A stretch of 64,000 bases of DNA, taken from assembly GCA_030690365.1 (NCBI GenBank), contig JAUYGX010000112.1, positions 1 to 64,000 on the forward strand. The letters run 5' to 3'. The position numbers and the translations under genes are program-made. The notes beneath the pieces were generated by a model. That model had not been told where the DNA came from, did no database searches, and was given only the letters and a program-made list of their open reading frames with translations. Shown here piece after piece: positions 1 through 64,000 of this stretch. Numbering within the stretch: position 1 is the stretch's first letter; every line of letters begins with the position of its first letter. The DNA is from Bacteroidales bacterium. GTDB lineage: Bacteria > Bacteroidota > Bacteroidia > Bacteroidales > F082.

Positions 1-228
1 AGACGCGGAGACGCAGAGAAAAAATAATCTTCGCGCCTTAGCGACTTAGCGGAAAAATATCCACCGCAGAGACGCGGAGACGCAGAGAAAAAATCACCTT
101 TGCGACTTAGCGACTTAGCGGTAAATATCAACCGCAGAGAAGCGGAGACGCAGAGAAAAAATAATCCTCGCGCCTTAGCGACTTAGCGGTAAAATATCAA
201 CCGCAGAGACGCAGAGACGCAGAGAAGG
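1..228. repeat. Tandem array of ~68-bp units built from degenerate CGC octamers
   Basis: About 3.3 head-to-tail copies of a 68-69 bp unit; ACCGC unit starts are at about 63, 131 and 200, and the first copy is cut by the window edge. Each unit has two arms around an AT-rich spacer: one is an octamer series (CGCAGAGA, CGCGGAGA, CGCAGAGA), and the other (CGCCTTAGCGACTTAGCGG) reads as the same ACCGCnnAGnCGCnnAG pattern on the opposite strand. A unit can therefore be drawn as a long imperfect hairpin. No coding potential is apparent. The related sequence at 23318 and 23932 shows this is a dispersed family. Confidence 0.85.
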
Positions 229-303
229 AATAGTTTAGGCTGATCACATTGCTATTTAAACATACGTCATTGTAAACCATCTGTTTATATACACTCAACT
301 ACC

Positions 304-1029
304 ATGATTTCACAAACCAAAGGCATCGTTATTAAAACCATTTCCTATGGTGAAACGGGGCTGGTAGTCAAGATTTTTACCGAACAGTTGGGCATGCAGT
401 CGTTTATGGTGAAAGGCATTGGTGGTAAACGATCGAAAAACAAGTCTGCCTTTTTTCAACCACTCAATTTGCTTGATCTGGTGGTATATCACAAGGAAAA
501 CCAGGGCTTGCATCACATCAAAGAAGTACAACCCGATTACATTTATCAGCATCTGCACAGCGATGTCATTAAAAGGTCGCTTTTGGTGTTTGTAAACGAG
601 TTGCTTTTTAAATCGCTGCATGAAGAAATGCCCAACAGTCCTTTGTTCCACTGGTTGCATCATGCGCTGGTATGGCTCGATCTGGCCGATCAACATGTGG
701 CTGATTTTCATCTGATTGTCATGATGGAACTCACCAAGTATCTGGGTTTCTATCCCAAAAAGGAGCTGGCGCGCACTTACACTGTATTCGACATGGAAGA
801 AGGGCTTTTTGGAAACCGCATTCCTTCACATCCTTATTATGTTACAGGAGAAACCGTGATGCAGCTCATCCGGCTGATGGAAGTGTCATTCGATCAAAAT
901 AACCACTATAGTTTCACCAATGCACAACGACGCGATTTGCTGGAGACGCTGATTGTCTTTTACAAACTTCATCTGCCTGCCTTTTCAGGTTTTAAATCGC
1001 TGGAAGTACTCAAGATGGTGCTGGAGTAA
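304..1029 (+). CDS. recO: DNA repair protein RecO
   Basis: 241 aa, the usual RecO length. The N-terminal ~80 residues (TKGIVIKTISYGETGLVVKI, then FMVKGIGGKRSK) match the RecO OB-fold that binds single-stranded DNA; the rest is the helical RecO C-terminal domain. RecO works with RecF and RecR to load RecA onto SSB-coated DNA in gap repair. No zinc-finger cysteines are present; I believe Bacteroidota RecO often lacks them. ATG start at 304 follows the repeat array by about 75 bp. It appears monocistronic; the next intact gene on this strand is 235 bp away. Confidence 0.93.
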   Translation: MISQTKGIVIKTISYGETGLVVKIFTEQLGMQSFMVKGIGGKRSKNKSAFFQPLNLLDLVVYHKENQGLHHIKEVQPDYIYQHLHSDVIKRSLLVFVNELLFKSLHEEMPNSPLFHWLHHALVWLDLADQHVADFHLIVMMELTKYLGFYPKKELARTYTVFDMEEGLFGNRIPSHPYYVTGETVMQLIRLMEVSFDQNNHYSFTNAQRRDLLETLIVFYKLHLPAFSGFKSLEVLKMVLE

Positions 1030-1101
1030 GTCGGGCAGGAAGAAAACCTGTATGCCATTGGCTGTTAAGTATTCAATACTCAATCAATCTTGATTTCGCT
1101 T

Positions 1102-1200
1102 TCATTTGAGTGGGAAAAAGTCCTCTACATTTCTGTAGACGGGTTCTATAACATATTTCCCTTGTTTATCAATGTAACCCCAAAAAAAACCTTTACTTTT
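1102..1200 (-). pseudogene. Relic of a WG-repeat protein
   Basis: Reading the minus strand from about 1200 to the TGA at 1102-1104 gives one recognisable WG repeat: FFWGYIDKQGKYVIEPVY, followed by RNVEDFFPLK and a stop. The pattern WGYID-x-x-GKYVI-x-P-x-Y is diagnostic of the WG-repeat family. The frame is closed upstream by a TGA a few codons before the repeat and has no start codon, so this is a remnant of a longer gene rather than a short gene. It fills much of the gap between recO and the LytTR gene, which suggests a deletion or rearrangement here. Confidence 0.6.
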
Positions 1201-1264
1201 GATTAGTCAATTGGATTTAATCAGAAACATTTATCTCAATTTGATTTGACATGGCTTAACTAAT

Positions 1265-2107
1265 ATGGATACTAAATTAAACCAATTCATCACTAATTTT
1301 AAGAAAGATTTAACCCTCTTTTTCAGCATCAGTCTGGGAATTTTTTTGTTTGTTTTGTTTTTTCAGCCATTTTGGCCTGAGTACCTTAACTACAATAACA
1401 AGCTGATCTTTGTTGCAGGGCTGGGCGCTATCGTTTTTATTGTGACGGTACTGGTGCGAATTTTGCTTCCGTTTTTCATGCATCCAAAACATGAACGAAA
1501 TCCCAACACAGGACTGCTCACGCTTTTTGAAAATTTTCTGTTGCTGGCCTTGAGTTCGGTGGCATTTGCCTTTTATCTGCGCTATGTTGGTTTGATTGAT
1601 ATCAGTTTCCCGGTTATGCTGAAGGTGGTTTTTATTTGTCTGGTACCCCCTGTGGTGCTGGGCATTGTCGATAAATATAAAAACCTGGCTTGGCAGCAGG
1701 AGCAGCTTCGTAAAGATAGCCACACCATGCAAAAACAATTTGACAGGTACAAAGAAGCCTCACAAAACAAGACCATTGCTTTTGTTGCAGAAAACAACAC
1801 CGAAAAACTGGAGGTTCTGGTCGATGGTATTGTCTTTATTAAATCGGCTGATAATTATGTGGAACTCAGAATAAAAGAAGAAAATAAGTTCAGTACCAAG
1901 CTTATTCGCAACACTTTGAAAAACATTGAACTCCAGCTTCAACCCTATTCATTTTTTATCCGTTGCCACAGAACCAGCATTGTAAATACACATTATATTA
2001 AAAAGCTGAAGCTGAGTGACAACAATTACGCTTTGTTGCTGAATGACCTGGATGACGAAATACCCGTTTCACGACAGTATCTGCTAAAAATCAGAGAAGT
2101 AATTTAA
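1265..2107 (+). CDS. Membrane-anchored LytTR-family DNA-binding regulator
   Basis: 280 aa. Four hydrophobic segments at about residues 17-36, 48-70, 84-110 and 117-136 are followed by a charged coiled-coil-like linker (about 138-165) and a C-terminal LytTR domain (about 175-278; contains VFIKSADNYVELRI and FIRCHRTSIVNTHYI). LytTR domains bind direct repeats in DNA. There is no receiver domain, so the signal is probably sensed by or passed through the membrane part (inference). It stands alone, 313 bp upstream of a desaturase in the same orientation. ATG start at 1265. Confidence 0.85.
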   Translation: MDTKLNQFITNFKKDLTLFFSISLGIFLFVLFFQPFWPEYLNYNNKLIFVAGLGAIVFIVTVLVRILLPFFMHPKHERNPNTGLLTLFENFLLLALSSVAFAFYLRYVGLIDISFPVMLKVVFICLVPPVVLGIVDKYKNLAWQQEQLRKDSHTMQKQFDRYKEASQNKTIAFVAENNTEKLEVLVDGIVFIKSADNYVELRIKEENKFSTKLIRNTLKNIELQLQPYSFFIRCHRTSIVNTHYIKKLKLSDNNYALLLNDLDDEIPVSRQYLLKIREVI

Positions 2108-2318
2108 TTCCGGGGCGAACACCATTCACAAATTTAAGCGTTACCCGCTGACAATTCAGGCATTCTGTCCCATTTACCTGTGTATTAATCCCTTCTTCAA
2201 AAATCATGTCAATACTGTCATTAATTTTCGTTTATTAATACTGTATGAAGAACCATGAATGCTTTACAAATATTTCTATCAGATGCAGAATCCTACTGTA
2301 ACTTCAGCATTAAACTGC

Positions 2319-2354
2319 CCTGATGGGACTTTAAAGCAAGAAAGTGCCATCAGG
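2319..2354 (+). promoter_or_regulatory. Long hairpin in the desaturase leader
   Basis: CCTGATGGGACTTT (2319-2332) pairs with AAAGTGCCATCAGG (2341-2354): a 14-bp stem with a single mismatch and an 8-nt loop. No U-tract follows, so it is not a standard intrinsic terminator. It lies 66 bp before the desaturase ATG and could be an operator, a leader RNA structure or a REP-type repeat. Confidence 0.5.
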
Positions 2355-2378
2355 TGGCCATGGTTTAATACAACGAAA

Positions 2379-2403
2379 ACTAAAGTAAACTAATTACAAC
2401 TAA
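2379..2403 (+). promoter_or_regulatory. Three ACTAA direct repeats at 10-bp spacing
   Basis: ACTAA occurs at 2379, 2389 and 2399, one per helical turn, ending 17 bp before the desaturase ATG at 2421. Helically phased direct repeats fit a protein-binding site. LytTR proteins bind direct repeats, but their usual spacing is about 21 bp, so the link to the upstream regulator is only a suggestion. Confidence 0.35.
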
Positions 2404-2420
2404 TCAAAACCATTACGAAA

Positions 2421-3506
2421 ATGACAACTAATGACATAAAATTTCCGAACAAAAAAAACCCCTATTTTATTAACGAACTACGTGAAAAAGTAAAAGCGCA
2501 TTTCAGCAGCAATAACATTTCGACTTATGGCGGAATGCAGATGATCCTGAAGTCTGTTTTTATGCTTTCGTTGTACTTTGTACCCTATTTTCTAATGTAT
2601 ACGGGCATTATCAGCACAGTTCCCGGATTATTGATCTGTTGGCTGATGATGGGATTAGGCATGTCGGGTGTAGGTCTAACCATTATGCACGATTCAAATC
2701 ACAAGACCTTCTCCAGCAATAAAAAAGTAAATACGTTCTTTGCAAAATCCATGTACCTGTTGGGGGGCTTTCCACTGGTTTGGCAATATCAGCACAACAC
2801 ACTGCATCATGGATTTACCAATATAGAAGGCCATGATGAGGATATCGATCCCGGTAAGATTCTACGGTTTTCGCCGCACAAACCACGCTACAGTTTTCAA
2901 AAATACCAGTACATTTATTTCCCGTTTTTTTATGCCCTTTCAACGCTTTCGTGGGTAACGCGTAAAGAATTTATACAACTTAACCGATACCGAAAAACAA
3001 ATGCCAAGCTCAATACCAGCAAGTCGTACAACAGGTTGTTTACCGAATTAATCGCATCAAAAATCATTTATCACGTTGTTTTTCTGGTGCTTCCAATAAT
3101 CTTTTTTCCATTTGCATGGTATTGGATTGTAGCGGGTTTCATACTGATGCATTTAACCTGTAGCCTTTTACTTTCCCTCATTTTCGGGATCGCCCATATC
3201 ATGCCACAAGCCGAATACCCACTGCCTGATGAGGTGAACACCATGGAAAATGGCTGGGCTATTCATCAGTTGTTAACCACTACTGATTTCTCACAAAAAA
3301 ACAGGCTGTTCACCTGGCTGATTGGCGGCTTGAATTACCAGATAGAACACCACCTGTTCCCAAATATCAGCCATGTGCATTACAGGAAAATATCCGGTCT
3401 GGTTAAGTCTACCGCAGAAAAGTATGGACTGCCTTATCACGTCCAATCAGGATTTTTCATGGCGGTTCTTAATCATGTCAGGATGCTCAAATTGCTTGGC
3501 AGGTAG
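2421..3506 (+). CDS. Membrane fatty acid (acyl-lipid/acyl-CoA) desaturase
   Basis: 361 aa. The three histidine boxes of the di-iron membrane desaturases are present: HDSNH at 90-94, HNTLHH at 125-130 and QIEHH at 307-311, the last followed by LFPNISHVHY. The QxxHH third box is typical of front-end and linoleoyl-CoA-type desaturases, but there is no N-terminal cytochrome b5 domain, so electrons must come from a separate carrier. Hydrophobic pairs at about 45-90 and 215-260 would span the inner membrane. It introduces cis double bonds into acyl chains; regiospecificity cannot be read from sequence. The leader contains a hairpin and phased repeats. Confidence 0.9.
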   Translation: MTTNDIKFPNKKNPYFINELREKVKAHFSSNNISTYGGMQMILKSVFMLSLYFVPYFLMYTGIISTVPGLLICWLMMGLGMSGVGLTIMHDSNHKTFSSNKKVNTFFAKSMYLLGGFPLVWQYQHNTLHHGFTNIEGHDEDIDPGKILRFSPHKPRYSFQKYQYIYFPFFYALSTLSWVTRKEFIQLNRYRKTNAKLNTSKSYNRLFTELIASKIIYHVVFLVLPIIFFPFAWYWIVAGFILMHLTCSLLLSLIFGIAHIMPQAEYPLPDEVNTMENGWAIHQLLTTTDFSQKNRLFTWLIGGLNYQIEHHLFPNISHVHYRKISGLVKSTAEKYGLPYHVQSGFFMAVLNHVRMLKLLGR

Positions 3507-3601
3507 CGCAATTATTGGGGAAGAAATATTCTCCATTTCAATCTTCTTACCCAAATCCAATCCTTTCAATATCTTTGCTGGTCAAAATCAACACCGGGTT
3601 T

Positions 3602-5197
3602 ATGTTTAAGAAGATTCCGCACACCTACGTCATCATTTTTTCCATTATTCTTTTTTCTGCTGTTCTTACCTGGATTATTCCGGGCGGGGTTTACAACCGG
3701 AACACCATTCAGGTAAACGGCATCAGCCGGACGGTGATCGACAAGGATTCGTTTCATTATGTGGAGAGTCAACCTCAGACCTGGCAGGTGTTTTCGGCTT
3801 TTTTCGAAGGGTTTACGCGGCAGTCCGGAATTATTGTCTTCATCCTGATGATTGGAGGTGCTTTCTGGATTGTGAACAGCACCAAAGCCATCGACATCGG
3901 AATCCTGTCTTTTTTAAAAAAGGCCCAAACTCTGGAGAAGAATCCGCTGCTCAACAAAATTGGCGTCAACAACCTGATTATTGTATTGATTATGTTGGTG
4001 TTTAGCATATTCGGAGCTGTATTTGGCATGAGCGAAGAAACCATCGCCTTTATTATTATTCTGGTGCCATTGTCCATTTCCATGGGATACGACAGCATTG
4101 TGGGCGTGAGCATGAGTTTTGTGGCCGCAGGACTGGGCTTTGCCGGCGCTGTTCTCAATCCGTTCACCATTGGCATTGCACAGGGCATCGCCGATCTGCC
4201 TTTGTTTTCGGGATTTGGGTATCGGTTGGTTTGTTGGTTTATAATCAATCTGACGGGCATCACCTGGGTATTGATTTATGCCGCCAAAGTAAAAAAGAAT
4301 CCGGAAAAATCGCCCGTTTACAAAACTGATGCCTATTGGCGAAAGCATGTCGAAGTTTCTGATGCTGAAATCAAATACCACACCCCCAGAATGGCCTGGA
4401 TTGTTTTTCTTTTTACGCTCGCCGGCCTGGTTGTATTTTCGGTTTTTCACACCTTTACCACCATGAAAATCGGAAATGCCTCCGAAACTTTGCCCATGAT
4501 TCCGGTGGCTACCGGTTTGTTCTTAATTTTTGGAGTGATCAGCCTGCGTAAATCCATCCATTTCTTTGTACTCACCCTGCTCATGTTTACCATCGTATTT
4601 CTGATTATCGGTGTAATGGGTTACAGTTGGTATATAGAAGAAATTGCCAGTTTATTTCTGGCACTGGGATTGCTTTCGGGGGCGGCGAGTAACTATTCGG
4701 CCAACAAGGTCACCAAATTGTTTATCGAAGGAGCCGGGGATATTCTCTCGGCAGCACTGGTTGTCGGGCTGGCTGGCGGCATTCTGGTGATGCTCGAAAA
4801 TGGCCGGGTAATCGACACCATCCTGCACAGCGTTTCCACTTCCATGGAAGGGATGGGCAAATTTGGTACCGTCAGCGTGATGTACGTCATCCAAAACATG
4901 ATCAACATCATTATCCCCAGTGGGTCGGCCAAAGCGGCCCTCACCATGCCTGTGATGGCTCCCTTTTCTGATCTGGTAAACCTCTCGCGCCAAGCCACTG
5001 TAATGGCCTTCCAGTTTGGAGATGGTTTTACCAATATGATCACTCCCACATCAGGCGTGCTCATCGGCGTTTTAGGCGTGGCTAAAATCCCCTACGACCG
5101 GTGGGTAAAATGGATTTGGCCCTTTATGGTTGTTCTAATTCTATTGGGATGGTTGCTGCTCATCCCCACCGTTACCATGAACTTAAGTGGCTTTTAA
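3602..5197 (+). CDS. YfcC family (DcuC/C4-dicarboxylate-like) membrane transporter
   Basis: 531 aa from the ATG at 3602. An upstream in-frame ATG at 3515 would add 29 residues that do not look like family sequence, so 3602 is preferred: MFKKIPHTYVIIFSIILF is the canonical YfcC opening, followed by LTWIIPGGVYNR. About 12 hydrophobic segments follow. Family-like motifs include GAVFGMSEETIAFI (about residues 135-150) and a mirrored C-terminal half with IIPSGSAKAALTMP and GDGFTNMITPTSGVL. Members are secondary transporters probably of carboxylates, amino acids or peptides; the substrate is not predictable here. It begins 95 bp after the desaturase gene. Confidence 0.85.
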   Translation: MFKKIPHTYVIIFSIILFSAVLTWIIPGGVYNRNTIQVNGISRTVIDKDSFHYVESQPQTWQVFSAFFEGFTRQSGIIVFILMIGGAFWIVNSTKAIDIGILSFLKKAQTLEKNPLLNKIGVNNLIIVLIMLVFSIFGAVFGMSEETIAFIIILVPLSISMGYDSIVGVSMSFVAAGLGFAGAVLNPFTIGIAQGIADLPLFSGFGYRLVCWFIINLTGITWVLIYAAKVKKNPEKSPVYKTDAYWRKHVEVSDAEIKYHTPRMAWIVFLFTLAGLVVFSVFHTFTTMKIGNASETLPMIPVATGLFLIFGVISLRKSIHFFVLTLLMFTIVFLIIGVMGYSWYIEEIASLFLALGLLSGAASNYSANKVTKLFIEGAGDILSAALVVGLAGGILVMLENGRVIDTILHSVSTSMEGMGKFGTVSVMYVIQNMINIIIPSGSAKAALTMPVMAPFSDLVNLSRQATVMAFQFGDGFTNMITPTSGVLIGVLGVAKIPYDRWVKWIWPFMVVLILLGWLLLIPTVTMNLSGF

Positions 5198-5615
5198 TCT
5201 GGTTTTTAGCTTAATAACTGTTGAATAATTAACAAATAAGGCATCCATATTCAGGGATTGGCAAATTTGTTAATCGATAACTTGACAGCCGGTTTACCTA
5301 CCTACGGCAGGAGAACCTACCTACGGTGGGTGAACGTACTTTAGGTATGGAGGCAGTTCGATATTCAATTCCCCCTATATTCACTGAAATATCCTTCACG
5401 GACTAAGGTTCATATTAGACAGGCTCTAAATAAGAAAAGAGCTATGCCGCTAACAGTTAATTTATTACATTTGCCTTCTTGTTAAAAACCCCCATAGTTG
5501 TTAACAAGCTGAATGCTAAGGATATTTGCCGAAGACAATTTCTTTTAAACCGAACCAATTTGCTAAATATCCACATTGATTTTAATAGTTACAAACAATA
5601 TTAATTTATAAAAGG
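5198..5615. other. Intergenic region upstream of EF-G2, no gene
   Basis: No convincing coding sequence. It contains a two-copy 19-bp tandem repeat (5296-5330, listed separately) and becomes AT-rich toward 5615. In Bacteroides thetaiotaomicron the EF-G2 gene is activated by the carbon-limitation regulator Cur; I could not identify a Cur site by eye. Confidence 0.5.
5296..5330. repeat. Two-copy tandem repeat ACCTACCTACGG
   Basis: ACCTACCTACGGCAGG at 5296-5311 and ACCTACCTACGGTGGG at 5315-5330, a 19-bp period with two substitutions. It resembles dispersed CCTACCTACGG words seen in Bacteroidota intergenic regions (recollection, not checked). Confidence 0.6.
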
Positions 5616-7751
5616 ATGAAGGTATACGACACAAAGAACATCAGAAACATTGCTCTGATTGGAGGCGCGAAATCCGGCAAGACTACTATGGCCGAGTCTA
5701 TGCTGTTTGAAGGAAAAGTAATCACCCGCAAAGGTACAGTTGAAGATCACAACACCGCTTCTGATTACAGGCCAATCGAGATCGAACGTCAACATTCGGT
5801 ACACTCCTCACTGTTATACACAATATATAACGACAATAAAATCAATATTTTAGATGTACCCGGCTTTTCCGATTATGTCGGAGAAACCATTGCAGCACTC
5901 AGTGTTTGCGATACCGCTTTGATGATGGTAAATGGTCAGTCGGGTGTGGAAGCAACTACCGAAACAGCCTGGAAACAGGCAGAAGAAGCCAACTCGCCAG
6001 TTGTTTTTTCAGTTAACCAGCTTGACCATAATAGTGCCAACTTCGAAGAAACGGTAACTTCACTGAGAGATTACTTCGGTGATAAAGTAACTGTAGTTCA
6101 ATATCCTGTAAATCCTGGTGAAGGATTTAACACCATCATCGATTTGGTTTTGATGAAACAACTGAAATTTAACGAAGGGGGTGGCGAACCCGAAATTACC
6201 GAAATTCCGGCATCAGAAGCCGACAAAGCAGGAGATCTTCATCTGGCATTGGTTGAAAGAGCCGCCGAAGGTGATGAAGCACTCATGGAAAAATATTTTG
6301 AAAACGACACCCTGACATTGGCAGAGATGCGCGAAGGTATCCGCAAAGGACTTACCACCAGAACCATATTCCCGGTGATGTGTTCGTCAGCCAAACACGG
6401 AATTGGCGTAGCCCGCATTCTGGACTTTATAAACAATTCGTGCCCTTCACCAGATGTAATGCCCGTAGTAAAAACAAAAGATGGCAAAACTTTTTCATGC
6501 AGCAACCAGGATCCCATTGGTATGTTTGTATTTAAAACTTCCATCGAACATCATTTGGGAGAGGTTTCATTCTTTAAATTGTGGGGTGGCACACTTACCG
6601 AAGGTACCGACCTTATCTGCTCACGTAACGGACATAAGGAACGCCTTTCGCAATTGTTTATTTTAAATGGAAAAAACCGCGAAAAAGTAGATAAAGTAAT
6701 GGCCGGCGATATTGCCATAGCCATCAAATTAAAAGATGTCAAAACTGGCGATTCGCTGATGGACCAGAAAATTGGCACCGATAGTTTTGAAGGGTTTAAA
6801 CTTCCCACCGAACTTTACACGGTTGCTGTAAAAGCTGAAAATTCAACCGATGACGAAAAGCTTGCCGGAGCTTTAAACGAGATGCACCGCACCGATCCTA
6901 CCATCTCGGTTGGCCTGTCGCGTGAGTTGAAGCAAATGCTGATTAAATCGCAGGGAGAATTTCATTTGAACACCATTAAATGGTATTTAAAAAATGTTTA
7001 TAAAGTAGACGTTGAAACCTTCTCCCCGAAGGTTCCATACCGTGAAACCATCACCAAATCGGCACGCGCCGACTATCGCCATAAAAAACAATCCGGCGGT
7101 TCGGGTCAGTTTGGTGAAGTTCACCTGATGATTCAGCCATATGTTGAAGGTTATAAACATCCTACCGATTTCCCGGTAAGGGGAACCGAAGAGCATGAAT
7201 TGACCTGGGGTGGTAAACTTATTTTCCACAACAGCGTTGTGGGTGGTGCTATCGATGCCCGTTTTTTGCCCGCAATATTAAAAGGGATTATGGAACGTAT
7301 GACCGAAGGCCCTTTAACAGGATCGTATGCGCGCGACATCGTTGTGTATGTTTACGATGGAAAAATGCACCCGGTGGATTCAAACGAAATCTCGTTTAAG
7401 CTGGCTGGACGTCATGCCTTTAGCGATGCTTTCAAAAATGCAGGGCCAAAAATCATGGAACCCGTTTACGATTTGGTGGTAAGTGTTCCTGAGGATATGA
7501 TGGGTGCTGTTATGACCGATTTACAAGGTCGTCGGGCCATCATTATGGGTATGGATTCGGCTGGTAAAAATCAGGTGATAAAAGCCAAAGTCCCCGGTGC
7601 CGAAATGAGTAAATACGTTACTTCATTAAGTGCCCTGACTTCCGGACGCGGTACTTTTAGTTTAACCTACGATGCCTATCAACAGGTACCAACGGATGTT
7701 CAGGAAAAACTGCTGAAAGAATACGAGGAATCGGAGGAAAACGAAGATTAA
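5616..7751 (+). CDS. fusA2: Elongation factor G paralog EF-G2
   Basis: 711 aa with the EF-G domain order: G domain, domain II, domain III, domain IV (QSGGSGQFGEVHLMI, about 490-505) and domain V. It is a paralog, not the housekeeping factor. The P-loop GGAKSGKTT (16-24) is intact, but G3 reads DVPGF (80-84) instead of DTPGH, losing the catalytic His, and G4 is NQLD (134-137) instead of NKxD. The N-terminus MKVYDTKNIRNIALIG matches what I recall of Bacteroides thetaiotaomicron EF-G2, which translocates ribosomes without GTP hydrolysis and is needed under carbon limitation. Single gene followed by a bidirectional terminator. Confidence 0.88.
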   Translation: MKVYDTKNIRNIALIGGAKSGKTTMAESMLFEGKVITRKGTVEDHNTASDYRPIEIERQHSVHSSLLYTIYNDNKINILDVPGFSDYVGETIAALSVCDTALMMVNGQSGVEATTETAWKQAEEANSPVVFSVNQLDHNSANFEETVTSLRDYFGDKVTVVQYPVNPGEGFNTIIDLVLMKQLKFNEGGGEPEITEIPASEADKAGDLHLALVERAAEGDEALMEKYFENDTLTLAEMREGIRKGLTTRTIFPVMCSSAKHGIGVARILDFINNSCPSPDVMPVVKTKDGKTFSCSNQDPIGMFVFKTSIEHHLGEVSFFKLWGGTLTEGTDLICSRNGHKERLSQLFILNGKNREKVDKVMAGDIAIAIKLKDVKTGDSLMDQKIGTDSFEGFKLPTELYTVAVKAENSTDDEKLAGALNEMHRTDPTISVGLSRELKQMLIKSQGEFHLNTIKWYLKNVYKVDVETFSPKVPYRETITKSARADYRHKKQSGGSGQFGEVHLMIQPYVEGYKHPTDFPVRGTEEHELTWGGKLIFHNSVVGGAIDARFLPAILKGIMERMTEGPLTGSYARDIVVYVYDGKMHPVDSNEISFKLAGRHAFSDAFKNAGPKIMEPVYDLVVSVPEDMMGAVMTDLQGRRAIIMGMDSAGKNQVIKAKVPGAEMSKYVTSLSALTSGRGTFSLTYDAYQQVPTDVQEKLLKEYEESEENED

Positions 7752-7766
7752 TTTGTTTGTTTAAAT

Positions 7767-7802
7767 AAAAAAAGCGGCTTTAAAACAGGCCGCTTTTTTT
7801 TT
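7767..7802. terminator. Bidirectional intrinsic terminator
   Basis: The stem AAAAAAGCGGC / GCCGCTTTTTT encloses an A/T-rich loop, with an A-tract on the left and a T-tract on the right, so it terminates in both directions. It separates the convergent EF-G2 gene and the secreted protein gene ending at 7827. Confidence 0.9.
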
Positions 7803-7826
7803 ATTCAGTACAAGCGTAGATATAAT

Positions 7827-8876
7827 CTACTCCACCCGATGTCTGCGTTTCGCCTGTTGCCTAAGCAACAAATACGATTGTTTGATTTGCTCCTCATCGG
7901 CTTCGGGTTCCTCTTCAAGCACTTTGGCTTTGTACTGAGAATAGGACATGGTCTCGATTTCGTCCAGTAAGGCATTCAGTTCCTCTTCTGTCATCTCATC
8001 TTCCTTAACGAGAACTGAATCCGGATCGGGAAATATGTCGGAAGCACTAATCACCTCATATTCGTACCCTTCAGGAACCTCAAATATTTCTCCGGATACG
8101 GGAACATCTATTTCGATGCTGGTGGCAGTTTCAACATCCTTTCCTACCTGCGATTTCAAGGTTAGTCCGTTCCAAACCCAGAGGCGGCTTTTTCCCTGTT
8201 TCCAGATGTCGCATGCTTTGCCCGAAATGGTTTCTTGTCCAACGATTTCATAGCCCATGTGGATGAGCATGTTACGCCCGGTTTCTTCCCAATCGCGGTT
8301 GGGATTCGCCAACCAATAAGCTGCCGGATTGTGAATTTTAACGGCACTTTTGTTTGCGTAGTCGATGCTGATCATATCGCTTCCAATAAGGATTACGGTG
8401 GAAAGCTCATCGGTTTTTCTTTTTTTGATCACCTTAGAGGTTGCAAATTTGTAGCCGCCCATGTCGATGTACTGGGTTTTTGTCCCCTCATCAGATCCTT
8501 CGAGCCGGTATTCAACGATGGCCGAATTAAAAGCGTAGCGTTTGTAATCTTCAGGTGGTTTGTTGGCCACATCGGCTTCGTAACCCTCTACAAACTCGCC
8601 ATACTTTTGAAGGCCGAAAAGGGTAAATTCCTCCCCTTTTTTCTCGGCTTCTTCTGCTTTTTGAATTCCGGGTTCAGCCGCTTCAGCTCCTTTGTCCAGA
8701 TGCTTATCCGCTTCCTCCATGCCTTTGTCCTCGGCCTTTGTTTTTTGCTCTTCGGCCTTTTCCCGTCCCACCTTCTTATATTTATTTTGAATCTTGGTTG
8801 GGATGCCAAACTGGGCATTACTTGTGGCAGAAAAAGCAACCACAAAGAGTAAAGTTAAAATGAGAATTTTTTTCAT
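7827..8876 (-). CDS. Secreted protein with Lys/Glu-rich coil and DUF4412-like C-terminal region
   Basis: 349 aa. A signal peptide spans about residues 1-21 (ILILTLLFVVAFSATSNA, then QF). Residues about 30-85 are an extremely Lys/Glu/Ala-rich coiled coil. The region from about 100 to 280 alternates strands and contains GKACDIWKQGKSRLWVWNGL, a pattern like periplasmic lipoprotein-carrier-fold (DUF4412-type) proteins. The C-terminus is acidic and ends KRRHRVE. The gene lies downstream of the secreted-protein cluster in the same orientation, 51 bp after the propeller lipoprotein. No enzymatic function is assignable. The 12695 gene has a related LWNG motif. Confidence 0.75.
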   Translation of the reverse strand: MKKILILTLLFVVAFSATSNAQFGIPTKIQNKYKKVGREKAEEQKTKAEDKGMEEADKHLDKGAEAAEPGIQKAEEAEKKGEEFTLFGLQKYGEFVEGYEADVANKPPEDYKRYAFNSAIVEYRLEGSDEGTKTQYIDMGGYKFATSKVIKKRKTDELSTVILIGSDMISIDYANKSAVKIHNPAAYWLANPNRDWEETGRNMLIHMGYEIVGQETISGKACDIWKQGKSRLWVWNGLTLKSQVGKDVETATSIEIDVPVSGEIFEVPEGYEYEVISASDIFPDPDSVLVKEDEMTEEELNALLDEIETMSYSQYKAKVLEEEPEADEEQIKQSYLLLRQQAKRRHRVE

Positions 8877-8927
8877 TGGTGAGTGTATTAATTCAAATTG
8901 AACATCATTTAATTAGTGGCACAAACA

Positions 8928-11183
8928 TTATTTACCAACCGTAAAACTATAAGCATCAGACCCCATGCCCACCGTATAACCAAGATATGGGCCTCTGAAG
9001 AATACTTTTTTCATGGGCATAATGGTATTAACAATATCTACCGGTTCCCAGGTATATCCTCCATCCCGGGTATGGTATAATTTGGTGTTGATGATATCCC
9101 CCACATCCAAAGCATCAACAGTGGCATAGCCCTCCTCATCACTCAACATCCAGATTGAGCCAAAGTTATAGGCATCGGGAACATTTATTTTTTCCCACGA
9201 TTGTCCGCCATCGGTGGTTTTAAGCACCACTGCAAATCCCTGACTTTCGCGACCCACAACCCATCCATCATTTTCATTTATAAAAAACGCATTGTAAAGA
9301 TCATCGTCGCGTGTAATGCCCGAAGCATTTAGTTGTATGTTTTCCCAACTTAATCCACCATCCTCCGAAAGCATGATATATTGACGCAAAGGGTTATCCT
9401 GGTCTTTTAAATTAAAAACGATGCCTTTTTCATTTCTGAAATACACTAAGGGACTGGTAGGCATATCATCGTAATAATAAGGAATATCGATTGACTTTAC
9501 AGGTTGGAAATCGCCGGAAGTAGCATTTGCGAGCCTAATCTGGTATGCCTCCTCATGGTTATAAATACCTGTTGCCACCAAATATCCGGCATTGCTCAAA
9601 GCTATGCTGGTGACCCAGAAATTATCGAAAGTAGGTTCCCCGTTTCCGGGAGGAGTGCTTTGCCAATAAATATTGTTCCATGTAGTTGAGGTTATGACTC
9701 TTCCTGCGAATGTCCGGGCCAAAATTTCGTTTTCGTTTAAGAAAATGATTTGTTCCATTCTTTCGAGAAAATCATCGGGAGCCATATTTTCCCATTGGTG
9801 GCCACCATCCGATGTATGCAGCATATAGCCCCAGAAACCATAGCCTGTACCTCCGGTCATCCAGCCTTCATTTTCACTCACAAAAAATACATCGGTATTG
9901 ATGGTTTCGTTGCTTTGGTTCAGTCCGCTCAAATCTACTACTTCCCAAATGGCATTCACCAGATTAATGGTAATGGTATCGGACGCAACCGCTATTCCCC
10001 CAATGATATCATTTACAATCAAGGTGTGTTCGCCATAAATGGAGGAAGCTGTACTCCAAGTGTATTCCCAGGGTTCTTGTGTGATGGTTGAAATAATATT
10101 TCCATCCACCAGAAATTCCACCTGGGTTGGAGTAGCACCCGTAACCCTGGCCTTTAAGAGTGTCTGGCTGCCCAAAGATATCCAATTTCCGTCAGCCGGA
10201 GATTCGAAAAAGATACCAGTGGACAAAGGCTCATCTTCAAGGTGCATGAGGTTTTGTTCAAACAAACAAAAATCGGTACTCCACTCATCTTCAAAAAGCA
10301 GCACATCTATTCTGATTCCCACTTCCGCTTTAACACCCACTGTATAATCCAGGGTCCAGTTTTCGGTTCCGGTGTGAAGTTCGGCTTCGAGAAGTGAACA
10401 AGCGGTAACATTGGTAAATGGCCCGGCTACACCATACAACAGCAGACTAATTTCAGGTCCTACACTGGTTTCCACATTCATCGAAATATCAAGTTCGGGA
10501 GGATAATAATCGGTGGTAAAGGTTTTTTCCTTGATGGTACTCCAACCGTCGGCAGAAGTGTAACGGGTGCCCAGTCGGCCTTCAAACGACTCAGAGGCTT
10601 TTGTGGTAAATTCCGCAGTGAGCTGTCCATCAACACCCACAAACAATTGAATTTTAGGCACAAAAACCACCGGAACAGGGCCAATGGCAAACGTCCAGGG
10701 TTCAAAATAGAATGTAGCCACCGGAATGCGCTGATTAACAGATGCACCATATTGCGAAACCACATTGATGGAGGCACTCTGGTTGATTTCCACCCCTGAC
10801 TCAAAAAGTTCGATGGTGACCTCCGGAGGCAAACACAGGATGCAGTAATCCCAGTTAAATTTAAAAAATACCCCCATATCGAGCGAAGTAGCTCCCTGCA
10901 CTGTTACCTGATCGGTTCCACTTCCAAAAGTGATATCGTAGTCCATGTCGAACACAGTGAAATCTGTATTTTTCAGAGACTTCAATTTCACACCGTCGGC
11001 CAGCTCCATACGTGCAATCTGGCTGGTTTTTAATAATCCACTTCTAAAGTCGATACTTCCCTGCAGGACGGCTTCTGTTAATCCTGCCGGTTGGGTGTGT
11101 ACTTTGGTTTCACCTTTTGAGGCTTCGATACTGGTTATCTTACGCAAATAGCCATACTGAGCAAACTCCGAAGCACTATCCAC
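8928..11183 (-). CDS. YCF48/BNR-like propeller and Ig-like lipoprotein, main part (frameshifted from its N-terminus)
   Basis: 751 aa from a GTG at 11183, but this is unlikely to be the native start. In the same frame, sequence upstream to about 11246 reads FTFSGESGLISNLNVGDILV, which continues smoothly into the protein, while the lipoprotein signal lies one frame away at 11201-11425. Restoring one base gives an 832-aa lipoprotein. An N-terminal strand-rich region (about 1-310) precedes a bacterial Ig-like domain (about 322-410, VEFLVDGNIISTIT). Then come YCF48-type repeats with TSDGGHQWE, TTDGGQSWE and TRDGGYTWE. Such proteins are extracytoplasmic; the role is unknown. Confidence 0.75.
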   Translation of the reverse strand: MDSASEFAQYGYLRKITSIEASKGETKVHTQPAGLTEAVLQGSIDFRSGLLKTSQIARMELADGVKLKSLKNTDFTVFDMDYDITFGSGTDQVTVQGATSLDMGVFFKFNWDYCILCLPPEVTIELFESGVEINQSASINVVSQYGASVNQRIPVATFYFEPWTFAIGPVPVVFVPKIQLFVGVDGQLTAEFTTKASESFEGRLGTRYTSADGWSTIKEKTFTTDYYPPELDISMNVETSVGPEISLLLYGVAGPFTNVTACSLLEAELHTGTENWTLDYTVGVKAEVGIRIDVLLFEDEWSTDFCLFEQNLMHLEDEPLSTGIFFESPADGNWISLGSQTLLKARVTGATPTQVEFLVDGNIISTITQEPWEYTWSTASSIYGEHTLIVNDIIGGIAVASDTITINLVNAIWEVVDLSGLNQSNETINTDVFFVSENEGWMTGGTGYGFWGYMLHTSDGGHQWENMAPDDFLERMEQIIFLNENEILARTFAGRVITSTTWNNIYWQSTPPGNGEPTFDNFWVTSIALSNAGYLVATGIYNHEEAYQIRLANATSGDFQPVKSIDIPYYYDDMPTSPLVYFRNEKGIVFNLKDQDNPLRQYIMLSEDGGLSWENIQLNASGITRDDDLYNAFFINENDGWVVGRESQGFAVVLKTTDGGQSWEKINVPDAYNFGSIWMLSDEEGYATVDALDVGDIINTKLYHTRDGGYTWEPVDIVNTIMPMKKVFFRGPYLGYTVGMGSDAYSFTVGK

Positions 11184-11200
11184 AAGTATATCACCTACAT

Positions 11201-11425
11201 TTAAATTACTAATGAGTCCGCTTTCACCCGAAAAGGTAAAAGTAAAATGGTGGTATCAATTGTTGAGATGGCCGACCGTGTTTCCAGGTCCATCACTTTG
11301 GTGATATCGGCCACAATCACCTCATTTGGTTCGGGTTCAGGATCAGGATCAGAGGTTTTCTTTTTGCAGGCAAAAGGAAGGGTAAGAATTCCGAAGGCTA
11401 GAAAAATCAGGAGAAGCTTTTTCAT
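11201..11425 (-). pseudogene. N-terminal lipoprotein signal fragment, separated by a frameshift
   Basis: 74 aa: signal peptide with lipobox (LTLPFAC, Cys at about 20), a Pro/Asp/Glu-rich linker and VADITKVMDLETRSAISTIDTT, after which the frame runs into an implausible tail and a TAA at 11201. The tail begins at a run of four A on the plus strand (11244-11247). One extra base there would join it to the 751-aa frame. The ATG overlaps the stop of the upstream PQQ-like gene as TAATG, so the two genes are probably translationally coupled. Confidence 0.75.
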
Positions 11426-12681
11426 TATCTTGCGGATGTATTTCCGTAATCACCATAAATCTTTGGCCAGCCGCTCGTTGCAAGACCACTGCCATCACCC
11501 TTAAAGCATCTGACCATTCTTTGTTCTGAAGAAACACTAATGATGTTTCCTTCGTGGGTAAACACCGGTGGATGGAGATTTCCATATTCAATTCCGGCTT
11601 CGGTTTCGGCATTTTCTTTCCAGTTTAATGTCCCGTTTGATTTAACAGAATACAACCCAAACAATTGTCCATCGTAGAAGTTACCATTTGACGACAGAAC
11701 AGGAGCATTGGTAAAGGTTGGATTAACCAACCATCCATCATTGATATCGGTTTCCCATTCTAATATACCTGAATGATTGTATTTTACCAAGTTTCCGTTT
11801 CCAACAACAACTTCATTATCAGGTGATAGGATAATACTACTATAGCTGTTTGTGAAACTTTCTCCCAAATCAAATTCATTCACAGACTGTCCTGAACGGG
11901 AAATAATTTCGATTTTAGTATCGCTCCTGACATATAAATTACCATCTGACCCAAAGGCCACGTTGAACATATCCAAATATCCATTTATACCTCTTGATTG
12001 TTTGTAGGTTGAGAGCTCATAGGCCCAAACAGAATCGCATGAATTACCATTATCATCGTAGCGAAAGAGAACATCTCCGTCGTTGAAATACAGTTCGTTT
12101 CCAAAAACACTTAGGCTAAGCGATCCTCCCATGGTTGGACCTTGTTTTATCCAGAGTTCGTTGCCATCAAAATCGAGGGCCAGCAGATAACCGTAAAAAA
12201 ACTGACCTGTGGACAGATACACTTTGTTGTTGTTTACGGCTACCATAGGCATCCATTCAAAATCATACTCTGCCGTCATATCTTTGGTCCAGTTGGTATT
12301 CCCACTGGAGGCTTCGATACAATAAATAGCTACAGGGTCATCTGTAACCACAAACACTTTTCCGCCAGCGTAAGTTACCTTATTGGTGGCTACCCCTGTT
12401 ACTTCATTTTTCCACAATTCATTGCCATTTTTATCGAGAGCGATCGTGAAAACCGAAGTCCAGTCTTCTGAAACCATTGAAAAATAAACGTTGTTATTTT
12501 CGTCAACAGCAGGAGTAATATTTGAAATTCCACCAACACCGATATCGTAACTCCACAACACGGGATGGGAGCCCGAAGTGGGATCAGGATCAGGGATAAT
12601 GGGATTGTTGTTTTTGTCGCAGGAGGTAAGGACAATGGCCATCAGGATGATTACCATGAATAATTTTTCTACTTTTTTCAT
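11425..12681 (-). CDS. PQQ-like beta-propeller lipoprotein
   Basis: 418 aa. The lipoprotein signal is MVIILMAIVLTSC, with Cys at about 21, followed by a polar Pro-rich linker. The body is a run of PQQ-like/WD-type blades: ALDKNGNELWKNEV, CIEASSGNTNWTKDM, ALDFDGNELWIKQ and SVKSNGTLNWKENA, each ending in the conserved aromatic. It is expected to be an outer-membrane-anchored propeller; ligand and partner are unknown. The stop overlaps the start of the next lipoprotein by one base. It sits second or third in a minus-strand run of secreted proteins starting at 13923. Confidence 0.82.
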   Translation of the reverse strand: MKKVEKLFMVIILMAIVLTSCDKNNNPIIPDPDPTSGSHPVLWSYDIGVGGISNITPAVDENNNVYFSMVSEDWTSVFTIALDKNGNELWKNEVTGVATNKVTYAGGKVFVVTDDPVAIYCIEASSGNTNWTKDMTAEYDFEWMPMVAVNNNKVYLSTGQFFYGYLLALDFDGNELWIKQGPTMGGSLSLSVFGNELYFNDGDVLFRYDDNGNSCDSVWAYELSTYKQSRGINGYLDMFNVAFGSDGNLYVRSDTKIEIISRSGQSVNEFDLGESFTNSYSSIILSPDNEVVVGNGNLVKYNHSGILEWETDINDGWLVNPTFTNAPVLSSNGNFYDGQLFGLYSVKSNGTLNWKENAETEAGIEYGNLHPPVFTHEGNIISVSSEQRMVRCFKGDGSGLATSGWPKIYGDYGNTSAR

Positions 12682-12694
12682 TTAGATTAACTTT

Positions 12695-13270
12695 TTAATT
12701 TTTATTATTGATTGATATTGATTTTATTTGAAAAACAGAGTCAGGAGGAGACCCCAACACCATTCGGACAGCTTTCACTTTCATCGAAACAACCGACAAA
12801 TGCAGGGTCGATTTCAACACTATGCCATTCCACAGGCAAATACTGTCGGACTGATTGGTGTAATTAATGCAGGTTTTATTTAACATTTCACATGACCCTG
12901 ACTGCATATATCCTAACCCGGTTAATATTTTATGGTTGTATATCGAACTGATCAGGGAGTTAGCCAGAGGATTATCAGGTAAGTCATCTACTGGATTTTT
13001 CGGGTCTGCTTTAAGAGTAACTCTTTCATTTTTAACAAAATGTTCAAAATATCGGTTGACCACCTCGCCATTCAGGGAGTCGTTGTAAAGTGTGGTACAG
13101 ATAAACCTTTTAGCACCAAAATCATCAAAATACAGAACAGAGGTGCCAAATCCAGAGCCCGAGTGCTCATAATAAATAGTGGCCGACCGAATGCCGTAGA
13201 GCATATTTTCCTGGGCAAAACAATTCATCACAAGGAAAGTCAGCAATCCGATCAGCCATTTATTTTTCAT
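12695..13270 (-). CDS. Secreted protein of unknown function (DUF4412-like motif)
   Basis: 191 aa with a signal peptide (WLIGLLTFLVMNCFA, then QE). It begins with IRSATIYYEHSGSGFGTSVL, typical of small LolA/DUF4412-fold periplasmic proteins, and later has SGSCEMLNKTCINY and SICLWNGIVLKSTLHL. The last motif parallels LWVWNGLTLKSQV in the 7827 gene, so the two may be distant paralogs. It is 13 bp upstream of the PQQ-like propeller gene, suggesting an operon. No function can be assigned. Confidence 0.7.
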   Translation of the reverse strand: MKNKWLIGLLTFLVMNCFAQENMLYGIRSATIYYEHSGSGFGTSVLYFDDFGAKRFICTTLYNDSLNGEVVNRYFEHFVKNERVTLKADPKNPVDDLPDNPLANSLISSIYNHKILTGLGYMQSGSCEMLNKTCINYTNQSDSICLWNGIVLKSTLHLSVVSMKVKAVRMVLGSPPDSVFQIKSISINNKN

Positions 13271-13374
13271 GTGTGTTTTAATATTGCTTGAAGCAGGAAG
13301 TTAGAAGTGGGAAGTCCGACTTCAATCCTCCGTGTTCTGGCTTCTGGCTTCTGTCTTCTGACTTCCCCCGATCC

Positions 13375-13923
13375 CTATTTCAACATAAAGGTCAAACCGA
13401 ACTTAACTGCTGACAGGGTGCCATAACCCACTTCGGCAAATAGGCCAAATCCGCTTTTCATCATCATGCGACCGCCTACAAAAGCTTCACCGTAAGGAGA
13501 AATGTGGGCTTTTCGTTCCAAATCGTAGGATTCATAATTATAATCGTAATCAGACCCAAGTTTAATGCCTACACCAACACCGCCATATGCATCCCACTTA
13601 TCGCTTGTAAACGTGTGTAAATGCCAGATGGCACGAGGTCCTATAACAAATTGGTGATAATTATAGTTGTCATCCAGCCAGATATTGCTGTAACTATAAG
13701 TGGAATACTTGTAAGCGATGATACCGCCAACCGAAATTAAACCCACATCACCTGTGGGGAAAATGCCCAATTCGCCGCTAACATTTATCGAAGGAATAAA
13801 TCCATCAGCCGAGAGCAAGCCAATGCCGGCGTTTAAAGCCAACCCGCCTTTGTTAAACACATGTTGCGATTGTGCACCAATGCCAAATAATACAAAGGCC
13901 AGCACTAAATAAACTTTTTTCAT
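13375..13923 (-). CDS. Small outer-membrane beta-barrel protein
   Basis: 182 aa. Signal peptide at residues 1-19 (VYLVLAFVLFGIGAQSQ). The remainder alternates hydrophobic and polar residues with Gly/Tyr/Asp turns (GGLALNAGIGLLSADGFIPS, WDAYGGVGVGIKLGSDYDYN, GFGLFAEVGYGTLSAVKFGL) and ends in FGLTFMLK, as small 8-strand outer-membrane barrels of Bacteroidota do. It is first in the secreted-protein run, with a 104-bp gap before the next gene. Probable structural or assembly role; no ligand is evident. Confidence 0.75.
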   Translation of the reverse strand: MKKVYLVLAFVLFGIGAQSQHVFNKGGLALNAGIGLLSADGFIPSINVSGELGIFPTGDVGLISVGGIIAYKYSTYSYSNIWLDDNYNYHQFVIGPRAIWHLHTFTSDKWDAYGGVGVGIKLGSDYDYNYESYDLERKAHISPYGEAFVGGRMMMKSGFGLFAEVGYGTLSAVKFGLTFMLK

Positions 13924-13991
13924 ACAGAAATAATTAATTGTGAATAAGAATAATTATTCTGCAAATCACCTAAATTCGACTAACGCGGGGT

Positions 13992-14012
13992 TCACCCTTT
14001 CGGGTGATTTTT
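13992..14012 (+). terminator. Short hairpin with T-tract on the plus strand
   Basis: TCACCC (13992-13997), loop TTTC, GGGTGA (14002-14007), then five T. The T-tract is on the plus strand, opposite to both flanking genes, so it would stop antisense transcription; as a minus-strand structure it lacks a U-tract. Confidence 0.4.
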
Positions 14013-14036
14013 ACAAAAACTGCTTGTTTTATAGGA

Positions 14037-15611
14037 TTATTGAACCATTTTTACCCTTTTCAGAGCTTCTACCCGGTTTTTTACATCCAGTTTAATGTAA
14101 ATGTTTTTGATATGGGTTTTAATTGTGTTTTCAGATACAAAAAGCTTTTCTCCAATTTCTGAGTTTTTATATCCAAAGGCAATCATCCGGAGTACTTCTT
14201 TTTCGCGTTCGGTTAAATCAAACTCCTCAAAATCGGGCATTCCATTTGGTTGTGGTCCCAGAATTTTTGCTTCAATAATTTCCGATTGCATTTTTCTGAT
14301 TTGTAGCAGGTAGTTTTGCAATTCAAGTCGAAGTTGTTGTTGTTTAAGCTTGTTTCGGTTGTAGTTAAATAGAAAAACCAGCACAATCAAAGTAGAAATA
14401 ATTACCAATAAGCCAATAAGCCAGATCTGGTACCTGATTTTTCTCTGGTTGAGCTCCCTCTGTAATTCGAGTATTTTGATGGCTTTATTCTTTTCCTTTA
14501 CCTGATATTTGGTCTCCATTTCGGCGATGTTCGACTTATCCTCTATGCTTACGAGTGAATCTTTAATTTGATTCCCGAGCTTCATATATTCTATCGCCTT
14601 GATATAATTACCACCCGTTAGATAAACCTTTGAAAGGAGTTCGCTCACCTCCAGCATGCTTTTTTTATCTTTCACTTCTTTGAAGGTGCTAAAAGCCAAA
14701 ATAAATGCTTCAACAGCTTTTTGATTATCCAGAGTGGAAAAATACAATTCGCCCTGGTTGCGTAACACTTTTGCTTTACCATCCGGATTGTCAATACTAT
14801 CCATCAATGAATAGGCACGTTCCAATTCCATTGTTGCCAGGCGATGGTTCTTCTTTTCAATGTGCATTCTGGCCAGATTATTCAATGCATAGGCCCATTT
14901 ACCAAAAACCCTGTATTTTTGATAGATGTTAACTGCCTGTTGATAGTAATACAAGGCCGAATCGGGTTGTTGAAAGAATTCATCGTAAAGAACTCCTATA
15001 TTATTAAAATTTGTTGCGGTAGCCAGCGTATCCCGCCTGCTTTGCCTGATGGTTAACCCCATTTGGTTATATTTCAACGATTTATCAAACAATCCCATTT
15101 CCTGATAGGCCACCGCAATATTGGTGTATACTTTGGCCAGCGAAATGCTGTCGTCTGCATCTAAAAAATAAGTAGCTGCTTCAAGGTACATGTTGATAGC
15201 TTCCTGATAGTTGCCCAAAATTTCCTGGATAACAGCCTGATTCGAAAGCATCCCAACAGCCTGGCTATAACGACCGGCTTTTTTAAAGTAATGTTCACTT
15301 TTAACAAAATAGCCGGAAGCTTGCCCGAAGGCTGATTTCCTATAAAGCAACAGCCCAACCTGCTGATAATAGGTAGCCACAAGTGTATCAGGAAACTGAT
15401 CTTCCAGATTTGTTGCATAATATTCAGCCATCAGAAGCAGGCTGTCGGCAGACAGGATTGAACGCAAATTGCTTTCAATGGCCTGTAGTTCTGATTGCTC
15501 TGAATTGGGGCTATTTAGTTTGGTCGTATTTCTTTCTGGATGGTCACAACCTGTGATCATGAATACAAAAACAAAAAAAGATAAGATTAGCAGGCATGTT
15601 TTGGGGTGCAT
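14037..15611 (-). CDS. Transmembrane TPR regulator with cytoplasmic LuxR helix-turn-helix
   Basis: 524 aa from the ATG at 15611; an upstream start at 15647 is possible but would overlap pfkA, and 15611 places a lipoprotein-like signal (LLILSFFVFVFMITGC) at the N-terminus. About six TPR motifs follow (for example SLAKVYTNIAVAYQEMGLFD). Next come a coiled segment, one membrane helix (IWLIGLLVIISTLIVLVFLF, about residues 395-415) and a C-terminal LuxR domain (LTEREKEVLRMIAFGYKNSE). Inferred topology: periplasmic TPRs sense, the helix crosses, and the HTH binds DNA. TPR-TM-LuxR proteins are common in Bacteroidota. Targets are unknown; the secreted-protein genes downstream are candidates. Confidence 0.85.
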   Translation of the reverse strand: MHPKTCLLILSFFVFVFMITGCDHPERNTTKLNSPNSEQSELQAIESNLRSILSADSLLLMAEYYATNLEDQFPDTLVATYYQQVGLLLYRKSAFGQASGYFVKSEHYFKKAGRYSQAVGMLSNQAVIQEILGNYQEAINMYLEAATYFLDADDSISLAKVYTNIAVAYQEMGLFDKSLKYNQMGLTIRQSRRDTLATATNFNNIGVLYDEFFQQPDSALYYYQQAVNIYQKYRVFGKWAYALNNLARMHIEKKNHRLATMELERAYSLMDSIDNPDGKAKVLRNQGELYFSTLDNQKAVEAFILAFSTFKEVKDKKSMLEVSELLSKVYLTGGNYIKAIEYMKLGNQIKDSLVSIEDKSNIAEMETKYQVKEKNKAIKILELQRELNQRKIRYQIWLIGLLVIISTLIVLVFLFNYNRNKLKQQQLRLELQNYLLQIRKMQSEIIEAKILGPQPNGMPDFEEFDLTEREKEVLRMIAFGYKNSEIGEKLFVSENTIKTHIKNIYIKLDVKNRVEALKRVKMVQ

Positions 15612-15630
15612 TTTCGAAAATTTGTAAGTT

Positions 15631-16671
15631 TTACTTTCTATTACCAAGGCAGATATCCAACCCGCGTGCTTTTTCTACCATGGCATGGTTGATTGGAACC
15701 AATCTGGTTTTTCCGGCCACTTTACTCAAGTCAACACTGCCTATTTTTTCTCCCTTCTTTATGACCATTTTACCGTATAAATCTTTGGCAATCAAATCCA
15801 CTGCTGAAGCTCCAAAACGGGTGGCGAGGATGCGATCCATCGGAGACGGGCTGCCTCCACGCTGGATATATCCAAGAATGGTTTTTCTGGTTTCGATGCC
15901 TGTTCCTGCTTCAATTTGCTCGGCAATATAGGTGGCGGCAGAAATCTCTTTGGGCCGGTTTATACCTTCGGCTACCACTACGATGGAATAGGACTTTTTC
16001 TTTTCAACCCTGGAATTCAAATACTTGTTTACCACTTTCATGTCGTAATCAATTTCCGGAATCAAAATCACGTCACCTCCTCCAGCCATACCGGCATAAA
16101 GGGTAAGCCATCCTGCATCGTGGCCCATCAGCTCAATCACCATCACCCTGCTGTGCGAGTTGGCGGTGGTATGTAGCCTGTCGATGGCATCGGTGGCAAT
16201 CCATAAAGCTGAATCGAAGCCGAAGGTAACATCCGTACCCCACACGTCGTTATCAATGGTTTTGGGGAGCCCAATTACGTTAAGCCCTTCTTTTGAAAGC
16301 AAGGCTGCCGTTTTCATGGTACCATTGCCTCCAATACATACCACGGCATCCAACCCAAGCTCATCGTAGTGTTGTTTGATCAGGGCTGGCTTGTCCACAT
16401 CCAATTCACCCCCTCTTTTATAGGGTTTTTCACGCGAAGTGCCTAAAATGGTGCCTCCAAGAGTTAATATGCCCGAAAGCTGACGCTCATCCAAGGGAAC
16501 ATATTCTTTGTTAATAAGTCCACTAAATCCGGAGGTCAAACCAATTACTTCCATACCATATTTGACAATGGCAGTTTTACCAACTCCCCTGATGGCGGCA
16601 TTCAATCCCGGGCAATCACCACCAGCAGTAAGTATACCTATCCTCTTTTTTTTGTTTTTAACCATAATCAA
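15631..16671 (-). CDS. pfkA: 6-phosphofructokinase, Gly/Lys hybrid (group III-like)
   Basis: 346 aa. Phosphorylates fructose 6-phosphate at C1 in glycolysis. Conserved PFK elements: GILTAGGDCPGLNAAIRG (N-terminal phosphate-donor loop), GGNGTMKTA (114-122), LPKTIDNDVWGTD (catalytic Asp in TIDND), MGHDAGW and IQRGGSPSPMDR. The residue equivalent to E. coli 104 is Gly (G117), as in ATP enzymes, but the one equivalent to 124 is Lys (K137), as in PPi enzymes. This Gly/Lys combination marks the mixed-substrate group III class, so donor preference should not be assumed. Start could also be the ATG at 16665. An exact TAATTTTG promoter element lies 24 bp upstream. Confidence 0.92.
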   Translation of the reverse strand: MIMVKNKKKRIGILTAGGDCPGLNAAIRGVGKTAIVKYGMEVIGLTSGFSGLINKEYVPLDERQLSGILTLGGTILGTSREKPYKRGGELDVDKPALIKQHYDELGLDAVVCIGGNGTMKTAALLSKEGLNVIGLPKTIDNDVWGTDVTFGFDSALWIATDAIDRLHTTANSHSRVMVIELMGHDAGWLTLYAGMAGGGDVILIPEIDYDMKVVNKYLNSRVEKKKSYSIVVVAEGINRPKEISAATYIAEQIEAGTGIETRKTILGYIQRGGSPSPMDRILATRFGASAVDLIAKDLYGKMVIKKGEKIGSVDLSKVAGKTRLVPINHAMVEKARGLDICLGNRK

Positions 16672-16694
16672 CTCTGGTTTATTTTGAGATTTGA

Positions 16695-16702
16695 CAAAAT
16701 TA
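16695..16702 (-). promoter_or_regulatory. Candidate -7 element (TAATTTTG) for pfkA
   Basis: Minus strand reads TAATTTTG, an exact TAnnTTTG Bacteroidota -7 box, about 24 bp upstream of the pfkA start. No clear -33 TTTG partner. Confidence 0.45.
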
Positions 16703-16775
16703 CTTCCTTTTTTGCCTCTAATTGCGTCCAGAAGTAAGTTTCACAAGATTGTTGAAAGCCTTTTTACAGGTCTAC

Positions 16776-16805
16776 AAAAAAATAACACGGACAAGCCGTG
16801 TTATT
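16776..16805 (-). terminator. Hairpin terminator reading on the minus strand
   Basis: AATAACACGG (16781-16790), loop ACAAG, CCGTGTTATT (16796-16805): a perfect 10-bp stem. On the minus strand it is followed by a T-run, so it could stop read-through from the hydrolase gene before pfkA. Confidence 0.6.
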
Positions 16806-17060
16806 GTTAAGTCGAGTAATAGTGAAGCGAGACGGACAAAGTTTTGGAATTATGTCCAAATTTTAGTTTCATTGCGACAATGGATACAAATATACATTTT
16901 TCAACAGGGTTTGTCAATTATTTGAATATGAAAAATTCATCTAAAATGTAAACAATTCCTATCCGAAAAAAATTAACACACTTTTTTTCCAATGCGTGCA
17001 ACGTTTATGCCCAATCAATGTCTTATACTCTGTTAAGTGATAGTGAAGCGAGGCAGGACG
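16805..17060. repeat. Degenerate direct repeat pair with TAGTGAAGCGAG core
   Basis: TGTTAAGT followed after a short variable spacer by TAGTGAAGCGAG and a GGAC-like word, at 16805-16837 and 17031-17060. The copies differ by a small indel and substitutions. Origin unknown. Confidence 0.5.
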
Positions 17061-17252
17061 AATTGTTAGTAGCAAACGTCCTGCTTTCGTGTTTTTATAC
17101 AATACTGGTTTTAAGTATGGTATAATGAGGTCAAATATATGAAATTTTAGATATGAAACAACATTTTTTGATTTCTGAGAGAAATATTTTTAAATGTTGT
17201 ATCGTATTGGTTATAATTAATTTATCGCTTTTTCTTTTAATCCGTTTCGACA

Positions 17253-18155
17253 TTATTCGGCCAAAAACGTCAGTACATAGCCGGCAAAAGTGGCCGGCAA
17301 CTGATACATCAAGCCATGACCACTATCCTCCACGCTAATCAGGGTTGAACCAGGTATATACCCGGCCAGAATAGTTGAATTCACACTTGGAACCACCTTG
17401 TCCTGATCGCCACAAATCAACAAAACAGGCATGTTCAGTTGGTTAAGCCGATCCACCGAACCACCTCCGGGAGTTAACCATTGCTGCACCGCAAAATATT
17501 GCAAACCGATGGTAGTATCATGATAGGGTTCAACCGCTTCCGGAAGAAATTTCCATGGCTCGGCATGCGTAGCAAGCCAATCATCCGGGAAAAGCGTCCC
17601 CAGCAATTCCTCAGGTGTGGAGGAAGGATTCGACAGGATATTGATAATTTCCTGTGAGGGATTCACAGTAATGGTATCACCGCAATCGGTGGCATACAGC
17701 ACCAGCTTAGCTACTTTTTCAGGATAATTAACGGCAAACATCTGGGCCACATAGCCACCCATCGACCATCCTAAAACGTGAGCTTTTGGTATCTTTAGGG
17801 CAATAAGCAGGTTGTTTACATCGGTGGCCAACGTGTTGATTGTAAACGATGAATCGGTGTTGGTACTATACCCCATTCCCCGGTAATCAAATACAATCAC
17901 CTGATATTTTTGCCGCAAAGAGTCGACGACATCCGTACTCCAAAGATCCATGTTGGTGGCATAGCCCGTACACATTACCAAAGGTTCGCCCGAACCATAC
18001 ATTTTATAGGCTATTTTTGCCCCTGCAAGTTCTGCATATTTAACTTCTGGATTCATAGGATCATTTGTTTTAGTTTCTTTTTTACACCCAAAGTGGGTTA
18101 GCGAAAGAACAACCATGAATATGATTGCCCATAGAATATTGAAATTGTTTTTCAT
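17253..18155 (-). CDS. Alpha/beta-hydrolase lipoprotein
   Basis: 300 aa. Lipoprotein signal (VVLSLTHFGC, Cys24) then an alpha/beta-hydrolase fold: nucleophile elbow GWSMGG with Ser131, acid Asp252 in GDQDKVVP and His280 in DSGHGLMYQ, so the catalytic triad is complete. The oxyanion strand has CTGYATNMDLW rather than HG. The family includes esterases, lactonases and peptidases; the substrate is not predictable. Location is the periplasm or outer membrane via the lipid anchor. Single gene, divergent from the DAACS symporter 261 bp away. Confidence 0.87.
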   Translation of the reverse strand: MKNNFNILWAIIFMVVLSLTHFGCKKETKTNDPMNPEVKYAELAGAKIAYKMYGSGEPLVMCTGYATNMDLWSTDVVDSLRQKYQVIVFDYRGMGYSTNTDSSFTINTLATDVNNLLIALKIPKAHVLGWSMGGYVAQMFAVNYPEKVAKLVLYATDCGDTITVNPSQEIINILSNPSSTPEELLGTLFPDDWLATHAEPWKFLPEAVEPYHDTTIGLQYFAVQQWLTPGGGSVDRLNQLNMPVLLICGDQDKVVPSVNSTILAGYIPGSTLISVEDSGHGLMYQLPATFAGYVLTFLAE

Positions 18156-18374
18156 GATGATTGTATCAATTGATAAATCCTTACAACACCTTTCAAAGAT
18201 AAATTAAATAGAAGTTCTCCCCACATTATAATCAAATATTTAGCCTCTGTTTTTAGTGGCACCGACTAAAATAATATGGTTGCCAACAGGAACTTTCCGG
18301 CCCACCGCGATCAATACAAACAGAAACGCCAATCATGTTGAGATTTCACTTGCAATAGGAACGTATAAAAATCA

Positions 18375-18382
18375 TACTTTTG
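18375..18382 (+). promoter_or_regulatory. Candidate -7 element (TACTTTTG) for the symporter
   Basis: Exact TAnnTTTG box 34 bp upstream of the ATG at 18417, with a TTGC word 21 bp further upstream as a possible -33 element. Confidence 0.5.
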
Positions 18383-18416
18383 AGGATGTAAACCACATTT
18401 TGAAACTTAGTTATCC

Positions 18417-19742
18417 ATGCCCAATAAATCAATAAAGAAAAAAAAGCTGGCCTTTCACTGGAAAATTTTGATTGGAATGGCCCTAGGGGTGCTGTTTGGA
18501 CTTCTTGCCGTTAATTTTCATTGGAATGAATTTACCTTGTTTTATATAAAACCATGGGGTACTATTTTCATCAATTTGCTAAAGTTGATTGCCGTTCCAT
18601 TGATTGTTGTTTCACTTATTGGCGGGGTAAGCAACCTGAAAGATGTAAGCAAATTAAGCCGGATGGGACTAAAAACCATGCTGCTTTACATCCTCACCAC
18701 CGTGATGGCCATTTCCATCGGACTTATGGTGGTAAACCTGACCCGTCCCGGAAAGGTGTTCCCTCCCGACAAGGCCATCGAATTTCAACAGAAGTTTGCA
18801 GAAAACGTAAAAGAAAAAGAAAGCAGTGCCAACCTGTTAAAAGAAGAATCGCCATTGGAGTTTATTGTGGATATCGTGCCATCGAATATTGTCGATTCCA
18901 TGTCGGATAACGCCAACATGCTTCAGGTAATTTTTTTCTCGTTGCTGTTTGGTATCGCCATGGTACTGCTTCCTGGAAAGAAAACCAAACCCATAAAAAA
19001 GTTTTTCGACAGCCTGAATTTGGTGGTTTTAAAGATGATCGACCTGATTATGCTGATGGCTCCTTATGGTGTATTTGCGTTGCTTGCGGGTTTGATTGTG
19101 GATATGGCCGGCGACAATGCGGCTGATTCGCTTTCGCTTTTTGCGGCCCTGGGACTTTACAGTATCACCGTTATAATCGGCCTTGTTATCATGATTTTTG
19201 CAATATACCCTCTAATAATCAGGTTTTTTACACCGCTTCAGTATTTAAAATTCTTTAAAGCCGCTATTCCGGTTCAATTACTTGCTTTTTCAACCAGTTC
19301 GAGTGCTGCCACCCTGCCGCTAACCATGGAAACAGCAGAGGAAAAATTAGGCATCTCCAACGAAACCGCCAGTTTTGTCCTTCCATTGGGAGCTACCATT
19401 AACATGGACGGGACGAGTTTGTACCAGGCCGTAGCTGCCATGTTTTTAGCTCAGGTTTACGGAATGGAATTGGGGTTATCAGAACAGCTTACCATTGTAC
19501 TTACCGCCACGCTGGCCAGTATTGGATCAGCAGCCGTGCCGGGCGCCGGGATGGTCATGCTGGTGATTGTGCTTTCATCCGTGGGTATTCCAACAGAGGG
19601 AATTGCTTTGATATTTGCAGTTGACCGACCACTTGACATGTTACGGACAGCCGTTAATGTGACGGGTGACTTAACCATTAGTACCTTGGTTGCATCGGGC
19701 GAAAAACAAATTGATCTTTCGATTGTTAACCAGGATAGTTAA
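18417..19742 (+). CDS. Dicarboxylate/amino acid:cation symporter (DAACS family)
   Basis: 441 aa. Imports glutamate/aspartate or C4-dicarboxylates with Na+ or H+. Family signatures: AFSTSSSAATLPLTMETAEE (the serine-rich re-entrant hairpin 1, about 295-312), LPLGATINMDGTSLYQ (TM7 cation site NMDGT, about 327-340) and the second hairpin SIGSAAVPGAGMVML, followed by VDRPLDMLRTAVNVTGD in TM8. The charged insert between the second and third membrane segments (EFQQKFAENVKEKES) is longer than in E. coli GltP. Glutamate versus dicarboxylate preference is not resolvable here. Single gene with its own promoter element. Confidence 0.92.
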   Translation: MPNKSIKKKKLAFHWKILIGMALGVLFGLLAVNFHWNEFTLFYIKPWGTIFINLLKLIAVPLIVVSLIGGVSNLKDVSKLSRMGLKTMLLYILTTVMAISIGLMVVNLTRPGKVFPPDKAIEFQQKFAENVKEKESSANLLKEESPLEFIVDIVPSNIVDSMSDNANMLQVIFFSLLFGIAMVLLPGKKTKPIKKFFDSLNLVVLKMIDLIMLMAPYGVFALLAGLIVDMAGDNAADSLSLFAALGLYSITVIIGLVIMIFAIYPLIIRFFTPLQYLKFFKAAIPVQLLAFSTSSSAATLPLTMETAEEKLGISNETASFVLPLGATINMDGTSLYQAVAAMFLAQVYGMELGLSEQLTIVLTATLASIGSAAVPGAGMVMLVIVLSSVGIPTEGIALIFAVDRPLDMLRTAVNVTGDLTISTLVASGEKQIDLSIVNQDS

Positions 19743-19818
19743 ATATGCATTGAAACAACTATTTATCGAAATAATTGTCATATAAAATACAACACCATTA
19801 CAATCAAATCCTTTGACA

Positions 19819-21384
19819 ATGAAAAAACTACTCCTTTTGATATCAATGGTTCTGATCGGAATTACAGTCCTGGGGCAATATCAAAATGTGAAGATTAGTG
19901 ATCTTTACAGTCCCAACGAACCCACTATCTCAATGAACCCACATAATACCGATCTACTGATGGCCGGTGCAAACATCAATAGCTACTACTTTTCAATAGA
20001 TGGCGGATATACCTGGACACAAGGGACTGTATCCTCACCTGAAAATGGCGTTTGGGGCGATCCCTGTATTATCGTTGATACGGCCGGGTCCTTTTACTTT
20101 CTTCACTTGTCCAATCCTGCCACAGGAAGCTGGATCGACCGGATTGTGTGTCAAAAATATGACATCGAAACCAACTCGTGGAGTTACGACAATTATATGG
20201 GTTTAAATGGAACCAAAGCCCAGGACAAAGAATGGGCCGTAGTTGACAGTGCTACCAATAATATTTATGTCACCTGGACACAATTTGATCAGTATGGCAG
20301 TACAAATCCGAATCTGTACAGCAACATCATGTTCAGCAAATCAACTGATGGTGGGGCCAGTTGGGCATCGGCAGTGCAAATCAATGAAATTTCCGGTGAT
20401 TGTGTCGACAGCGACAACACCACTGAAGGTGCCGTACCTGCCGTTGGGCCTGATGGACAGATTTATGTGGCCTGGGCCGGTCCTGAAGGAATTGTTTTCG
20501 ACCGCTCCCTTGATCAGGGGCAAACCTGGTTGGATCATGATATTTTTATCAGCGATCAGCCAGGTGGCTGGAAGTATGACGTTAGTGGCATATACCAATG
20601 CAACGGACTACCTATCACCAGCTGCGACATCAGCGAACAATCACCCAACAAGGGAGCCATTTATGTAAACTGGACTGATCACCGCAATGGTGACAACAAC
20701 CCGGATGTGTGGATTGCCAAATCAATTGATGGTGGTGATACATGGTCGGAGCCGATTTTGGTGAATGATGACAATACCGACCGTGCCCAGTTTTTTTCGT
20801 GGATGACTATCGACCAGGCCAATGGAGATGTGTATGTGGTGTTTTACGACAGACGTAACTATAACAATGCCAATACGGATGTGTATTTGGCCCGCTCTAC
20901 GGATGGAGGCCAGACTTTTTCAAATTTCAAAATCAGTGAATCTCCGTTTTTACCCTATTCGAGCGTCTTTTTTGGCGATTATACCAATATCGTAGCACAC
21001 AACGGGCGTGTCCGTCCCATTTGGGGAAGGCTTGAAAATGGCGATATGTCGATCATGACCGCTATTATTGATGACTTCGTTGGTATGCCCGAAACAATTG
21101 AACTAAGCAAAGCTCCTATTCAACTGGACGTCAATTATCCCAATCCGTTTAGGGCTTCTACCTTTATTTCCTATAAACTTCGTGAGCCCGCGGTCATCAA
21201 TTTAGCTGTTTATGACGTATTTGGCAGAAAAATTACGACTTTAATCAACAACCAACAGACCGATGCCGGGAAATATACCAATGCCTTTCATGCGGACGAC
21301 TATCAGTTAAAACCGGGTGTTTATTATTTTACACTAAGCACCAGCCAAACAGTCAAAAAGCAGAAAATGCTGTTGGTGGAGTGA
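19819..21384 (+). CDS. Secreted Asp-box (sialidase-like propeller) protein with T9SS sorting domain
   Basis: 521 aa from the ATG at 19819 (a TTG two codons earlier is less likely). Signal peptide about 1-20 (LLLLISMVLIGITVLGQ). At least five Asp-box (BNR) repeats: SIDGGYTWTQG, STDGGASWASA, SLDQGQTWLDH, SIDGGDTWSEP and STDGGQTFSNF, which together make a sialidase-type propeller. The C-terminal ~85 residues are a type A type-IX sorting domain: LDVNYPNPFRASTFISY, VYDVFGRKITTL, LKPGVYYF and a final KKQKMLLVE. It is exported and anchored or released at the cell surface. Catalytic sialidase Arg residues are not obvious, so an enzymatic role is uncertain. Confidence 0.88.
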   Translation: MKKLLLLISMVLIGITVLGQYQNVKISDLYSPNEPTISMNPHNTDLLMAGANINSYYFSIDGGYTWTQGTVSSPENGVWGDPCIIVDTAGSFYFLHLSNPATGSWIDRIVCQKYDIETNSWSYDNYMGLNGTKAQDKEWAVVDSATNNIYVTWTQFDQYGSTNPNLYSNIMFSKSTDGGASWASAVQINEISGDCVDSDNTTEGAVPAVGPDGQIYVAWAGPEGIVFDRSLDQGQTWLDHDIFISDQPGGWKYDVSGIYQCNGLPITSCDISEQSPNKGAIYVNWTDHRNGDNNPDVWIAKSIDGGDTWSEPILVNDDNTDRAQFFSWMTIDQANGDVYVVFYDRRNYNNANTDVYLARSTDGGQTFSNFKISESPFLPYSSVFFGDYTNIVAHNGRVRPIWGRLENGDMSIMTAIIDDFVGMPETIELSKAPIQLDVNYPNPFRASTFISYKLREPAVINLAVYDVFGRKITTLINNQQTDAGKYTNAFHADDYQLKPGVYYFTLSTSQTVKKQKMLLVE

Positions 21385-21454
21385 GGTAAATTCAGTTATT
21401 GCGATCACAAAATGCCCACTTATTTAAGCATCGTTGTCAAATAAGGCAAGGAAC

Positions 21455-23215
21455 TTAGTCCTTCTTTGGAATTACCACCTTCAACCTGAGCTCATCCAGT
21501 TGTTCATCAGCAATGATACTTGGACTATCGATCATCACATCACGTCCGGCATTGTTTTTCGGGAAAGCGATAAAATCGCGGATGGAATCCTGACCTCCAA
21601 ACAAGGCCGCCAACCGGTCGAAACCAAAGGCAATACCACCATGAGGAGGGGCTCCATACTCGAAGGCATTCATCAAAAAACCAAACTGATCCTGGGCTTG
21701 TTCATCAGAAAATCCCAAATGTTTGAACATGAGTTTTTGCAGATCGCGGTCGTGGATACGGATGGAACCTCCACCTATTTCCACACCATTGATGACAAAA
21801 TCGTAGGCATTGGCACGCACGGCTCCTGGTTTCGTTTCCAACAAAGCAATATCCTGTGGTTTGGGTGAGGTAAAAGGATGGTGCATGGCATGATAGCGTT
21901 GGGTGTCCTCATCCCATTCAAGCAAGGGAAAATCAACCACCCAAAGCGGTTTGTAGTTAAACGGATCTTTTAGTCCAAGCAAATCTGCCATATGTAAACG
22001 CAATACATTGAGTTGTTTGCGTGATTTTTCGTCTTCACCCGAAAGTATTAGCATCAAATCACCAGGTTGGGCATTCATTTTACCGGCCCAGGTTTTTAGC
22101 TCCGCTTCGTTGTAGAATTTATCTACCGAAGATTTAAAAGTGCCATCTGTATTGTATTTTACATACACCAGGCCCTTGGCTCCGACTTGTGGTTTTTTTA
22201 CCAGTTCTGTTAAGGCATCCAGTTGTTTGCGGGTGTATTCAGCACAACCTTTGGCGATAAACCCAACGATGAGCTCGGCTTCATCAAAAATGGAAAACCC
22301 TTTGTCTTTTACCAGCTCATTCAAATCAACAAACTGCATATCAAAACGTAAATCCGGCTTATCAGAACCATAAAGCTTCATGGCTTCATCGTAGGTCATA
22401 CGAGGCATTTTCTCAATGTCCACGTTCTTTACTTCTTTAAAAAGGTGTTTGATCAAACCTTCGAAAGTATTCAGGATATCTTCCTGTTCCACAAAAGCCA
22501 TTTCGCAGTCGATTTGGGTAAACTCGGGTTGACGGTCGGCACGCAAGTCTTCATCGCGGAAGCATTTCACCAATTGGTAATACCGGTCGTAACCAGCCAC
22601 CATCAGCAATTGTTTAAAGGTTTGGGGCGATTGGGGCAAGGCATAAAACTGGCCTTCATTCATCCTGGAAGGAACCACAAAGTCGCGGGCACCTTCGGGA
22701 GTAGATTTGATGAGATAAGGAGTTTCAATTTCGATGAACTGCTGACTATCGAGGAATTTTCGCGTTTCGAGCGACAACCTGTGGCGCAACATCAAACTAT
22801 CTTTCAACGGATTGCGGCGTAAATCGAGGTAGCGGTATTTCATCCTTAACTCTTCGCCTCCGTCGGTTTTATCTTCGATGGTAAAAGGAGGTGTCTTTGA
22901 TTTGTTCAGTATTTTGATGGAGGTTACATCAATTTCGATGTCACCGGTAGCCATTTTCGGGTTCTTAGATACCCTTTCAATTACAATCCCTTTAACCGAA
23001 ACCACATATTCGCGTCCCAGCGTGCGGGCCACCTCAATTACATCGGCCGCGGAGCGTCCTTCTTCCATCACCAGCTGGGTAAGGCCATAGCGATCGCGTA
23101 GGTCGATCCAAATCAAGCCTCCTTTGTCACGGGTTTTTTGTACCCATCCCGACAAGGTAACTTCTTTATTAACATCAGCAAGGGCAAGTGCTCCGCAGGT
23201 ATGTGTTCGCAACAT
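21455..23215 (-). CDS. aspS: Aspartate--tRNA ligase
   Basis: 586 aa, standard bacterial AspRS. N-terminal OB-fold anticodon-binding domain (about 1-105; [20 protein letters not shown]), then the class II core: motif 2 [18 protein letters not shown], the bacterial GAD insertion (about 290-420) and motif 3 [15 protein letters not shown] near the C-terminus. It charges tRNA-Asp with aspartate in the cytoplasm. Whether it also charges tRNA-Asn cannot be judged from this window. A near-consensus promoter element lies at 23272-23279. The start is well supported by [10 protein letters not shown]. Confidence 0.97.
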
Positions 23216-23271
23216 GATTTTTCTATTTATATCCGTAACTATGGTGGACTTCCGGTCCTTATTTCAGGCTG

Positions 23272-23279
23272 CGAAATTA
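23272..23279 (-). promoter_or_regulatory. Candidate -7 element (TAATTTCG) for aspS
   Basis: Minus strand TAATTTCG differs from TAnnTTTG at one base and sits 57 bp upstream of aspS. Its flank (TTTTCT before it) resembles the ileS element at 34256. Confidence 0.35.
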
Positions 23280-23317
23280 AGAAAATCCACCGGATGGTGA
23301 AATGGAATTTAAGGAAT

Positions 23318-23363
23318 TAACCGCAAGGTTGCGCGAAGTTAGGCGCGAGGTAACGCAAAGTTG
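23318..23363 (+). repeat. Left inverted repeat flanking the GxxExxY gene
   Basis: About 46 bp beginning TAACCGCAAGG and ending AACGCAAAGTTG. Its reverse complement matches 23932-23977 imperfectly. It belongs to the same ACCGC/CGCnnAG family as the array at 1-228. Confidence 0.7.
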
Positions 23364-23468
23364 TTTCCTTTTCTTTAGGCAGGACATTGCATAGCTTCGC
23401 AATCAGCCTATTAACCGCAATATTGCGCAATGCTTTTAACTTTGCCAGTGTCAGCGGCGAAACTTGTT

Positions 23469-23846
23469 TTATAATCCATTAACTACACGTTTAATCCCAT
23501 ATTTCAAGCTCCTTACATTGAAGTTCATTAGTAATCCTAACTTGCAAGCAGATAATTTGAGATAAGTGAGAATTTGAGCCAAGTGGACATCATTCAATGC
23601 TTCAACTGATTTCAACTCAACAACAACTTTATTATCGACAATTAAATCAACTCTATATCCAATCTCAAGTTTTACCTCTTCGTAAATTAGTGGAAGCGGC
23701 TTTTCTTTCTCAACATACAAGCCACTCTTTTTCAATTCATAGTATAGACATTCTTTGTAGGCACTTTCCAATAAACCTGGACCTAATGCAGTATGAACTT
23801 TAAACGCCAAGGTCAGGATTTCTTTTGATATTTCATTTTCATTCAT
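23469..23846 (-). CDS. GxxExxY family protein (PD-(D/E)xK-like fold)
   Basis: 125 aa, full length. The naming motif is GLLESAY (G24, E27, Y30). The core GYRVDLIVDNKVVVELKSVE carries D67, E77 and K79 in a D-(x)n-E-x-K arrangement like PD-(D/E)xK nucleases. These proteins are widespread in Bacteroidota, Planctomycetes and Cyanobacteria; their function is not established to my knowledge. The gene stands alone and is bracketed by ~46-bp imperfect inverted repeats (23318-23363 and 23932-23977), suggesting it moves or amplifies as a cassette. Confidence 0.85.
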   Translation of the reverse strand: MNENEISKEILTLAFKVHTALGPGLLESAYKECLYYELKKSGLYVEKEKPLPLIYEEVKLEIGYRVDLIVDNKVVVELKSVEALNDVHLAQILTYLKLSACKLGLLMNFNVRSLKYGIKRVVNGL

Positions 23847-23931
23847 GGCTGGTTCTTTATGTTAAAAATAATCATTTTACATCGTTAACAGCATTGTTTC
23901 GCCAGGTTAGGCGGGATGCAGCGCAGTGTTT

Positions 23932-23977
23932 TTCCTTTGCGTTACTCTGCGCAAGACTTTGCGCGACTTTGCGGTTT
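23932..23977 (-). repeat. Right inverted repeat flanking the GxxExxY gene
   Basis: Minus strand reads AAACCGCAAAGTCGCGCAAA onward, aligning with the left copy at 23318-23363 over roughly 46 bp with scattered mismatches. Confidence 0.7.
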
Positions 23978-23987
23978 AATCTATATT

Positions 23988-24677
23988 TCAAGGATAAAAA
24001 TACAAACTACCACCATCAAATAAGGGCCCGTCATACAATGAACTGATGTTATACCCCAATTTCTCGAAGAGTAACCTGATTTCGCCTCCCTGTGGGTGAT
24101 AGGCTAAATTTCCGATCAGGAAAACGGTATTATCGACTATTCCGCAAGTACCACCAAAAAAACCATGATCAAAACCTGGTAATTGAATACCGGTTGGATC
24201 CACATATATAACCCTCAACCCCTGATCCATCAGTGTTTTTTCAATTCCCCGGTCGGAAGTAACAAACCAGTTTTCGCGCAAAGCGAGCAAGTTGCACCGC
24301 GTATATGACTGGGTTACATGAATTTGCTTTTTATCCCGATGAATACGGAGCAGCTCTGGATCAGTATGCTTCAGGTGGTGGATGAAATATTTCTCCGTGA
24401 CAACGGCATTGTACCTGGCACTTTGGGGATAAGCTATTCCCACAGGCAAAAGGCCACTTTGTAGTGGAATAAGGTGATCAGCAAATATTTTTTTTGCCGC
24501 TTCGGGGAAATTGGATGCCACCAAAAACCCATCCTGAACAGGACAAATAAACACATCAGGATGATTCGAAATGGCCTGATACGTGAGATTTTCCGTGTGA
24601 AACAACACCACCTCAAGTTGCGCATTCAACTGATTTAAAGCCTCCTGTGGTATGGAAGCCGAAACAATTACCTTCAC
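23988..24677 (-). CDS. GME-fold-like protein (DUF6873-type), unknown function
   Basis: 229 aa from a GTG at 24677 (MKVIVSASIPQEALNQL); the longer frame from a TTG at 24725 adds an unlikely leader and would leave only 19 bp to the divergent SDR start. The sequence resembles the DUF6873 GME-fold family related to guanidine-modifying enzymes. Visible elements are YTRCNLLAL, GIEKTLMDQGL, and a conserved tail with DHGFFGGTCGI and LFDGGSLYFYP. A Cys and several Asp/His are present, but I cannot align a catalytic triad confidently. Family call by recollection; function open. Confidence 0.6.
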   Translation of the reverse strand: MKVIVSASIPQEALNQLNAQLEVVLFHTENLTYQAISNHPDVFICPVQDGFLVASNFPEAAKKIFADHLIPLQSGLLPVGIAYPQSARYNAVVTEKYFIHHLKHTDPELLRIHRDKKQIHVTQSYTRCNLLALRENWFVTSDRGIEKTLMDQGLRVIYVDPTGIQLPGFDHGFFGGTCGIVDNTVFLIGNLAYHPQGGEIRLLFEKLGYNISSLYDGPLFDGGSLYFYP

Positions 24678-24744
24678 CGTTTTTTTCGTAAAGGTAGGTA
24701 ATCCAAATTTTACACACTTTTGCAAATAAAAATTTATACCTCCT

Positions 24745-25512
24745 ATGAAACAAAATCAATGGTCTCTGGCGGGGAAAACCGCCCTGATAACAGGAAGTAC
24801 CAAAGGCATCGGACGTGCCATTGCAGAAGAAATGGCCGCACTTGGAGCCAGGGTACTAATCGTTTCGCGGCATTTGGACGAAGTAAATCAATTTGTAACC
24901 CAATTAATATCAGCAGGTTTTCAGGCATCTGGCATTGCAGCCGATGTGTCGGAAAGAGAAGGCAGAAAAAGTCTTGTGGAGTTTGTTCGTGAGATTGGCA
25001 AGTTGGACATCCTGGTAAATAATGTGGGCACCAACATCCGTAAAAAAATGGTTGATTATGAGGAAAGTGAATACAACCACATCATGCAGACCAACCTGCA
25101 CAGCAACTTCGGAGTGAGCACTGCCATGTATCCTTTTTTAAAACAATCAGGTCAGGGAGTTTTGGTGAATGTGTTGTCGGTAGCCGGATTTACCCACCTG
25201 CGTACCGGAGCACCCTATGCCATGACCAAAGCCGCCCTCATGCAACTTACCCGAAACCTGGCCGTAGAGTGGGCTAAAGACCACATCCGGGCAAATGCAG
25301 TGGCTCCGTGGTACACGATGACTCCGTTGGTCGAAAAGCTTTTTGAAAACAAAGATTATCTGGATGAAGTGATACAGAAGACACCCATAGGTCGGATTGC
25401 CGAACCGTCCGAAATTGCCAATGTGGTCGCCTTCCTCTGCATGCCGGCTTCTTCGTATATCACCGGGCAGTGCATCACTGTGGACGGTGGGTTTACCATC
25501 AACAGTTTTTAA
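24745..25512 (+). CDS. SDR family oxidoreductase (tropinone-reductase-like)
   Basis: 255 aa classical short-chain dehydrogenase/reductase. Cofactor loop TGSTKGIG (residues 15-22), NNVGTN after beta-4, catalytic Ser in NVLSVAG and the YAMTK pair (Tyr/Lys), then a C-terminal [19 protein letters not shown] and [11 protein letters not shown]. The sequence resembles tropinone-reductase-like SDRs, a label without known substrate in bacteria. NADP preference is possible but not determinable. Divergent from the GME-fold gene, and 32 bp upstream of the metallophosphoesterase gene, so the two may be cotranscribed. Confidence 0.9.
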
Positions 25513-25544
25513 AATTCATATATTTATTTTAACCGCATGAACTC

Positions 25545-26711
25545 ATGAGAACGATTGGATTTATAGTTGTCATCACATTAATATTGGGAATTTATTCCCT
25601 CCTGAATTTTTATATTATCCGAAATGGGTTGCCTCTCACCGAAAATCATTCAGGTTTAAGAACCCTGCTCATTTGGGGAGTTGTATTTTTAGCCGCCTCC
25701 TTTTTAATTGGACGTTTCACTGAACGCGTTTCGGTAAATTTTGTGAGTACAGCCTTCATCTGGATCGGATCTTTTTGGCTGGCCATCATGGTTTACCTGG
25801 TGCTGCAACTGGCAGTAATCGATCTGCTAAGAGGACTTAACGGACTGTTCCACTTTTTCCCTGCATTTCTTACCACAAATCCTGAAAAAGTTCGGCATAT
25901 AACTTCTTTAACCGTGATAAGTATTGCTTTTTTGGTGGTACTGATCGGACACATCAACACCTGGTTTCCTGCCGTCAACAAAATTCAAATCCCCATCGAC
26001 AAACAGGCAGGAAACCTTAAATCGTTGCATATTGTTGCCTTTTCGGATGTGCATTTGGGAACGATTATCGAAAAGCGCCACCTTCGGGGTATTGTAAATC
26101 AGGTGAATGCACTGAAACCAGATATCATTCTCATTCCCGGCGACATCATTGATGAAGATATTTCCCCTGTAATCCACACCAATGTTGGGCAAGTCCTGCT
26201 TCAGTTGAGGGCTAAATATGGTGTGTATGCCGTTACCGGGAACCATGAATACATTGGTGGTGTGAATAAAGCAAAGGAATACCTGACCAGCCACGGAATC
26301 AAACTGCTGAGCGATACCGCCCTATTGATCGACGACAGTTTTTATGTGATAGGCAGGGAAGATCTGGCCATCGGTCAGTTTTCGGGTAAACGGAGAAAAG
26401 AACTTTTGAATATTGTTAACGATCTTGACATCAGCAAACCTATGATTTTACTTGATCACCAGCCCATTGGATTGGCACAGGCAGAATCAGCCGGAATCGA
26501 TTTGCAACTTTCAGGACATACCCACCATGGACAGCTTTGGCCTTTTAACTATGTTACAGACCGGATTTTTGAAGTAAGCCGCGGGTTGATAAAAAAAAGA
26601 AATACACATATCCTGGTCTCATCCGGGATTGGTGGCTGGGGGCCGCCTGTTCGCACCAACTCACGACCTGAAATCCTGGATATCATACTTAATTTTAAGA
26701 AGGGGAACTAG
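25545..26711 (+). CDS. Membrane-anchored calcineurin-like metallophosphoesterase
   Basis: 388 aa. Four hydrophobic segments cover the first ~150 residues, followed by a calcineurin-type phosphoesterase domain with all metal-ligand blocks: FSDVHLG, PGDIIDE, GNHEYIGG, LDHQPIG and LSGHTHHGQLWP. It is similar to YkuE/YaeI-type enzymes, some of which act on membrane lipids or cyclic nucleotides, but the substrate here is unknown. The domain should face the periplasm or cytoplasm depending on topology, which is not clear. Follows the SDR gene by 32 bp. Confidence 0.88.
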   Translation: MRTIGFIVVITLILGIYSLLNFYIIRNGLPLTENHSGLRTLLIWGVVFLAASFLIGRFTERVSVNFVSTAFIWIGSFWLAIMVYLVLQLAVIDLLRGLNGLFHFFPAFLTTNPEKVRHITSLTVISIAFLVVLIGHINTWFPAVNKIQIPIDKQAGNLKSLHIVAFSDVHLGTIIEKRHLRGIVNQVNALKPDIILIPGDIIDEDISPVIHTNVGQVLLQLRAKYGVYAVTGNHEYIGGVNKAKEYLTSHGIKLLSDTALLIDDSFYVIGREDLAIGQFSGKRRKELLNIVNDLDISKPMILLDHQPIGLAQAESAGIDLQLSGHTHHGQLWPFNYVTDRIFEVSRGLIKKRNTHILVSSGIGGWGPPVRTNSRPEILDIILNFKKGN

Positions 26712-27303
26712 AACACTGATGACACGGATTTAACGGATGGATACGGATCTTTCACAACAACCACCTCAAATAAAACACAATGCATAACCCATATTATCAG
26801 ACATTTATGTCATTCGAGACCCGATACCCCGGAAATAGGGGCGCACATAGTATGATGACAAAAACCAAAGAAAAACCCTGTCATTTCGATAGCGCTTGCG
26901 CTGAGAAATCCCTCGGGAATTGAAAACCTCAATTTTTGCACTAACCTAATAAACAGCATTATACCAAATGTTGTCATTGATATTGAGCATACTGAGTCAC
27001 GAAGTATGCGAACAGAGGAATCCCAAAAAGCACATAAGTCCACATTAAAGCTATTCATTCCCTACTGATCCATTTGATCCCCAATTCATTTATTAATTTG
27101 AAAATCGGGTCTCGTTGGAACGCTGATTATTATGATGGTTATGATATGTGATGATTTGTAAATCATTTAATTTGAAGATTATGCACCAATAAAAAAGCCA
27201 CCCGAAAGTGGCTTTATAAATCCGTGATTATCCGTTCAACCCGTGCCTGTCCCGTTTGTACGGGATCATCCGTGTTCCAAAAAAACAACCTAAATCAACG
27301 TAA
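26712..27303. repeat. Gene-free region of nested inverted repeats
   Basis: No credible gene. Outer arms: an ACGGAT-rich word series (AACACTGATGACACGG... at about 26713-26750) and its reverse complement at about 27216-27275. Middle arms: CGAGACCCGAT (26815-26825) and ATCGGGTCTCG (27104-27114), a perfect 11-bp pair. Inside are GAGAAATCCC and GAGGAATCCC words typical of Bacteroidota intergenic repeats. An 82-codon frame (26810-27058) is made of these repeats and is not called. A terminator lies at 27194-27215. Confidence 0.65.
27194..27215 (-). terminator. Intrinsic terminator downstream of the 28545-27304 operon
   Basis: AAAGCCAC (27194-27201), loop of 6, GTGGCTTT (27208-27215). On the minus strand the stem is followed by a T-run, fitting termination about 90 bp after the secreted protein gene. 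Confidence 0.75.
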
Positions 27304-27876
27304 CTATTTAGCCGTTTCCTTTACACGGATATCTCCCAGAAGCACGTCCCAGAATCCAATTAACCGGCCTCCGATTTGAGTTTCCTTGCGTTTTACATAC
27401 ACCGTAATATCCTTCTTGGTAGTATCCTGATACACCAGCTTACCTTCGGCATCATAGCCCGAAAATTTCTGGAAAATAGTGATAACTCCCACGTAGGTTC
27501 CATCAGGCTGCTGCTGTAAATCACTCACATACTCAATGTTGTACCATTCAATATCTACTTTGTTGTAGTTGAGTCGCATCAACCGTTCAAAATATTTCCG
27601 AACGGTATAGTAGTTAATTTCCGATTTTGTAAGCGACGACACGCCCATTTCACTTCCCTGCATAAACAGCTCTTCCGCGCGATCGATTACCCGGTTGGCC
27701 TCACTCCAGGGGGTTTCTTTGTCGCCAATGATGCTGATGTATTTACTCAGGTCGCGTACTTTTTCGAGGGCCAGGCTATCGATGGCCAGTTTGCGTTCGG
27801 GACTCAGATCCTGTGCAAAAGCGGATGTAAATCCCAATCCAAGTACAAATACTAATAAAAGGGTGACTTTCTTCAT
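27304..27876 (-). CDS. Secreted protein of unknown function
   Basis: 190 aa with a signal peptide (VTLLLVFVLGLGFTSAFA, then QD). The mature part includes helical EANRVIDRAEELFMQGSEMG and a strand-rich C-terminal half (WYNIEYVSDLQQQPDGTYVG, KKDITVYVKRKETQIGGRL). It looks like a conserved periplasmic protein of Bacteroidota, but I recognise no domain. It lies 6 bp downstream of a lipoprotein gene (28545-27883) and probably shares its operon. The C-terminal half resembles nuclear-transport-factor-like folds only loosely, so no function is given. Confidence 0.75.
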   Translation of the reverse strand: MKKVTLLLVFVLGLGFTSAFAQDLSPERKLAIDSLALEKVRDLSKYISIIGDKETPWSEANRVIDRAEELFMQGSEMGVSSLTKSEINYYTVRKYFERLMRLNYNKVDIEWYNIEYVSDLQQQPDGTYVGVITIFQKFSGYDAEGKLVYQDTTKKDITVYVKRKETQIGGRLIGFWDVLLGDIRVKETAK

Positions 27877-27882
27877 AACTGT

Positions 27883-28545
27883 CTATTTTTTAATAAGTTC
27901 AAGTTCAGTAATTTTTCCCTGGCTATCTTCTTTCACAGTCTCCACCTTAAAAACGTTCTTCTTTTTATCTTTTAAATAATTTAAAAACAAAGAGATGGTG
28001 GTGGGTCGATCGTAATCGTTAAATCCACCCGACTGGCTGATAATGATTAGCACGGGTACATCAGGTGTAGCAAACATGGGCAAGGTCATTTCAATCTGGC
28101 GGTTGGCATCGTCAACGCTACCGGCGCTTGCAACGGCATCAAAACGGCTTTCGATGGGAGAGTACTTTGATTGTTCAGCCAATTTTCGGGCTTCTTCTTC
28201 CGCCCTGAGTTTTTCTTCTTCTGCCTTTCTGGCCATTTCAGCACGTTTCATCGAAATAGTGGATTCGGCTTTTACAATCAGGTCTTTTACTTCCTGATCG
28301 TCGAGGTTGTACGATTTAATCACATCCAGGCGTTTAGCCTGCTCGTCGAGAGTCCAGTTGGTGGTACCATCAACAATCGCATTTAAATCGGTTACAGATT
28401 GTTTAACTTTAGCTGCATATTCAGCAGCGGCCTGCTCACGCGCTAGTTTTTTCTTGCTGGTACAAGAAGTAGAACCGCCAGCTATTAGCAATGCCATCAG
28501 TGTTACCAGAAGTAGACCTGATGTTTTTTTAATGATTTGGTTCAT
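27883..28545 (-). CDS. Lipoprotein with Glu/Ala/Lys-rich coiled coil
   Basis: 220 aa. Lipoprotein signal LMALLIAGGSTSC (Cys about 28), then a long coiled coil (about 40-125; MKRAEMARKAEEEKLRAEEE). A C-terminal alpha/beta region follows (about 130-215) with IEMTLPMFATPDVPVLIIIS, YDRPTTISLFLNYLKD and VETVKEDSQGKITELELIK. Probably faces the periplasm; no enzymatic motif. It precedes the secreted protein gene at 27304 by 6 bp, and its promoter element is at 28593-28600. The pair may be a conserved envelope module of Bacteroidota, but I do not recognise a name. Confidence 0.78.
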   Translation of the reverse strand: MNQIIKKTSGLLLVTLMALLIAGGSTSCTSKKKLAREQAAAEYAAKVKQSVTDLNAIVDGTTNWTLDEQAKRLDVIKSYNLDDQEVKDLIVKAESTISMKRAEMARKAEEEKLRAEEEARKLAEQSKYSPIESRFDAVASAGSVDDANRQIEMTLPMFATPDVPVLIIISQSGGFNDYDRPTTISLFLNYLKDKKKNVFKVETVKEDSQGKITELELIKK

Positions 28546-28592
28546 TTGATCATGATGGTTTTAGTTATTACTGAAATTATTAAAACATTTTG

Positions 28593-28600
28593 CAAAAATA
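28593..28600 (-). promoter_or_regulatory. Candidate -7 element (TATTTTTG) for the lipoprotein operon
   Basis: Minus strand TATTTTTG is an exact TAnnTTTG box 48 bp upstream of the lipoprotein start, inside the divergent gap shared with the radical SAM gene. Confidence 0.45.
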
Positions 28601-28637
28601 TTCAAAAAAATGCGTGAATTTTGTATTCAACTTTATT

Positions 28638-29648
28638 ATGCTAAAACATTATTCCATTCCGGTTTTTATTCCCGAACTGGCTTGCCCTTTCAGGTGTGTA
28701 TTTTGTAATCAACGCAAAATTAGTGGGCATATTACAATTCCCGACACAGAGAAGGTCATAAAAATAGTTAAAACGCACCTGGTTTCGTTTAAAAAAACCG
28801 ACCGATGGGTTGATGTAGCCTTCTTTGGAGGGAACTTCACCGGCATACCGCTTTTTGAGCAGGAAGCCTACCTGAATGTGGTACAACCTTTTCTGGCTTC
28901 GGGCGAAATTCAGGGCATCCGTTTGAGTACCCGGCCCGATTATATCAATGAAGAAGTGCTTGATTTGCTTGAAAAATATCACGTTTCAACCATCGAACTC
29001 GGAGCGCAATCATTTGATGACAAAGTACTTAAAAAATCGCATCGCGGACATACCGCCAGCCAAACTGAAAAGGCAGCCAAAGCGATCCTCGAAAGGGGTT
29101 TTCAACTTGGACTACAAATGATGATCGGTTTACCGGGCGACTCTTTGGAAAGCTCCCTTTTTACAGCTCGCTGTATTGTGGATTTGGGAGCCACTTCAAC
29201 GCGTATTTATCCCACGGTTGTGATAAAAGAAACCGCCTTGCACCAATGGTATTTAAAAGGTGAGTATTTCACACTTTCATTGGAGGAAGCTGTTCGTTGG
29301 ACGACGAAAATAATACCAGTTTTTGAAGCTGGTAATGTGCAGGTCATCCGCACCGGATTGCACCCGTCGGAGGGTTTGGTACCCGGGAAGGATTTAATAG
29401 CGGGGCCCTACCATCCGCAATTCAGAGAATTGGTATTGTCTGAAATCTGGCTCAACAATCTTCTGAATGCCATTGTAGGATTGAAAGACAGCGATATTGA
29501 ATTGATCATCCCGAAAGGTCAGTTGAACTATGCCATCGGGCATAAAGGACTCAACCGCCAAAAGTTGCAGGATTATTGTAAAACGCTGAAATTTACTGAA
29601 AGTGCAGCCCTTAAGGGCAGGGAATTTGAAATACAGGTGATAGCTTAA
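28638..29648 (+). CDS. Elp3-like radical SAM protein
   Basis: 336 aa from the ATG at 28638; an in-frame ATG at 28590 would add 16 residues unlike family sequence. The [4Fe-4S] ligand motif is CPFRCVFC (C16, C20, C23), directly after IPVFIPELA. The SAM-binding region contains FFGGNFTGIP, and later VSTIELGAQSFDDKVLKKSHRG and IGLPGD typify the Elp3/MiaB-like radical SAM subgroup. No acetyltransferase domain is present, so it is not a full Elp3. The reaction is unknown; a tRNA or cofactor modification is plausible. Its stop codon overlaps that of lspA. Confidence 0.85.
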   Translation: MLKHYSIPVFIPELACPFRCVFCNQRKISGHITIPDTEKVIKIVKTHLVSFKKTDRWVDVAFFGGNFTGIPLFEQEAYLNVVQPFLASGEIQGIRLSTRPDYINEEVLDLLEKYHVSTIELGAQSFDDKVLKKSHRGHTASQTEKAAKAILERGFQLGLQMMIGLPGDSLESSLFTARCIVDLGATSTRIYPTVVIKETALHQWYLKGEYFTLSLEEAVRWTTKIIPVFEAGNVQVIRTGLHPSEGLVPGKDLIAGPYHPQFRELVLSEIWLNNLLNAIVGLKDSDIELIIPKGQLNYAIGHKGLNRQKLQDYCKTLKFTESAALKGREFEIQVIA

Positions 29649-30259
29649 TGTGCCAGCTTTTTTCTTTCAAAAAGCAACAACCAGAAAACACCTATGGTGA
29701 TAGCTGAGTCGGCCAGATTAAATATAGGTCGGAAGAAAATAAAATGACCATCGCCCCCAAAAACAAACGAGGGTACCCATGAAGGTGCATCTGTCTTCAC
29801 CAGATCTATCAATGGAAAATACAGCATGTCCACAACTCTTCCATGTAAAAATGTGGCATATCCCTGACCTTCGGAGGCAAAAACAGCCAGTGTATGATAG
29901 GAACTTTGTGTAAACAGCAACCCATAAAAAGCACTATCAATAATATTTCCCAATGCCCCGGCGAATATCATCGACATACTGAATATTAATCCGTTATGAT
30001 TTTTCTTTTTGGAAATGATAAAAAGATAAACACCAATCCCGATGACAGCCAGAATACGGAAAATACTTAGTGACAGTTTACCCCATTCTCCGCCGAATTG
30101 CAGGCCAAAGGCCATTCCGTTGTTCTCGGTAAAATACAGATTAAACCACGACCCGATCATGGGAATTTCTTCTCCCAGCGTCATATGGAGTTTAACCCAT
30201 AATTTTAATGACTGATCCAGAAAGAGAACCAGGAAAATAATGAAGGCAGCTTTTTTCAA
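29645..30259 (-). CDS. lspA: Lipoprotein signal peptidase (signal peptidase II)
   Basis: 204 aa, longer than the ~165 aa of E. coli because of an insertion (about 115-140) before the second catalytic block. Four membrane segments. Catalytic aspartates D108 (GNIIDSAFYG) and D144 (VVDMLYFPL); the NNGMAFG loop at 46-52 corresponds to the NxGxAFG motif. It cleaves the signal peptide of diacylglyceryl prolipoproteins at the inner membrane, which fits the many lipoproteins here and the lnt gene at 39308. Last gene of the ileS-dksA-lspA operon. Its TAA overlaps that of the convergent radical SAM gene. Confidence 0.95.
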   Translation of the reverse strand: MKKAAFIIFLVLFLDQSLKLWVKLHMTLGEEIPMIGSWFNLYFTENNGMAFGLQFGGEWGKLSLSIFRILAVIGIGVYLFIISKKKNHNGLIFSMSMIFAGALGNIIDSAFYGLLFTQSSYHTLAVFASEGQGYATFLHGRVVDMLYFPLIDLVKTDAPSWVPSFVFGGDGHFIFFRPIFNLADSAITIGVFWLLLFERKKLAH

Positions 30260-30282
30260 ATCGAATTGGTATTTAAACCGGA

Positions 30283-30705
30283 TTAGAGAATGGGATCGTT
30301 CTGCACCTGTTTATTCTTGGCATCGATGCTTAAGGTAGCATGTGGTACAGCACGAAGTCTTTCTTTGCTTATCAGTTTACCGGTCTCACGGCAAATACCA
30401 TAGGTTTTGTTCTCGATGCGAATCAAAGCATTTTCGAGGTTGGTAATAAAACGCTCCTGGCGGGCTGCCATTCGGCTATTTTCCTCCTTCGATAATACTT
30501 GCTGACCTTCTTCAAGCACTTTAAAAGTGGGCGAGGTATCATTGATATCGTGATCACTGTGATTGCTATAGGCTTCAACCAACATGGCCAGGTCTTCACG
30601 GGCACTTGCCAGTTTTTTAAGAATGATTTCCCTGAATTCTTCCAATTCAGCATCAGAATAACGATTCTTTTTCTTTTCTTCTACAATCTTTTCATTCATA
30701 TCCAT
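30283..30705 (-). CDS. DksA/TraR family regulator lacking the zinc cysteines
   Basis: 140 aa. An N-terminal coiled-coil half (about 15-100; DAELEEFREIILKKLASARE) and a C-terminal zinc-finger-shaped region (YGICRETGKLISKERLRAVP). Only one Cys (C105) remains of the four that bind zinc in classical DksA, so the finger must fold without zinc or with other ligands. DksA proteins enter the RNA polymerase secondary channel and modulate transcription with ppGpp; acidic residues in the DINDTSP loop could contact the active site. Between ileS and lspA, as is common in Bacteroidota. Start could be either of the two nearby ATGs. Confidence 0.88.
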   Translation of the reverse strand: MDMNEKIVEEKKKNRYSDAELEEFREIILKKLASAREDLAMLVEAYSNHSDHDINDTSPTFKVLEEGQQVLSKEENSRMAARQERFITNLENALIRIENKTYGICRETGKLISKERLRAVPHATLSIDAKNKQVQNDPIL

Positions 30706-30787
30706 CTATTTTATTCTTTCCTTTTGAAAAACCTCATAAATGTAAACAATTTTTCCAATTGAAAAGCATTAATTACATTATTTTGAT

Positions 30788-33700
30788 TTAAATCTTATCA
30801 ACATTAAAGGTTACAAAAACTCCTTCTGTAAGCTCCTGTGTAGCAAAATCACCATCTCCAACAGAATCAGTCAGGTGAAAATCCGATAAAGTTTCGGCGC
30901 AAATGTACTCTTTAAACGATAGAAAGGCTTCATCAGTATGTGGATTTTTAACCACCTTTAACAAAACACGGTCGGTAACCTCCAGTCCCTTTTCTTTACG
31001 CAGGTTTTGCACCCGGTTAATCAGTTCACGTGCAAGGCCTTCATTCTGCAAATCGGGGCTTAATGTTATGTCCAATGCCACAGTTACTATTCCCTCCGTT
31101 GCGACACTCCAACCCGGAATGTCTTCGGTAAGAATTTCCACATCTTCAATCGAAATGGTCAATTCATTTCCATCCAGATTGACCACCAATTGTTCTTCTT
31201 TTTCAAGGTGTTTTATCTGTTCAGCCGTCAATACCTGAATCAACGCGGCCAGTGCTTTCATGTGTTTGCCATACTTAGGTCCGAGGGTTTTAAAGTTTGG
31301 CTTGATTTTCTTCACCAGCACATCCGAATCTTCCGACAAATATTCTATGCTTTTCACGTTCACCTCCGAAAGTATCAGATCTTCAACAGCCTGAACCTGC
31401 TCTTTAAACTTCTGGTTTAAAACCGGAATCATGATTTTCGACAAAGGCTGCCTTACCCTGAGATTGTTCTTTTTCCGCAATGAAAGTACCATACTCGAAA
31501 TCTGCTGTGCCAATTCCATGCGCTCCTCCAAATCGGTATCGATCAGCACTTCCCTGGCCACAGGGAAATCGGTTAAATGAACCGATTCAGCTTTAAAGCG
31601 ACCCGAAACGGCATTTAAGTCCATGAAAAGCCTGTCGGCGAAAAAGGGTGCGATGGGAGCACTCAGTTGAGAAACTACTTCCAAAACATGGTAAAGTGTT
31701 TGGTAGGCTTCGATTTTATCTTTGGTGTAGTTTCCTTTCCAGAAACGGCGACGTGAAAGACGGACATACCAGTTGCTCAGGTGTTCGGTAACAAAATCCT
31801 GGATAGCGCGGCCTGCTTTGGTAGGTTCATAGCCGGCCAGCGATTCGTCCACATTTTTGATCAACGAATTAAGTTCTGACAATATCCAACGGTCGAGTTC
31901 ACTTCGTTCTTCGTAAGGGATCTCTTTCTCACTATATGTAAAACCATCGATATTGGCATAAAGTGCAAAGAAGCTGTATGTATTATAAAGTGTTCCAAAA
32001 AACTTGCGGCGAACTTCGTCAATACCGGATAAATCGAAGCGCAGGTTGTCCCATGGCTGAGAGTTGGTTATCATATACCAACGGGTGGCATCTGGTCCGT
32101 ACTGATCGATTGTCAAAAAAGGATCCACCGCATTTCCAAGGCGTTTCGACATTTTGTTGCCATTTTTATCCAGCACCAAACCATTGGATACCACATTTTT
32201 ATAGGCAACCGAATCGAACAACATGCTGGCAATGGCATGCAAAGTAAAGAACCAGCCACGTGTTTGATCCACTCCTTCGGCGATGAAATCGGCAGGGAAA
32301 TTTTCCTCAAAAAGCTCCTTGTTTTCAAATGGATAATGGTATTGAGCATAGGGCATGGCACCTGAATCGAACCAAACATCAATCAATCCGCTTTCGCGGA
32401 ACATTTTTTGTCCGGTGGGCGAAACCAGCACAATATTATCCACATAGGGACGGTGAAAGTCGAAGGTTTCATAATTTTCCCTTGACATATTTCCCGGTTC
32501 AAAATCACGCATCGGATTCTGATTCATCACACCGGCAGCCACCGCTTTTTCAATCTCAGCCTTGAGTTCGGCCGCCGAGCCAAGGGCTATTTTTTCGGTG
32601 CGGTCTTCGGTAACCCAAATAGGAAGCGGCACACCCCAGAATCGTGAACGGCTCAGGTTCCAGTCCTGTAGGTTTTCGAGCCAGTTTCCAAAACGACCTT
32701 CTCCGGTAGCCTTTGGTTTCCACTGGATGGTTTTGTTTAGTTGGATCATTCTATCCTTTAAGCTGGTGGTTTTGATAAACCAGCTATCCAACGGATAATA
32801 CAAAACGGGCTTGTCGGTCCGCCAGCAATGGGGATAACTGTGAACATGTTTTTCGATGCGAAAAGCCAGATTTTCTTTTTTAAGTTTCACTGCCAGATCC
32901 ACATCCAGCGAGGCATCCTCTTTACCAAGACTTTCATCATAATCGTTTTTCACAAAACGACCTGCAAATTCACTATAGGCTTCAACATCAATAAATTGCT
33001 TTACAAACTCCTGATCCAGTACATCAAGTTGGAAAAATCTTCCGGTTAAGTCCACCATCGGACGGCGTTCGCCGGTGGCATCTATCAGGATGAGGGGCTC
33101 TATTCCGGTGGCTTTGGCCACACGGTCGTCATCGGCACCAAAGGTAGGTGCTATGTGAACAATTCCTGTTCCATCTTCTGTGGTAACAAAATCGCCGGGG
33201 ATTACCTCGAATGCTTTTCCATCGGGTTTTACCCATGGAAAAAGTTGTTCATAGGTTATTCCGGTGAGTTCAAATCCCTTGTACTCATCCACTATCCTGA
33301 ACGGGATTTTTTTATCTCCGGCTTTGTAATCTTCAAACGCAAGTTCATCATTTTTCTCACTGAAAAAAGCAGAAAGGCGGTTTTTGGCCAGAATTACTGT
33401 AATCGGAATTCCGGTATAAGGATTAAAAGTAACCACCTGAACATAAACGATGTTATCGCCAACGGCCAGGGCTGTATTCGATGGCAGGGTCCATGGAGTG
33501 GTGGTCCAGGCCAGGAAATACAAATCGCCAACGGCAGCAGCAAATAACTTTTCTGACACACTTTCTCTAACCACTTTGAACTGAGCTACAATGGTAGTAT
33601 CCGTTACATCGCGGTAACAGCCGGGCTGGTTCAGTTCGTGGGTGCTTAATCCTGTGCCGGCAGCCGGCGAATAAGGTTGAATGGTGTATCCTTTGTACAT

Positions 33701-34219
33701 CAAATCCTTTTCGTACAGCATTTTCAACAGATACCAAACCGACTCGATGTATTTATTATCAAAGGTGATATATGGATTCTCAAGATCGACCCAATATCCG
33801 ATTCTTTTGGTAAGATCATCCCATAAATCCTTATATTTCAGCACTTCCTTACGGCAGGCCATGTTATATTCCTCAACACTGATTTTCTTTCCGATGTCTT
33901 CTTTGGTGATGCCAAGCGTTTTTTCAACCGAAATCTCAACCGGCAAACCATGTGTATCCCAACCTGCTTTACGCTGAACATATTTTCCCTTCAAAGTCTG
34001 GTAACGGCAAAACAAATCTTTGATGGTACGGGCCATCACATGGTGAATTCCGGGTACGCCATTGGCCGAAGGAGGTCCTTCGTAAAAAACAAAATGGTTG
34101 TTGTTTACGCGGTTGGTAAGGCTTTTTTCAAAGATATTGTTTTCATCCCAAAATTTACCCACCTCTTCAGCAAGAAGGGGAAGGTTCAACTGTCCATATT
34201 CATTATATTTTCTCGACAT
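30788..34219 (-). CDS. ileS: Isoleucine--tRNA ligase, IleRS2 type
   Basis: 1143 aa, the long eukaryote-like form. The class I signature reads GIHH (57-60, in PPSANGVPGIHHVM) where housekeeping IleRS1 has HxGH: positions 1 and 3 of the motif are exchanged. KMSKR is intact (GNKMSKRLGN). An editing CP1 domain is present (WTTTPWTLPSN), and a long C-terminal region with VRQPLSKIMIP follows. It charges tRNA-Ile. The GxHH form of IleRS2 is associated with very high mupirocin resistance. First gene of the operon with dksA-like and lspA, preceded by an exact TAATTTTG promoter element. Confidence 0.97.
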   Translation of the reverse strand: MSRKYNEYGQLNLPLLAEEVGKFWDENNIFEKSLTNRVNNNHFVFYEGPPSANGVPGIHHVMARTIKDLFCRYQTLKGKYVQRKAGWDTHGLPVEISVEKTLGITKEDIGKKISVEEYNMACRKEVLKYKDLWDDLTKRIGYWVDLENPYITFDNKYIESVWYLLKMLYEKDLMYKGYTIQPYSPAAGTGLSTHELNQPGCYRDVTDTTIVAQFKVVRESVSEKLFAAAVGDLYFLAWTTTPWTLPSNTALAVGDNIVYVQVVTFNPYTGIPITVILAKNRLSAFFSEKNDELAFEDYKAGDKKIPFRIVDEYKGFELTGITYEQLFPWVKPDGKAFEVIPGDFVTTEDGTGIVHIAPTFGADDDRVAKATGIEPLILIDATGERRPMVDLTGRFFQLDVLDQEFVKQFIDVEAYSEFAGRFVKNDYDESLGKEDASLDVDLAVKLKKENLAFRIEKHVHSYPHCWRTDKPVLYYPLDSWFIKTTSLKDRMIQLNKTIQWKPKATGEGRFGNWLENLQDWNLSRSRFWGVPLPIWVTEDRTEKIALGSAAELKAEIEKAVAAGVMNQNPMRDFEPGNMSRENYETFDFHRPYVDNIVLVSPTGQKMFRESGLIDVWFDSGAMPYAQYHYPFENKELFEENFPADFIAEGVDQTRGWFFTLHAIASMLFDSVAYKNVVSNGLVLDKNGNKMSKRLGNAVDPFLTIDQYGPDATRWYMITNSQPWDNLRFDLSGIDEVRRKFFGTLYNTYSFFALYANIDGFTYSEKEIPYEERSELDRWILSELNSLIKNVDESLAGYEPTKAGRAIQDFVTEHLSNWYVRLSRRRFWKGNYTKDKIEAYQTLYHVLEVVSQLSAPIAPFFADRLFMDLNAVSGRFKAESVHLTDFPVAREVLIDTDLEERMELAQQISSMVLSLRKKNNLRVRQPLSKIMIPVLNQKFKEQVQAVEDLILSEVNVKSIEYLSEDSDVLVKKIKPNFKTLGPKYGKHMKALAALIQVLTAEQIKHLEKEEQLVVNLDGNELTISIEDVEILTEDIPGWSVATEGIVTVALDITLSPDLQNEGLARELINRVQNLRKEKGLEVTDRVLLKVVKNPHTDEAFLSFKEYICAETLSDFHLTDSVGDGDFATQELTEGVFVTFNVDKI

Positions 34220-34255
34220 CTACAAGCTGGATTAACGAAATTTTAAATAAGTCGG

Positions 34256-34263
34256 CAAAATTA
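34256..34263 (-). promoter_or_regulatory. Candidate -7 element (TAATTTTG) for the ileS operon
   Basis: Minus strand TAATTTTG is an exact TAnnTTTG box, 37 bp upstream of the ileS ATG. A TTTG word lies about 23 bp further upstream, slightly wider than the usual spacing. Confidence 0.5.
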
Positions 34264-34450
34264 AGAAATTTTCCCATTTCTATGATCAAACCTTAAGGAC
34301 CGAATCTCTGGAAATAAGGGGCTTGAACTAGTGATTATCCATCAGTTTATATACGGCTCCGATGTTTTTTAAAAATAACAAACATGAAAAGTATAGAAAA
34401 ATATATGATCAGGAGACTAAATTCCAATTACAATTCATATTTTTGCTGTG

Positions 34451-34462
34451 TATACTTGTATA
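34451..34462 (+). promoter_or_regulatory. Palindrome TATACTTGTATA before the methyltransferase
   Basis: TATAC and GTATA arms form a perfect 5-bp inverted repeat around TT, ending 21 bp before the ATG at 34484. It is a candidate autoregulatory operator for the MerR-like domain of the methyltransferase (inference). Confidence 0.4.
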
Positions 34463-34483
34463 AGGTTGTTTAATGTTAAGATA

Positions 34484-35557
34484 ATGGAAAAATACATAAA
34501 TGTTGGTCATGCAGCTAAACTTATTGGTGTAAGTACTGAAACACTAAGACGATGGGATAAAACAGGTAAATTCGAGAGTATTCGTCATCCTATAAACAAC
34601 TACAGAGTATATTCAGAAACAAGTGTATACTCTTTAGTGAAGGAGTTACAGCTTGAATTACAATACTACAAAACTCCTTTTACATCTATGGAAATAGTTC
34701 CAATATTCGAGACAAAACATGGAAAACTTTATAAATATGATGCCATAAAATTTTTAAAAACGCTGGAAAATGAATCTGTTGATTTAATTTTTGCTGATCC
34801 TCCGTACAATATTCGAAAAGCTGAATGGGATACATTTGCATCTCAAAAAGACTATGTCAATTGGAGTATGGAGTGGATAAAGGAAGCACACCGAGTGCTC
34901 AAAAAAACGGGTTCATTATATATCTGTGGGTTTTCGGAGATTCTGGCAGATTTGAAATGGGGAGCATCAAACTTATTTGAAGGCTGCAAGTGGCTTATTT
35001 GGTTTTACCGCAATAAAGGGAATTTAGGTAATGATTGGGGACGTTCGCACGAGAGTATTTTGCACTTTAGAAAAAGTAAAGATTTCATATTCAATCTTGA
35101 TAGCATTAGAATACCCTATAATGAACATACATTAAAATATCCTTCACGAAAGCAAGCAGAATCCTCACAATTTTCAAACGGGAATAATGATGGCCATGAG
35201 TGGACTCCTAATCCTTTAGGCGCTAAACCTAAGGATGTATTGGAAATTCCGACCATTTCAAATGGGGCGTGGGAAAAAACAACTCATAAAACCCAAAAAC
35301 CTGTTGAATTGTTGAGAAAGATAATCTTGTCTTCCTCTAATGAGGATAGTATAATTCTTGATCCGTTTGGTGGATCCGGCACCACTTTCGCTGTAGCCGA
35401 AGCGTACGGAAGAAAATGGATTGGAACCGAACTTGAGGAGGAATATTGTACTCTAATTAAGGATAGATTGTCTGACAAGAATCATCTGAAAAGAATTTTA
35501 TCGGGCAAAGATGAAAAAGAATCTCAAAACAGAAGGTTAAAATTAAGGGGTAAGTAA
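34484..35557 (+). CDS. DNA methyltransferase (beta class, probable N6-adenine or N4-cytosine) with N-terminal MerR-like HTH
   Basis: 357 aa from the ATG at 34484; a GTG at 34448 would add a leader that overlaps a palindrome. Residues 1-45 form a MerR-type helix-turn-helix (INVGHAAKLIGVSTETLRRW). After a linker comes motif IV DPPYN (105-109), then a target-recognition region, then motif I DPFGGSGTT (293-301). The IV-before-I order defines the beta class. The protein protects host DNA in a type II restriction-modification system with the convergent nuclease gene, whose 3' end overlaps it by 15 bp. The HTH fusion suggests the methyltransferase also represses transcription. Recognition site unknown. 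AT-rich compared with neighbours. Confidence 0.88.
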   Translation: MEKYINVGHAAKLIGVSTETLRRWDKTGKFESIRHPINNYRVYSETSVYSLVKELQLELQYYKTPFTSMEIVPIFETKHGKLYKYDAIKFLKTLENESVDLIFADPPYNIRKAEWDTFASQKDYVNWSMEWIKEAHRVLKKTGSLYICGFSEILADLKWGASNLFEGCKWLIWFYRNKGNLGNDWGRSHESILHFRKSKDFIFNLDSIRIPYNEHTLKYPSRKQAESSQFSNGNNDGHEWTPNPLGAKPKDVLEIPTISNGAWEKTTHKTQKPVELLRKIILSSSNEDSIILDPFGGSGTTFAVAEAYGRKWIGTELEEEYCTLIKDRLSDKNHLKRILSGKDEKESQNRRLKLRGK

Positions 35558-36433
35558 TTTCCAAATATCTTGTGTTACCAATTCTGAAAATGGTTTAATA
35601 TATTTATTGTAAGGCTCTTTACCAGCATTCGGTGGAGGATCAAGATAATATATTCCTTCCAATTCTGTTAAAAAACTGGAATACACCATAAAAAGCCCTG
35701 AAACCAACGTAAAACTGATGTTATCAGATTCTTTTCTTTGAACATCATTCAAAAAAATGCCAATTACTTTTTGCTTGTGATTAACAAATCGTTCTAGCAA
35801 GATTTTATCAATAAACATTTTACCCATTCTGTCTTTGGATGTTGTTTTAATTGATACAACAACTTCATTATTATCCAGGTGTTTGCTGGTGGATCTGACT
35901 TTATTATATGGGGATAGGATCATATCGTTTTCACAATTATAAGTTTTTTCACCTTCTTCCGTCATATAAGGGATTTTGAGTACTGTTTTCTGGTTTGCAA
36001 TGCCTATTTCCGTAAAAATGGTTTTTATCAACTCCTCAAATCTATTTCCCACATGTTTCCTGGCACTATTCGGATTTGCCAACAAATCAAATCCAGCCCC
36101 AATGGCTTGTTGTATTGTATATATTACACTATCAATCAGCATTTTCTCTGGGGTACTCAAAATGATAATCCTGTTTTTTAACTTATTCATCACGGTTTCG
36201 AATTCAGCATACTTTGCTTTAAATTCTTCAGCAGAGTAAATAAACAACCTCTGATTTATCGGCCTGATATACTTGGTAGTTCCCGCAATATTAGAGGAAT
36301 GAATTCGATACCCATTTTTCTCTTTGTATGCACTTAGTACATTTGGCAAATATTCCAATACACGCAAGGTGATATATTCAAAATCCTGAATTGAATTTTT
36401 TTTCTGTTGTAGATCCAGATCTAATGGAAGCAT
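35543..36433 (-). CDS. Type II restriction endonuclease (PD-(D/E)xK-like)
   Basis: 296 aa. A probable nuclease core begins with the helix RFEELIKTIF (131-140), then D170 (CENDMIL) and VSIKTTSKDR (193-202, with Lys196), a D...(S/E)xK layout with the KTTSKDR extension typical of type II restriction enzymes. N-terminal ~120 residues are helical and may bind the target. Partner of the methyltransferase at 34484; the genes converge and overlap by 15 bp. Its start is directly downstream of a TATATTTG promoter box and a palindrome, placing an operator at its transcription start. Recognition sequence and subtype are not identifiable by eye. Confidence 0.75.
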   Translation of the reverse strand: MLPLDLDLQQKKNSIQDFEYITLRVLEYLPNVLSAYKEKNGYRIHSSNIAGTTKYIRPINQRLFIYSAEEFKAKYAEFETVMNKLKNRIIILSTPEKMLIDSVIYTIQQAIGAGFDLLANPNSARKHVGNRFEELIKTIFTEIGIANQKTVLKIPYMTEEGEKTYNCENDMILSPYNKVRSTSKHLDNNEVVVSIKTTSKDRMGKMFIDKILLERFVNHKQKVIGIFLNDVQRKESDNISFTLVSGLFMVYSSFLTELEGIYYLDPPPNAGKEPYNKYIKPFSELVTQDIWKLLTP

Positions 36434-36443
36434 TTTTGTTTTT

Positions 36444-36463
36444 TTTGGCTAATTTAAGCCAAA
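36444..36463 (-). promoter_or_regulatory. Operator-like inverted repeat at the endonuclease promoter
   Basis: Minus strand TTTGGCTTAAATTAGCCAAA: perfect 7-bp arms around a 6-bp spacer, located between the -7 box (36464-36471) and the start codon (36433). This is the position expected for a repressor that blocks transcription. Confidence 0.55.
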
Positions 36464-36471
36464 CAAATATA
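36464..36471 (-). promoter_or_regulatory. -7 element (TATATTTG) of the endonuclease gene
   Basis: Exact TAnnTTTG on the minus strand, 30 bp upstream of the endonuclease ATG and abutting the inverted repeat. Confidence 0.5.
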
Positions 36472-36628
36472 AAAACACGGCTTAGTAATATTTTTTTAAA
36501 ATTATTCCCGATTTAAAACGATTCAGCATTTATAATTTCATTGTAAAAGCACCTTTCCTCTAGTTTACAGAAAAATTACGCCTTCATTTCTATCCATACA
36601 AAACCCGAGATCCGAAAACGGGATTTAG

Positions 36629-36715
36629 TATCTTTGTCCTCAAATCGAAACCTTTTCTTCAAAAAGCTCTGTAACTCTTTTTAACATCTCTGCTATTGAT
36701 GAATCACTATTTTTG
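36629..36715 (+). promoter_or_regulatory. Two candidate -7 elements upstream of the S41 protease
   Basis: Exact TAnnTTTG boxes TATCTTTG (36629-36636) and TATTTTTG (36708-36715) lie about 97 and 18 bp upstream of the ATG at 36733. Which one is used cannot be told. Confidence 0.4.
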
Positions 36716-36732
36716 CAAAAATCTATTTGTAA

Positions 36733-38364
36733 ATGAAAAATTCCTATAAATATCTGCCAATTGTTTTCGCCATTATTTTAATTGCCGGCATTTGGGTAGG
36801 GACCTTGCTTCCACAAAGTGGTATTTCAAGTAATACCCTATTTCCATCCATTTCGCCCGATTACAACAAGGTGAGTGATATTATGGACTATATCGTACAC
36901 GACTATGTAGATACCGTGAATATAGAGATGCTACAAACCGATGCCATTAAAGGTGTGCTGGAAGATCTCGACCCCCATTCGGCCTACATTACAGCCGACG
37001 AATTTCATCAGGTAAACGATCCGCTATTGGGTAGTTTTGAAGGAATCGGAATTTCATTCAGAATAGAAAAAGACACTATCACGGTGATTAACACCATACC
37101 TGGCGGACCTTCGGAGAAGGTTGGATTGATGGCAGGTGACCGCATTGTTCGGGTGGACGATTCGCTGGTTGCGGGCAATGGTGTTACCAACGACTTTGCC
37201 ATGCATAAACTGAAAGGAAAAAAAGGCACACGGGTAAACATCACAGTTTTTCGCCGTGGCGTTCCTAAACTCCTTAATTTCAACATTACGCGCGATGTAA
37301 TCCCAACTTACAGTCTGGATGTGGCTTACATGGTTACCCCCACCATTGGATTTATCAAGCTGAATACCTTCGCCGCCACTACTTACGAGGAGTTCAACCT
37401 GGCAGTAGATAGGTTGCGCAACCAGGGAATGAAAAAACTCATCCTGGATCTGCGCGGAAATCCGGGAGGATACCTCCAGGCTGCCATTGATATTGCGGAT
37501 GAATTTTTAAGCCAGGGAAAACTGATTGTTTACACAGAAGGAAAAAACCGACCCAGACGGTATGCTTATGCCACCAAATCGGGCACACTTCAAAACAGTG
37601 AGGTAGCCATTTTGATTGATGAAGGATCGGCTTCGGCCAGCGAAATTGTAACCGGTGCCTTGCAGGACAACGACCGGGGACTGATTATCGGGCGCAGGTC
37701 TTTTGGCAAAGGATTGGTACAGGAACAGATGAGTCTGCCTGATGGATCGGCATTGCGGCTAACAGTGGCCAGATACTACACTCCCACCGGAAGGTGCATT
37801 CAAAAGCCCTATGTAAAGGAAGACTTTAAAGATTACTACTCAGAAGCTTACCATCGCTATACTTCGGGTGAGATGTTAAACGCCGATAGTGTGCAGTTGA
37901 ACGACAGTCTTAAATATATAACACCCGGAGGAAAAATTGTTTACGGAGGTGGTGGCATTATGCCTGATATTTATGTTCCGTTGATAACCGACACCCTTCA
38001 CACCTATTATAACCTGTTGGCCAACAAAGGTTTGATTTTCACCTATGCCTTTGACTATACCGATAAGCACCGCCCAGAATTAAGCAAATTCTCTGATTTT
38101 GAGATTTTTAACAAAGGGTTTAACATGACGGATGCAGATTACAAGAATCTGGTTGCTTACGCAGAAGAAAAGGGAATTAAGGAGAATCCTGAAAAAGTAG
38201 CTGTATCAAAGAGCAAAATTAAAACGCTATTTAAAGCTTATATTGGGAGAAACATTCTTGATGAAAAGGGATTTTATCCTATCTTTCATCAGATAGATAC
38301 TACTTTTAACCGGGCCGTTTACGAGTTGACGAAACCGGACCAGGGGGAGCCTTTGCCTTTGTAA
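36733..38364 (+). CDS. C-terminal processing peptidase, S41 family
   Basis: 543 aa. N-terminal membrane anchor or uncleaved signal (IVFAIILIAGIWVGTLLP), then a helical region, a PDZ domain (about 85-175; GIGISFRIEKDTITVINTIP) and the S41 protease domain. The catalytic Ser is in LIDEGSASASEIVTGALQ and the Lys in RRSFGKGLVQEQ. A C-terminal extension (about 385-543) follows. Tail-specific proteases trim C-termini of envelope proteins in the periplasm. It has its own promoter elements and ends 28 bp before the convergent kinase-like gene. Specific substrates are not predictable. Confidence 0.93.
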   Translation: MKNSYKYLPIVFAIILIAGIWVGTLLPQSGISSNTLFPSISPDYNKVSDIMDYIVHDYVDTVNIEMLQTDAIKGVLEDLDPHSAYITADEFHQVNDPLLGSFEGIGISFRIEKDTITVINTIPGGPSEKVGLMAGDRIVRVDDSLVAGNGVTNDFAMHKLKGKKGTRVNITVFRRGVPKLLNFNITRDVIPTYSLDVAYMVTPTIGFIKLNTFAATTYEEFNLAVDRLRNQGMKKLILDLRGNPGGYLQAAIDIADEFLSQGKLIVYTEGKNRPRRYAYATKSGTLQNSEVAILIDEGSASASEIVTGALQDNDRGLIIGRRSFGKGLVQEQMSLPDGSALRLTVARYYTPTGRCIQKPYVKEDFKDYYSEAYHRYTSGEMLNADSVQLNDSLKYITPGGKIVYGGGGIMPDIYVPLITDTLHTYYNLLANKGLIFTYAFDYTDKHRPELSKFSDFEIFNKGFNMTDADYKNLVAYAEEKGIKENPEKVAVSKSKIKTLFKAYIGRNILDEKGFYPIFHQIDTTFNRAVYELTKPDQGEPLPL

Positions 38365-38392
38365 TCACATTTTTCTCAGCTATTTCCTTCAA

Positions 38393-39061
38393 TTATATGA
38401 GTCCCTGCTTTTGCATGATCTCAAGTATGATTTCGGCAATTTGCTTCTCTGTATACGAGGCCCTGTTGAGGATGAGATCGTAACAGAATTCTGCTGCTGG
38501 AGTTTTGCAAAAATCACTTAACAGTTGTTGTCGTTTGCGATCGTTTTCTTTTACAAAAGTCTTTATTTCTTCGTATGGTTTGTTTTTTAACGCCATGAGC
38601 GACTGAATCCGCCAACTTTCAGGAGCAACCAGTTTTACATGAAAGCCCTTATCCATACCAGCAGTAATGGCCACTCCACCCCGGCCAACAATAATTACGT
38701 TACCTTCCCCGGCATAATGTTTAACTACTTCTGAAATGGTTCTCCTTACAGTTTTATCACTTTTGTAATATCGGTTTGAAAGCGCAGAAATAATTTCATC
38801 AACATGTGTTTTTCTCTCCGCCTCAAACACATAGTTTATTTTCGACTCATTGAGCCTTAATTTTTTCGAAGCTTCAAAAAGCACATCTTTGTCGATGTAT
38901 TTCCATATAAGTCCCCTTTTCTTAAGTTCGGCGATCAGAAGCCGTGCGATGGCTGTGACCCCGCAACCTGTTTCACGTGAAATGGTGATAAATGGCTGGT
39001 GGCCTGGTTTTGAGAGTTCTGAAAGAACAAGCCTGCTGTTTAAATAACCTGCTAAATCCAT
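38393..39061 (-). CDS. Cytidylate kinase-like family protein
   Basis: 222 aa. Similar to AAA_26/cytidylate-kinase-like proteins: ITISRETGCGVTAIARLLIA at about 26-45 takes the place of the P-loop, but lacks the usual GK[ST]. Further on, VIIVGRGGVAITAGMDKGFHVKLVAPESWR matches the kinase core, followed by a lid-like ENDRKRQQLLSDF. A Cmk role cannot be assumed; the substrate may be different or the enzyme may have lost ATP binding. Single gene, convergent with the S41 protease, divergent from lnt. Confidence 0.78.
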   Translation of the reverse strand: MDLAGYLNSRLVLSELSKPGHQPFITISRETGCGVTAIARLLIAELKKRGLIWKYIDKDVLFEASKKLRLNESKINYVFEAERKTHVDEIISALSNRYYKSDKTVRRTISEVVKHYAGEGNVIIVGRGGVAITAGMDKGFHVKLVAPESWRIQSLMALKNKPYEEIKTFVKENDRKRQQLLSDFCKTPAAEFCYDLILNRASYTEKQIAEIILEIMQKQGLI

Positions 39062-39307
39062 CGAAATACATTTTAATTGTTAATAACATCCTAAAATTAA
39101 AACAATTGCGATAGTATTACAAGCAATTAGCCGAATATTTTTCGATTAAAATCATCAAAATATGAGCGTGATTTGAATTTCGCAAATATCCATTTAGTAT
39201 CTATATCAAAGCTACCTGGTGCAAGTTTTATGAAAGATACTTCAGGCACAACACTGAATTATCAACTTTTTATTATCTTGCGGCTGTATCCTTAACAAAT
39301 ATTCTGC

Positions 39308-40912
39308 ATGAAGCGACTTCTGCATTTACTTTTAGCCACACTGTCGGGATTACTACTCGCAGCAGCCTGGCCTGATAACGGGTTTAACCCCATTCTTTTT
39401 ATTGCCTTTGTACCATTGTTGGTTATTCAACAACAATTGGGCGATAGCGGTAAAAAAGGAATGTTCTGGTACGCCTGGCTGGCTTTTCTCATTTGGAATG
39501 CGCTCACCACCTGGTGGATATGGAACAGTACCGAATGGGGCTCTGTGGCTGCCTTTTTACTGAATTCGCTGTTTATGGCCACAGTATTTTTCCTGTTTCA
39601 TTTATCAAAAAAGAAACTGTTCAACAACCAGCGTGGCTATTTTATCCTGTTGTTTTACTGGATCACATGGGAATTTTTCCATATGAACTGGGATTTAACC
39701 TGGTCTTGGCTCAACCTGGGAAATGGGCTGGCCACTCATCCCAACTGGATTCAGTGGTACGACATTACAGGTGCTTTGGGTGGCACAGTCTGGATTCTGG
39801 CCGTGAACATCATAGTATTTCAACTGTTGTTCAGCTTTTTATCAAAACGACCCAATACCTACCTTGCAGTAACAAGTGGCCTGCTGCTGTTTTTAATTGC
39901 AGGGCCCATTATTTGGTCGAATATCACCTACAAAAACTACGTTGAAAAAGGTAATCCCGTTGAGGTGATGATTGTACAGCCCAACACCGATCCATACAAC
40001 GAACAATACAACCTTTCGCCCGACAGCCTGGTGTTGAGGTATCTGGCACTGGCGAGTGAGAAAATCACCCCCAATACTGATTATGTTATACTGCCTGAAT
40101 CTGCCTTACAGGAAGACATTTGGGAAGAATACCTGGACTCGTCGCAAAACCTGAACCGGTTGAAGAATTTTCTGGAAAATTATCCCAAAACAGCTTTCAT
40201 TACGGGAGCCACCACTTACTACAACATTTTGCAGGGAGAAACCATGACCAATGCAGCCCGTAAGTATCACGCCCGTGAAGGTTATTATTATGCCTATAAC
40301 ACGGCGTTTTTGATTGAAAATAAGGGGAAATACCAGCTGCATCACAAATCGAAGCTCACTCCGGGAGTAGAAATTATGCCATCCTGGTGGATTCTTAAAC
40401 CCATTGAAAGTCTGGCCATTGATTTGGGAGGCACGGTTGGAACTCTTGGGAGGGAAGATCATCCGGTGATATTTAATCGCGAAAATCCTTCCTTAAATGT
40501 AACTCCTGTGATTTGTTACGAGTCTGTGTATGGTGAGTTTGTGTCGCGTTCGGTACGCTTGGGTGCAGCAATCATTGTGGTAATCACCAACGATGGCTGG
40601 TGGGGAAATACTCCCGGATATCGCCAACACCTGTGGTTTTCGGTCCTTCGATCCATCGAAACCCGCCGCGATCTGGCTCGTTCGGCCAACACAGGAATAT
40701 CAGCTTTTATAAACCAACGCGGCGACATTCTACAAAAAACGCCCTATTGGCAACCGGCTGTCATTTCACAGACCATGCACGCCAATACCGAACTAACTTA
40801 TTATGTAAAAAACGGGGATTATATCGGTCGGGTTTCTGCGTTCATTAGCGGACTGCTATTCCTGGTTTCGTTTACCCAGGGTTATCTGCGCAAGCGTAAA
40901 AGTTTCCGATAA
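39308..40912 (+). CDS. lnt: Apolipoprotein N-acyltransferase
   Basis: 534 aa. About six to seven membrane segments in the N-terminal ~210 residues, then a nitrilase-fold domain with the catalytic triad: Glu264 (LPESALQE), Lys347 (HHKSKLTPGVEIMP) and Cys403 (VICYESVYGE). It adds the third acyl chain to the N-terminal Cys of lipoproteins at the inner membrane, downstream of LspA (29645). A final hydrophobic segment (VSAFISGLLFLVSFTQ) returns to the membrane. NDGWWGNTPGYRQHL is the conserved loop after the catalytic Cys. Standalone gene. Confidence 0.95.
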   Translation: MKRLLHLLLATLSGLLLAAAWPDNGFNPILFIAFVPLLVIQQQLGDSGKKGMFWYAWLAFLIWNALTTWWIWNSTEWGSVAAFLLNSLFMATVFFLFHLSKKKLFNNQRGYFILLFYWITWEFFHMNWDLTWSWLNLGNGLATHPNWIQWYDITGALGGTVWILAVNIIVFQLLFSFLSKRPNTYLAVTSGLLLFLIAGPIIWSNITYKNYVEKGNPVEVMIVQPNTDPYNEQYNLSPDSLVLRYLALASEKITPNTDYVILPESALQEDIWEEYLDSSQNLNRLKNFLENYPKTAFITGATTYYNILQGETMTNAARKYHAREGYYYAYNTAFLIENKGKYQLHHKSKLTPGVEIMPSWWILKPIESLAIDLGGTVGTLGREDHPVIFNRENPSLNVTPVICYESVYGEFVSRSVRLGAAIIVVITNDGWWGNTPGYRQHLWFSVLRSIETRRDLARSANTGISAFINQRGDILQKTPYWQPAVISQTMHANTELTYYVKNGDYIGRVSAFISGLLFLVSFTQGYLRKRKSFR

Positions 40913-40925
40913 ACAGGTTGTTAAC

Positions 40926-41330
40926 CTACTCTTTTTCGTAATAGATGGTGATTTTCCCCATCGGGGTTTTCGATTCAGATACGATTTTGTCATCTTTCAA
41001 AGTTCCCAAAACGCTCGGAATACCACTCATACCATTAAAATAATAGGAAACACTGTTATTCGACTTGTTGAATTTCCATTTGGCTTCGTGGGTATTATTC
41101 TTAGAAATAATCGCCATCACGCTGTCGTTAATCATCCTGAAGTAAGTTTGCTTCTGCATTTCAACAACCTGGTTAATCATTTCAGGGCTTAACTTATTCT
41201 CGTCAAAATCGGTTTCAACCTTCTGAGCTTTCCAAGTACCAATCAGCTTGCTTTCAGCACTTTTGGTGCACGAAACAAACAACAATGATGCAGTAAAAAG
41301 GATCAGGGAGATAGTGAACAATCGTCTCAT
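40926..41330 (-). CDS. Small lipocalin-like lipoprotein
   Basis: 134 aa. Signal ILFTASLLFVSC gives a lipoprotein with Cys at about 21. The mature part starts SKLIGTWKAQKVETD, the G-x-W motif of small Bacteroidota lipocalin-like proteins, and is strand-rich, ending GKITIYYEKE. Probably binds a small hydrophobic ligand or acts structurally on the envelope; nothing more specific is visible. Convergent with lnt, 13 bp apart. No enzymatic residues are apparent. Confidence 0.75.
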   Translation of the reverse strand: MRRLFTISLILFTASLLFVSCTKSAESKLIGTWKAQKVETDFDENKLSPEMINQVVEMQKQTYFRMINDSVMAIISKNNTHEAKWKFNKSNNSVSYYFNGMSGIPSVLGTLKDDKIVSESKTPMGKITIYYEKE

Positions 41331-41515
41331 AGGTTTGAAATTTTAAGCATGCAAATGTACAACCTTAAAAGTTCGGATGAAAAATTCTTAAATATGTTTA
41401 ACAAATAAAATCGGATGTGCTTTGAACAAGATGAGCTGACTAAAATCTTTACAAATCCAAAAAGAGGTCCTGAATTTACGCAATTGGCTATCAATTGATT
41501 GAATATGAGCAGAAG

Positions 41516-44008
41516 CTAAAATGGTTGGTCGTCTTCCACATCATCAACATCAGACCCTTTGGCCTCTTCAAAGGTCATGCTTTGCTTAACGTAACGGAGT
41601 TCCCAGAAATCATATTCTTCACCCAGAATATCTCTGGCCTCACTCAAACCAATAGGCCCGCATTCCTGAAACATTTCGGTGATGGTGGCAATTTTTTCCG
41701 GAGCAATGAGCTGATCAAGCTGAATTTCCCCTGTAACCACAAATTTAAGCAGGTGTCCCTGAATGGTAGAAACCACAAAACCCCTTTCGGCAGCAATCTC
41801 TTCAACGGTTTTCCCGGATTTCCACAGATCGAAACTCATTTGGTGGGTGGGCCGTTTTACCACTTTCTTCTCTTCCTCCGGTTCTGGCAATTGAATTTCT
41901 TCACGCTGGTCTTCTGGAAGTTCTTCCATAATCAGGTTCAGAATTTCTTCTCCATATTGTTGAATTTTCCGCTTGCCAAGGCCATTAATCTTTTTTAGTT
42001 GCATAATTGTGGTTGGAACCTGATTGCATAGTTCTGTCATGGTTTTAACCTGAATGATCCGGTATGGCTCCACATTTCTCTCCTCTGCATGATGATCGCG
42101 CCATTGTTTAAGCTTCTGATAAAGTTCGGGCCGTTTAACCTCCGATGAAACTACTGAAGTTGATTTACCCTCGGATTTTTTCTTTTCCGGTTCAACAATG
42201 GATGCCCGCGCTCTACTAACGAGATAGTCCTTCATCACAAAGCCCGGTTTGCAGGCGTCAAGGCACGATTTTTTATAACGCGCTTCCTCCAGAATCCGGT
42301 TGATTTGATCGGTGATACTCTTCTTCACCTGGCGGTTATCGATATCCAAATCAAGTGCGTCCAGCACTTTAATCAGCAGAGTTTCTATCTTTTCCGAGAA
42401 ATAGGTTGCCCCTTTTTTTACCCGATCCTGTAAAGTCTGGTTCTGTTCGGCATCACCAGCATCCGAATGCAGGCGTTTCAACTGTTGCTGGAAGGAAGCA
42501 GAAACATCCGATAGTGTCTTTTTTACTTCATCATTGGTAACCGACATGGCCGCCACAAATCCCGGTGGGAGGATGTTTTTATTTTCCCGCAAAATTTTTA
42601 ACAAAGTCCACAGACTGATTTGAAGGCTCTCGAACCGAAACAAATCCAGGAGGAGCTGTTCCTGAAAAACAAATTTTTCTTCCTGTAGTTGTTTGGAATC
42701 GGGCTGGTTTTGTTCAATTTCTTGCGAAAAATGATCCACCGACCGATCGTGCTTAACGCTTTCCGTCCTGATGCGAGAACTCAACACCAATCCTTCCAAT
42801 GTTTTACAACGACTTAAGGCCACATAAACCTGTCCATGGGCAAAAGCCGCTTCTGCATCAATAATGGCCTTTTCAAAAGTAAGTCCCTGACTTTTGTGGA
42901 TGGTAATGGCCCAGGCTAGTTTTAATGGAATCTGCGTAAAAACCCCATCGATGCTTTCATTTATTTCCTTGGTTTCATCATTCAACGAATAACTGATATT
43001 CTTCCATTCGAGTGGAGTAACTTCAATGTCAGATTCATCGCCTTCACATTGCACCCAAATACTTTCCTTACCAATATTCACCACCTTACCAATTTTTCCA
43101 TTGTAGAAATTTTTTTCGGGAGAAGGATCGTTTTTCACAAACATCACCTGAGCCCCCAATTTCACATCAAATTCATAATCAGTTGGATAAATATATTCTG
43201 GAAATTTTCCGGAAACACTGGCTTTAAACTGATGCTTTTTATCTTTAATCAGTGCTAATTTCCGATCATTAATTTCCCTTGCTTTGTGGTTGTGGGTGGT
43301 GAGTGTGATATATCCTTCTTGCTCCTCAAAACCCGGAATATACCTTTCGTTAAGTTCAGAGATGGTATCGCTGGTCAGGTTGTTTCCCCTCACCTGGTTG
43401 AGCAAACCAATGAATCGGTCGTCACTTTGCCTGAAAACCTCAGTAAGCTCAATGCCAATAAAACGTGTCCGCATCAGCGCATTGCTGCTGAAAAAATAAG
43501 GTGTTTGATAATGTCCTCGCAGTAAAGTCCATTCATCTTCTTTCACAACCGGCGACAACTGTCGTAAATCGCCAATCATCAACAATTGAATTCCACCGAA
43601 AGGTTCACCCGATCGCCTGAAACGGCGCAATACAGCATCAATACCATCCAGTAGATCGGCTCTTACCATGCTGATTTCGTCGATCACCAACAAATCGAGA
43701 CTCCGGATAATATTGATTTTTTGCCGGTTAAACCGCTGTGCTTTTGAATCGCTCTCATTGGACTGGTATCCGGGAAGATAAGGTCCAAAAGGCAGTTGAA
43801 AAAAGGAATGTATGGTAACCCCTGATGCATTGATGGCGGCAACACCCGTAGGAGCCACCACCACCATGCGTTTAAACGATTTTCGCTTAATTTCATGTAA
43901 AAAGGTGGTTTTTCCGGTACCAGCCTTACCGGTAAGGAAAATATTTTTGCCTGTATATTCGACAAAATCATGTGCTAACTGTAGCTGGGGGGTGTTTTGA
44001 AAAACCAT
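41516..44008 (-). CDS. Pif1/RecD-like helicase with HRDC and helix-turn-helix domains
   Basis: 830 aa. N-terminal superfamily 1 helicase core: Walker A LTGKAGTGKTTFLHEI (27-42), Walker B LLVIDEISMVRADLLDG, motif III LMIGDLRQLSPV and the C-terminal motifs AWAITIHKSQGLTFEKAIID and YVALSRCKTLEGL. Then a helical linker, an HRDC-like domain (about 640-710; RPELYQKLKQWRDHHAEERN) with a HhH-type INGLGKRKIQQYGEEIL, and an RQC-like HTH (about 745-790). This Pif1-HRDC-HTH form is common in Bacteroidota and presumably unwinds DNA or DNA-RNA structures. Start ATG at 44008. Confidence 0.9.
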   Translation of the reverse strand: MVFQNTPQLQLAHDFVEYTGKNIFLTGKAGTGKTTFLHEIKRKSFKRMVVVAPTGVAAINASGVTIHSFFQLPFGPYLPGYQSNESDSKAQRFNRQKINIIRSLDLLVIDEISMVRADLLDGIDAVLRRFRRSGEPFGGIQLLMIGDLRQLSPVVKEDEWTLLRGHYQTPYFFSSNALMRTRFIGIELTEVFRQSDDRFIGLLNQVRGNNLTSDTISELNERYIPGFEEQEGYITLTTHNHKAREINDRKLALIKDKKHQFKASVSGKFPEYIYPTDYEFDVKLGAQVMFVKNDPSPEKNFYNGKIGKVVNIGKESIWVQCEGDESDIEVTPLEWKNISYSLNDETKEINESIDGVFTQIPLKLAWAITIHKSQGLTFEKAIIDAEAAFAHGQVYVALSRCKTLEGLVLSSRIRTESVKHDRSVDHFSQEIEQNQPDSKQLQEEKFVFQEQLLLDLFRFESLQISLWTLLKILRENKNILPPGFVAAMSVTNDEVKKTLSDVSASFQQQLKRLHSDAGDAEQNQTLQDRVKKGATYFSEKIETLLIKVLDALDLDIDNRQVKKSITDQINRILEEARYKKSCLDACKPGFVMKDYLVSRARASIVEPEKKKSEGKSTSVVSSEVKRPELYQKLKQWRDHHAEERNVEPYRIIQVKTMTELCNQVPTTIMQLKKINGLGKRKIQQYGEEILNLIMEELPEDQREEIQLPEPEEEKKVVKRPTHQMSFDLWKSGKTVEEIAAERGFVVSTIQGHLLKFVVTGEIQLDQLIAPEKIATITEMFQECGPIGLSEARDILGEEYDFWELRYVKQSMTFEEAKGSDVDDVEDDQPF

Positions 44009-44231
44009 GAAACGGGTTGTCTATAATTAGGTGAGTAAAATTACAAAAACAATTCCAGAAAAACGCCAACTGGCTGACCTGAATTATTCATGAACATCTG
44101 TAGTGTTTTCAAATTGGAACATGCCTGCCTACAAATGGTGAGGATGACACTCGCAATAACCATCGGATTTTATTAAATTATTTGAAATTCCATACTTACA
44201 ATATAACAGTTGCTTAAACAGAAGGCTTTTG

Positions 44232-44341
44232 TTGCAGTCGGCTGAAGCCAGACTGCAATAGATTGATTCTAAGAAGCTTTACTCATTAACAATGAAAGTG
44301 TTTTCAGGACATCCATTGCAGTCTGGCTTTAGCCGACTGCA
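44232..44341. repeat. Inverted pair of REP-like palindromes
   Basis: TTGCAGTCGGCTGAAGCC at 44232-44249 continues to a near-palindrome ending at 44258. A second copy in the opposite orientation is at 44316-44341. Each unit folds on itself (TGCAGTC arms), and the two copies can pair with each other, as in bacterial interspersed mosaic elements. Confidence 0.75.
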
Positions 44342-44570
44342 TGTCAATCAGATTTATGACTTCATTTCCATGTATTTACAAATCTTTCCAGGTTACATTG
44401 GTATTATGTGAGGTAAACAAGCTGACGAATTTATTATTCTAAAAAAGATTTCCGATAATAAATTTGAATTAATGGGGTGTCCGATCATCTCCCGTTATAA
44501 AATTTAAAGGTGCAAATCAACAGGTACGGAGTACCGCTAATATTTATAGAAATACAAGAACTCACTTTTT

Positions 44571-44694
44571 AAGGTGCAGCGCACCGTCCTATTTTTGTGT
44601 TTATTTAAACGTATAATCAATATTATGGTGCGCTGCACCTTGAATCTACTGATAACAAAATAGCTATAAATATTTTCGGTGCGCTGCACCTTAA
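44571..44694. repeat. Three copies of the palindromic unit GGTGCGCTGCACC
   Basis: Copies at 44571-44586 (minus orientation, AAGGTGCAGCGCACCG), 44627-44641 and 44677-44694 (plus orientation). Spacing is about 50 bp, each copy followed by TT(A/G)A. They look like dispersed REP-like repeats. Confidence 0.75.
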
Positions 44695-44828
44695 CTTCTA
44701 CCCTCAAAACCAATACAGAATATACTTGTATGCAGCTCCACCCATTGAATAATAAGTCCGGTCTAAAATGGTGAATCATGAAAACAATGAAAAATCAGCA
44801 CGGGACATGATCGGATACTCCTGTTGAA

Positions 44829-45845
44829 TTAAACCACCATCAGGTTACAACCTCTCACATCACTGTTGTCGAAACGACCCAGCACTTCAAAACTGCCGTC
44901 CGCATAGGATTTACCCAAATCCTGAGTTTCGATAAAAGCACAAGAATACACATTGGCCAAATCGATAACGTTGATGCCACCGCTCTGGTTTTCGGGCAGC
45001 AATGTCAATGGGTCGTTTGTGTCGCGGATCAGCACTTTCATCCAGGATGGTGTTCTAAAAATTCCCTCACCGGTTGAGTAGGCTTGAGAAAGCAACTCGG
45101 TCATCCCATATTCTGAATAAATTTGTCCGACTCCAAAACCGGCCTTCAACTGCTGGTGCAGTTCATCGCGTACCATTTCTTTGCGTTTTCCTTTCATACC
45201 ACCGGTTTCCATCACCATCAGTTCGGGGAAATCAATTGGAAATTGTTCGGCCAAATCAAGCAAGGCAAAGGTAACTCCAAGCAACATGGTTGGTTTACCG
45301 GCTGTTTTTAATTCATCCAAAATAACTGAAAGCCTTTGATAATCATGCAGAAAAAAACCACTCTCAGGATGATTGCTTTTTCGGATTAATTCATCGGCCA
45401 TCAACACCAGCGACGAACCTTCACGCTCCAGATAGGAAGGCAATAAGGCCAGGATCACAAAATCTTCGGGCGAACCGAAAAAGGAGTTAAATCCGGCCAT
45501 AAAACTCTGAACGTAAAGGTTCTTTGATTTCACAAAGTGTTGACTGGTAACTGATTCAGTAGTTCCACTGGAGGTAAATACCACTTCCGGTACAAACCGG
45601 CCTGTGGTTATTTGTTGTGTTTTAAAAAAGCTGATGGGTAAAAATGGGATATCCCGGTAGGAATGAATTTGATTGGGATGTTTTCCTAAAAAATCCACAA
45701 ATTGACGATAACTGGTATTGTTTTTGTATTGAAACCGAAATAAATCAAGGCACAATGCGTTAAAGTCCTGAGTCTCGTGAGGCTGAAACAACTGATTTAT
45801 GATGGATTCAGGCATGCGCATGGGAATGTTTAAAAATAGTTTCAA
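44829..45845 (-). CDS. LuxE/PaaK family acyl-protein synthetase-like enzyme
   Basis: 338 aa. Related to LuxE and adenylate-forming enzymes: FTSSGTTESVTSQH (about 110-124) resembles the phosphate-binding P-loop, and IYSEYGMTELLSQAY (about 241-255) is the A5-like motif with the YGxTE core. Such enzymes adenylate an acyl group and transfer it to a Cys or CoA. The Bacteroidota version occurs outside lux operons; substrate unknown. It ends with GRFDNSDVRGCNLMVV. Alternative ATG starts eight and ten codons in are possible. Divergent from the lipoprotein gene at 45900 by about 50 bp. Confidence 0.82.
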   Translation of the reverse strand: MKLFLNIPMRMPESIINQLFQPHETQDFNALCLDLFRFQYKNNTSYRQFVDFLGKHPNQIHSYRDIPFLPISFFKTQQITTGRFVPEVVFTSSGTTESVTSQHFVKSKNLYVQSFMAGFNSFFGSPEDFVILALLPSYLEREGSSLVLMADELIRKSNHPESGFFLHDYQRLSVILDELKTAGKPTMLLGVTFALLDLAEQFPIDFPELMVMETGGMKGKRKEMVRDELHQQLKAGFGVGQIYSEYGMTELLSQAYSTGEGIFRTPSWMKVLIRDTNDPLTLLPENQSGGINVIDLANVYSCAFIETQDLGKSYADGSFEVLGRFDNSDVRGCNLMVV

Positions 45846-45899
45846 AAACGACCGTCGTCAGTGTCGGGCCAAAATTGTACTTTTACTGTTTCTTTCAAG

Positions 45900-46448
45900 A
45901 TGACAATGAAATTTCCGACAAAAATACTATTTCTTCTGTTGATGGGCCTGGTGGTTATTAATGCCTGTCGGAAGTTTGAGAAATTCCCCGATGTTCCGGC
46001 AATTACCTATCAGGAATTTATTATGCTGATGAATACATCAACAGGTATTACCGAAAGGGGTGTAATGGTTTTTAAATACACGGATGGCGATGGCGATCTG
46101 GGGTTAAGTACAAATGATACCCTTTTCCCGTACGACCGCAACAGTAAATATTATTACAACCTGATTATCAAATATTTTGAAAAACAATATGGTACATTCG
46201 TTGAAGTGCCGCTGCTCTCATGGAATGCCGACTCAGCCCGATTTGATACGCTGACTTTTAATTCCCGGTTTCCGGTTCTCACTCCTGAAACGGGTAATCA
46301 GGCCATCAAGGGTACTTTTCAGGATACGCTTTTCATTTACAACCCCATTTCGGATTTCGACACCATTAAATTTGAAGCCTATATCTACGACCGGGCGTTA
46401 AACCAAAGCAACTCAATTAGTACCGGTGAGATTGTCAGGGTACAATAA
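45900..46448 (+). CDS. Lipoprotein of unknown function
   Basis: 182 aa from the ATG at 45900 (or 180 aa from 45906); an upstream ATG at 45861 adds an unlikely leader. Lipoprotein signal ILFLLLMGLVVINAC. The mature protein has YTDGDGDLGLSTNDT (about 55-70), a calcium-loop-like motif frequent in Bacteroidota surface lipoproteins, and ends with FEAYIYDRALNQSNSISTGE. Ig-like or small beta fold is plausible. It lies 96 bp before mrdA on the same strand, but mrdA has its own promoter element. No specific function. Confidence 0.78.
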   Translation: MTMKFPTKILFLLLMGLVVINACRKFEKFPDVPAITYQEFIMLMNTSTGITERGVMVFKYTDGDGDLGLSTNDTLFPYDRNSKYYYNLIIKYFEKQYGTFVEVPLLSWNADSARFDTLTFNSRFPVLTPETGNQAIKGTFQDTLFIYNPISDFDTIKFEAYIYDRALNQSNSISTGEIVRVQ

Positions 46449-46510
46449 CTTGCCAGATCAGGATTTGTCTTTTTAAATGAACAACCACCCCCTTTTCTGA
46501 AGTTTTCTAC

Positions 46511-46518
46511 TACATTTG
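46511..46518 (+). promoter_or_regulatory. Candidate -7 element (TACATTTG) for mrdA-rodA
   Basis: Exact TAnnTTTG box 26 bp upstream of the mrdA ATG. The preceding TTTTCTGA word recurs before the same TACATTTG box at 60512, upstream of the small membrane protein gene. Confidence 0.5.
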
Positions 46519-46544
46519 TATTTCAATTTTCACCGGCTATTTCG

Positions 46545-48395
46545 ATGTATTTAAAAGATTATTCAGGGAGAAAGTATGTCATTATCGGGGTTTTCATCTT
46601 GGTCGCCTTTCTATTTCTGCTCAGGCTTTTTTATTTGCAAATCATCGACAATAGTTATAAACTCTCGGCTGACAACATTGTGCTGCGCAATATCAGGGAA
46701 TATCCTCCACGCGGCAGGGTTTACGACAGGAATCATAAACTATTGATTTACAATGAAGCAGCGTACGATATCATGGTAATCCCACGGCAGGTAAAGAATC
46801 TGGATACCCAGGCATTTTGCAGGTTAATTGGCATGGATACCGTGACTTTCAGAACGCAAATGAAAAAGGCCAAGCGTTATTCCTATTACAAGCCTTCGGT
46901 ATTTGTAAAGCAGATTTCGAAACAAGATATGGGAAGAATTGAAGAAAAACTTTTTTTATATGATGGTTTTTATTCGCAAACGCGAACCCTGCGTCATTAC
47001 ACACATCCCATAGCCGGCCATTTATTTGGAAACATCGGTGAGGTAAACTCCTCCGAAATTAAAAACGATCCCTTTTACAAATCCGGCGATTACATAGGTA
47101 AATCAGGAATTGAGCGCTATTATGAAAAATTCCTGCGCGGCAAGAGTGGTATGACCGTAGTGGAAGTAGATGTGCACAACCGGGTAAAAGGCAGCTATCT
47201 GGATGGAAAATATGACACCCTGGCCGTTCCTGGTGAAGATCTGGTGCTGACCATTGACATGGATTTGCAGGAATATGGTGAAAAATTAATGCAAAATAAA
47301 AAAGGGAGCGTGGTGGCCATCGATCCTAAAACAGGCGAAATTCTTGCCCTGATCAGTAGTCCGGCCTACAATCCTAACCTGCTGGTGGGACGCGAACGGT
47401 CGAAAAACTATAACCTCCTGCTCAACGATTCACTCAAACCATTGATGAACAGGGCTACGATGGGTACCTACCCACCTGGTTCTACATTTAAAATGGTCAA
47501 CGCATTGGTGGCTTTACAGGAAAAGGCTATCACGCAAAACACCTACTTCTCTTGTGCGGGTCCGACGGCTTCACCCATAAAATGTACTCACAACCATGTA
47601 ACCCCGTTGAAACTTGATATGGCCATTCAGCAATCGTGTAATGCCTACTTCTGGAATACTTTTAACGCCATTCTGAACAATCCAAGATTCGGAAATTCAC
47701 ACAAAGGATACGAAAGCTGGTATCGCGACGTGGTTAGTTTTGGTTTCGGACACGGTTTCAACACCGATATCCCCTATGAAGTGGATGGAAATGTTCCGTC
47801 ACCGGATTATTATAATAAACTCTACAATGGAAGCTGGAATGCACTCACCGTCCGCTCGTTGAGCATCGGACAGGGCGAAATCCTGGTTACCCCTATACAA
47901 TTGGCCAATTTAGGCGTGGTGATTGCCAATAGTGGATCGTTCTATCCTCCGCATTTCCTCAAGTCGCTGGAAGGATCCGACAGTTTAATGTCGGTTTTTA
48001 ACCAGTTGAAACGGACAACCATCGATCCGGGTTATTACGATATCGTACAGGAATCGATGCTCGAGGTATTTGATGGAGATCATGGAACAGCGCGTTCGTG
48101 CAGGCTCGACAGCATACGGCAATGCGGAAAAACCGGTACTGTGCAAAACCCGCATGGCGACGATCACAGTTTGTTTATTGCTTATGCACCCTATGAAAAC
48201 CCAAAAATTGCTGTGGCCGTGATTGTCGAAAACTCAGGATTTGGATCCACCTGGGCCGCCCCTATTGCCAGTTTGATGATTGAAAAATACCTGAAAGGAA
48301 GCACTAAGCGCATTGAAATGGAAAAAAAAATGTTTGAAGGTAGTTTACTTGGAAATACAGGAAATGTTAAACCAAAACCACTTAAGGCCCGGTGA
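46545..48395 (+). CDS. mrdA: Penicillin-binding protein 2
   Basis: 616 aa. One N-terminal membrane helix (VIIGVFILVAFLFLLRLFYL), a PBP dimerisation domain (IVLRNIREYPPRGRVYDRN), then the transpeptidase domain: active Ser313 in GSTFK, SCN (QQSCNAYFW) and KTG (CGKTGTVQNPHGDDHSLF). It cross-links peptidoglycan during elongation with RodA. The stop codon overlaps the rodA start (GTGA), so they are translationally coupled. mreB/mreC/mreD, which often precede these two, are not in the window. Confidence 0.96.
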   Translation: MYLKDYSGRKYVIIGVFILVAFLFLLRLFYLQIIDNSYKLSADNIVLRNIREYPPRGRVYDRNHKLLIYNEAAYDIMVIPRQVKNLDTQAFCRLIGMDTVTFRTQMKKAKRYSYYKPSVFVKQISKQDMGRIEEKLFLYDGFYSQTRTLRHYTHPIAGHLFGNIGEVNSSEIKNDPFYKSGDYIGKSGIERYYEKFLRGKSGMTVVEVDVHNRVKGSYLDGKYDTLAVPGEDLVLTIDMDLQEYGEKLMQNKKGSVVAIDPKTGEILALISSPAYNPNLLVGRERSKNYNLLLNDSLKPLMNRATMGTYPPGSTFKMVNALVALQEKAITQNTYFSCAGPTASPIKCTHNHVTPLKLDMAIQQSCNAYFWNTFNAILNNPRFGNSHKGYESWYRDVVSFGFGHGFNTDIPYEVDGNVPSPDYYNKLYNGSWNALTVRSLSIGQGEILVTPIQLANLGVVIANSGSFYPPHFLKSLEGSDSLMSVFNQLKRTTIDPGYYDIVQESMLEVFDGDHGTARSCRLDSIRQCGKTGTVQNPHGDDHSLFIAYAPYENPKIAVAVIVENSGFGSTWAAPIASLMIEKYLKGSTKRIEMEKKMFEGSLLGNTGNVKPKPLKAR

Positions 48396-49651
48396 GAAAC
48401 AAAGATACCATATTAAGCAATATCGATTGGTTAACCACTACACTATATCTGTTGTTGATATTTATGGGATGGCTCAGCATCTATACGGCTTCAGCGGGCG
48501 ATGATTTCACCGGAATATTCGACTTCAACGAACGTTATGGCAAACAGCTTATGTGGATCATACTGGCCTTCATGCTGGCCATCATTATCCTCATCGTCGA
48601 TGCTAAGTTCTTCAGTGCTTTTTCATTTTGGATATATGTGATTCTAATTGTGGTGCTTATCGGGGTATTGTTTTTTGGCAGCACGGTGGCAGGGTCGAAG
48701 TCATGGTTTAAGATTGGAAGTTTTGCCATACAGCCGGCTGAATTTACCAAGTTTGCCACTGCACTGGCACTGGCCAGGTACCTCAGCATGTTAAACATCG
48801 ATATCACCCAGCTCAGGACTAAATTAACAGCCATTGGGATTTTGTTTGTACCTGCAGCCCTTATCCTCCTTCAGAATGATACTGGTTCGGCCCTGGTGTA
48901 CCTTTCGTTTTCGTTGGTCCTTTTCAGGGAAGGGTTTTCAGGATTGATCATTGTGATGGGTATTGTGATGGCTGCATTATTTGTATTTACCTTGCTTATC
49001 GGCGAATACTGGGTCATCGGAGGTCTGTTTGTTATCGGCATATTTACCTATCTCATCAAGAAAAAATGGCGCAAGCAACTCAAGCTCCTGATTGGTATTT
49101 TTTTGATGGCCTCTGCCTTTGTGTTCAGTGTTCATTATGCCTTTGAAAATGTACTGGAACCTCATCAAAAAACCCGTGTGAATGTTTTGCTGGGTATTGA
49201 GCAGGATTTGCAGGGAGCAGGATATAACGTCAATCAATCCAAAATTGCCATTGGCTCTGGTGGACTTTCCGGCAAGGGTTTCCGAAACGGGATGCTTACG
49301 CGATATCATTTTGTACCCGAACAAAGTACGGATTTTATCTTCTGTACGGTGGGCGAAGAATGGGGATTCATGGGCGTTTCTGTCGTCATCCTGCTATTTT
49401 TAACCCTATTTATACGGTTGATATTTCTGGCCGAACGACAGCGATCGAGGTTTAGCCGGATTTATGGATATGGCGTGGTGTCTGTGTTATTCTTTCACTT
49501 TGCCGTCAACATCGGCATGACCATCGGTCTGGCTCCTGTTGTGGGAATTCCGCTGCCTTTTTTTAGTTACGGAGGCTCTTCGCTGTGGGCCTTTACCATG
49601 CTGTTGTTTATCTTTGTAAAACAAGATGCCAACAGACTGAATGTTCTTTAA
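48392..49651 (+). CDS. rodA: Rod shape-determining protein RodA (SEDS glycosyltransferase)
   Basis: 419 aa beginning with GTG at 48392, which overlaps the mrdA stop by four bases. About ten membrane segments. SEDS signatures: FGSTVAGSKSWFKIGSFAIQ, QPAEFTKFATALALARYL, VPAALILLQNDTGSALVYLS (the Asp in NDTGSA is the conserved catalytic-site residue), and QSTDFIFCTVGEEWGFMG plus GIPLPFFSYGGSS near the end. It polymerises lipid II into glycan strands with PBP2 at the elongasome. A bidirectional terminator follows. Confidence 0.96.
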   Translation: MRNKDTILSNIDWLTTTLYLLLIFMGWLSIYTASAGDDFTGIFDFNERYGKQLMWIILAFMLAIIILIVDAKFFSAFSFWIYVILIVVLIGVLFFGSTVAGSKSWFKIGSFAIQPAEFTKFATALALARYLSMLNIDITQLRTKLTAIGILFVPAALILLQNDTGSALVYLSFSLVLFREGFSGLIIVMGIVMAALFVFTLLIGEYWVIGGLFVIGIFTYLIKKKWRKQLKLLIGIFLMASAFVFSVHYAFENVLEPHQKTRVNVLLGIEQDLQGAGYNVNQSKIAIGSGGLSGKGFRNGMLTRYHFVPEQSTDFIFCTVGEEWGFMGVSVVILLFLTLFIRLIFLAERQRSRFSRIYGYGVVSVLFFHFAVNIGMTIGLAPVVGIPLPFFSYGGSSLWAFTMLLFIFVKQDANRLNVL

Positions 49652-49804
49652 GTGGATAGCACAACAAAATTTCCTGATCAATTCTCTCTGCCTAAAACAT
49701 TGTGATCTACAGGTTACTGTTGGAATTTTGTTTTCCTTACGGGAAAAATTCCGACAGTTTCTTCGCCATCAAGGAATAATAATACGCGGAAACTCATGTA
49801 AACT

Positions 49805-49841
49805 AAAAAGGGCTGTCTCAAATTTTGAGACAGCCCTTTTT
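49805..49841. terminator. Bidirectional intrinsic terminator between rodA and the PpiD-like gene
   Basis: AAAAAGGGCTGTCTCA and TGAGACAGCCCTTTTT form a perfect ~16-bp stem around a short A/T loop, with A- and T-tracts on both sides. It lies between two convergent genes. Confidence 0.93.
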
Positions 49842-49862
49842 AAGTTTATCGAATACCGGGAT

Positions 49863-51980
49863 CTAGTAGAATTTAATCCTGTTGTCAACCACGTTAAGCG
49901 ATTCCTCAAGTGCACGGTAGGCCTGATCCTGATCGACACTTTGTTTGAAAGCCGTTTGCATAGTATTGATCACCTGATCAAGGCTGGCCGGAGCAGTGGC
50001 TTTGGTCAGACTATTTAAACGTACCATAAACACACCGGCATTACCAACAATTGGTTCAGAAACTTTTCCTTCAGTCATTCCAAAAACAGAACCAATTACC
50101 TGATTCTCAGCTCCAAAACCTTTCAGGTTTCTGGAGTTAAAAAATAACGGTGTAACATTGGTTTTGCTCAGTTTCATCTCTGTTTCGGCTTTGGCCATAT
50201 CACCATTGTAAGTGGCCATTTGCTTGGCCAGATGCTTTCCTTTTAATTCGTTAACAACAGAAGCCTCCAGAATCGACTTAACATCATCAAGTTTAGGATA
50301 ACCTATGTTAATGGCTTTTGTTTCAACAGCTACCACAAACATATCTTCCAGGTCGAACACAGGAGAAACATTACCAACCTCGGTTGTTTCTTTAAAGGCC
50401 CATTGTACAATCTGGCGTGGGTTTGGCAATCCGGGTATGCGGTTACTCATCTCTCCCAGGTTTGGCATTTCACGGGCATTGAGGTTTTCGGTGCGAACAT
50501 ATTCGTTGAACTGCTCAAGGGTATTATTCTCGGAAGCCAGCTTGCTTGCCTTGGCAAAAATACCCTGATAAGTATCGTTGCTGGGCAGTACTTCGCGATC
50601 GATCATGGCAACACGTACTTTTTTAACCATCGGCTTTTTACCGGTTACCTCAATCACATGATATCCAAAAGGGGTTTCGGCAACGGTAAATCCATCCACA
50701 GGGGTGACAAGTGTAGCTTCATTAAATGCTGGAACCATCTGTCCATCTGCAAACCATCCCAAATCGCCTGAGTTGGTAGTTGCTGAAGGATCGTTAGAAA
50801 ACTTTGCCGCAAGGGTTTTCATTTCCTTGGGAGATTTCTTTAAAACGGCCAGCAAGCTGTCGGCCAGGCTTTTGGCATTTACTTTTAAACGGGTTACATT
50901 TTGATCGGCTTTATAAGCTCCCTGATAAGCAATCAATATATGGTTTGCTTTCATCGAATCGGGACGCATGGATTCGGCTACCAGCCGTGCGATATGAAAT
51001 TCATAGTTCTCCAGATAAGGAGGAACCACCGTTCCTACCGGACTGTTGAACATCACTGAGTCGATTTGTACCGGTAATTTTCCCTGTGCATACCAGGTGC
51101 TGTCGTAGTTTTTGTCGGAATTTACTTTTACAAAACGCATCACATCCGGAGTTTCGATAAACTCCTTGTAAATCTGTTGCGCTTCATTACCCGCCATTTG
51201 CACATCTTCTGCCGATGGTTTTACCTCAAATACAACATATTTAATGTCGCGTGTTGCATCCTGTTTGTAGTTTTCCTTGTGCGCATCATAATAGGATTGA
51301 TAGTCGCTGGTGGTTGGTACAAAAAGGCTGTCGGCCAGACTTTTATAGGTTGCCGCAATATAGTCAACATCGGCTTTATTATTTTCTTCTTCAAAAGTCA
51401 TTTGAGCCAAAGCAGCAGGAACATAATATCCTTTTGTGAGCAGGGTATTAAATTTCGACCGGAAACGGTCGTCCTTAATATATTTTTCAAACTGGTACCA
51501 CTGTTGTTTAGCCTGTTCAGGCATATTGTCCATATTCTGCAGATACTGAATAATCAGGTTTCTGTCGAATTTTCCGGTATTTGGATCAGAAAAATACTGA
51601 ACGATCAGTGGGTGTGGGTTTGCACCCTGAACCAGATCGAACAACTCATCGGCGGTAACCGACAGACCGAGGTCTTCATATTCGTTGTCCATAATAACAC
51701 CGAAAACCATTTGGTTATAGGTTTCGTCTTTTACCCTGAATTGTTCGTCAATCGACAATCTATCGGTTTTTTGTTGCTGTAGTTTGCTGTCGATGTTTTG
51801 TTCAGCCTTGGCATTGAAATCCATGATGGTTATCTCCTGGCCCTCCACAACACTTATGTTGATGTCGCGTGAGCCTCTGTTTCCCTTGACAAAATCGCCC
51901 AAAACAAAGGCGGCCAATGCCACTCCAATGATAATCACCAGAAACGTAGAATGTTTTCTGATACTTCCTATTACTGCCAT
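49863..51980 (-). CDS. PpiD-like peptidylprolyl isomerase/periplasmic foldase
   Basis: 705 aa. One N-terminal membrane anchor (FLVIIIGVALAAFVLGDFVK, about 13-32), a SurA/PpiD-type N-terminal helical domain, then a parvulin domain at about 340-450: MKANHILIAYQGAYKA, SGDLGWFADGQMVPAFNEA and TPFGYHVIEVTGKKP. A second, weaker parvulin-like or C-terminal clamp region follows. It is expected to help outer-membrane and secreted proteins fold in the periplasm, being anchored in the inner membrane. Convergent with rodA across a strong terminator. Confidence 0.92.
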   Translation of the reverse strand: MAVIGSIRKHSTFLVIIIGVALAAFVLGDFVKGNRGSRDINISVVEGQEITIMDFNAKAEQNIDSKLQQQKTDRLSIDEQFRVKDETYNQMVFGVIMDNEYEDLGLSVTADELFDLVQGANPHPLIVQYFSDPNTGKFDRNLIIQYLQNMDNMPEQAKQQWYQFEKYIKDDRFRSKFNTLLTKGYYVPAALAQMTFEEENNKADVDYIAATYKSLADSLFVPTTSDYQSYYDAHKENYKQDATRDIKYVVFEVKPSAEDVQMAGNEAQQIYKEFIETPDVMRFVKVNSDKNYDSTWYAQGKLPVQIDSVMFNSPVGTVVPPYLENYEFHIARLVAESMRPDSMKANHILIAYQGAYKADQNVTRLKVNAKSLADSLLAVLKKSPKEMKTLAAKFSNDPSATTNSGDLGWFADGQMVPAFNEATLVTPVDGFTVAETPFGYHVIEVTGKKPMVKKVRVAMIDREVLPSNDTYQGIFAKASKLASENNTLEQFNEYVRTENLNAREMPNLGEMSNRIPGLPNPRQIVQWAFKETTEVGNVSPVFDLEDMFVVAVETKAINIGYPKLDDVKSILEASVVNELKGKHLAKQMATYNGDMAKAETEMKLSKTNVTPLFFNSRNLKGFGAENQVIGSVFGMTEGKVSEPIVGNAGVFMVRLNSLTKATAPASLDQVINTMQTAFKQSVDQDQAYRALEESLNVVDNRIKFY

Positions 51981-52148
51981 TAGTTAATTTTTAAAAATGA
52001 GGTGCAAATGTACAAATGTTGATTGAAGTTTGAAACATTATTTTCAATTTAGGTTTAAAACCAAACAGTTGTCGGCTAAAAAAGCTTCAAAGGCTTGTAA
52101 ACCCTGTTTAAATGCTCAGAAAAATATTTGATAAAGGTGATTCAGAAG

Positions 52149-53159
52149 TTAATTTCTTCCCGAAAGCTCCTTTGGAATTCGTCCCTGGAGGATGGTTTCG
52201 GAGCGCAATCGCCGTCCCAGAATCTTCTCAACCATCTTACCGGTCTTCAAAACCCGGTCGATATCCAGTCCTGTGTCGATGCCCATTTCGTCCATCATCA
52301 CCGCCATATCCTCAGTGCTGACCAATCCCACACTTCCGGCATCCTTGTAATAATAAGCCCCGGTTCCGCTCACAGGCACCCCATCTACAAAATTTGCCGG
52401 CTGACCGCCGATTCCTCCCAGTGTAGATTCATAATTGGTCATCCCGGCCTGGAGTGCGGCCAGCACATTGGCCAGTCCCCATCCACGCAAAGTGTGAAAA
52501 TGAACAATCTGTTTGTGGGGATTTTGAATGTTATCGAGCAGCATGGAAAAATAATCGTACACCCTGTTGGGAGAAGCACTACCATCATGGTCAGCATGTT
52601 CCACATCGTTGGCACCTATATCGAACCACCGCTTGGTAAATTTTACAGCATCCATCATATCGGTAGGCCCTTCGATGGGGCATCCCCAAATGGTGCTCAC
52701 CGTACCGTTTACCTTGATGCCGGCGTCATGGGCCATTGGAATATACTTTTCAGCCATCTTCCAGTATTCATCCAGGGTAAGGCCCGAGTTTTTTTTCTGG
52801 TGCGACTCGGACGTGCTTACCATCAACAAAATCCTGTCGGGGCCAAAACCCTCCTTTTTTGCTTCAATGGCACGTTCTATCGCCGTTTCGCGAATGGTAA
52901 CCGCTGTCAGGCTTACATCCGGCAACAAGTGGCTCACCCGTTTACTTCTCCGGATGGCTTTGAATAATTTATCTGCATCCTTAAACTGAGGCATCCCGCG
53001 CGGGTTGCCAAAATTAGTTACTTCCAGATGCTTTACACCGGCCAAAATCAATTCTTCGAGTACCCAGAGTTTGGCCTCTGGCTGAATATATTTTTCTTCA
53101 TGCTGAAATCCGTCTCTGACAGTGATATCACCGATAACTACTTTTTTGGGATAGTCCAT
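52149..53159 (-). CDS. HMG-CoA lyase-like protein (DRE-TIM metallolyase) lacking the catalytic Cys
   Basis: 336 aa. DRE-TIM barrel with GDITVRDGFQ (D11, R15, D16) and metal-binding His220 and His222 in HFHTLRGWGLAN; TIWGCPIEG matches the HMG-CoA lyase family. The loop that carries the lyase Cys (GGxGGCPYA) reads GGIGGQPANFVDG, with Gln253 in place of Cys, and the D-T after the His pair is T-L. Context argues for the last lyase step of leucine breakdown, but the residues argue against standard HMG-CoA cleavage. Divergently transcribed from the leucine cluster, with an operator-like palindrome between. Confidence 0.8.
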   Translation of the reverse strand: MDYPKKVVIGDITVRDGFQHEEKYIQPEAKLWVLEELILAGVKHLEVTNFGNPRGMPQFKDADKLFKAIRRSKRVSHLLPDVSLTAVTIRETAIERAIEAKKEGFGPDRILLMVSTSESHQKKNSGLTLDEYWKMAEKYIPMAHDAGIKVNGTVSTIWGCPIEGPTDMMDAVKFTKRWFDIGANDVEHADHDGSASPNRVYDYFSMLLDNIQNPHKQIVHFHTLRGWGLANVLAALQAGMTNYESTLGGIGGQPANFVDGVPVSGTGAYYYKDAGSVGLVSTEDMAVMMDEMGIDTGLDIDRVLKTGKMVEKILGRRLRSETILQGRIPKELSGRN

Positions 53160-53178
53160 ATAATCTATTTATTCATGA

Positions 53179-53196
53179 TTTGCAATCGTTTGCAAA
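53179..53196. promoter_or_regulatory. Palindromic operator candidate in the divergent leucine-cluster promoter
   Basis: TTTGCAATCGTTTGCAAA at 53179-53196, made of two TTGCAA-type half-sites. A related AACGATTGCA half-site is at 53308-53317 in the same gap. The layout suits a dimeric repressor or activator controlling both directions. Confidence 0.45.
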
Positions 53197-53345
53197 CGGG
53201 GGATCAAATATATACAAAAAGCCGTCAATACGCCAGAACGCCGATTGATTTTGTGATAAATATCTTAATTTATAAACATATTTAAATTACTGCGTTTATT
53301 GTACTAAAACGATTGCAGGAGCTTTTTTTATTAGTCATTTTTTCC

Positions 53346-53353
53346 TATAATTG
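53346..53353 (+). promoter_or_regulatory. Candidate -7 element (TATAATTG) for the leucine cluster
   Basis: TATAATTG matches TAnnTTTG at all but one position, 63 bp upstream of the first gene, and lies downstream of both operator-like sites. Confidence 0.35.
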
Positions 53354-53415
53354 CACAACCTATTTCTGCGCTTTTTGGAAGTACTTTTTACCATGAATAA
53401 TTAAAGATAAATACC

Positions 53416-55023
53416 TTGTATAGATTAAAATCCAAAATCGATACTAATGCTGTTGAATTTAAAGAAAACAGCCAAGCCTATAGCCTTCTGCTCGAACACT
53501 ACCGTGAAGTTCTTAAACAAAATACGCTGGGAGGAAGCCCGGGAGCAGTGAAACTTCATAAAGGACGGGGGAAGTTACTTGCACGGGAACGTATCGATTT
53601 GTTGGTAGACCGCAACACTCCTTTTATGGAACTGTCGGCGTTGGCAGCCTATAATCAGTACGACAATCAATTTCCATCTGCCGGCATCGTTACCGGGATA
53701 GGTGTGATTCATGGCCGTGAAACCATTATCATTGCCAACGATGCCACTGTGAAAGGCGGCACTTACATGCAGTTTACCATTAAAAAGCACCTGCGTGCCC
53801 AGGAAATCGCCATGGAAAATCACCTGCCCTGTATCTACCTGGTGGATTCGGGCGGTGCCTTTTTACCGGAACAGGATACCGTTTTCCCCGATCGCGATCA
53901 TTTCGGTCGGTTTTTCTATAACCAGGCCCGTATGTCGGCCATGCGCATACCGCAAATCAGTATTGTTATGGGATCGTGTACCGCAGGCGGTGCCTATGTG
54001 CCGGCCATGAGCGACGAAACCATTATCATCAAAGAACAAGGCACCATATTCCTGGGTGGCCCTCCTTTGGTTAAAGCTGCTACTGGTGAAGAAGTTACCG
54101 CAGAAGAATTGGGTGGCGCCGACGTACATACCGCCATTTCAGGCGTTGCTGATCACCTGGCAGATAACGACACCCATGCCATTCAGATTTGCCGAAATAT
54201 ATTCGAGAATCTTGAATTCCACGAAAAGCAAACACTTAATACGGTTCCCATTGAAGAGCCTTTGTACGATCCAAAAGAATTGTATGGCATTGCACCCATC
54301 GACCTGCGAAAAATGGTCGATCCACGGGAAATCATCATGCGCATCGTGGATGGCAGTCGTTTTCAGGAGTTTAAAGCCAGATATGCCGTTACGGTTGTCA
54401 CCGGATTTGCCCATATTATGGGATTTCCGGTGGGTATCATCGCCAATTATGGAGTTCTTTTTTCCGAATCTGCACTCAAGGTAACGCATTTTATTGAGTT
54501 GTGTACCGCCCGAAAAATCCCATTGATCTTTTTACAAAATATCACCGGTTTTATGGTTGGCAAAGAATTTGAGCGTGGCGGAATTGCCAAGGACGGAGCC
54601 AAAATGGTACATGCGGTTTCAAATGCAAATGTGCCTAAGTTTACCGTGATTTTTGGCGGATCGTTCGGTGCCGGAAATTATGGAATGGCCGGTCGTGCCT
54701 TTAATCCCAGATTTTTGTTTATGTGGCCCAATGCCAAAATTTCGGTGATGGGTGGCGAACAGGCGGCAACCGTTCTGGTAACTGTAAAACAGGAGCAATT
54801 GCTGGCCAAAGGCATCACCATGACAGTAGAAGAAATTGAAAATTTACGCCGGCCCATCCTCGAGAAATACGAACGTGAAGGATCGGCCTATTACAGCACT
54901 TCACGACTGTGGGACGATGGCATCATCGATCCGGCAGACACACGCAAAGTACTGGCCATGGGAATTGCCAGTTCGCTGAACCAGCCTTTCCCTGAACAAA
55001 ATTACGGAGTATTTAGAATGTAA
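53416..55023 (+). CDS. liuB: Methylcrotonyl-CoA carboxylase, carboxyltransferase (beta) subunit
   Basis: 535 aa. Carboxylates 3-methylcrotonyl-CoA to 3-methylglutaconyl-CoA together with the biotin subunit at 55873. The start is a TTG at 53416, because no ATG occurs before the conserved [10 protein letters not shown]; the next Met is far inside the domain. Family blocks: [40 protein letters not shown] and [19 protein letters not shown] match the methylcrotonyl type better than propionyl-CoA carboxylase. First gene of a six-gene cluster, 10 bp before the next. Confidence 0.92.
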
Positions 55024-55033
55024 ACATCAATGA

Positions 55034-55852
55034 ATGAATCAGTTTGAAACCCTTATAGTAGAAAGAAAAGAAGATATTCTTTATGTTTATCTTAATCGCC
55101 CTGAAGTTCATAACGCCATCAACGAACAAATGATCAGTGAGTTGACATCTGTTTATGCAGAGGCCTCGAAAGATGAATTGTTGCGGTTGGTGGTGCTTAA
55201 AGGTAAAGGAAAATCATTCTGTGCCGGTGCCGACCTCAATTATATGAGCCACATTGCCAAACACAGCAAAGATGAGAACTATAAAGACGGACAGCGGTTG
55301 GCCAAGATGTTTAAAACCGTGTATAAATGTCATATTCCTACGATGGCCGTCGTTCATGGTTCTGCGTTTGGTGGTGCCAACGGATTGTTTGCTGCCTGCG
55401 ACGTTGTATTGGCGGATGAAAACACCACTTTCGCATTCAGCGAAGTAAAAATCGGAATCGGACCCGCTACCATTATGCCTTTTATTATCCGCCGCATTGG
55501 CGAATACCACGCCCGCGATCTGATGCTCACCGGTCGTAAATTTAAAGGCAAAGAAGCTGAAAAAACGGGACTGATTAACAGAGCGGTGTCCACCAGCCTG
55601 TTGATTGAAACCGTGAAAAAATATATCAACGAATTTATCACCGCCGGACCCAAAGCTACCCGGGCCACCAAGCAACTCATTCAGTATATTGTTTACGATG
55701 GCCCCGAGCTGAACGAACTCATTGATTATACAGCCGGCATCATCGCCAACCTGCGTGCCGATGATGAAGGACAGGAAGGTATGGCAGCCTTTTTGGAAAA
55801 AAGAAAACCTTCCTGGATAAAGAAAACTCAACGTCCCATTGAATTTGAGTGA
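55034..55852 (+). CDS. liuC: Methylglutaconyl-CoA hydratase (LiuC-type enoyl-CoA hydratase)
   Basis: 272 aa crotonase fold. Oxyanion and CoA-binding segments are GKGKSFCAGADLNYM and VHGSAFGGANGLFAACDVV. Of the two crotonase Glu residues, the first site is GGANG (no Glu) and the second SEVKIGI retains it, which I believe is typical of LiuC proteins rather than standard enoyl-CoA hydratases. It hydrates 3-methylglutaconyl-CoA to HMG-CoA. Sits between the two methylcrotonyl-CoA carboxylase subunits with 10- and 20-bp gaps, supporting the role. Confidence 0.88.
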   Translation: MNQFETLIVERKEDILYVYLNRPEVHNAINEQMISELTSVYAEASKDELLRLVVLKGKGKSFCAGADLNYMSHIAKHSKDENYKDGQRLAKMFKTVYKCHIPTMAVVHGSAFGGANGLFAACDVVLADENTTFAFSEVKIGIGPATIMPFIIRRIGEYHARDLMLTGRKFKGKEAEKTGLINRAVSTSLLIETVKKYINEFITAGPKATRATKQLIQYIVYDGPELNELIDYTAGIIANLRADDEGQEGMAAFLEKRKPSWIKKTQRPIEFE

Positions 55853-55872
55853 TGTAAAACCGAAACCTAAAA

Positions 55873-57858
55873 ATGAAATTATTTAAAAAAATATTGGTCG
55901 CCAACCGGGGCGAGATCGCAATAAGGGTGATGAAATCGGCCCGAAAACTCCTCATCCCAACAGTGGCTATATATGCCGAACCCGACAGAACCAGTCTGCA
56001 CGTCAGATCAGCAGACGAGGCCGTTTGCATCGGCGGTGTCGACCTGAGCGATTCGTACCTCAATGCGGATAAAATCATCCAGGCTGCGCTTAAAACCGGT
56101 TGCGATGCCATCCATCCGGGTTATGGATTTTTGTCGGAAAGCCCTGTACTTGTTGCCGCCTGCCTTAAAAACAACATTGCCTTTATCGGACCTCATACAA
56201 AGGCCATTACCCTGATGGGGAACAAAATAGAAGCCCGTAAGTTTGTCGAAGAAATTGGCATCCCCATGACCAAAGGCATTACAGGAGATATAAAAAGTTT
56301 GTTCGATCAATCGCATCTTCTTACCTATCCTGTTCTGGTGAAAGCAGCCGCTGGTGGTGGTGGAAAAGGCATGCGTATTGTCCGACACGCGGATGAATTA
56401 AAAGAAGTGTTGGAATCTACCAGCCGTGAAGCCAAAAATTATTTTGGTGACGAAACCATCTACATCGAGCAATATATCGAAGAACCCCGCCACATCGAAA
56501 TACAACTGCTCGGAGATAATTTTGGCCACCTGGTTCATCTCTACGAGCGCGAATGTTCCATCCAACGGCGCTATCAAAAAATTATTGAAGAATCACCTTC
56601 GCCCACTCTGACCTCTGAAATCAGGGAAAAGATGGGTGAGGCAGCCGTTAATATTGGTCGTAAAATTGGGTATAACAGTGCCGGTACCATTGAATTTCTG
56701 GTGGATAAACACCTGAATTTCTACTTCCTCGAAATGAACACCCGCATCCAGGTGGAACACCCCGTTACCGAAATGGTAACAGGCATCGATCTGGTGGAAG
56801 AACAAATCCTGGTGGCGGCAGGCAATCCGCTGCGATTTGATCAGCAGGATATTTCTCAACATGGACATGCCATTGAATGTCGTATTTACGCTGAGGATCC
56901 GGCCAATCATTTTCTGCCTTCACCGGGTGATATTACCTTGCTGGAGTTGCCTGTAGGAGAAAATGTACGCATCGACACTTCCATCGATGGACCAACCACC
57001 ATTCAAAGCTTTTACGATCCCATGATTAGCAAGCTGGTAGTGTGGGCTCCCGACCGTGCCGCGGCCATCGTTAAGACTGAAGACATGTTGAAGAAATTTG
57101 TGATTCAGGGAATTCAAACCAATATCCCTTATTTATTGCAGGTGGTTAAGCATGAGGCATTTATTGACAACCACATTTCCACCAAATTTTGTGATACCCA
57201 TTCCGAACAATTGTTGTTGGGAATTCACCAGCAAAAAGCGGAAATACAGCAGGCTGTTCCCCTGGTCGGGATTATAATCCATTCACTAAATATCAATCAC
57301 AAACCTGCCAATGTTTGGGAAACCATTGGCTATTGGCGTAACCGGATGTTGATTCCGGTACAGCTTGATGAGGTAGTTTTTGAAGTGGAGATGTTGTTGA
57401 ACTTTAATAATGAATTTCAATTTCTGATCAACAATCAACACTGCGGTGCCACCTTGATTTCGGCAGACAGCCGCAAAATGGATCTTTTAATAAATCAGGT
57501 TCCATATCGGATATTTATTTCCGAAAACAGCAAAGGCATGGGCCATCTCACGGTTAACGGAGTTCATTTTGAAACGAAAAGAAGTGATATTCTGGCGGAA
57601 GCCGAATACTACGAATCTGCCGACCAGGGAAAAGATGCCGGAAGTTATTATACACCCATGCCCGGGAAGGTCATCAAGGTCTCGGTAAAACCGGGTGACG
57701 AGGTCGCAAGAGGAAGCATTTTGCTGGTTGTTGAGGCCATGAAAATGGAAAACAACATTGTGGCCACCCACGATGCCACCATTGAACAGGTAAATGTAAA
57801 AGTGGGCGATATGGTGGACACGGATAAACTATTGATTAAACTTCACGATAAAGAGTAA
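55873..57858 (+). CDS. liuD: Methylcrotonyl-CoA carboxylase, biotin carboxylase and biotin carrier subunit
   Basis: 661 aa. Biotin carboxylase: N-terminal VANRGEIAIRVMKSARKL, ATP-grasp loop VKAAAGGGGKGMRIV (about 157-171), ERECSIQRRYQKIIEESPSP, and FLEMNTRIQVEHPVTEMVTG. After a linker (about 450-580), the biotin-carrier domain ends the protein with VVEAMKMENNIVA, whose Lys carries biotin. Works with the beta subunit at 53416. Substrate assignment rests on the neighbouring leucine genes. Starts 20 bp after liuC. Confidence 0.92.
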   Translation: MKLFKKILVANRGEIAIRVMKSARKLLIPTVAIYAEPDRTSLHVRSADEAVCIGGVDLSDSYLNADKIIQAALKTGCDAIHPGYGFLSESPVLVAACLKNNIAFIGPHTKAITLMGNKIEARKFVEEIGIPMTKGITGDIKSLFDQSHLLTYPVLVKAAAGGGGKGMRIVRHADELKEVLESTSREAKNYFGDETIYIEQYIEEPRHIEIQLLGDNFGHLVHLYERECSIQRRYQKIIEESPSPTLTSEIREKMGEAAVNIGRKIGYNSAGTIEFLVDKHLNFYFLEMNTRIQVEHPVTEMVTGIDLVEEQILVAAGNPLRFDQQDISQHGHAIECRIYAEDPANHFLPSPGDITLLELPVGENVRIDTSIDGPTTIQSFYDPMISKLVVWAPDRAAAIVKTEDMLKKFVIQGIQTNIPYLLQVVKHEAFIDNHISTKFCDTHSEQLLLGIHQQKAEIQQAVPLVGIIIHSLNINHKPANVWETIGYWRNRMLIPVQLDEVVFEVEMLLNFNNEFQFLINNQHCGATLISADSRKMDLLINQVPYRIFISENSKGMGHLTVNGVHFETKRSDILAEAEYYESADQGKDAGSYYTPMPGKVIKVSVKPGDEVARGSILLVVEAMKMENNIVATHDATIEQVNVKVGDMVDTDKLLIKLHDKE

Positions 57859-57873
57859 CTAAAATACGCAGAT

Positions 57874-59019
57874 ATGAACTTTGACTTAAGCACTGAACAA
57901 AACATGATTCGTGAAACGGTGCGCGAATTTGCAGAAAGGGAGATTAAACCCATTGCCCAGGAACTGGACGAGAAAAGCGAATTCTCCTACGAATTAACAC
58001 AGAAAATAGGAGAACTGGGTTTGTTTGGCATGAACATTCCGGAACAATATGGAGGTCAGGGCTTAGATACTTTGTCCTATATCATTGCTGTAGAAGAGCT
58101 TGCCCGTGTTGACGGATCGCAGGCGGCTACCCTGGCGGCCCACAACTCGCTGGGCATAGGCCCGCTTATGGAATACGGTAGCGAAGAACAGAAAATGAAG
58201 TACCTGCCATCGTTGTGCACAGGAACAGGCTTGTGGAGTTTCGGACTTACCGAACCCGGTGCCGGTTCCGATTCGCGCGGTTCGAAAACCACGGCTGTTT
58301 TAAATGGAGATGAGTGGGTGATCAACGGTTCCAAAATCTTTATTACCAATGCGTCCGTTCATATCAGTCTGGGATGTACGGTCCAGGCCGTATCCGGAGA
58401 CGAAAACGGCAATAAAATCTTTACAACCATCATCGTTGAAAAGGATACACCCGGATTTAAAAGGGTTCCCATGCACAACAAAATGATGTGGCGTGCCTCG
58501 GATACAGCAGAACTTTTCTTTGATGATGTGCGCGTTCCAAAAGAAAACCTTCTTGGAAAAGTAGGGGAAGGTTCGCATATTATGCTGCACACCCTGGATG
58601 GCGGCCGGTTGTCCATTGGTGCCATGGGCCTGGGACTGGCACAGGGAGCCTTTGAAGCAGCCCTGGCTTATGCCAATGAGCGCAAGCAATTTGGCAAACC
58701 TATTTCCAAGTTTCAGATCAACGCTTTTAAATTGGCCGATATGGCCCTGAAGATAGAACTTGCACGCAATCTACTGTATAAAGCCTGCTGGCTGAAAGAC
58801 CAGGGCCGCTCGTACAGCAAAGAAGCAGCCATGTCGAAACTGTATTGTAGCGAAGTAGCCAAAGAAGTGGCCGACGAAGCCGTACAAATTCACGGCGGTT
58901 ACGGCCTTATGAAAGATTATCCGGTAGAGCGTTTTTACCGCGATCAACGACTTTTGCAGATCGGCGAAGGCACCAGTGAAATCCAACGGATGGTTATCTC
59001 CAGGCTCATTGGGTGCTAA
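57874..59019 (+). CDS. Acyl-CoA dehydrogenase with short-chain-type catalytic Glu
   Basis: 381 aa FAD-dependent acyl-CoA dehydrogenase: FGLTEPGAGSDSRGSKTTA (FAD/substrate segment), YANERKQFGKPISKFQ, and VQIHGGYGLMKDYPVERFYR. The catalytic base is Glu365 in RLLQIGEGTSEIQR, the position used by short-chain and butyryl-CoA dehydrogenases. Isovaleryl-CoA dehydrogenases have Ala there (GAGTSE) and use a Glu elsewhere. Cluster position suggests isovaleryl-CoA oxidation, but the residue favours butyryl- or 2-methyl-branched substrates. 15 bp after liuD. Confidence 0.92.
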   Translation: MNFDLSTEQNMIRETVREFAEREIKPIAQELDEKSEFSYELTQKIGELGLFGMNIPEQYGGQGLDTLSYIIAVEELARVDGSQAATLAAHNSLGIGPLMEYGSEEQKMKYLPSLCTGTGLWSFGLTEPGAGSDSRGSKTTAVLNGDEWVINGSKIFITNASVHISLGCTVQAVSGDENGNKIFTTIIVEKDTPGFKRVPMHNKMMWRASDTAELFFDDVRVPKENLLGKVGEGSHIMLHTLDGGRLSIGAMGLGLAQGAFEAALAYANERKQFGKPISKFQINAFKLADMALKIELARNLLYKACWLKDQGRSYSKEAAMSKLYCSEVAKEVADEAVQIHGGYGLMKDYPVERFYRDQRLLQIGEGTSEIQRMVISRLIGC

Positions 59020-59051
59020 GCCATTATTTTTGACATTTAAACAACCGAACC

Positions 59052-59744
59052 ATGAACAAAGTTGTAAAAAATGCCGCCGAGGCATTAAAAGGAATAAAAG
59101 ACAATATGACCCTCATGCTGGGTGGATTCGGCCTTTGCGGAATTCCTGAAAAAACCATCCAGGCATTGGTAGACAGCGATGTAACCGGTCTCACGTGCAT
59201 CAGCAACAATGCCGGTGTGGATGGCTTTGGACTGGGCATGTTGTTAAACAAACACCAGATAAAAAAAATGATTTCATCCTACGTGGGAGAAAACGGGGAG
59301 TTCGAACGCCAATTGTTGTCAGGAGAACTTGAGGTGGATCTCATCCCGCAAGGCACTCTGGCAGAGCGTTGCCGCGCTGGTGGCGCAGGCATTCCGGCTT
59401 TTTATGTTCCGGCAGGATATGGCACCGAAGTGGCCGAAGGTAAAGAGATTCGCGAGTTCAACGGTAAAATGCACTTGCTCGAACATGCTTTGACCGCCGA
59501 TTATGCCATTGTGAAGGCCTGGAAAGGCGATACTGCCGGAAACCTGATCTACCGCCACACCGCCAACAATTTCAACAACATGATGGCCATGGCCGGAAAA
59601 ATCACCATCGCTGAAGTGGAGGAACTGGTGCCTGCCGGTGAACTCGACCCCAATCAGATTCACACACCGGGAATTTTCGTTCAGCGAATCTTTCAGGGTG
59701 ACGATTACGAAAAAAGGATAGAATTTGTAACCACCAGGGACTAA
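59052..59744 (+). CDS. scoA: 3-oxoacid CoA-transferase, subunit A
   Basis: 230 aa. Family start [16 protein letters not shown] and a run [21 protein letters not shown] match ScoA/AtoD-type subunits, followed by [20 protein letters not shown] and FNNMMAMAG. With the B subunit it moves CoA from succinyl-CoA to acetoacetate, the product of leucine breakdown, making acetoacetyl-CoA for thiolysis. Lies 32 bp after the acyl-CoA dehydrogenase gene and 65 bp before scoB. The family also includes acetate:acetoacetate CoA-transferases, so the donor is inferred. Confidence 0.92.
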
Positions 59745-59809
59745 TCACCCTCAGGTGGAACTAACATTATCACAATTTATGTACCTATTATTTGAAAAAA
59801 CCAGGAACC

Positions 59810-60466
59810 ATGGCACTCGATAAAAACGGAATAGCAAAGCGAATTGCACAGGAATTACAGGATGGATATTACGTAAATCTGGGTATTGGCATACCCACTT
59901 TAGTGGCAAATTATATCCCTGAAGGAATGGAAGTCATTCTGCAATCGGAAAACGGATTGCTGGGGATTGGCCCATTTCCCGTTAAGGGAGAAGAAGACGC
60001 TGATTTGATCAATGCCGGAAAACAAACAGTAACCTATACCAAAGGTGCTGCCTTTTTCGATTCGGCCACCAGCTTTGCCATGATCCGGGGCGGACATGTG
60101 GATTTAACCGTATTGGGTGCTTTTGAAATATCCGAAAGAGGAGATATTTCGAGTTGGAAAATCCCGGGAAAAATGGTGAAAGGCATGGGCGGTGCCATGG
60201 ATCTGGTGGCTTCTGCTAAAAACATCATTGTGGCCACCACGCACACCGACAGGGATGGAAATCCTAAGTTACTCAAAAAATGCGTGTTGCCCATTACCGG
60301 GGTTCAGTGTGTGCAGCGTGTGGTAACCGATCTGGCAGTGGTCGACATTACTGAAAAAGGATTTAAATTAATCGAACGAGCTCCGGGCGTAAGCGTCGAA
60401 GAAATTGTAGCGAAAACGGGTGCCTCACTCGAGGTGGATGGTGAAATACCTGAGATGAAACTCTGA
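59810..60466 (+). CDS. scoB: 3-oxoacid CoA-transferase, subunit B
   Basis: 218 aa from the ATG at 59810, preceded by a purine-rich CCAGGAACC; a TTG six codons upstream is less likely. The catalytic Glu that forms the CoA thioester is E47 in [10 protein letters not shown]. Conserved blocks: [29 protein letters not shown] and [19 protein letters not shown]. Partner of the A subunit at 59052; the active site sits in this subunit. Last gene of the leucine cluster. Confidence 0.92.
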
Positions 60467-60511
60467 TTCCACAAACAGCTGAATGGAAATTATTTTCTGA
60501 GTCATTTTTAC

Positions 60512-60519
60512 TACATTTG
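60512..60519 (+). promoter_or_regulatory. Candidate -7 element (TACATTTG) for the small membrane protein gene
   Basis: Exact TAnnTTTG box about 34 bp upstream of the ATG at 60553, preceded by TTTTCTGA at about 60492-60499; mrdA has the same word pair. Confidence 0.5.
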
Positions 60520-60552
60520 ATCCGCTCTTATATTGTTACACCTAAAATTTGT

Positions 60553-60933
60553 ATGATGATGGACAACTCGATGAATTATATTGATGAAGGTTTCGGAAGC
60601 GGAACCTGGTTATTAATATTGTTTGTTATTGCCTTCTACCTGTACACCTATTGGCGTATTTTCGAAAAGGCCGGAAAACCGGGATGGGCCGCCCTTATTC
60701 CCATTTACAATACACTGGTATTACTCGAAATTGTAGGCAAACCCTGGTGGTGGATACTCTTATTTTTAATTCCGGTGGTTAATATCATCTTTGCCATTTG
60801 GATAGTCAACCTGTTATCGCTAAGTTTTGGAAAAAGTACCGGATTTACAGTTGGGTTGTTGCTATTAAGCCCTATATTCTATCCAATTCTGGCCTTTGGA
60901 CTTGCGGAATATCAAGGACCTGCCGGGAAATAG
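60553..60933 (+). CDS. Small DUF5684-type membrane protein
   Basis: 126 aa from the ATG at 60553 (further ATGs at 60556 and 60559). Three to four hydrophobic segments (WLLILFVIAFYLYTYWRIF, WWWILLFLIPVVNIIFAIW, STGFTVGLLLLSPIFYPILA) with the family-like GKPGWAALIPIYNTLVLLEI. DUF5684 proteins are small membrane proteins of unknown function in Bacteroidota. Follows scoB by 86 bp, with its own promoter element, so it is probably not part of the leucine cluster. Confidence 0.78.
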   Translation: MMMDNSMNYIDEGFGSGTWLLILFVIAFYLYTYWRIFEKAGKPGWAALIPIYNTLVLLEIVGKPWWWILLFLIPVVNIIFAIWIVNLLSLSFGKSTGFTVGLLLLSPIFYPILAFGLAEYQGPAGK

Positions 60934-61177
60934 AGTATAAATCAAAAAACTGAACCTAAAATAAAATCAGGTGTACCCATCGGATTCGTTGAGGGCATTG
61001 CCAAAATCGATGGACAGAATAAAGTACAGGTTTATGCTTTTTGCAAGTCAATTTCCTGAGATTGATATCTATTAGTCTCTTAAAATCAGATACCCCCTGA
61101 AAAAAAGTTATTGTTATCTTTCGCCCAATTTTGAAAGAAGACTTTTTAGTAAACACTTAAGATAATTTTCAGGTAGT

Positions 61178-62437
61178 ATGTTTAAGATTTTCAAAAATAT
61201 CGACCGCAAAAACTATAAGCCCAGGTTTGGTGGTTCGGATATATTTAAATTTATCGGGCCGGGATTGCTGGTTACGGTAGGATTTATTGATCCGGGAAAC
61301 TGGGCTTCAAATCTGGCCGCTGGTGCGGAGTATGGTTATGCGCTCTTATGGATGGTAACCTTGTCGACCATCATGCTGATTTTATTACAACACAACGTGG
61401 CCCATCTGGGCATAGCCACCGGGTTGTGCCTTTCGGAAGCCGCCGCCATTCATATCAAACCCGCCTATTCAAAAGTGCTGCTATCGTCCGCGATGCTGGC
61501 ATCGGTTTCAACTTCGCTGGCCGAAATTCTGGGCGGGGCCATTGCCCTGGACATGTTGTTTGATATTCCTGTAAAAGCCGGTGCTATCCTGGTGACCCTT
61601 TTTAGTATGATCATGTTGTATACCAACACCTACCGGATGGTCGAAAAGTGGATTATCGCCTTTGTATCTGTGATCGGGTTATCATTTATGTACGAACTTT
61701 CGCTGGTGGATATCGACTGGAACAGTGCCATCAACGGATGGGTTACTCCTTCGTTTCCGAAAGGCTCCATGATCATCATTATGAGCGTGTTGGGTGCCGT
61801 GGTGATGCCACACAATTTGTTTCTACATTCTGAAGTGATCCAAAGCCGGCAATGGAACCGGGAAGATGAGAAAGTCATCAGGAAGCAATTGCGTTTTGAA
61901 TTTACCGACACCCTGTTGTCCATGGGCATTGGCTGGGGCATCAACAGTGCCATGATTTTGCTGGCGGCAGCGACGTTCTTTATGACCAGGACACCTGTAA
62001 ATGAACTCGAACAAGCCAATCAACTGCTGGCCCCTTTACTGGGAACCCATGCGGCGGTTGTGTTTGCCGTGGCCCTTTTATTTTCAGGAATTGCCTCCAC
62101 CATCACCTCGGGAATGGCTGCCGGAAGCATTTTTGCCGGCATGTACAAGGAACCTTACGACATCAAAGACAACCACTCCAGACTGGGGGTGGCCCTGTCT
62201 CTTGTGATTGCCTTTGGAATTATCCTGTTGATTACCAATCCATTTCAGGGATTAATCATCTCACAGATGATCCTCAGTATTCAACTTCCGTTCACTATTT
62301 TCCTGCAGGTTTATTTAACTTCGTCGGAAAAGGTGATGGGCAAATACAAGAACTCCACCCTGAACAAAACCATTCTTTATTCGTTGGGGGCCATTGTCAC
62401 CGGACTGAATGTGGCTTTGTTTGTTAGTCTGTTCTAG
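61178..62437 (+). CDS. Nramp family divalent metal transporter
   Basis: 419 aa with about 11 membrane segments. TM1 has the metal-binding IDPGNWASNLAAGAEYGYAL (the DPGN core), and TM6 contains LGAVVMPHNLFLHSEVIQSR (the M-P-H-N motif). In typical MntH the TM6 motif is A-x-x-M-P-H-N, so ligands are retained (M, H after P). It probably imports Mn(II) or Fe(II) with protons. Single gene; the next gene follows 92 bp later. Confidence 0.92.
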   Translation: MFKIFKNIDRKNYKPRFGGSDIFKFIGPGLLVTVGFIDPGNWASNLAAGAEYGYALLWMVTLSTIMLILLQHNVAHLGIATGLCLSEAAAIHIKPAYSKVLLSSAMLASVSTSLAEILGGAIALDMLFDIPVKAGAILVTLFSMIMLYTNTYRMVEKWIIAFVSVIGLSFMYELSLVDIDWNSAINGWVTPSFPKGSMIIIMSVLGAVVMPHNLFLHSEVIQSRQWNREDEKVIRKQLRFEFTDTLLSMGIGWGINSAMILLAAATFFMTRTPVNELEQANQLLAPLLGTHAAVVFAVALLFSGIASTITSGMAAGSIFAGMYKEPYDIKDNHSRLGVALSLVIAFGIILLITNPFQGLIISQMILSIQLPFTIFLQVYLTSSEKVMGKYKNSTLNKTILYSLGAIVTGLNVALFVSLF

Positions 62438-62529
62438 TTGATTGTCTTTGCGCTCACCATTTTTGAATATATTTGATACGCGATTTCCGCACACATTTAA
62501 ATAACTGTGGTTCAAACGATAATAACCCA

Positions 62530-63339
62530 ATGACAAAAACTGAAAATTCAACCTATTACACGCAAGTAGCCTCTTATTACGATGAAGATGCAAGTCTGGG
62601 GTTCGAAGACAGAGCTGAAGTGAACACGAGTTTGGATCGCATCAGGCGCGATTTTAGAAAAATCACTGTTCAATTTCCATTTACAAAAGTACTTGAAATA
62701 GGATGTGGCCCCGGTTTTGACGTGCATTGGTTTGCTTTGCAATATCCTGATAAGAAATTTGTTGCCGTAGATATTTCTGAAGAAATGGTCAAACTTACCC
62801 GGAAACGATTAAATCGGGACCAACTAAAAAATGCCTCCGTGTTTCAGTCGGACGAGAGACAGTTGACAGAGCAATTTGGCGAGGCGGGTTTCGATTTGGT
62901 GTATGTATATTTTGGCGCGCTAAACACCGTGGAGGACCTTACTTTTTCGGCGGATCAAATTCACAGGCTTCTCAAACCAAGTGGTATAGCGGTGCTTACT
63001 TTCGTAAACAAATGGTATTTAAGAGAGTTGGTTGTTCAGGTAATGAAGCTCAATTTTAAGATAGCGTTTGCCAGGTTGGGTAAAGTTTGGGGAGGGTATT
63101 CTGTTTCCAGGTTTTTACCATCGCACTGTTATAGCCCCGGCAGGATCTTAAAGGCGTTTTCACAATTTAAATTGTTACAACACAAAGGGTACAGCATTGT
63201 ATATCCGCCCTGGTACAATGATCATCAGGTGAGAAAAAATCCTGAAAAGGCAAACAAAAAATGGGAATTGGACCAGAAACTGCAGAAAACCTTCCTTTGG
63301 TCGAAAGGGGAATATACGCTATTTGTTTTTCAAAAATAA
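62530..63339 (+). CDS. Class I SAM-dependent methyltransferase
   Basis: 269 aa from the ATG at 62530; an upstream ATG at 62473 would add 19 residues of unlikely leader. SAM site: VLEIGCGPGFDVHWFA (about 52-67) with acidic FVAVDISEEMV (about 74-84), and DLVYVYFGALNTVEDLTF as motif IV-like. A family of small-molecule methyltransferases; the substrate is unknown. Ends with WSKGEYTLFVFQK. Its 3' end converges on an epimerase gene 6 bp away. No neighbouring pathway genes inform its role. Confidence 0.85.
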   Translation: MTKTENSTYYTQVASYYDEDASLGFEDRAEVNTSLDRIRRDFRKITVQFPFTKVLEIGCGPGFDVHWFALQYPDKKFVAVDISEEMVKLTRKRLNRDQLKNASVFQSDERQLTEQFGEAGFDLVYVYFGALNTVEDLTFSADQIHRLLKPSGIAVLTFVNKWYLRELVVQVMKLNFKIAFARLGKVWGGYSVSRFLPSHCYSPGRILKAFSQFKLLQHKGYSIVYPPWYNDHQVRKNPEKANKKWELDQKLQKTFLWSKGEYTLFVFQK

Positions 63340-63345
63340 AGTTGG

Positions 63346-64000
63346 TTACATATCTTCCAACACCTTTTCGATGGGTTTAAAAGGATATTTCTGCAACACC
63401 TCCTGAAAATCAGAGTCGAGTACAATGTTTGAGTAAAAAGCTTCCACAGCAGCCCTTTCCAATCCATTGGGATAGATGTTTTTGTAGTCGGTAATTTCGC
63501 AGTTAAACCGGGCAGAAACAAGCCTGGCGAATTCTTTTTGAGTCGGGAGAAAAGGAGCGTAAATGTTATATACGCCGCTATTCAGTTCTTGTTTGGAATA
63601 GAGTACCATCAACCGGGCAGCATCTTGCACCCCTATCACCGACATGAGATTGTCGCCACGGCCAAATAAAGGTATTTTTTTTTGATCCTTTATATTCTTT
63701 AAATAAAACCACGAAAACCAAGAGCCTTTTCCCAGCAACCAGGGGAACCGCAGCACAATCATCTTGAATTTAGTGTCTGAATTATCTTTCAAAAATGGAC
63801 TTTCTCCCCTGATATATTGTTTCGCATAGCTCAATGGATTAAGTGGTGAACGTTCGCTGTGTGCAACATCGCTATTTCCATACGAAAGACTTCCCGAGGC
63901 AAATACCAAAGTGGTAGTTAAACCACTTTTATCCAATTGTTTTACAAGGTGCTTATTCAGGCGTCGTGCTTTTTCGGCAGCCAATATTCTTCCCCACTTT
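63346..64000 (-). CDS. NAD-dependent epimerase/dehydratase, C-terminal part (runs off the window)
   Basis: At least 218 residues visible; the frame stays open to the window end (KWGRILAAEKAR before the first TTG), so the real start lies beyond 64000. Extended-SDR C-terminal region: VFASGSLSYGNSDVAHSERS, PLNPLSYAKQYIRGES (Y-x-x-x-K-like), MIVLRFPWLLGKGSWFSWFY and MSVIGVQDAARLMVLYS. The N-terminal Rossmann loop is off the edge. Substrate unknown; nucleotide-sugar or chlorophyll-like epimerases are the usual relatives. Convergent with the methyltransferase. Confidence 0.82.
   Translation of the reverse strand, partial: KWGRILAAEKARRLNKHLVKQLDKSGLTTTLVFASGSLSYGNSDVAHSERSPLNPLSYAKQYIRGESPFLKDNSDTKFKMIVLRFPWLLGKGSWFSWFYLKNIKDQKKIPLFGRGDNLMSVIGVQDAARLMVLYSKQELNSGVYNIYAPFLPTQKEFARLVSARFNCEITDYKNIYPNGLERAAVEAFYSNIVLDSDFQEVLQKYPFKPIEKVLEDM

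What the first reader, a model, noticed from the sequence alone, without database searches (positions are those of the whole stretch)
34484..36471. Type II restriction-modification pair whose methyltransferase carries an N-terminal MerR-like HTH
Residues 1-45 read as a MerR/helix-turn-helix (AAKLIGVSTETLRRW) fused to a beta-class methyltransferase (DPPYN before FGGSGTT). The partner nuclease is convergent with a 15-bp overlap, and there is no separate C-protein. Some cytosine methyltransferases (SsoII, EcoRII types) use an N-terminal extension to repress their own system; a MerR-type domain doing this on a beta-class enzyme is much less familiar to me. The AT-rich island may be a self-regulated R-M system of a new type.
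Basis: partly seen in the sequence, partly recalled or inferred. Interest (0 to 1): 0.7.

Follow-up and report, generated by a model that had tools for sequence, protein, structure and literature searches.

The report
Self-repressing methyltransferase with BldC-like DNA-binding domain
A bacterial restriction-modification pair whose protective enzyme carries its own DNA-binding domain and very probably switches down its own gene by docking on a repeated DNA word beside its promoter; the same domain and word also occur with an unrelated family of such enzymes.

Summary
At 34484-35557 lies a beta-class amino-methyltransferase (M) with an N-terminal MerR-type HTH (Pfam MerR 34.1 bits, cut-off 28.2), convergent (15-bp overlap) with a real restriction enzyme (model matches Kpn2I, VIA Z 26.7). 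The HTH's best structural match is BldC on DNA (Z 8.2; MerR-type dimers 6.0-6.6). New here: all 16 HTH-fused M genes examined have 10-bp direct repeats, consensus GTTGTATAAt, just upstream of the start codon; 15 of 16 have three or more units in register. No such run lies upstream of R (0 of 13), and 17 non-HTH relatives fit poorly. The exact site occurs once in the 4.3-Mb host genome. The same HTH is fused to an unrelated C5-cytosine methyltransferase family (nucleases sampled: Eco47II- and EcoO109I-type) with the same core upstream (12-base word in 10/16 and 11/23; chance about 0.0003 each). Best reading: M represses its own promoter, probably by BldC-like head-to-tail binding. SsoII/EcoRII-type regulatory methyltransferases are the nearest known; this is a new variant. 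DNA binding itself is untested.

The parts
34484..35557 (+). M gene: HTH-fused beta-class amino-methyltransferase, 357 aa
34493..34645 (+). MerR/BldC-like winged HTH, residues 4-54 of M
   Evidence: Pfam MerR and MerR_1 above cut-off; model residues 2-56 match BldC-DNA 6ama Z 8.2
34646..34705 (+). variable linker, residues 55-74 of M (no invariant position among residues 51-74 in 16 rows)
34706..35482 (+). methyltransferase domain, residues 75-333; DPPYN (motif IV) before DPFGGSGTT (motif I)
34438..34445 (+). Bacteroidota-type -7 box TATTTTTG of the putative M promoter (no TTG at -33 found in this copy)
   Evidence: -33 search; promoter consensus recalled
34445..34474 (+). putative operator: three direct 10-bp units GCTGTGTATA CTTGTATAAG GTTGTTTAAT; core TTGTATAAGGTTGTTTAA at 34456-34473
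35543..36433 (-). R gene: Kpn2I-like Type II restriction endonuclease, 296 aa; no repeat run upstream
35543..35557 (.). 15-bp convergent overlap of the M and R reading frames; no terminator-like site found in 34200-36800
34438..36457 (.). stretch homologous at DNA level to the nearest relative (L032, 72% identity): -7 box, operator, M, R

Best explanation
A Type II R-M system with built-in negative feedback. After entry into a new cell the M promoter is free and M is made quickly, protecting the genome. As M accumulates, its N-terminal BldC-like winged HTH binds direct 10-bp repeats (three here, two to five in relatives) just upstream of the start codon, blocks RNA polymerase, and holds M low enough that incoming DNA is cut before it is methylated. 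R comes from its own distant promoter and has no such repeat run. Shown by sequence: the domain, the repeats, their co-occurrence, and their sharing with C5 enzymes. Inferred: DNA binding and autorepression (about 0.8) and the head-to-tail mode (about 0.6). Speculative (about 0.25): unchecked M transcription running antisense into convergent R delays R until M is repressed. The confidence below is for autorepression through the repeats.
For: (1) HTH above Pfam cut-off; residues 2-56 match BldC-DNA complexes best by VIA (6ama Z 8.2, 54 aligned; 6amk Z 7.6), then RdfS 6.7 and Xis 6.6; MerR-type dimers 6.0-6.6. (2) Period-10 units upstream of M in 16 of 16 HTH loci, runs of 3 or more in 15; identity at lag 10 is 0.50 against 0.28 further upstream (14 loci). 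The motif was seen in 10 loci; of 6 fetched later 5 fit the two-unit consensus with at most 2 mismatches and L033 has a diverged 10-bp repeat. (3) 17 non-HTH rows: best fit 4 to 9 mismatches. R upstreams: 0 of 13 reach three units. (4) Own genome: one exact site; the other 20 hits have 2 mismatches, and the reversed-pattern control gives 22 hits. (5) C5 enzymes with this HTH carry the same core: 12-base word TTGTATAA[GT]GTT in 11 of 23, all 23 with an AACC/GGTT-framed box. In 26 long loci all 15 occurrences of the word lie just upstream of HTH-M genes. (6) TAnnTTTG near the core in 10 of 16 and 16 of 23 (chance 0.04). (7) Literature: BldC binds 9-bp direct repeats head-to-tail (PMC5859096, passages); RdfS about 10 bp per molecule (PMC11963761, passages); HTH-mediated M autorepression is established for C5 enzymes (PMC3874152, passages).
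Against: No binding, footprint or expression data. Single-locus probabilities for the repeat run are modest (0 to 0.048), and the 16 loci are related. L033, L034 and L019 fit less well; 14 of 23 C5 loci have 4 or more mismatches to the pair. The R upstream of L021 has one exact TTGTATAA unit beside a TATATTTG box, and L024 has a 2-mismatch pair, reversed, about 130 bp before R. The window's own promoter lacks a recognisable -33 TTG. BldC's repeat is 9 bp, here 10. BldC is not the top relative by every measure: in Foldseek BldC (3.0e-3) and the MerR-type BmrR (5.2e-3) are close; by sequence profile 3qao, 2jml and BrlR score slightly better; NCBIfam's BldC model gives M 16.5 bits against a cut-off of 77, below several other regulators. 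The M model is weak overall (pLDDT 61; residues 1-50 in blocks of 62-81).
Confidence: 0.8

Rival explanations
1. The HTH is an accessory DNA-contact domain for methylation (affinity, processivity or specificity) and does not regulate.
For: M must bind DNA anyway; N-terminal substitutions in M.Ecl18kI also affect methylation (PMC3695355, passages).
Against: Relatives 54-62% identical over the methyltransferase part lack it and still pair with homologous R (further loci); the HTH is shared with C5 enzymes whose sampled partner nucleases are of other families; the repeat accompanies it at M starts.
Confidence: 0.1
2. The repeats are a promoter or leader-RNA element read by host factors, not by M.
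For: They abut a Bacteroidota-type -7 box and lie in the probable 5' leader.
Against: No good match upstream of non-HTH relatives or runs upstream of R; the exact site is unique in the host genome; the core is present with an unrelated enzyme family that shares only the HTH.
Confidence: 0.07
3. M acts like a C-protein on both genes, directly activating or repressing R as well (not exclusive of the best explanation).
For: C-proteins and Ecl18kI-type M affect both genes (PMC3874152 passages; PMC6237814 introduction). One R upstream (L021) has a single exact unit.
Against: No run of three units upstream of R in 13 of 13 examined; the M and R starts are about 1.9 kb apart in convergent orientation, so their promoters cannot overlap; in L032 the DNA homology ends about 24 bp upstream of R.
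Confidence: 0.1
4. Control works through methylation of a target site in the M promoter (CfrBI or LlaDII style), the HTH being incidental.
For: Methylation-dependent control is known in other systems; the target motif of this M is unknown.
Against: The conserved element is a repeated non-palindromic unit tied to the HTH and shared by enzymes of two chemistries.
Confidence: 0.05

Closest known systems
SsoII / Ecl18kI / EcoRII / ScrFI regulatory methyltransferases
   Same: N-terminal HTH on the modification enzyme; operator beside its own promoter; no C-protein; expected autorepression. EcoRII M represses only its own gene, as proposed here (PMC12707154, passages).
   Different: Those are C5 enzymes; SsoII/Ecl18kI have a C-protein-like HTH, a 15-bp quasi-palindrome and an overlapping R promoter. 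Here: amino-methyltransferase, MerR/BldC-like wHTH, direct 10-bp repeats, convergent genes.
BldC (Streptomyces) and head-to-tail wHTH proteins (RdfS, Xis)
   Same: Best structural match of the domain by VIA; no coiled-coil dimerisation; direct repeats at about one helical turn.
   Different: BldC is a 68-residue stand-alone regulator with a 9-bp repeat AATTNNNNC; here the domain is fused to an enzyme and the unit is GTTGTATAAt, 10 bp.
Kpn2I R-M system
   Same: R shares the Kpn2I fold end to end (Z 26.7, 267 aligned); in Kpn2I R is constitutive and weak while M is repressed, the logic proposed here.
   Different: Kpn2I uses a separate C-protein with another gene order; here M itself is the proposed regulator. 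The recognition site of this R is unknown.
RptR, and HsdC of Mycoplasma gallisepticum
   Same: R-M promoters controlled through direct repeats.
   Different: Separate regulator proteins of other R-M systems, not part of the methyltransferase polypeptide (abstracts only).

Membership tests
Type II restriction-modification system | DNA methyltransferase domain | tested here: met
   PF01555 E 5.6e-54; PADLOC MTase_II E 6.5e-66
Type II restriction-modification system | adjacent homologue of a known restriction endonuclease | tested here: met
   PADLOC REase_II E 2.4e-35; Kpn2I 6ekr Z 26.7
Type II restriction-modification system | both enzymes act on the same site | not testable with these tools
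   needs methylome and cleavage assay
Beta-class amino-methyltransferase (MboIIA/RsrI-like) | motif IV before motif I | tested here: met
   DPPYN 105-109, DPFGGSGTT 293-301; MboIIA 1g60 E 1.5e-37
Regulatory methyltransferase (SsoII/EcoRII type) | N-terminal HTH fused to the methyltransferase | tested here: met
Regulatory methyltransferase (SsoII/EcoRII type) | C5-cytosine methyltransferase domain | tested here: not met
   M is PF01555; met by the sister HTH-C5 family where tested (L172, PF00145)
Regulatory methyltransferase (SsoII/EcoRII type) | palindromic operator of the SsoII type | tested here: not met
   the conserved element is a 10-bp direct repeat
Regulatory methyltransferase (SsoII/EcoRII type) | binds its operator and represses its own gene | not testable with these tools
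   assay needed
BldC family | MerR-like wHTH fold without coiled-coil dimerisation helix | tested here: met
   helix 45-54 then a variable linker and the enzyme
BldC family | direct-repeat operator | tested here: met
   by sequence only
BldC family | 9-bp repeat AATTNNNNC | tested here: not met
   10-bp unit GTTGTATAAt; BldC motif
BldC family | NCBIfam NF033787 (HTH_BldC) cut-off | tested here: not met
   16.5 bits vs 77 for M and for an HTH-C5 protein
MerR family regulator (classical) | MerR HTH model above cut-off | tested here: met
   34.1 vs 28.2 bits
MerR family regulator (classical) | coiled coil, effector domain, symmetric dimer on a palindrome | tested here: not met
   domain followed by a methyltransferase; direct repeats; the definition is and recall
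C-protein-controlled R-M system | separate small controller gene beside M or R | tested here: not met
   no such ORF of 60 aa or more in the gaps from ileS to the S41-type gene

The most novel reading that the evidence does not exclude
A portable self-control cassette, BldC-like HTH plus a TTGTATAA-repeat operator, is shared by methyltransferases of two unrelated chemistries (amino-type with Kpn2I-like R; C5 with Eco47II- or EcoO109I-like R) in Bacteroidota (phylum inferred from named relatives). Methyltransferase molecules assemble head-to-tail on their own promoter as a counting device, and the convergent gene layout (16 of 16 and 9 of 10 HTH loci looked at) couples release of R to that count through antisense transcription.
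Probability: 0.4. Interest if true: 0.75.

Novelty: new variant of a known kind. Interest (0 to 1): 0.62.

Why it matters
How an R-M system without a C-protein makes M before R is a long-standing question. This gives a directly testable answer for two enzyme families: a defined 30-bp operator, a 55-residue domain and a spacing rule. It would put the MerR/BldC fold and direct-repeat binding into the set of R-M regulators, and show that the control domain moves between unrelated enzymes together with its operator core. The operator also gives a sequence handle for finding such systems.

Tried and rejected
Palindromes as operator: inverted repeats near both starts were listed; the one at R is not conserved in L032, and the conserved element upstream of M is a direct repeat.

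Corrected in the notebook. The conserved word TTGTATAA[GT]GTT has 12 bases; the output calls it an 11-mer by my slip in the script.

Target site from avoidance: counts of NCCGGN and other palindromes in the 64-kb window show no clear avoidance of CCGG sites; uninformative.

Operator upstream of R: 0 of 13 reach three units; three of the 16 loci were left out because R is broken or cut by the contig end (L032, L034, L129).

Non-HTH control: for 12 of the 17 rows the gene start was taken as the beginning of the open frame, so the upstream is approximate; I scanned 200 bases before to 120 after it.

Phage-borne copies: one viral scan gave two weak hits; L168 looks like an IS607-type resolvase (read by eye).

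Papers on a MerR- or BldC-type regulatory methyltransferase: searches returned none that I recognised from listings, abstracts or passages; most listed papers were not opened and REBASE is not available here. A PADLOC profile (PDLC03272) already spans the HTH of the C5 family, so the fusion itself is in collections.

Tree: the HTH label needs one change, but support for that branch is weak (30/62; 31% of bootstrap trees).

Full report
What is there. The window holds an AT-rich two-gene island between ileS (minus strand, start codon at 34219) and an S41-type peptidase gene (plus strand, from 36733; both names read from the translations by eye, not searched). M is 357 aa from ATG 34484; R is 296 aa on the other strand; their 3' ends overlap by 15 bp. 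One search lists no further ORF of 60 aa or more that could be a controller in the gaps to ileS and the S41 gene.

M has PF01555 (E 5.6e-54) and an N-terminal MerR domain above Pfam's cut-off, with MboIIA as nearest solved sequence. R has PADLOC REase_II E 2.4e-35, and its model (pLDDT 87) aligns end to end with Kpn2I (Z 26.7, rmsd 2.7, 267 residues; Foldseek E 1.8e-14). Ten R copies share invariant D170, K196 and K200-D201-R202 among others; reading these as the catalytic and CCGG-recognition residues is recalled, not tested.

Relatives. R homologues occur in 15 of 395 genomes drawn from the phylum. Ten of these 15 (own included) carry an HTH-fused M, all convergent with a 4-15-bp overlap; five lack the HTH. 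Named genomes added four HTH loci (L032-L035, of the 80 kept from a capped list) and the class search two (L128, L129; 5 of 395 genomes had R hits); all six are convergent, with a longer overlap (45 bp) in L128. The non-HTH relatives have other N-termini; of the 18 used in the tree 16 have R in tandem and two (L031, L047) convergent. On the tree of the methyltransferase core the HTH label needs one change, with weak support. The island is variable: same-genus genomes G731 and G733 have ileS and the S41 gene but no M/R there; homology to them breaks at 34325 and 36672, and a 743-aa ORF sits in between in G731. The DNA homology to the closest relative L032 is window 34438-36457: -7 box, operator, M and R.

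The operator. Upstream of M all 16 HTH loci have in-register units (at most 3 mismatches to TTGTATAA) at a 10-bp period: two in L034, three in 13 loci, four in L032, five in L020. Markov-shuffle probabilities per locus are 0 to 0.048. Pooled over 14 loci, self-identity at lag 10 is 0.50, against 0.26-0.34 at the other lags from 5 to 15 and 0.28 in the control stretch. The motif was noticed in 10 loci; of six loci fetched afterwards five fit the two-unit consensus with at most 2 mismatches, and L033 has a diverged repeat, TACATAAGGT followed by TACATAAGGA. Controls: 17 non-HTH rows (two probably the same record) have best fits of 4 to 9 mismatches, the range of most shuffles; 0 of 13 R upstreams reach three units, though that of L021 has one exact unit beside a TATATTTG box, and L024 has a reversed 2-mismatch pair about 130 bp before R; in the host genome the exact pattern occurs once, all 20 other hits have two mismatches, and the reversed control pattern gives 22 hits. 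A TAnnTTTG box lies near the core in 10 of 16 loci, in seven with a TTG 20 bp further upstream, so the repeats should cover the start of transcription there. The Bacteroidota promoter consensus is recalled. The window's own copy has TATTTTTG at 34438-34445 but no TTG at -33.

The domain. In the M model residues 1-50 have pLDDT 62-81 in ten-residue blocks while much of the enzyme is poor (mean 61). VIA-align places BldC-DNA complexes first for this part (6ama Z 8.2, rmsd 2.4, 54 aligned; 6amk Z 7.6, rmsd 1.7), then RdfS 6.7 and Xis 6.6, with MerR-type proteins at 6.0-6.6; differences under 1 count as ties. Foldseek ranks BldC first too, but closely (3.0e-3; BmrR 5.2e-3). By sequence profile BldC is not the top hit: 3qao, 2jml and BrlR score slightly better, and NCBIfam's BldC model gives 16.5 bits against a cut-off of 77. 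BldC binds 9-bp direct repeats head-to-tail without a coiled coil (PMC5859096, passages); RdfS covers about 10 bp per molecule and BldC filaments have one DNA turn per protomer (PMC11963761, passages). Mean column identity in 16 M rows: HTH as a whole (4-50) 0.73, recognition helix 0.80, wing 0.87, linker 0.48, enzyme 0.81.

A second, unrelated enzyme family. An HTH-only profile (15 rows) hit 22 of 395 phylum genomes at E 1e-8 or better: 10 are the amino-type M, 10 are proteins of about 410-430 aa of another kind, 2 are other proteins (L166, L167). L172, one of the ten, is a C5-cytosine methyltransferase (PF00145 E 5.6e-85, MerR above cut-off). The class search (20 of 395 genomes) added 13 more loci of this kind. 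Only L172 was run against Pfam; the others are assigned by shared HTH, length and terminal sequence. In the ten with longer flanks nine have a convergent neighbour and one (L171) does not. Four neighbours were tested: one is RE_Eco47II, three are RE_EcoO109I. At all 23 starts lies a box AACC-N21/22-GGTT, in none of the 16 amino-type loci, around a core that in 11 of 23 contains the 12-base word TTGTATAA[GT]GTT found in 10 of 16 amino-type loci; the chance rate is 0.0003 per 90-bp upstream. In 26 long loci (549 kb counting both strands) all 15 occurrences of the word lie upstream of an HTH-M gene. The repeat pair itself is weaker here: 14 of 23 have 4 or more mismatches and the lag-10 signal is 0.37 against 0.24-0.33. 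With the inverted AACC/GGTT frame, the binding geometry may differ. Apart from the HTH, BLAST finds no significant similarity between the ten C5-type proteins compared and the window's M.

How it most likely works. Shown: domain, repeats, co-occurrence, sharing. Inferred: M binds the repeats and represses its own promoter. This is the logic of SsoII/Ecl18kI/EcoRII (PMC3874152, PMC12707154, PMC3978073, PMC3695355: passages), where the enzyme is C5, the SsoII/Ecl18kI HTH resembles C-proteins and the site is a 15-bp quasi-palindrome. Since R has no repeat run, R is probably made constitutively, as in Kpn2I (PMC6237814, abstract and introduction). The frames overlap and no terminator-like site was found in 34200-36800 (the shuffles give 1.3), so M transcripts probably run into R antisense; whether that delays R is open.

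Verdict. It is a new variant of the regulatory methyltransferase, not a new category.

Noticed in passing
L156-L165 and L182-L194, upstream of M: HTH-fused C5-type methyltransferase loci have an inverted frame AACC-N21/22-GGTT around the TTGTATAA core (23 of 23), absent from the 16 amino-type loci; it may reflect a different binding geometry.
   Followed up: partly
L030 (two stretches about 9.4 kb apart): Two M/R pairs with identical match scores lie on one contig of genome G284, each with a further methyltransferase-like ORF beside it: a recent duplication or an assembly effect.
   Followed up: no
L023, L032, L034: Broken copies in these assemblies: M of L023 has an internal stop, R of L032 is split over two frames, R of L034 is truncated.
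   Followed up: no
L142:2476-4707 and L145:2332-4494: At the ileS-S41 position same-genus genomes carry an ORF of 743 or 720 aa (arylsulfotransferase-like by eye, not searched) where the window has M/R: a variable site.
   Followed up: partly
L171:3379-3867 (Pfam Vsr) and L170:4436-4903 (similar by eye): Vsr mismatch endonuclease genes sit beside two of the HTH-C5 systems.
   Followed up: partly
window 1-64000: CTAG is strongly under-represented (10 found, 48 expected).
   Followed up: no
window 36433-36474: Imperfect inverted repeat (18-nt arms, 78%) at the R start, not conserved in L032; role unknown.
   Followed up: partly
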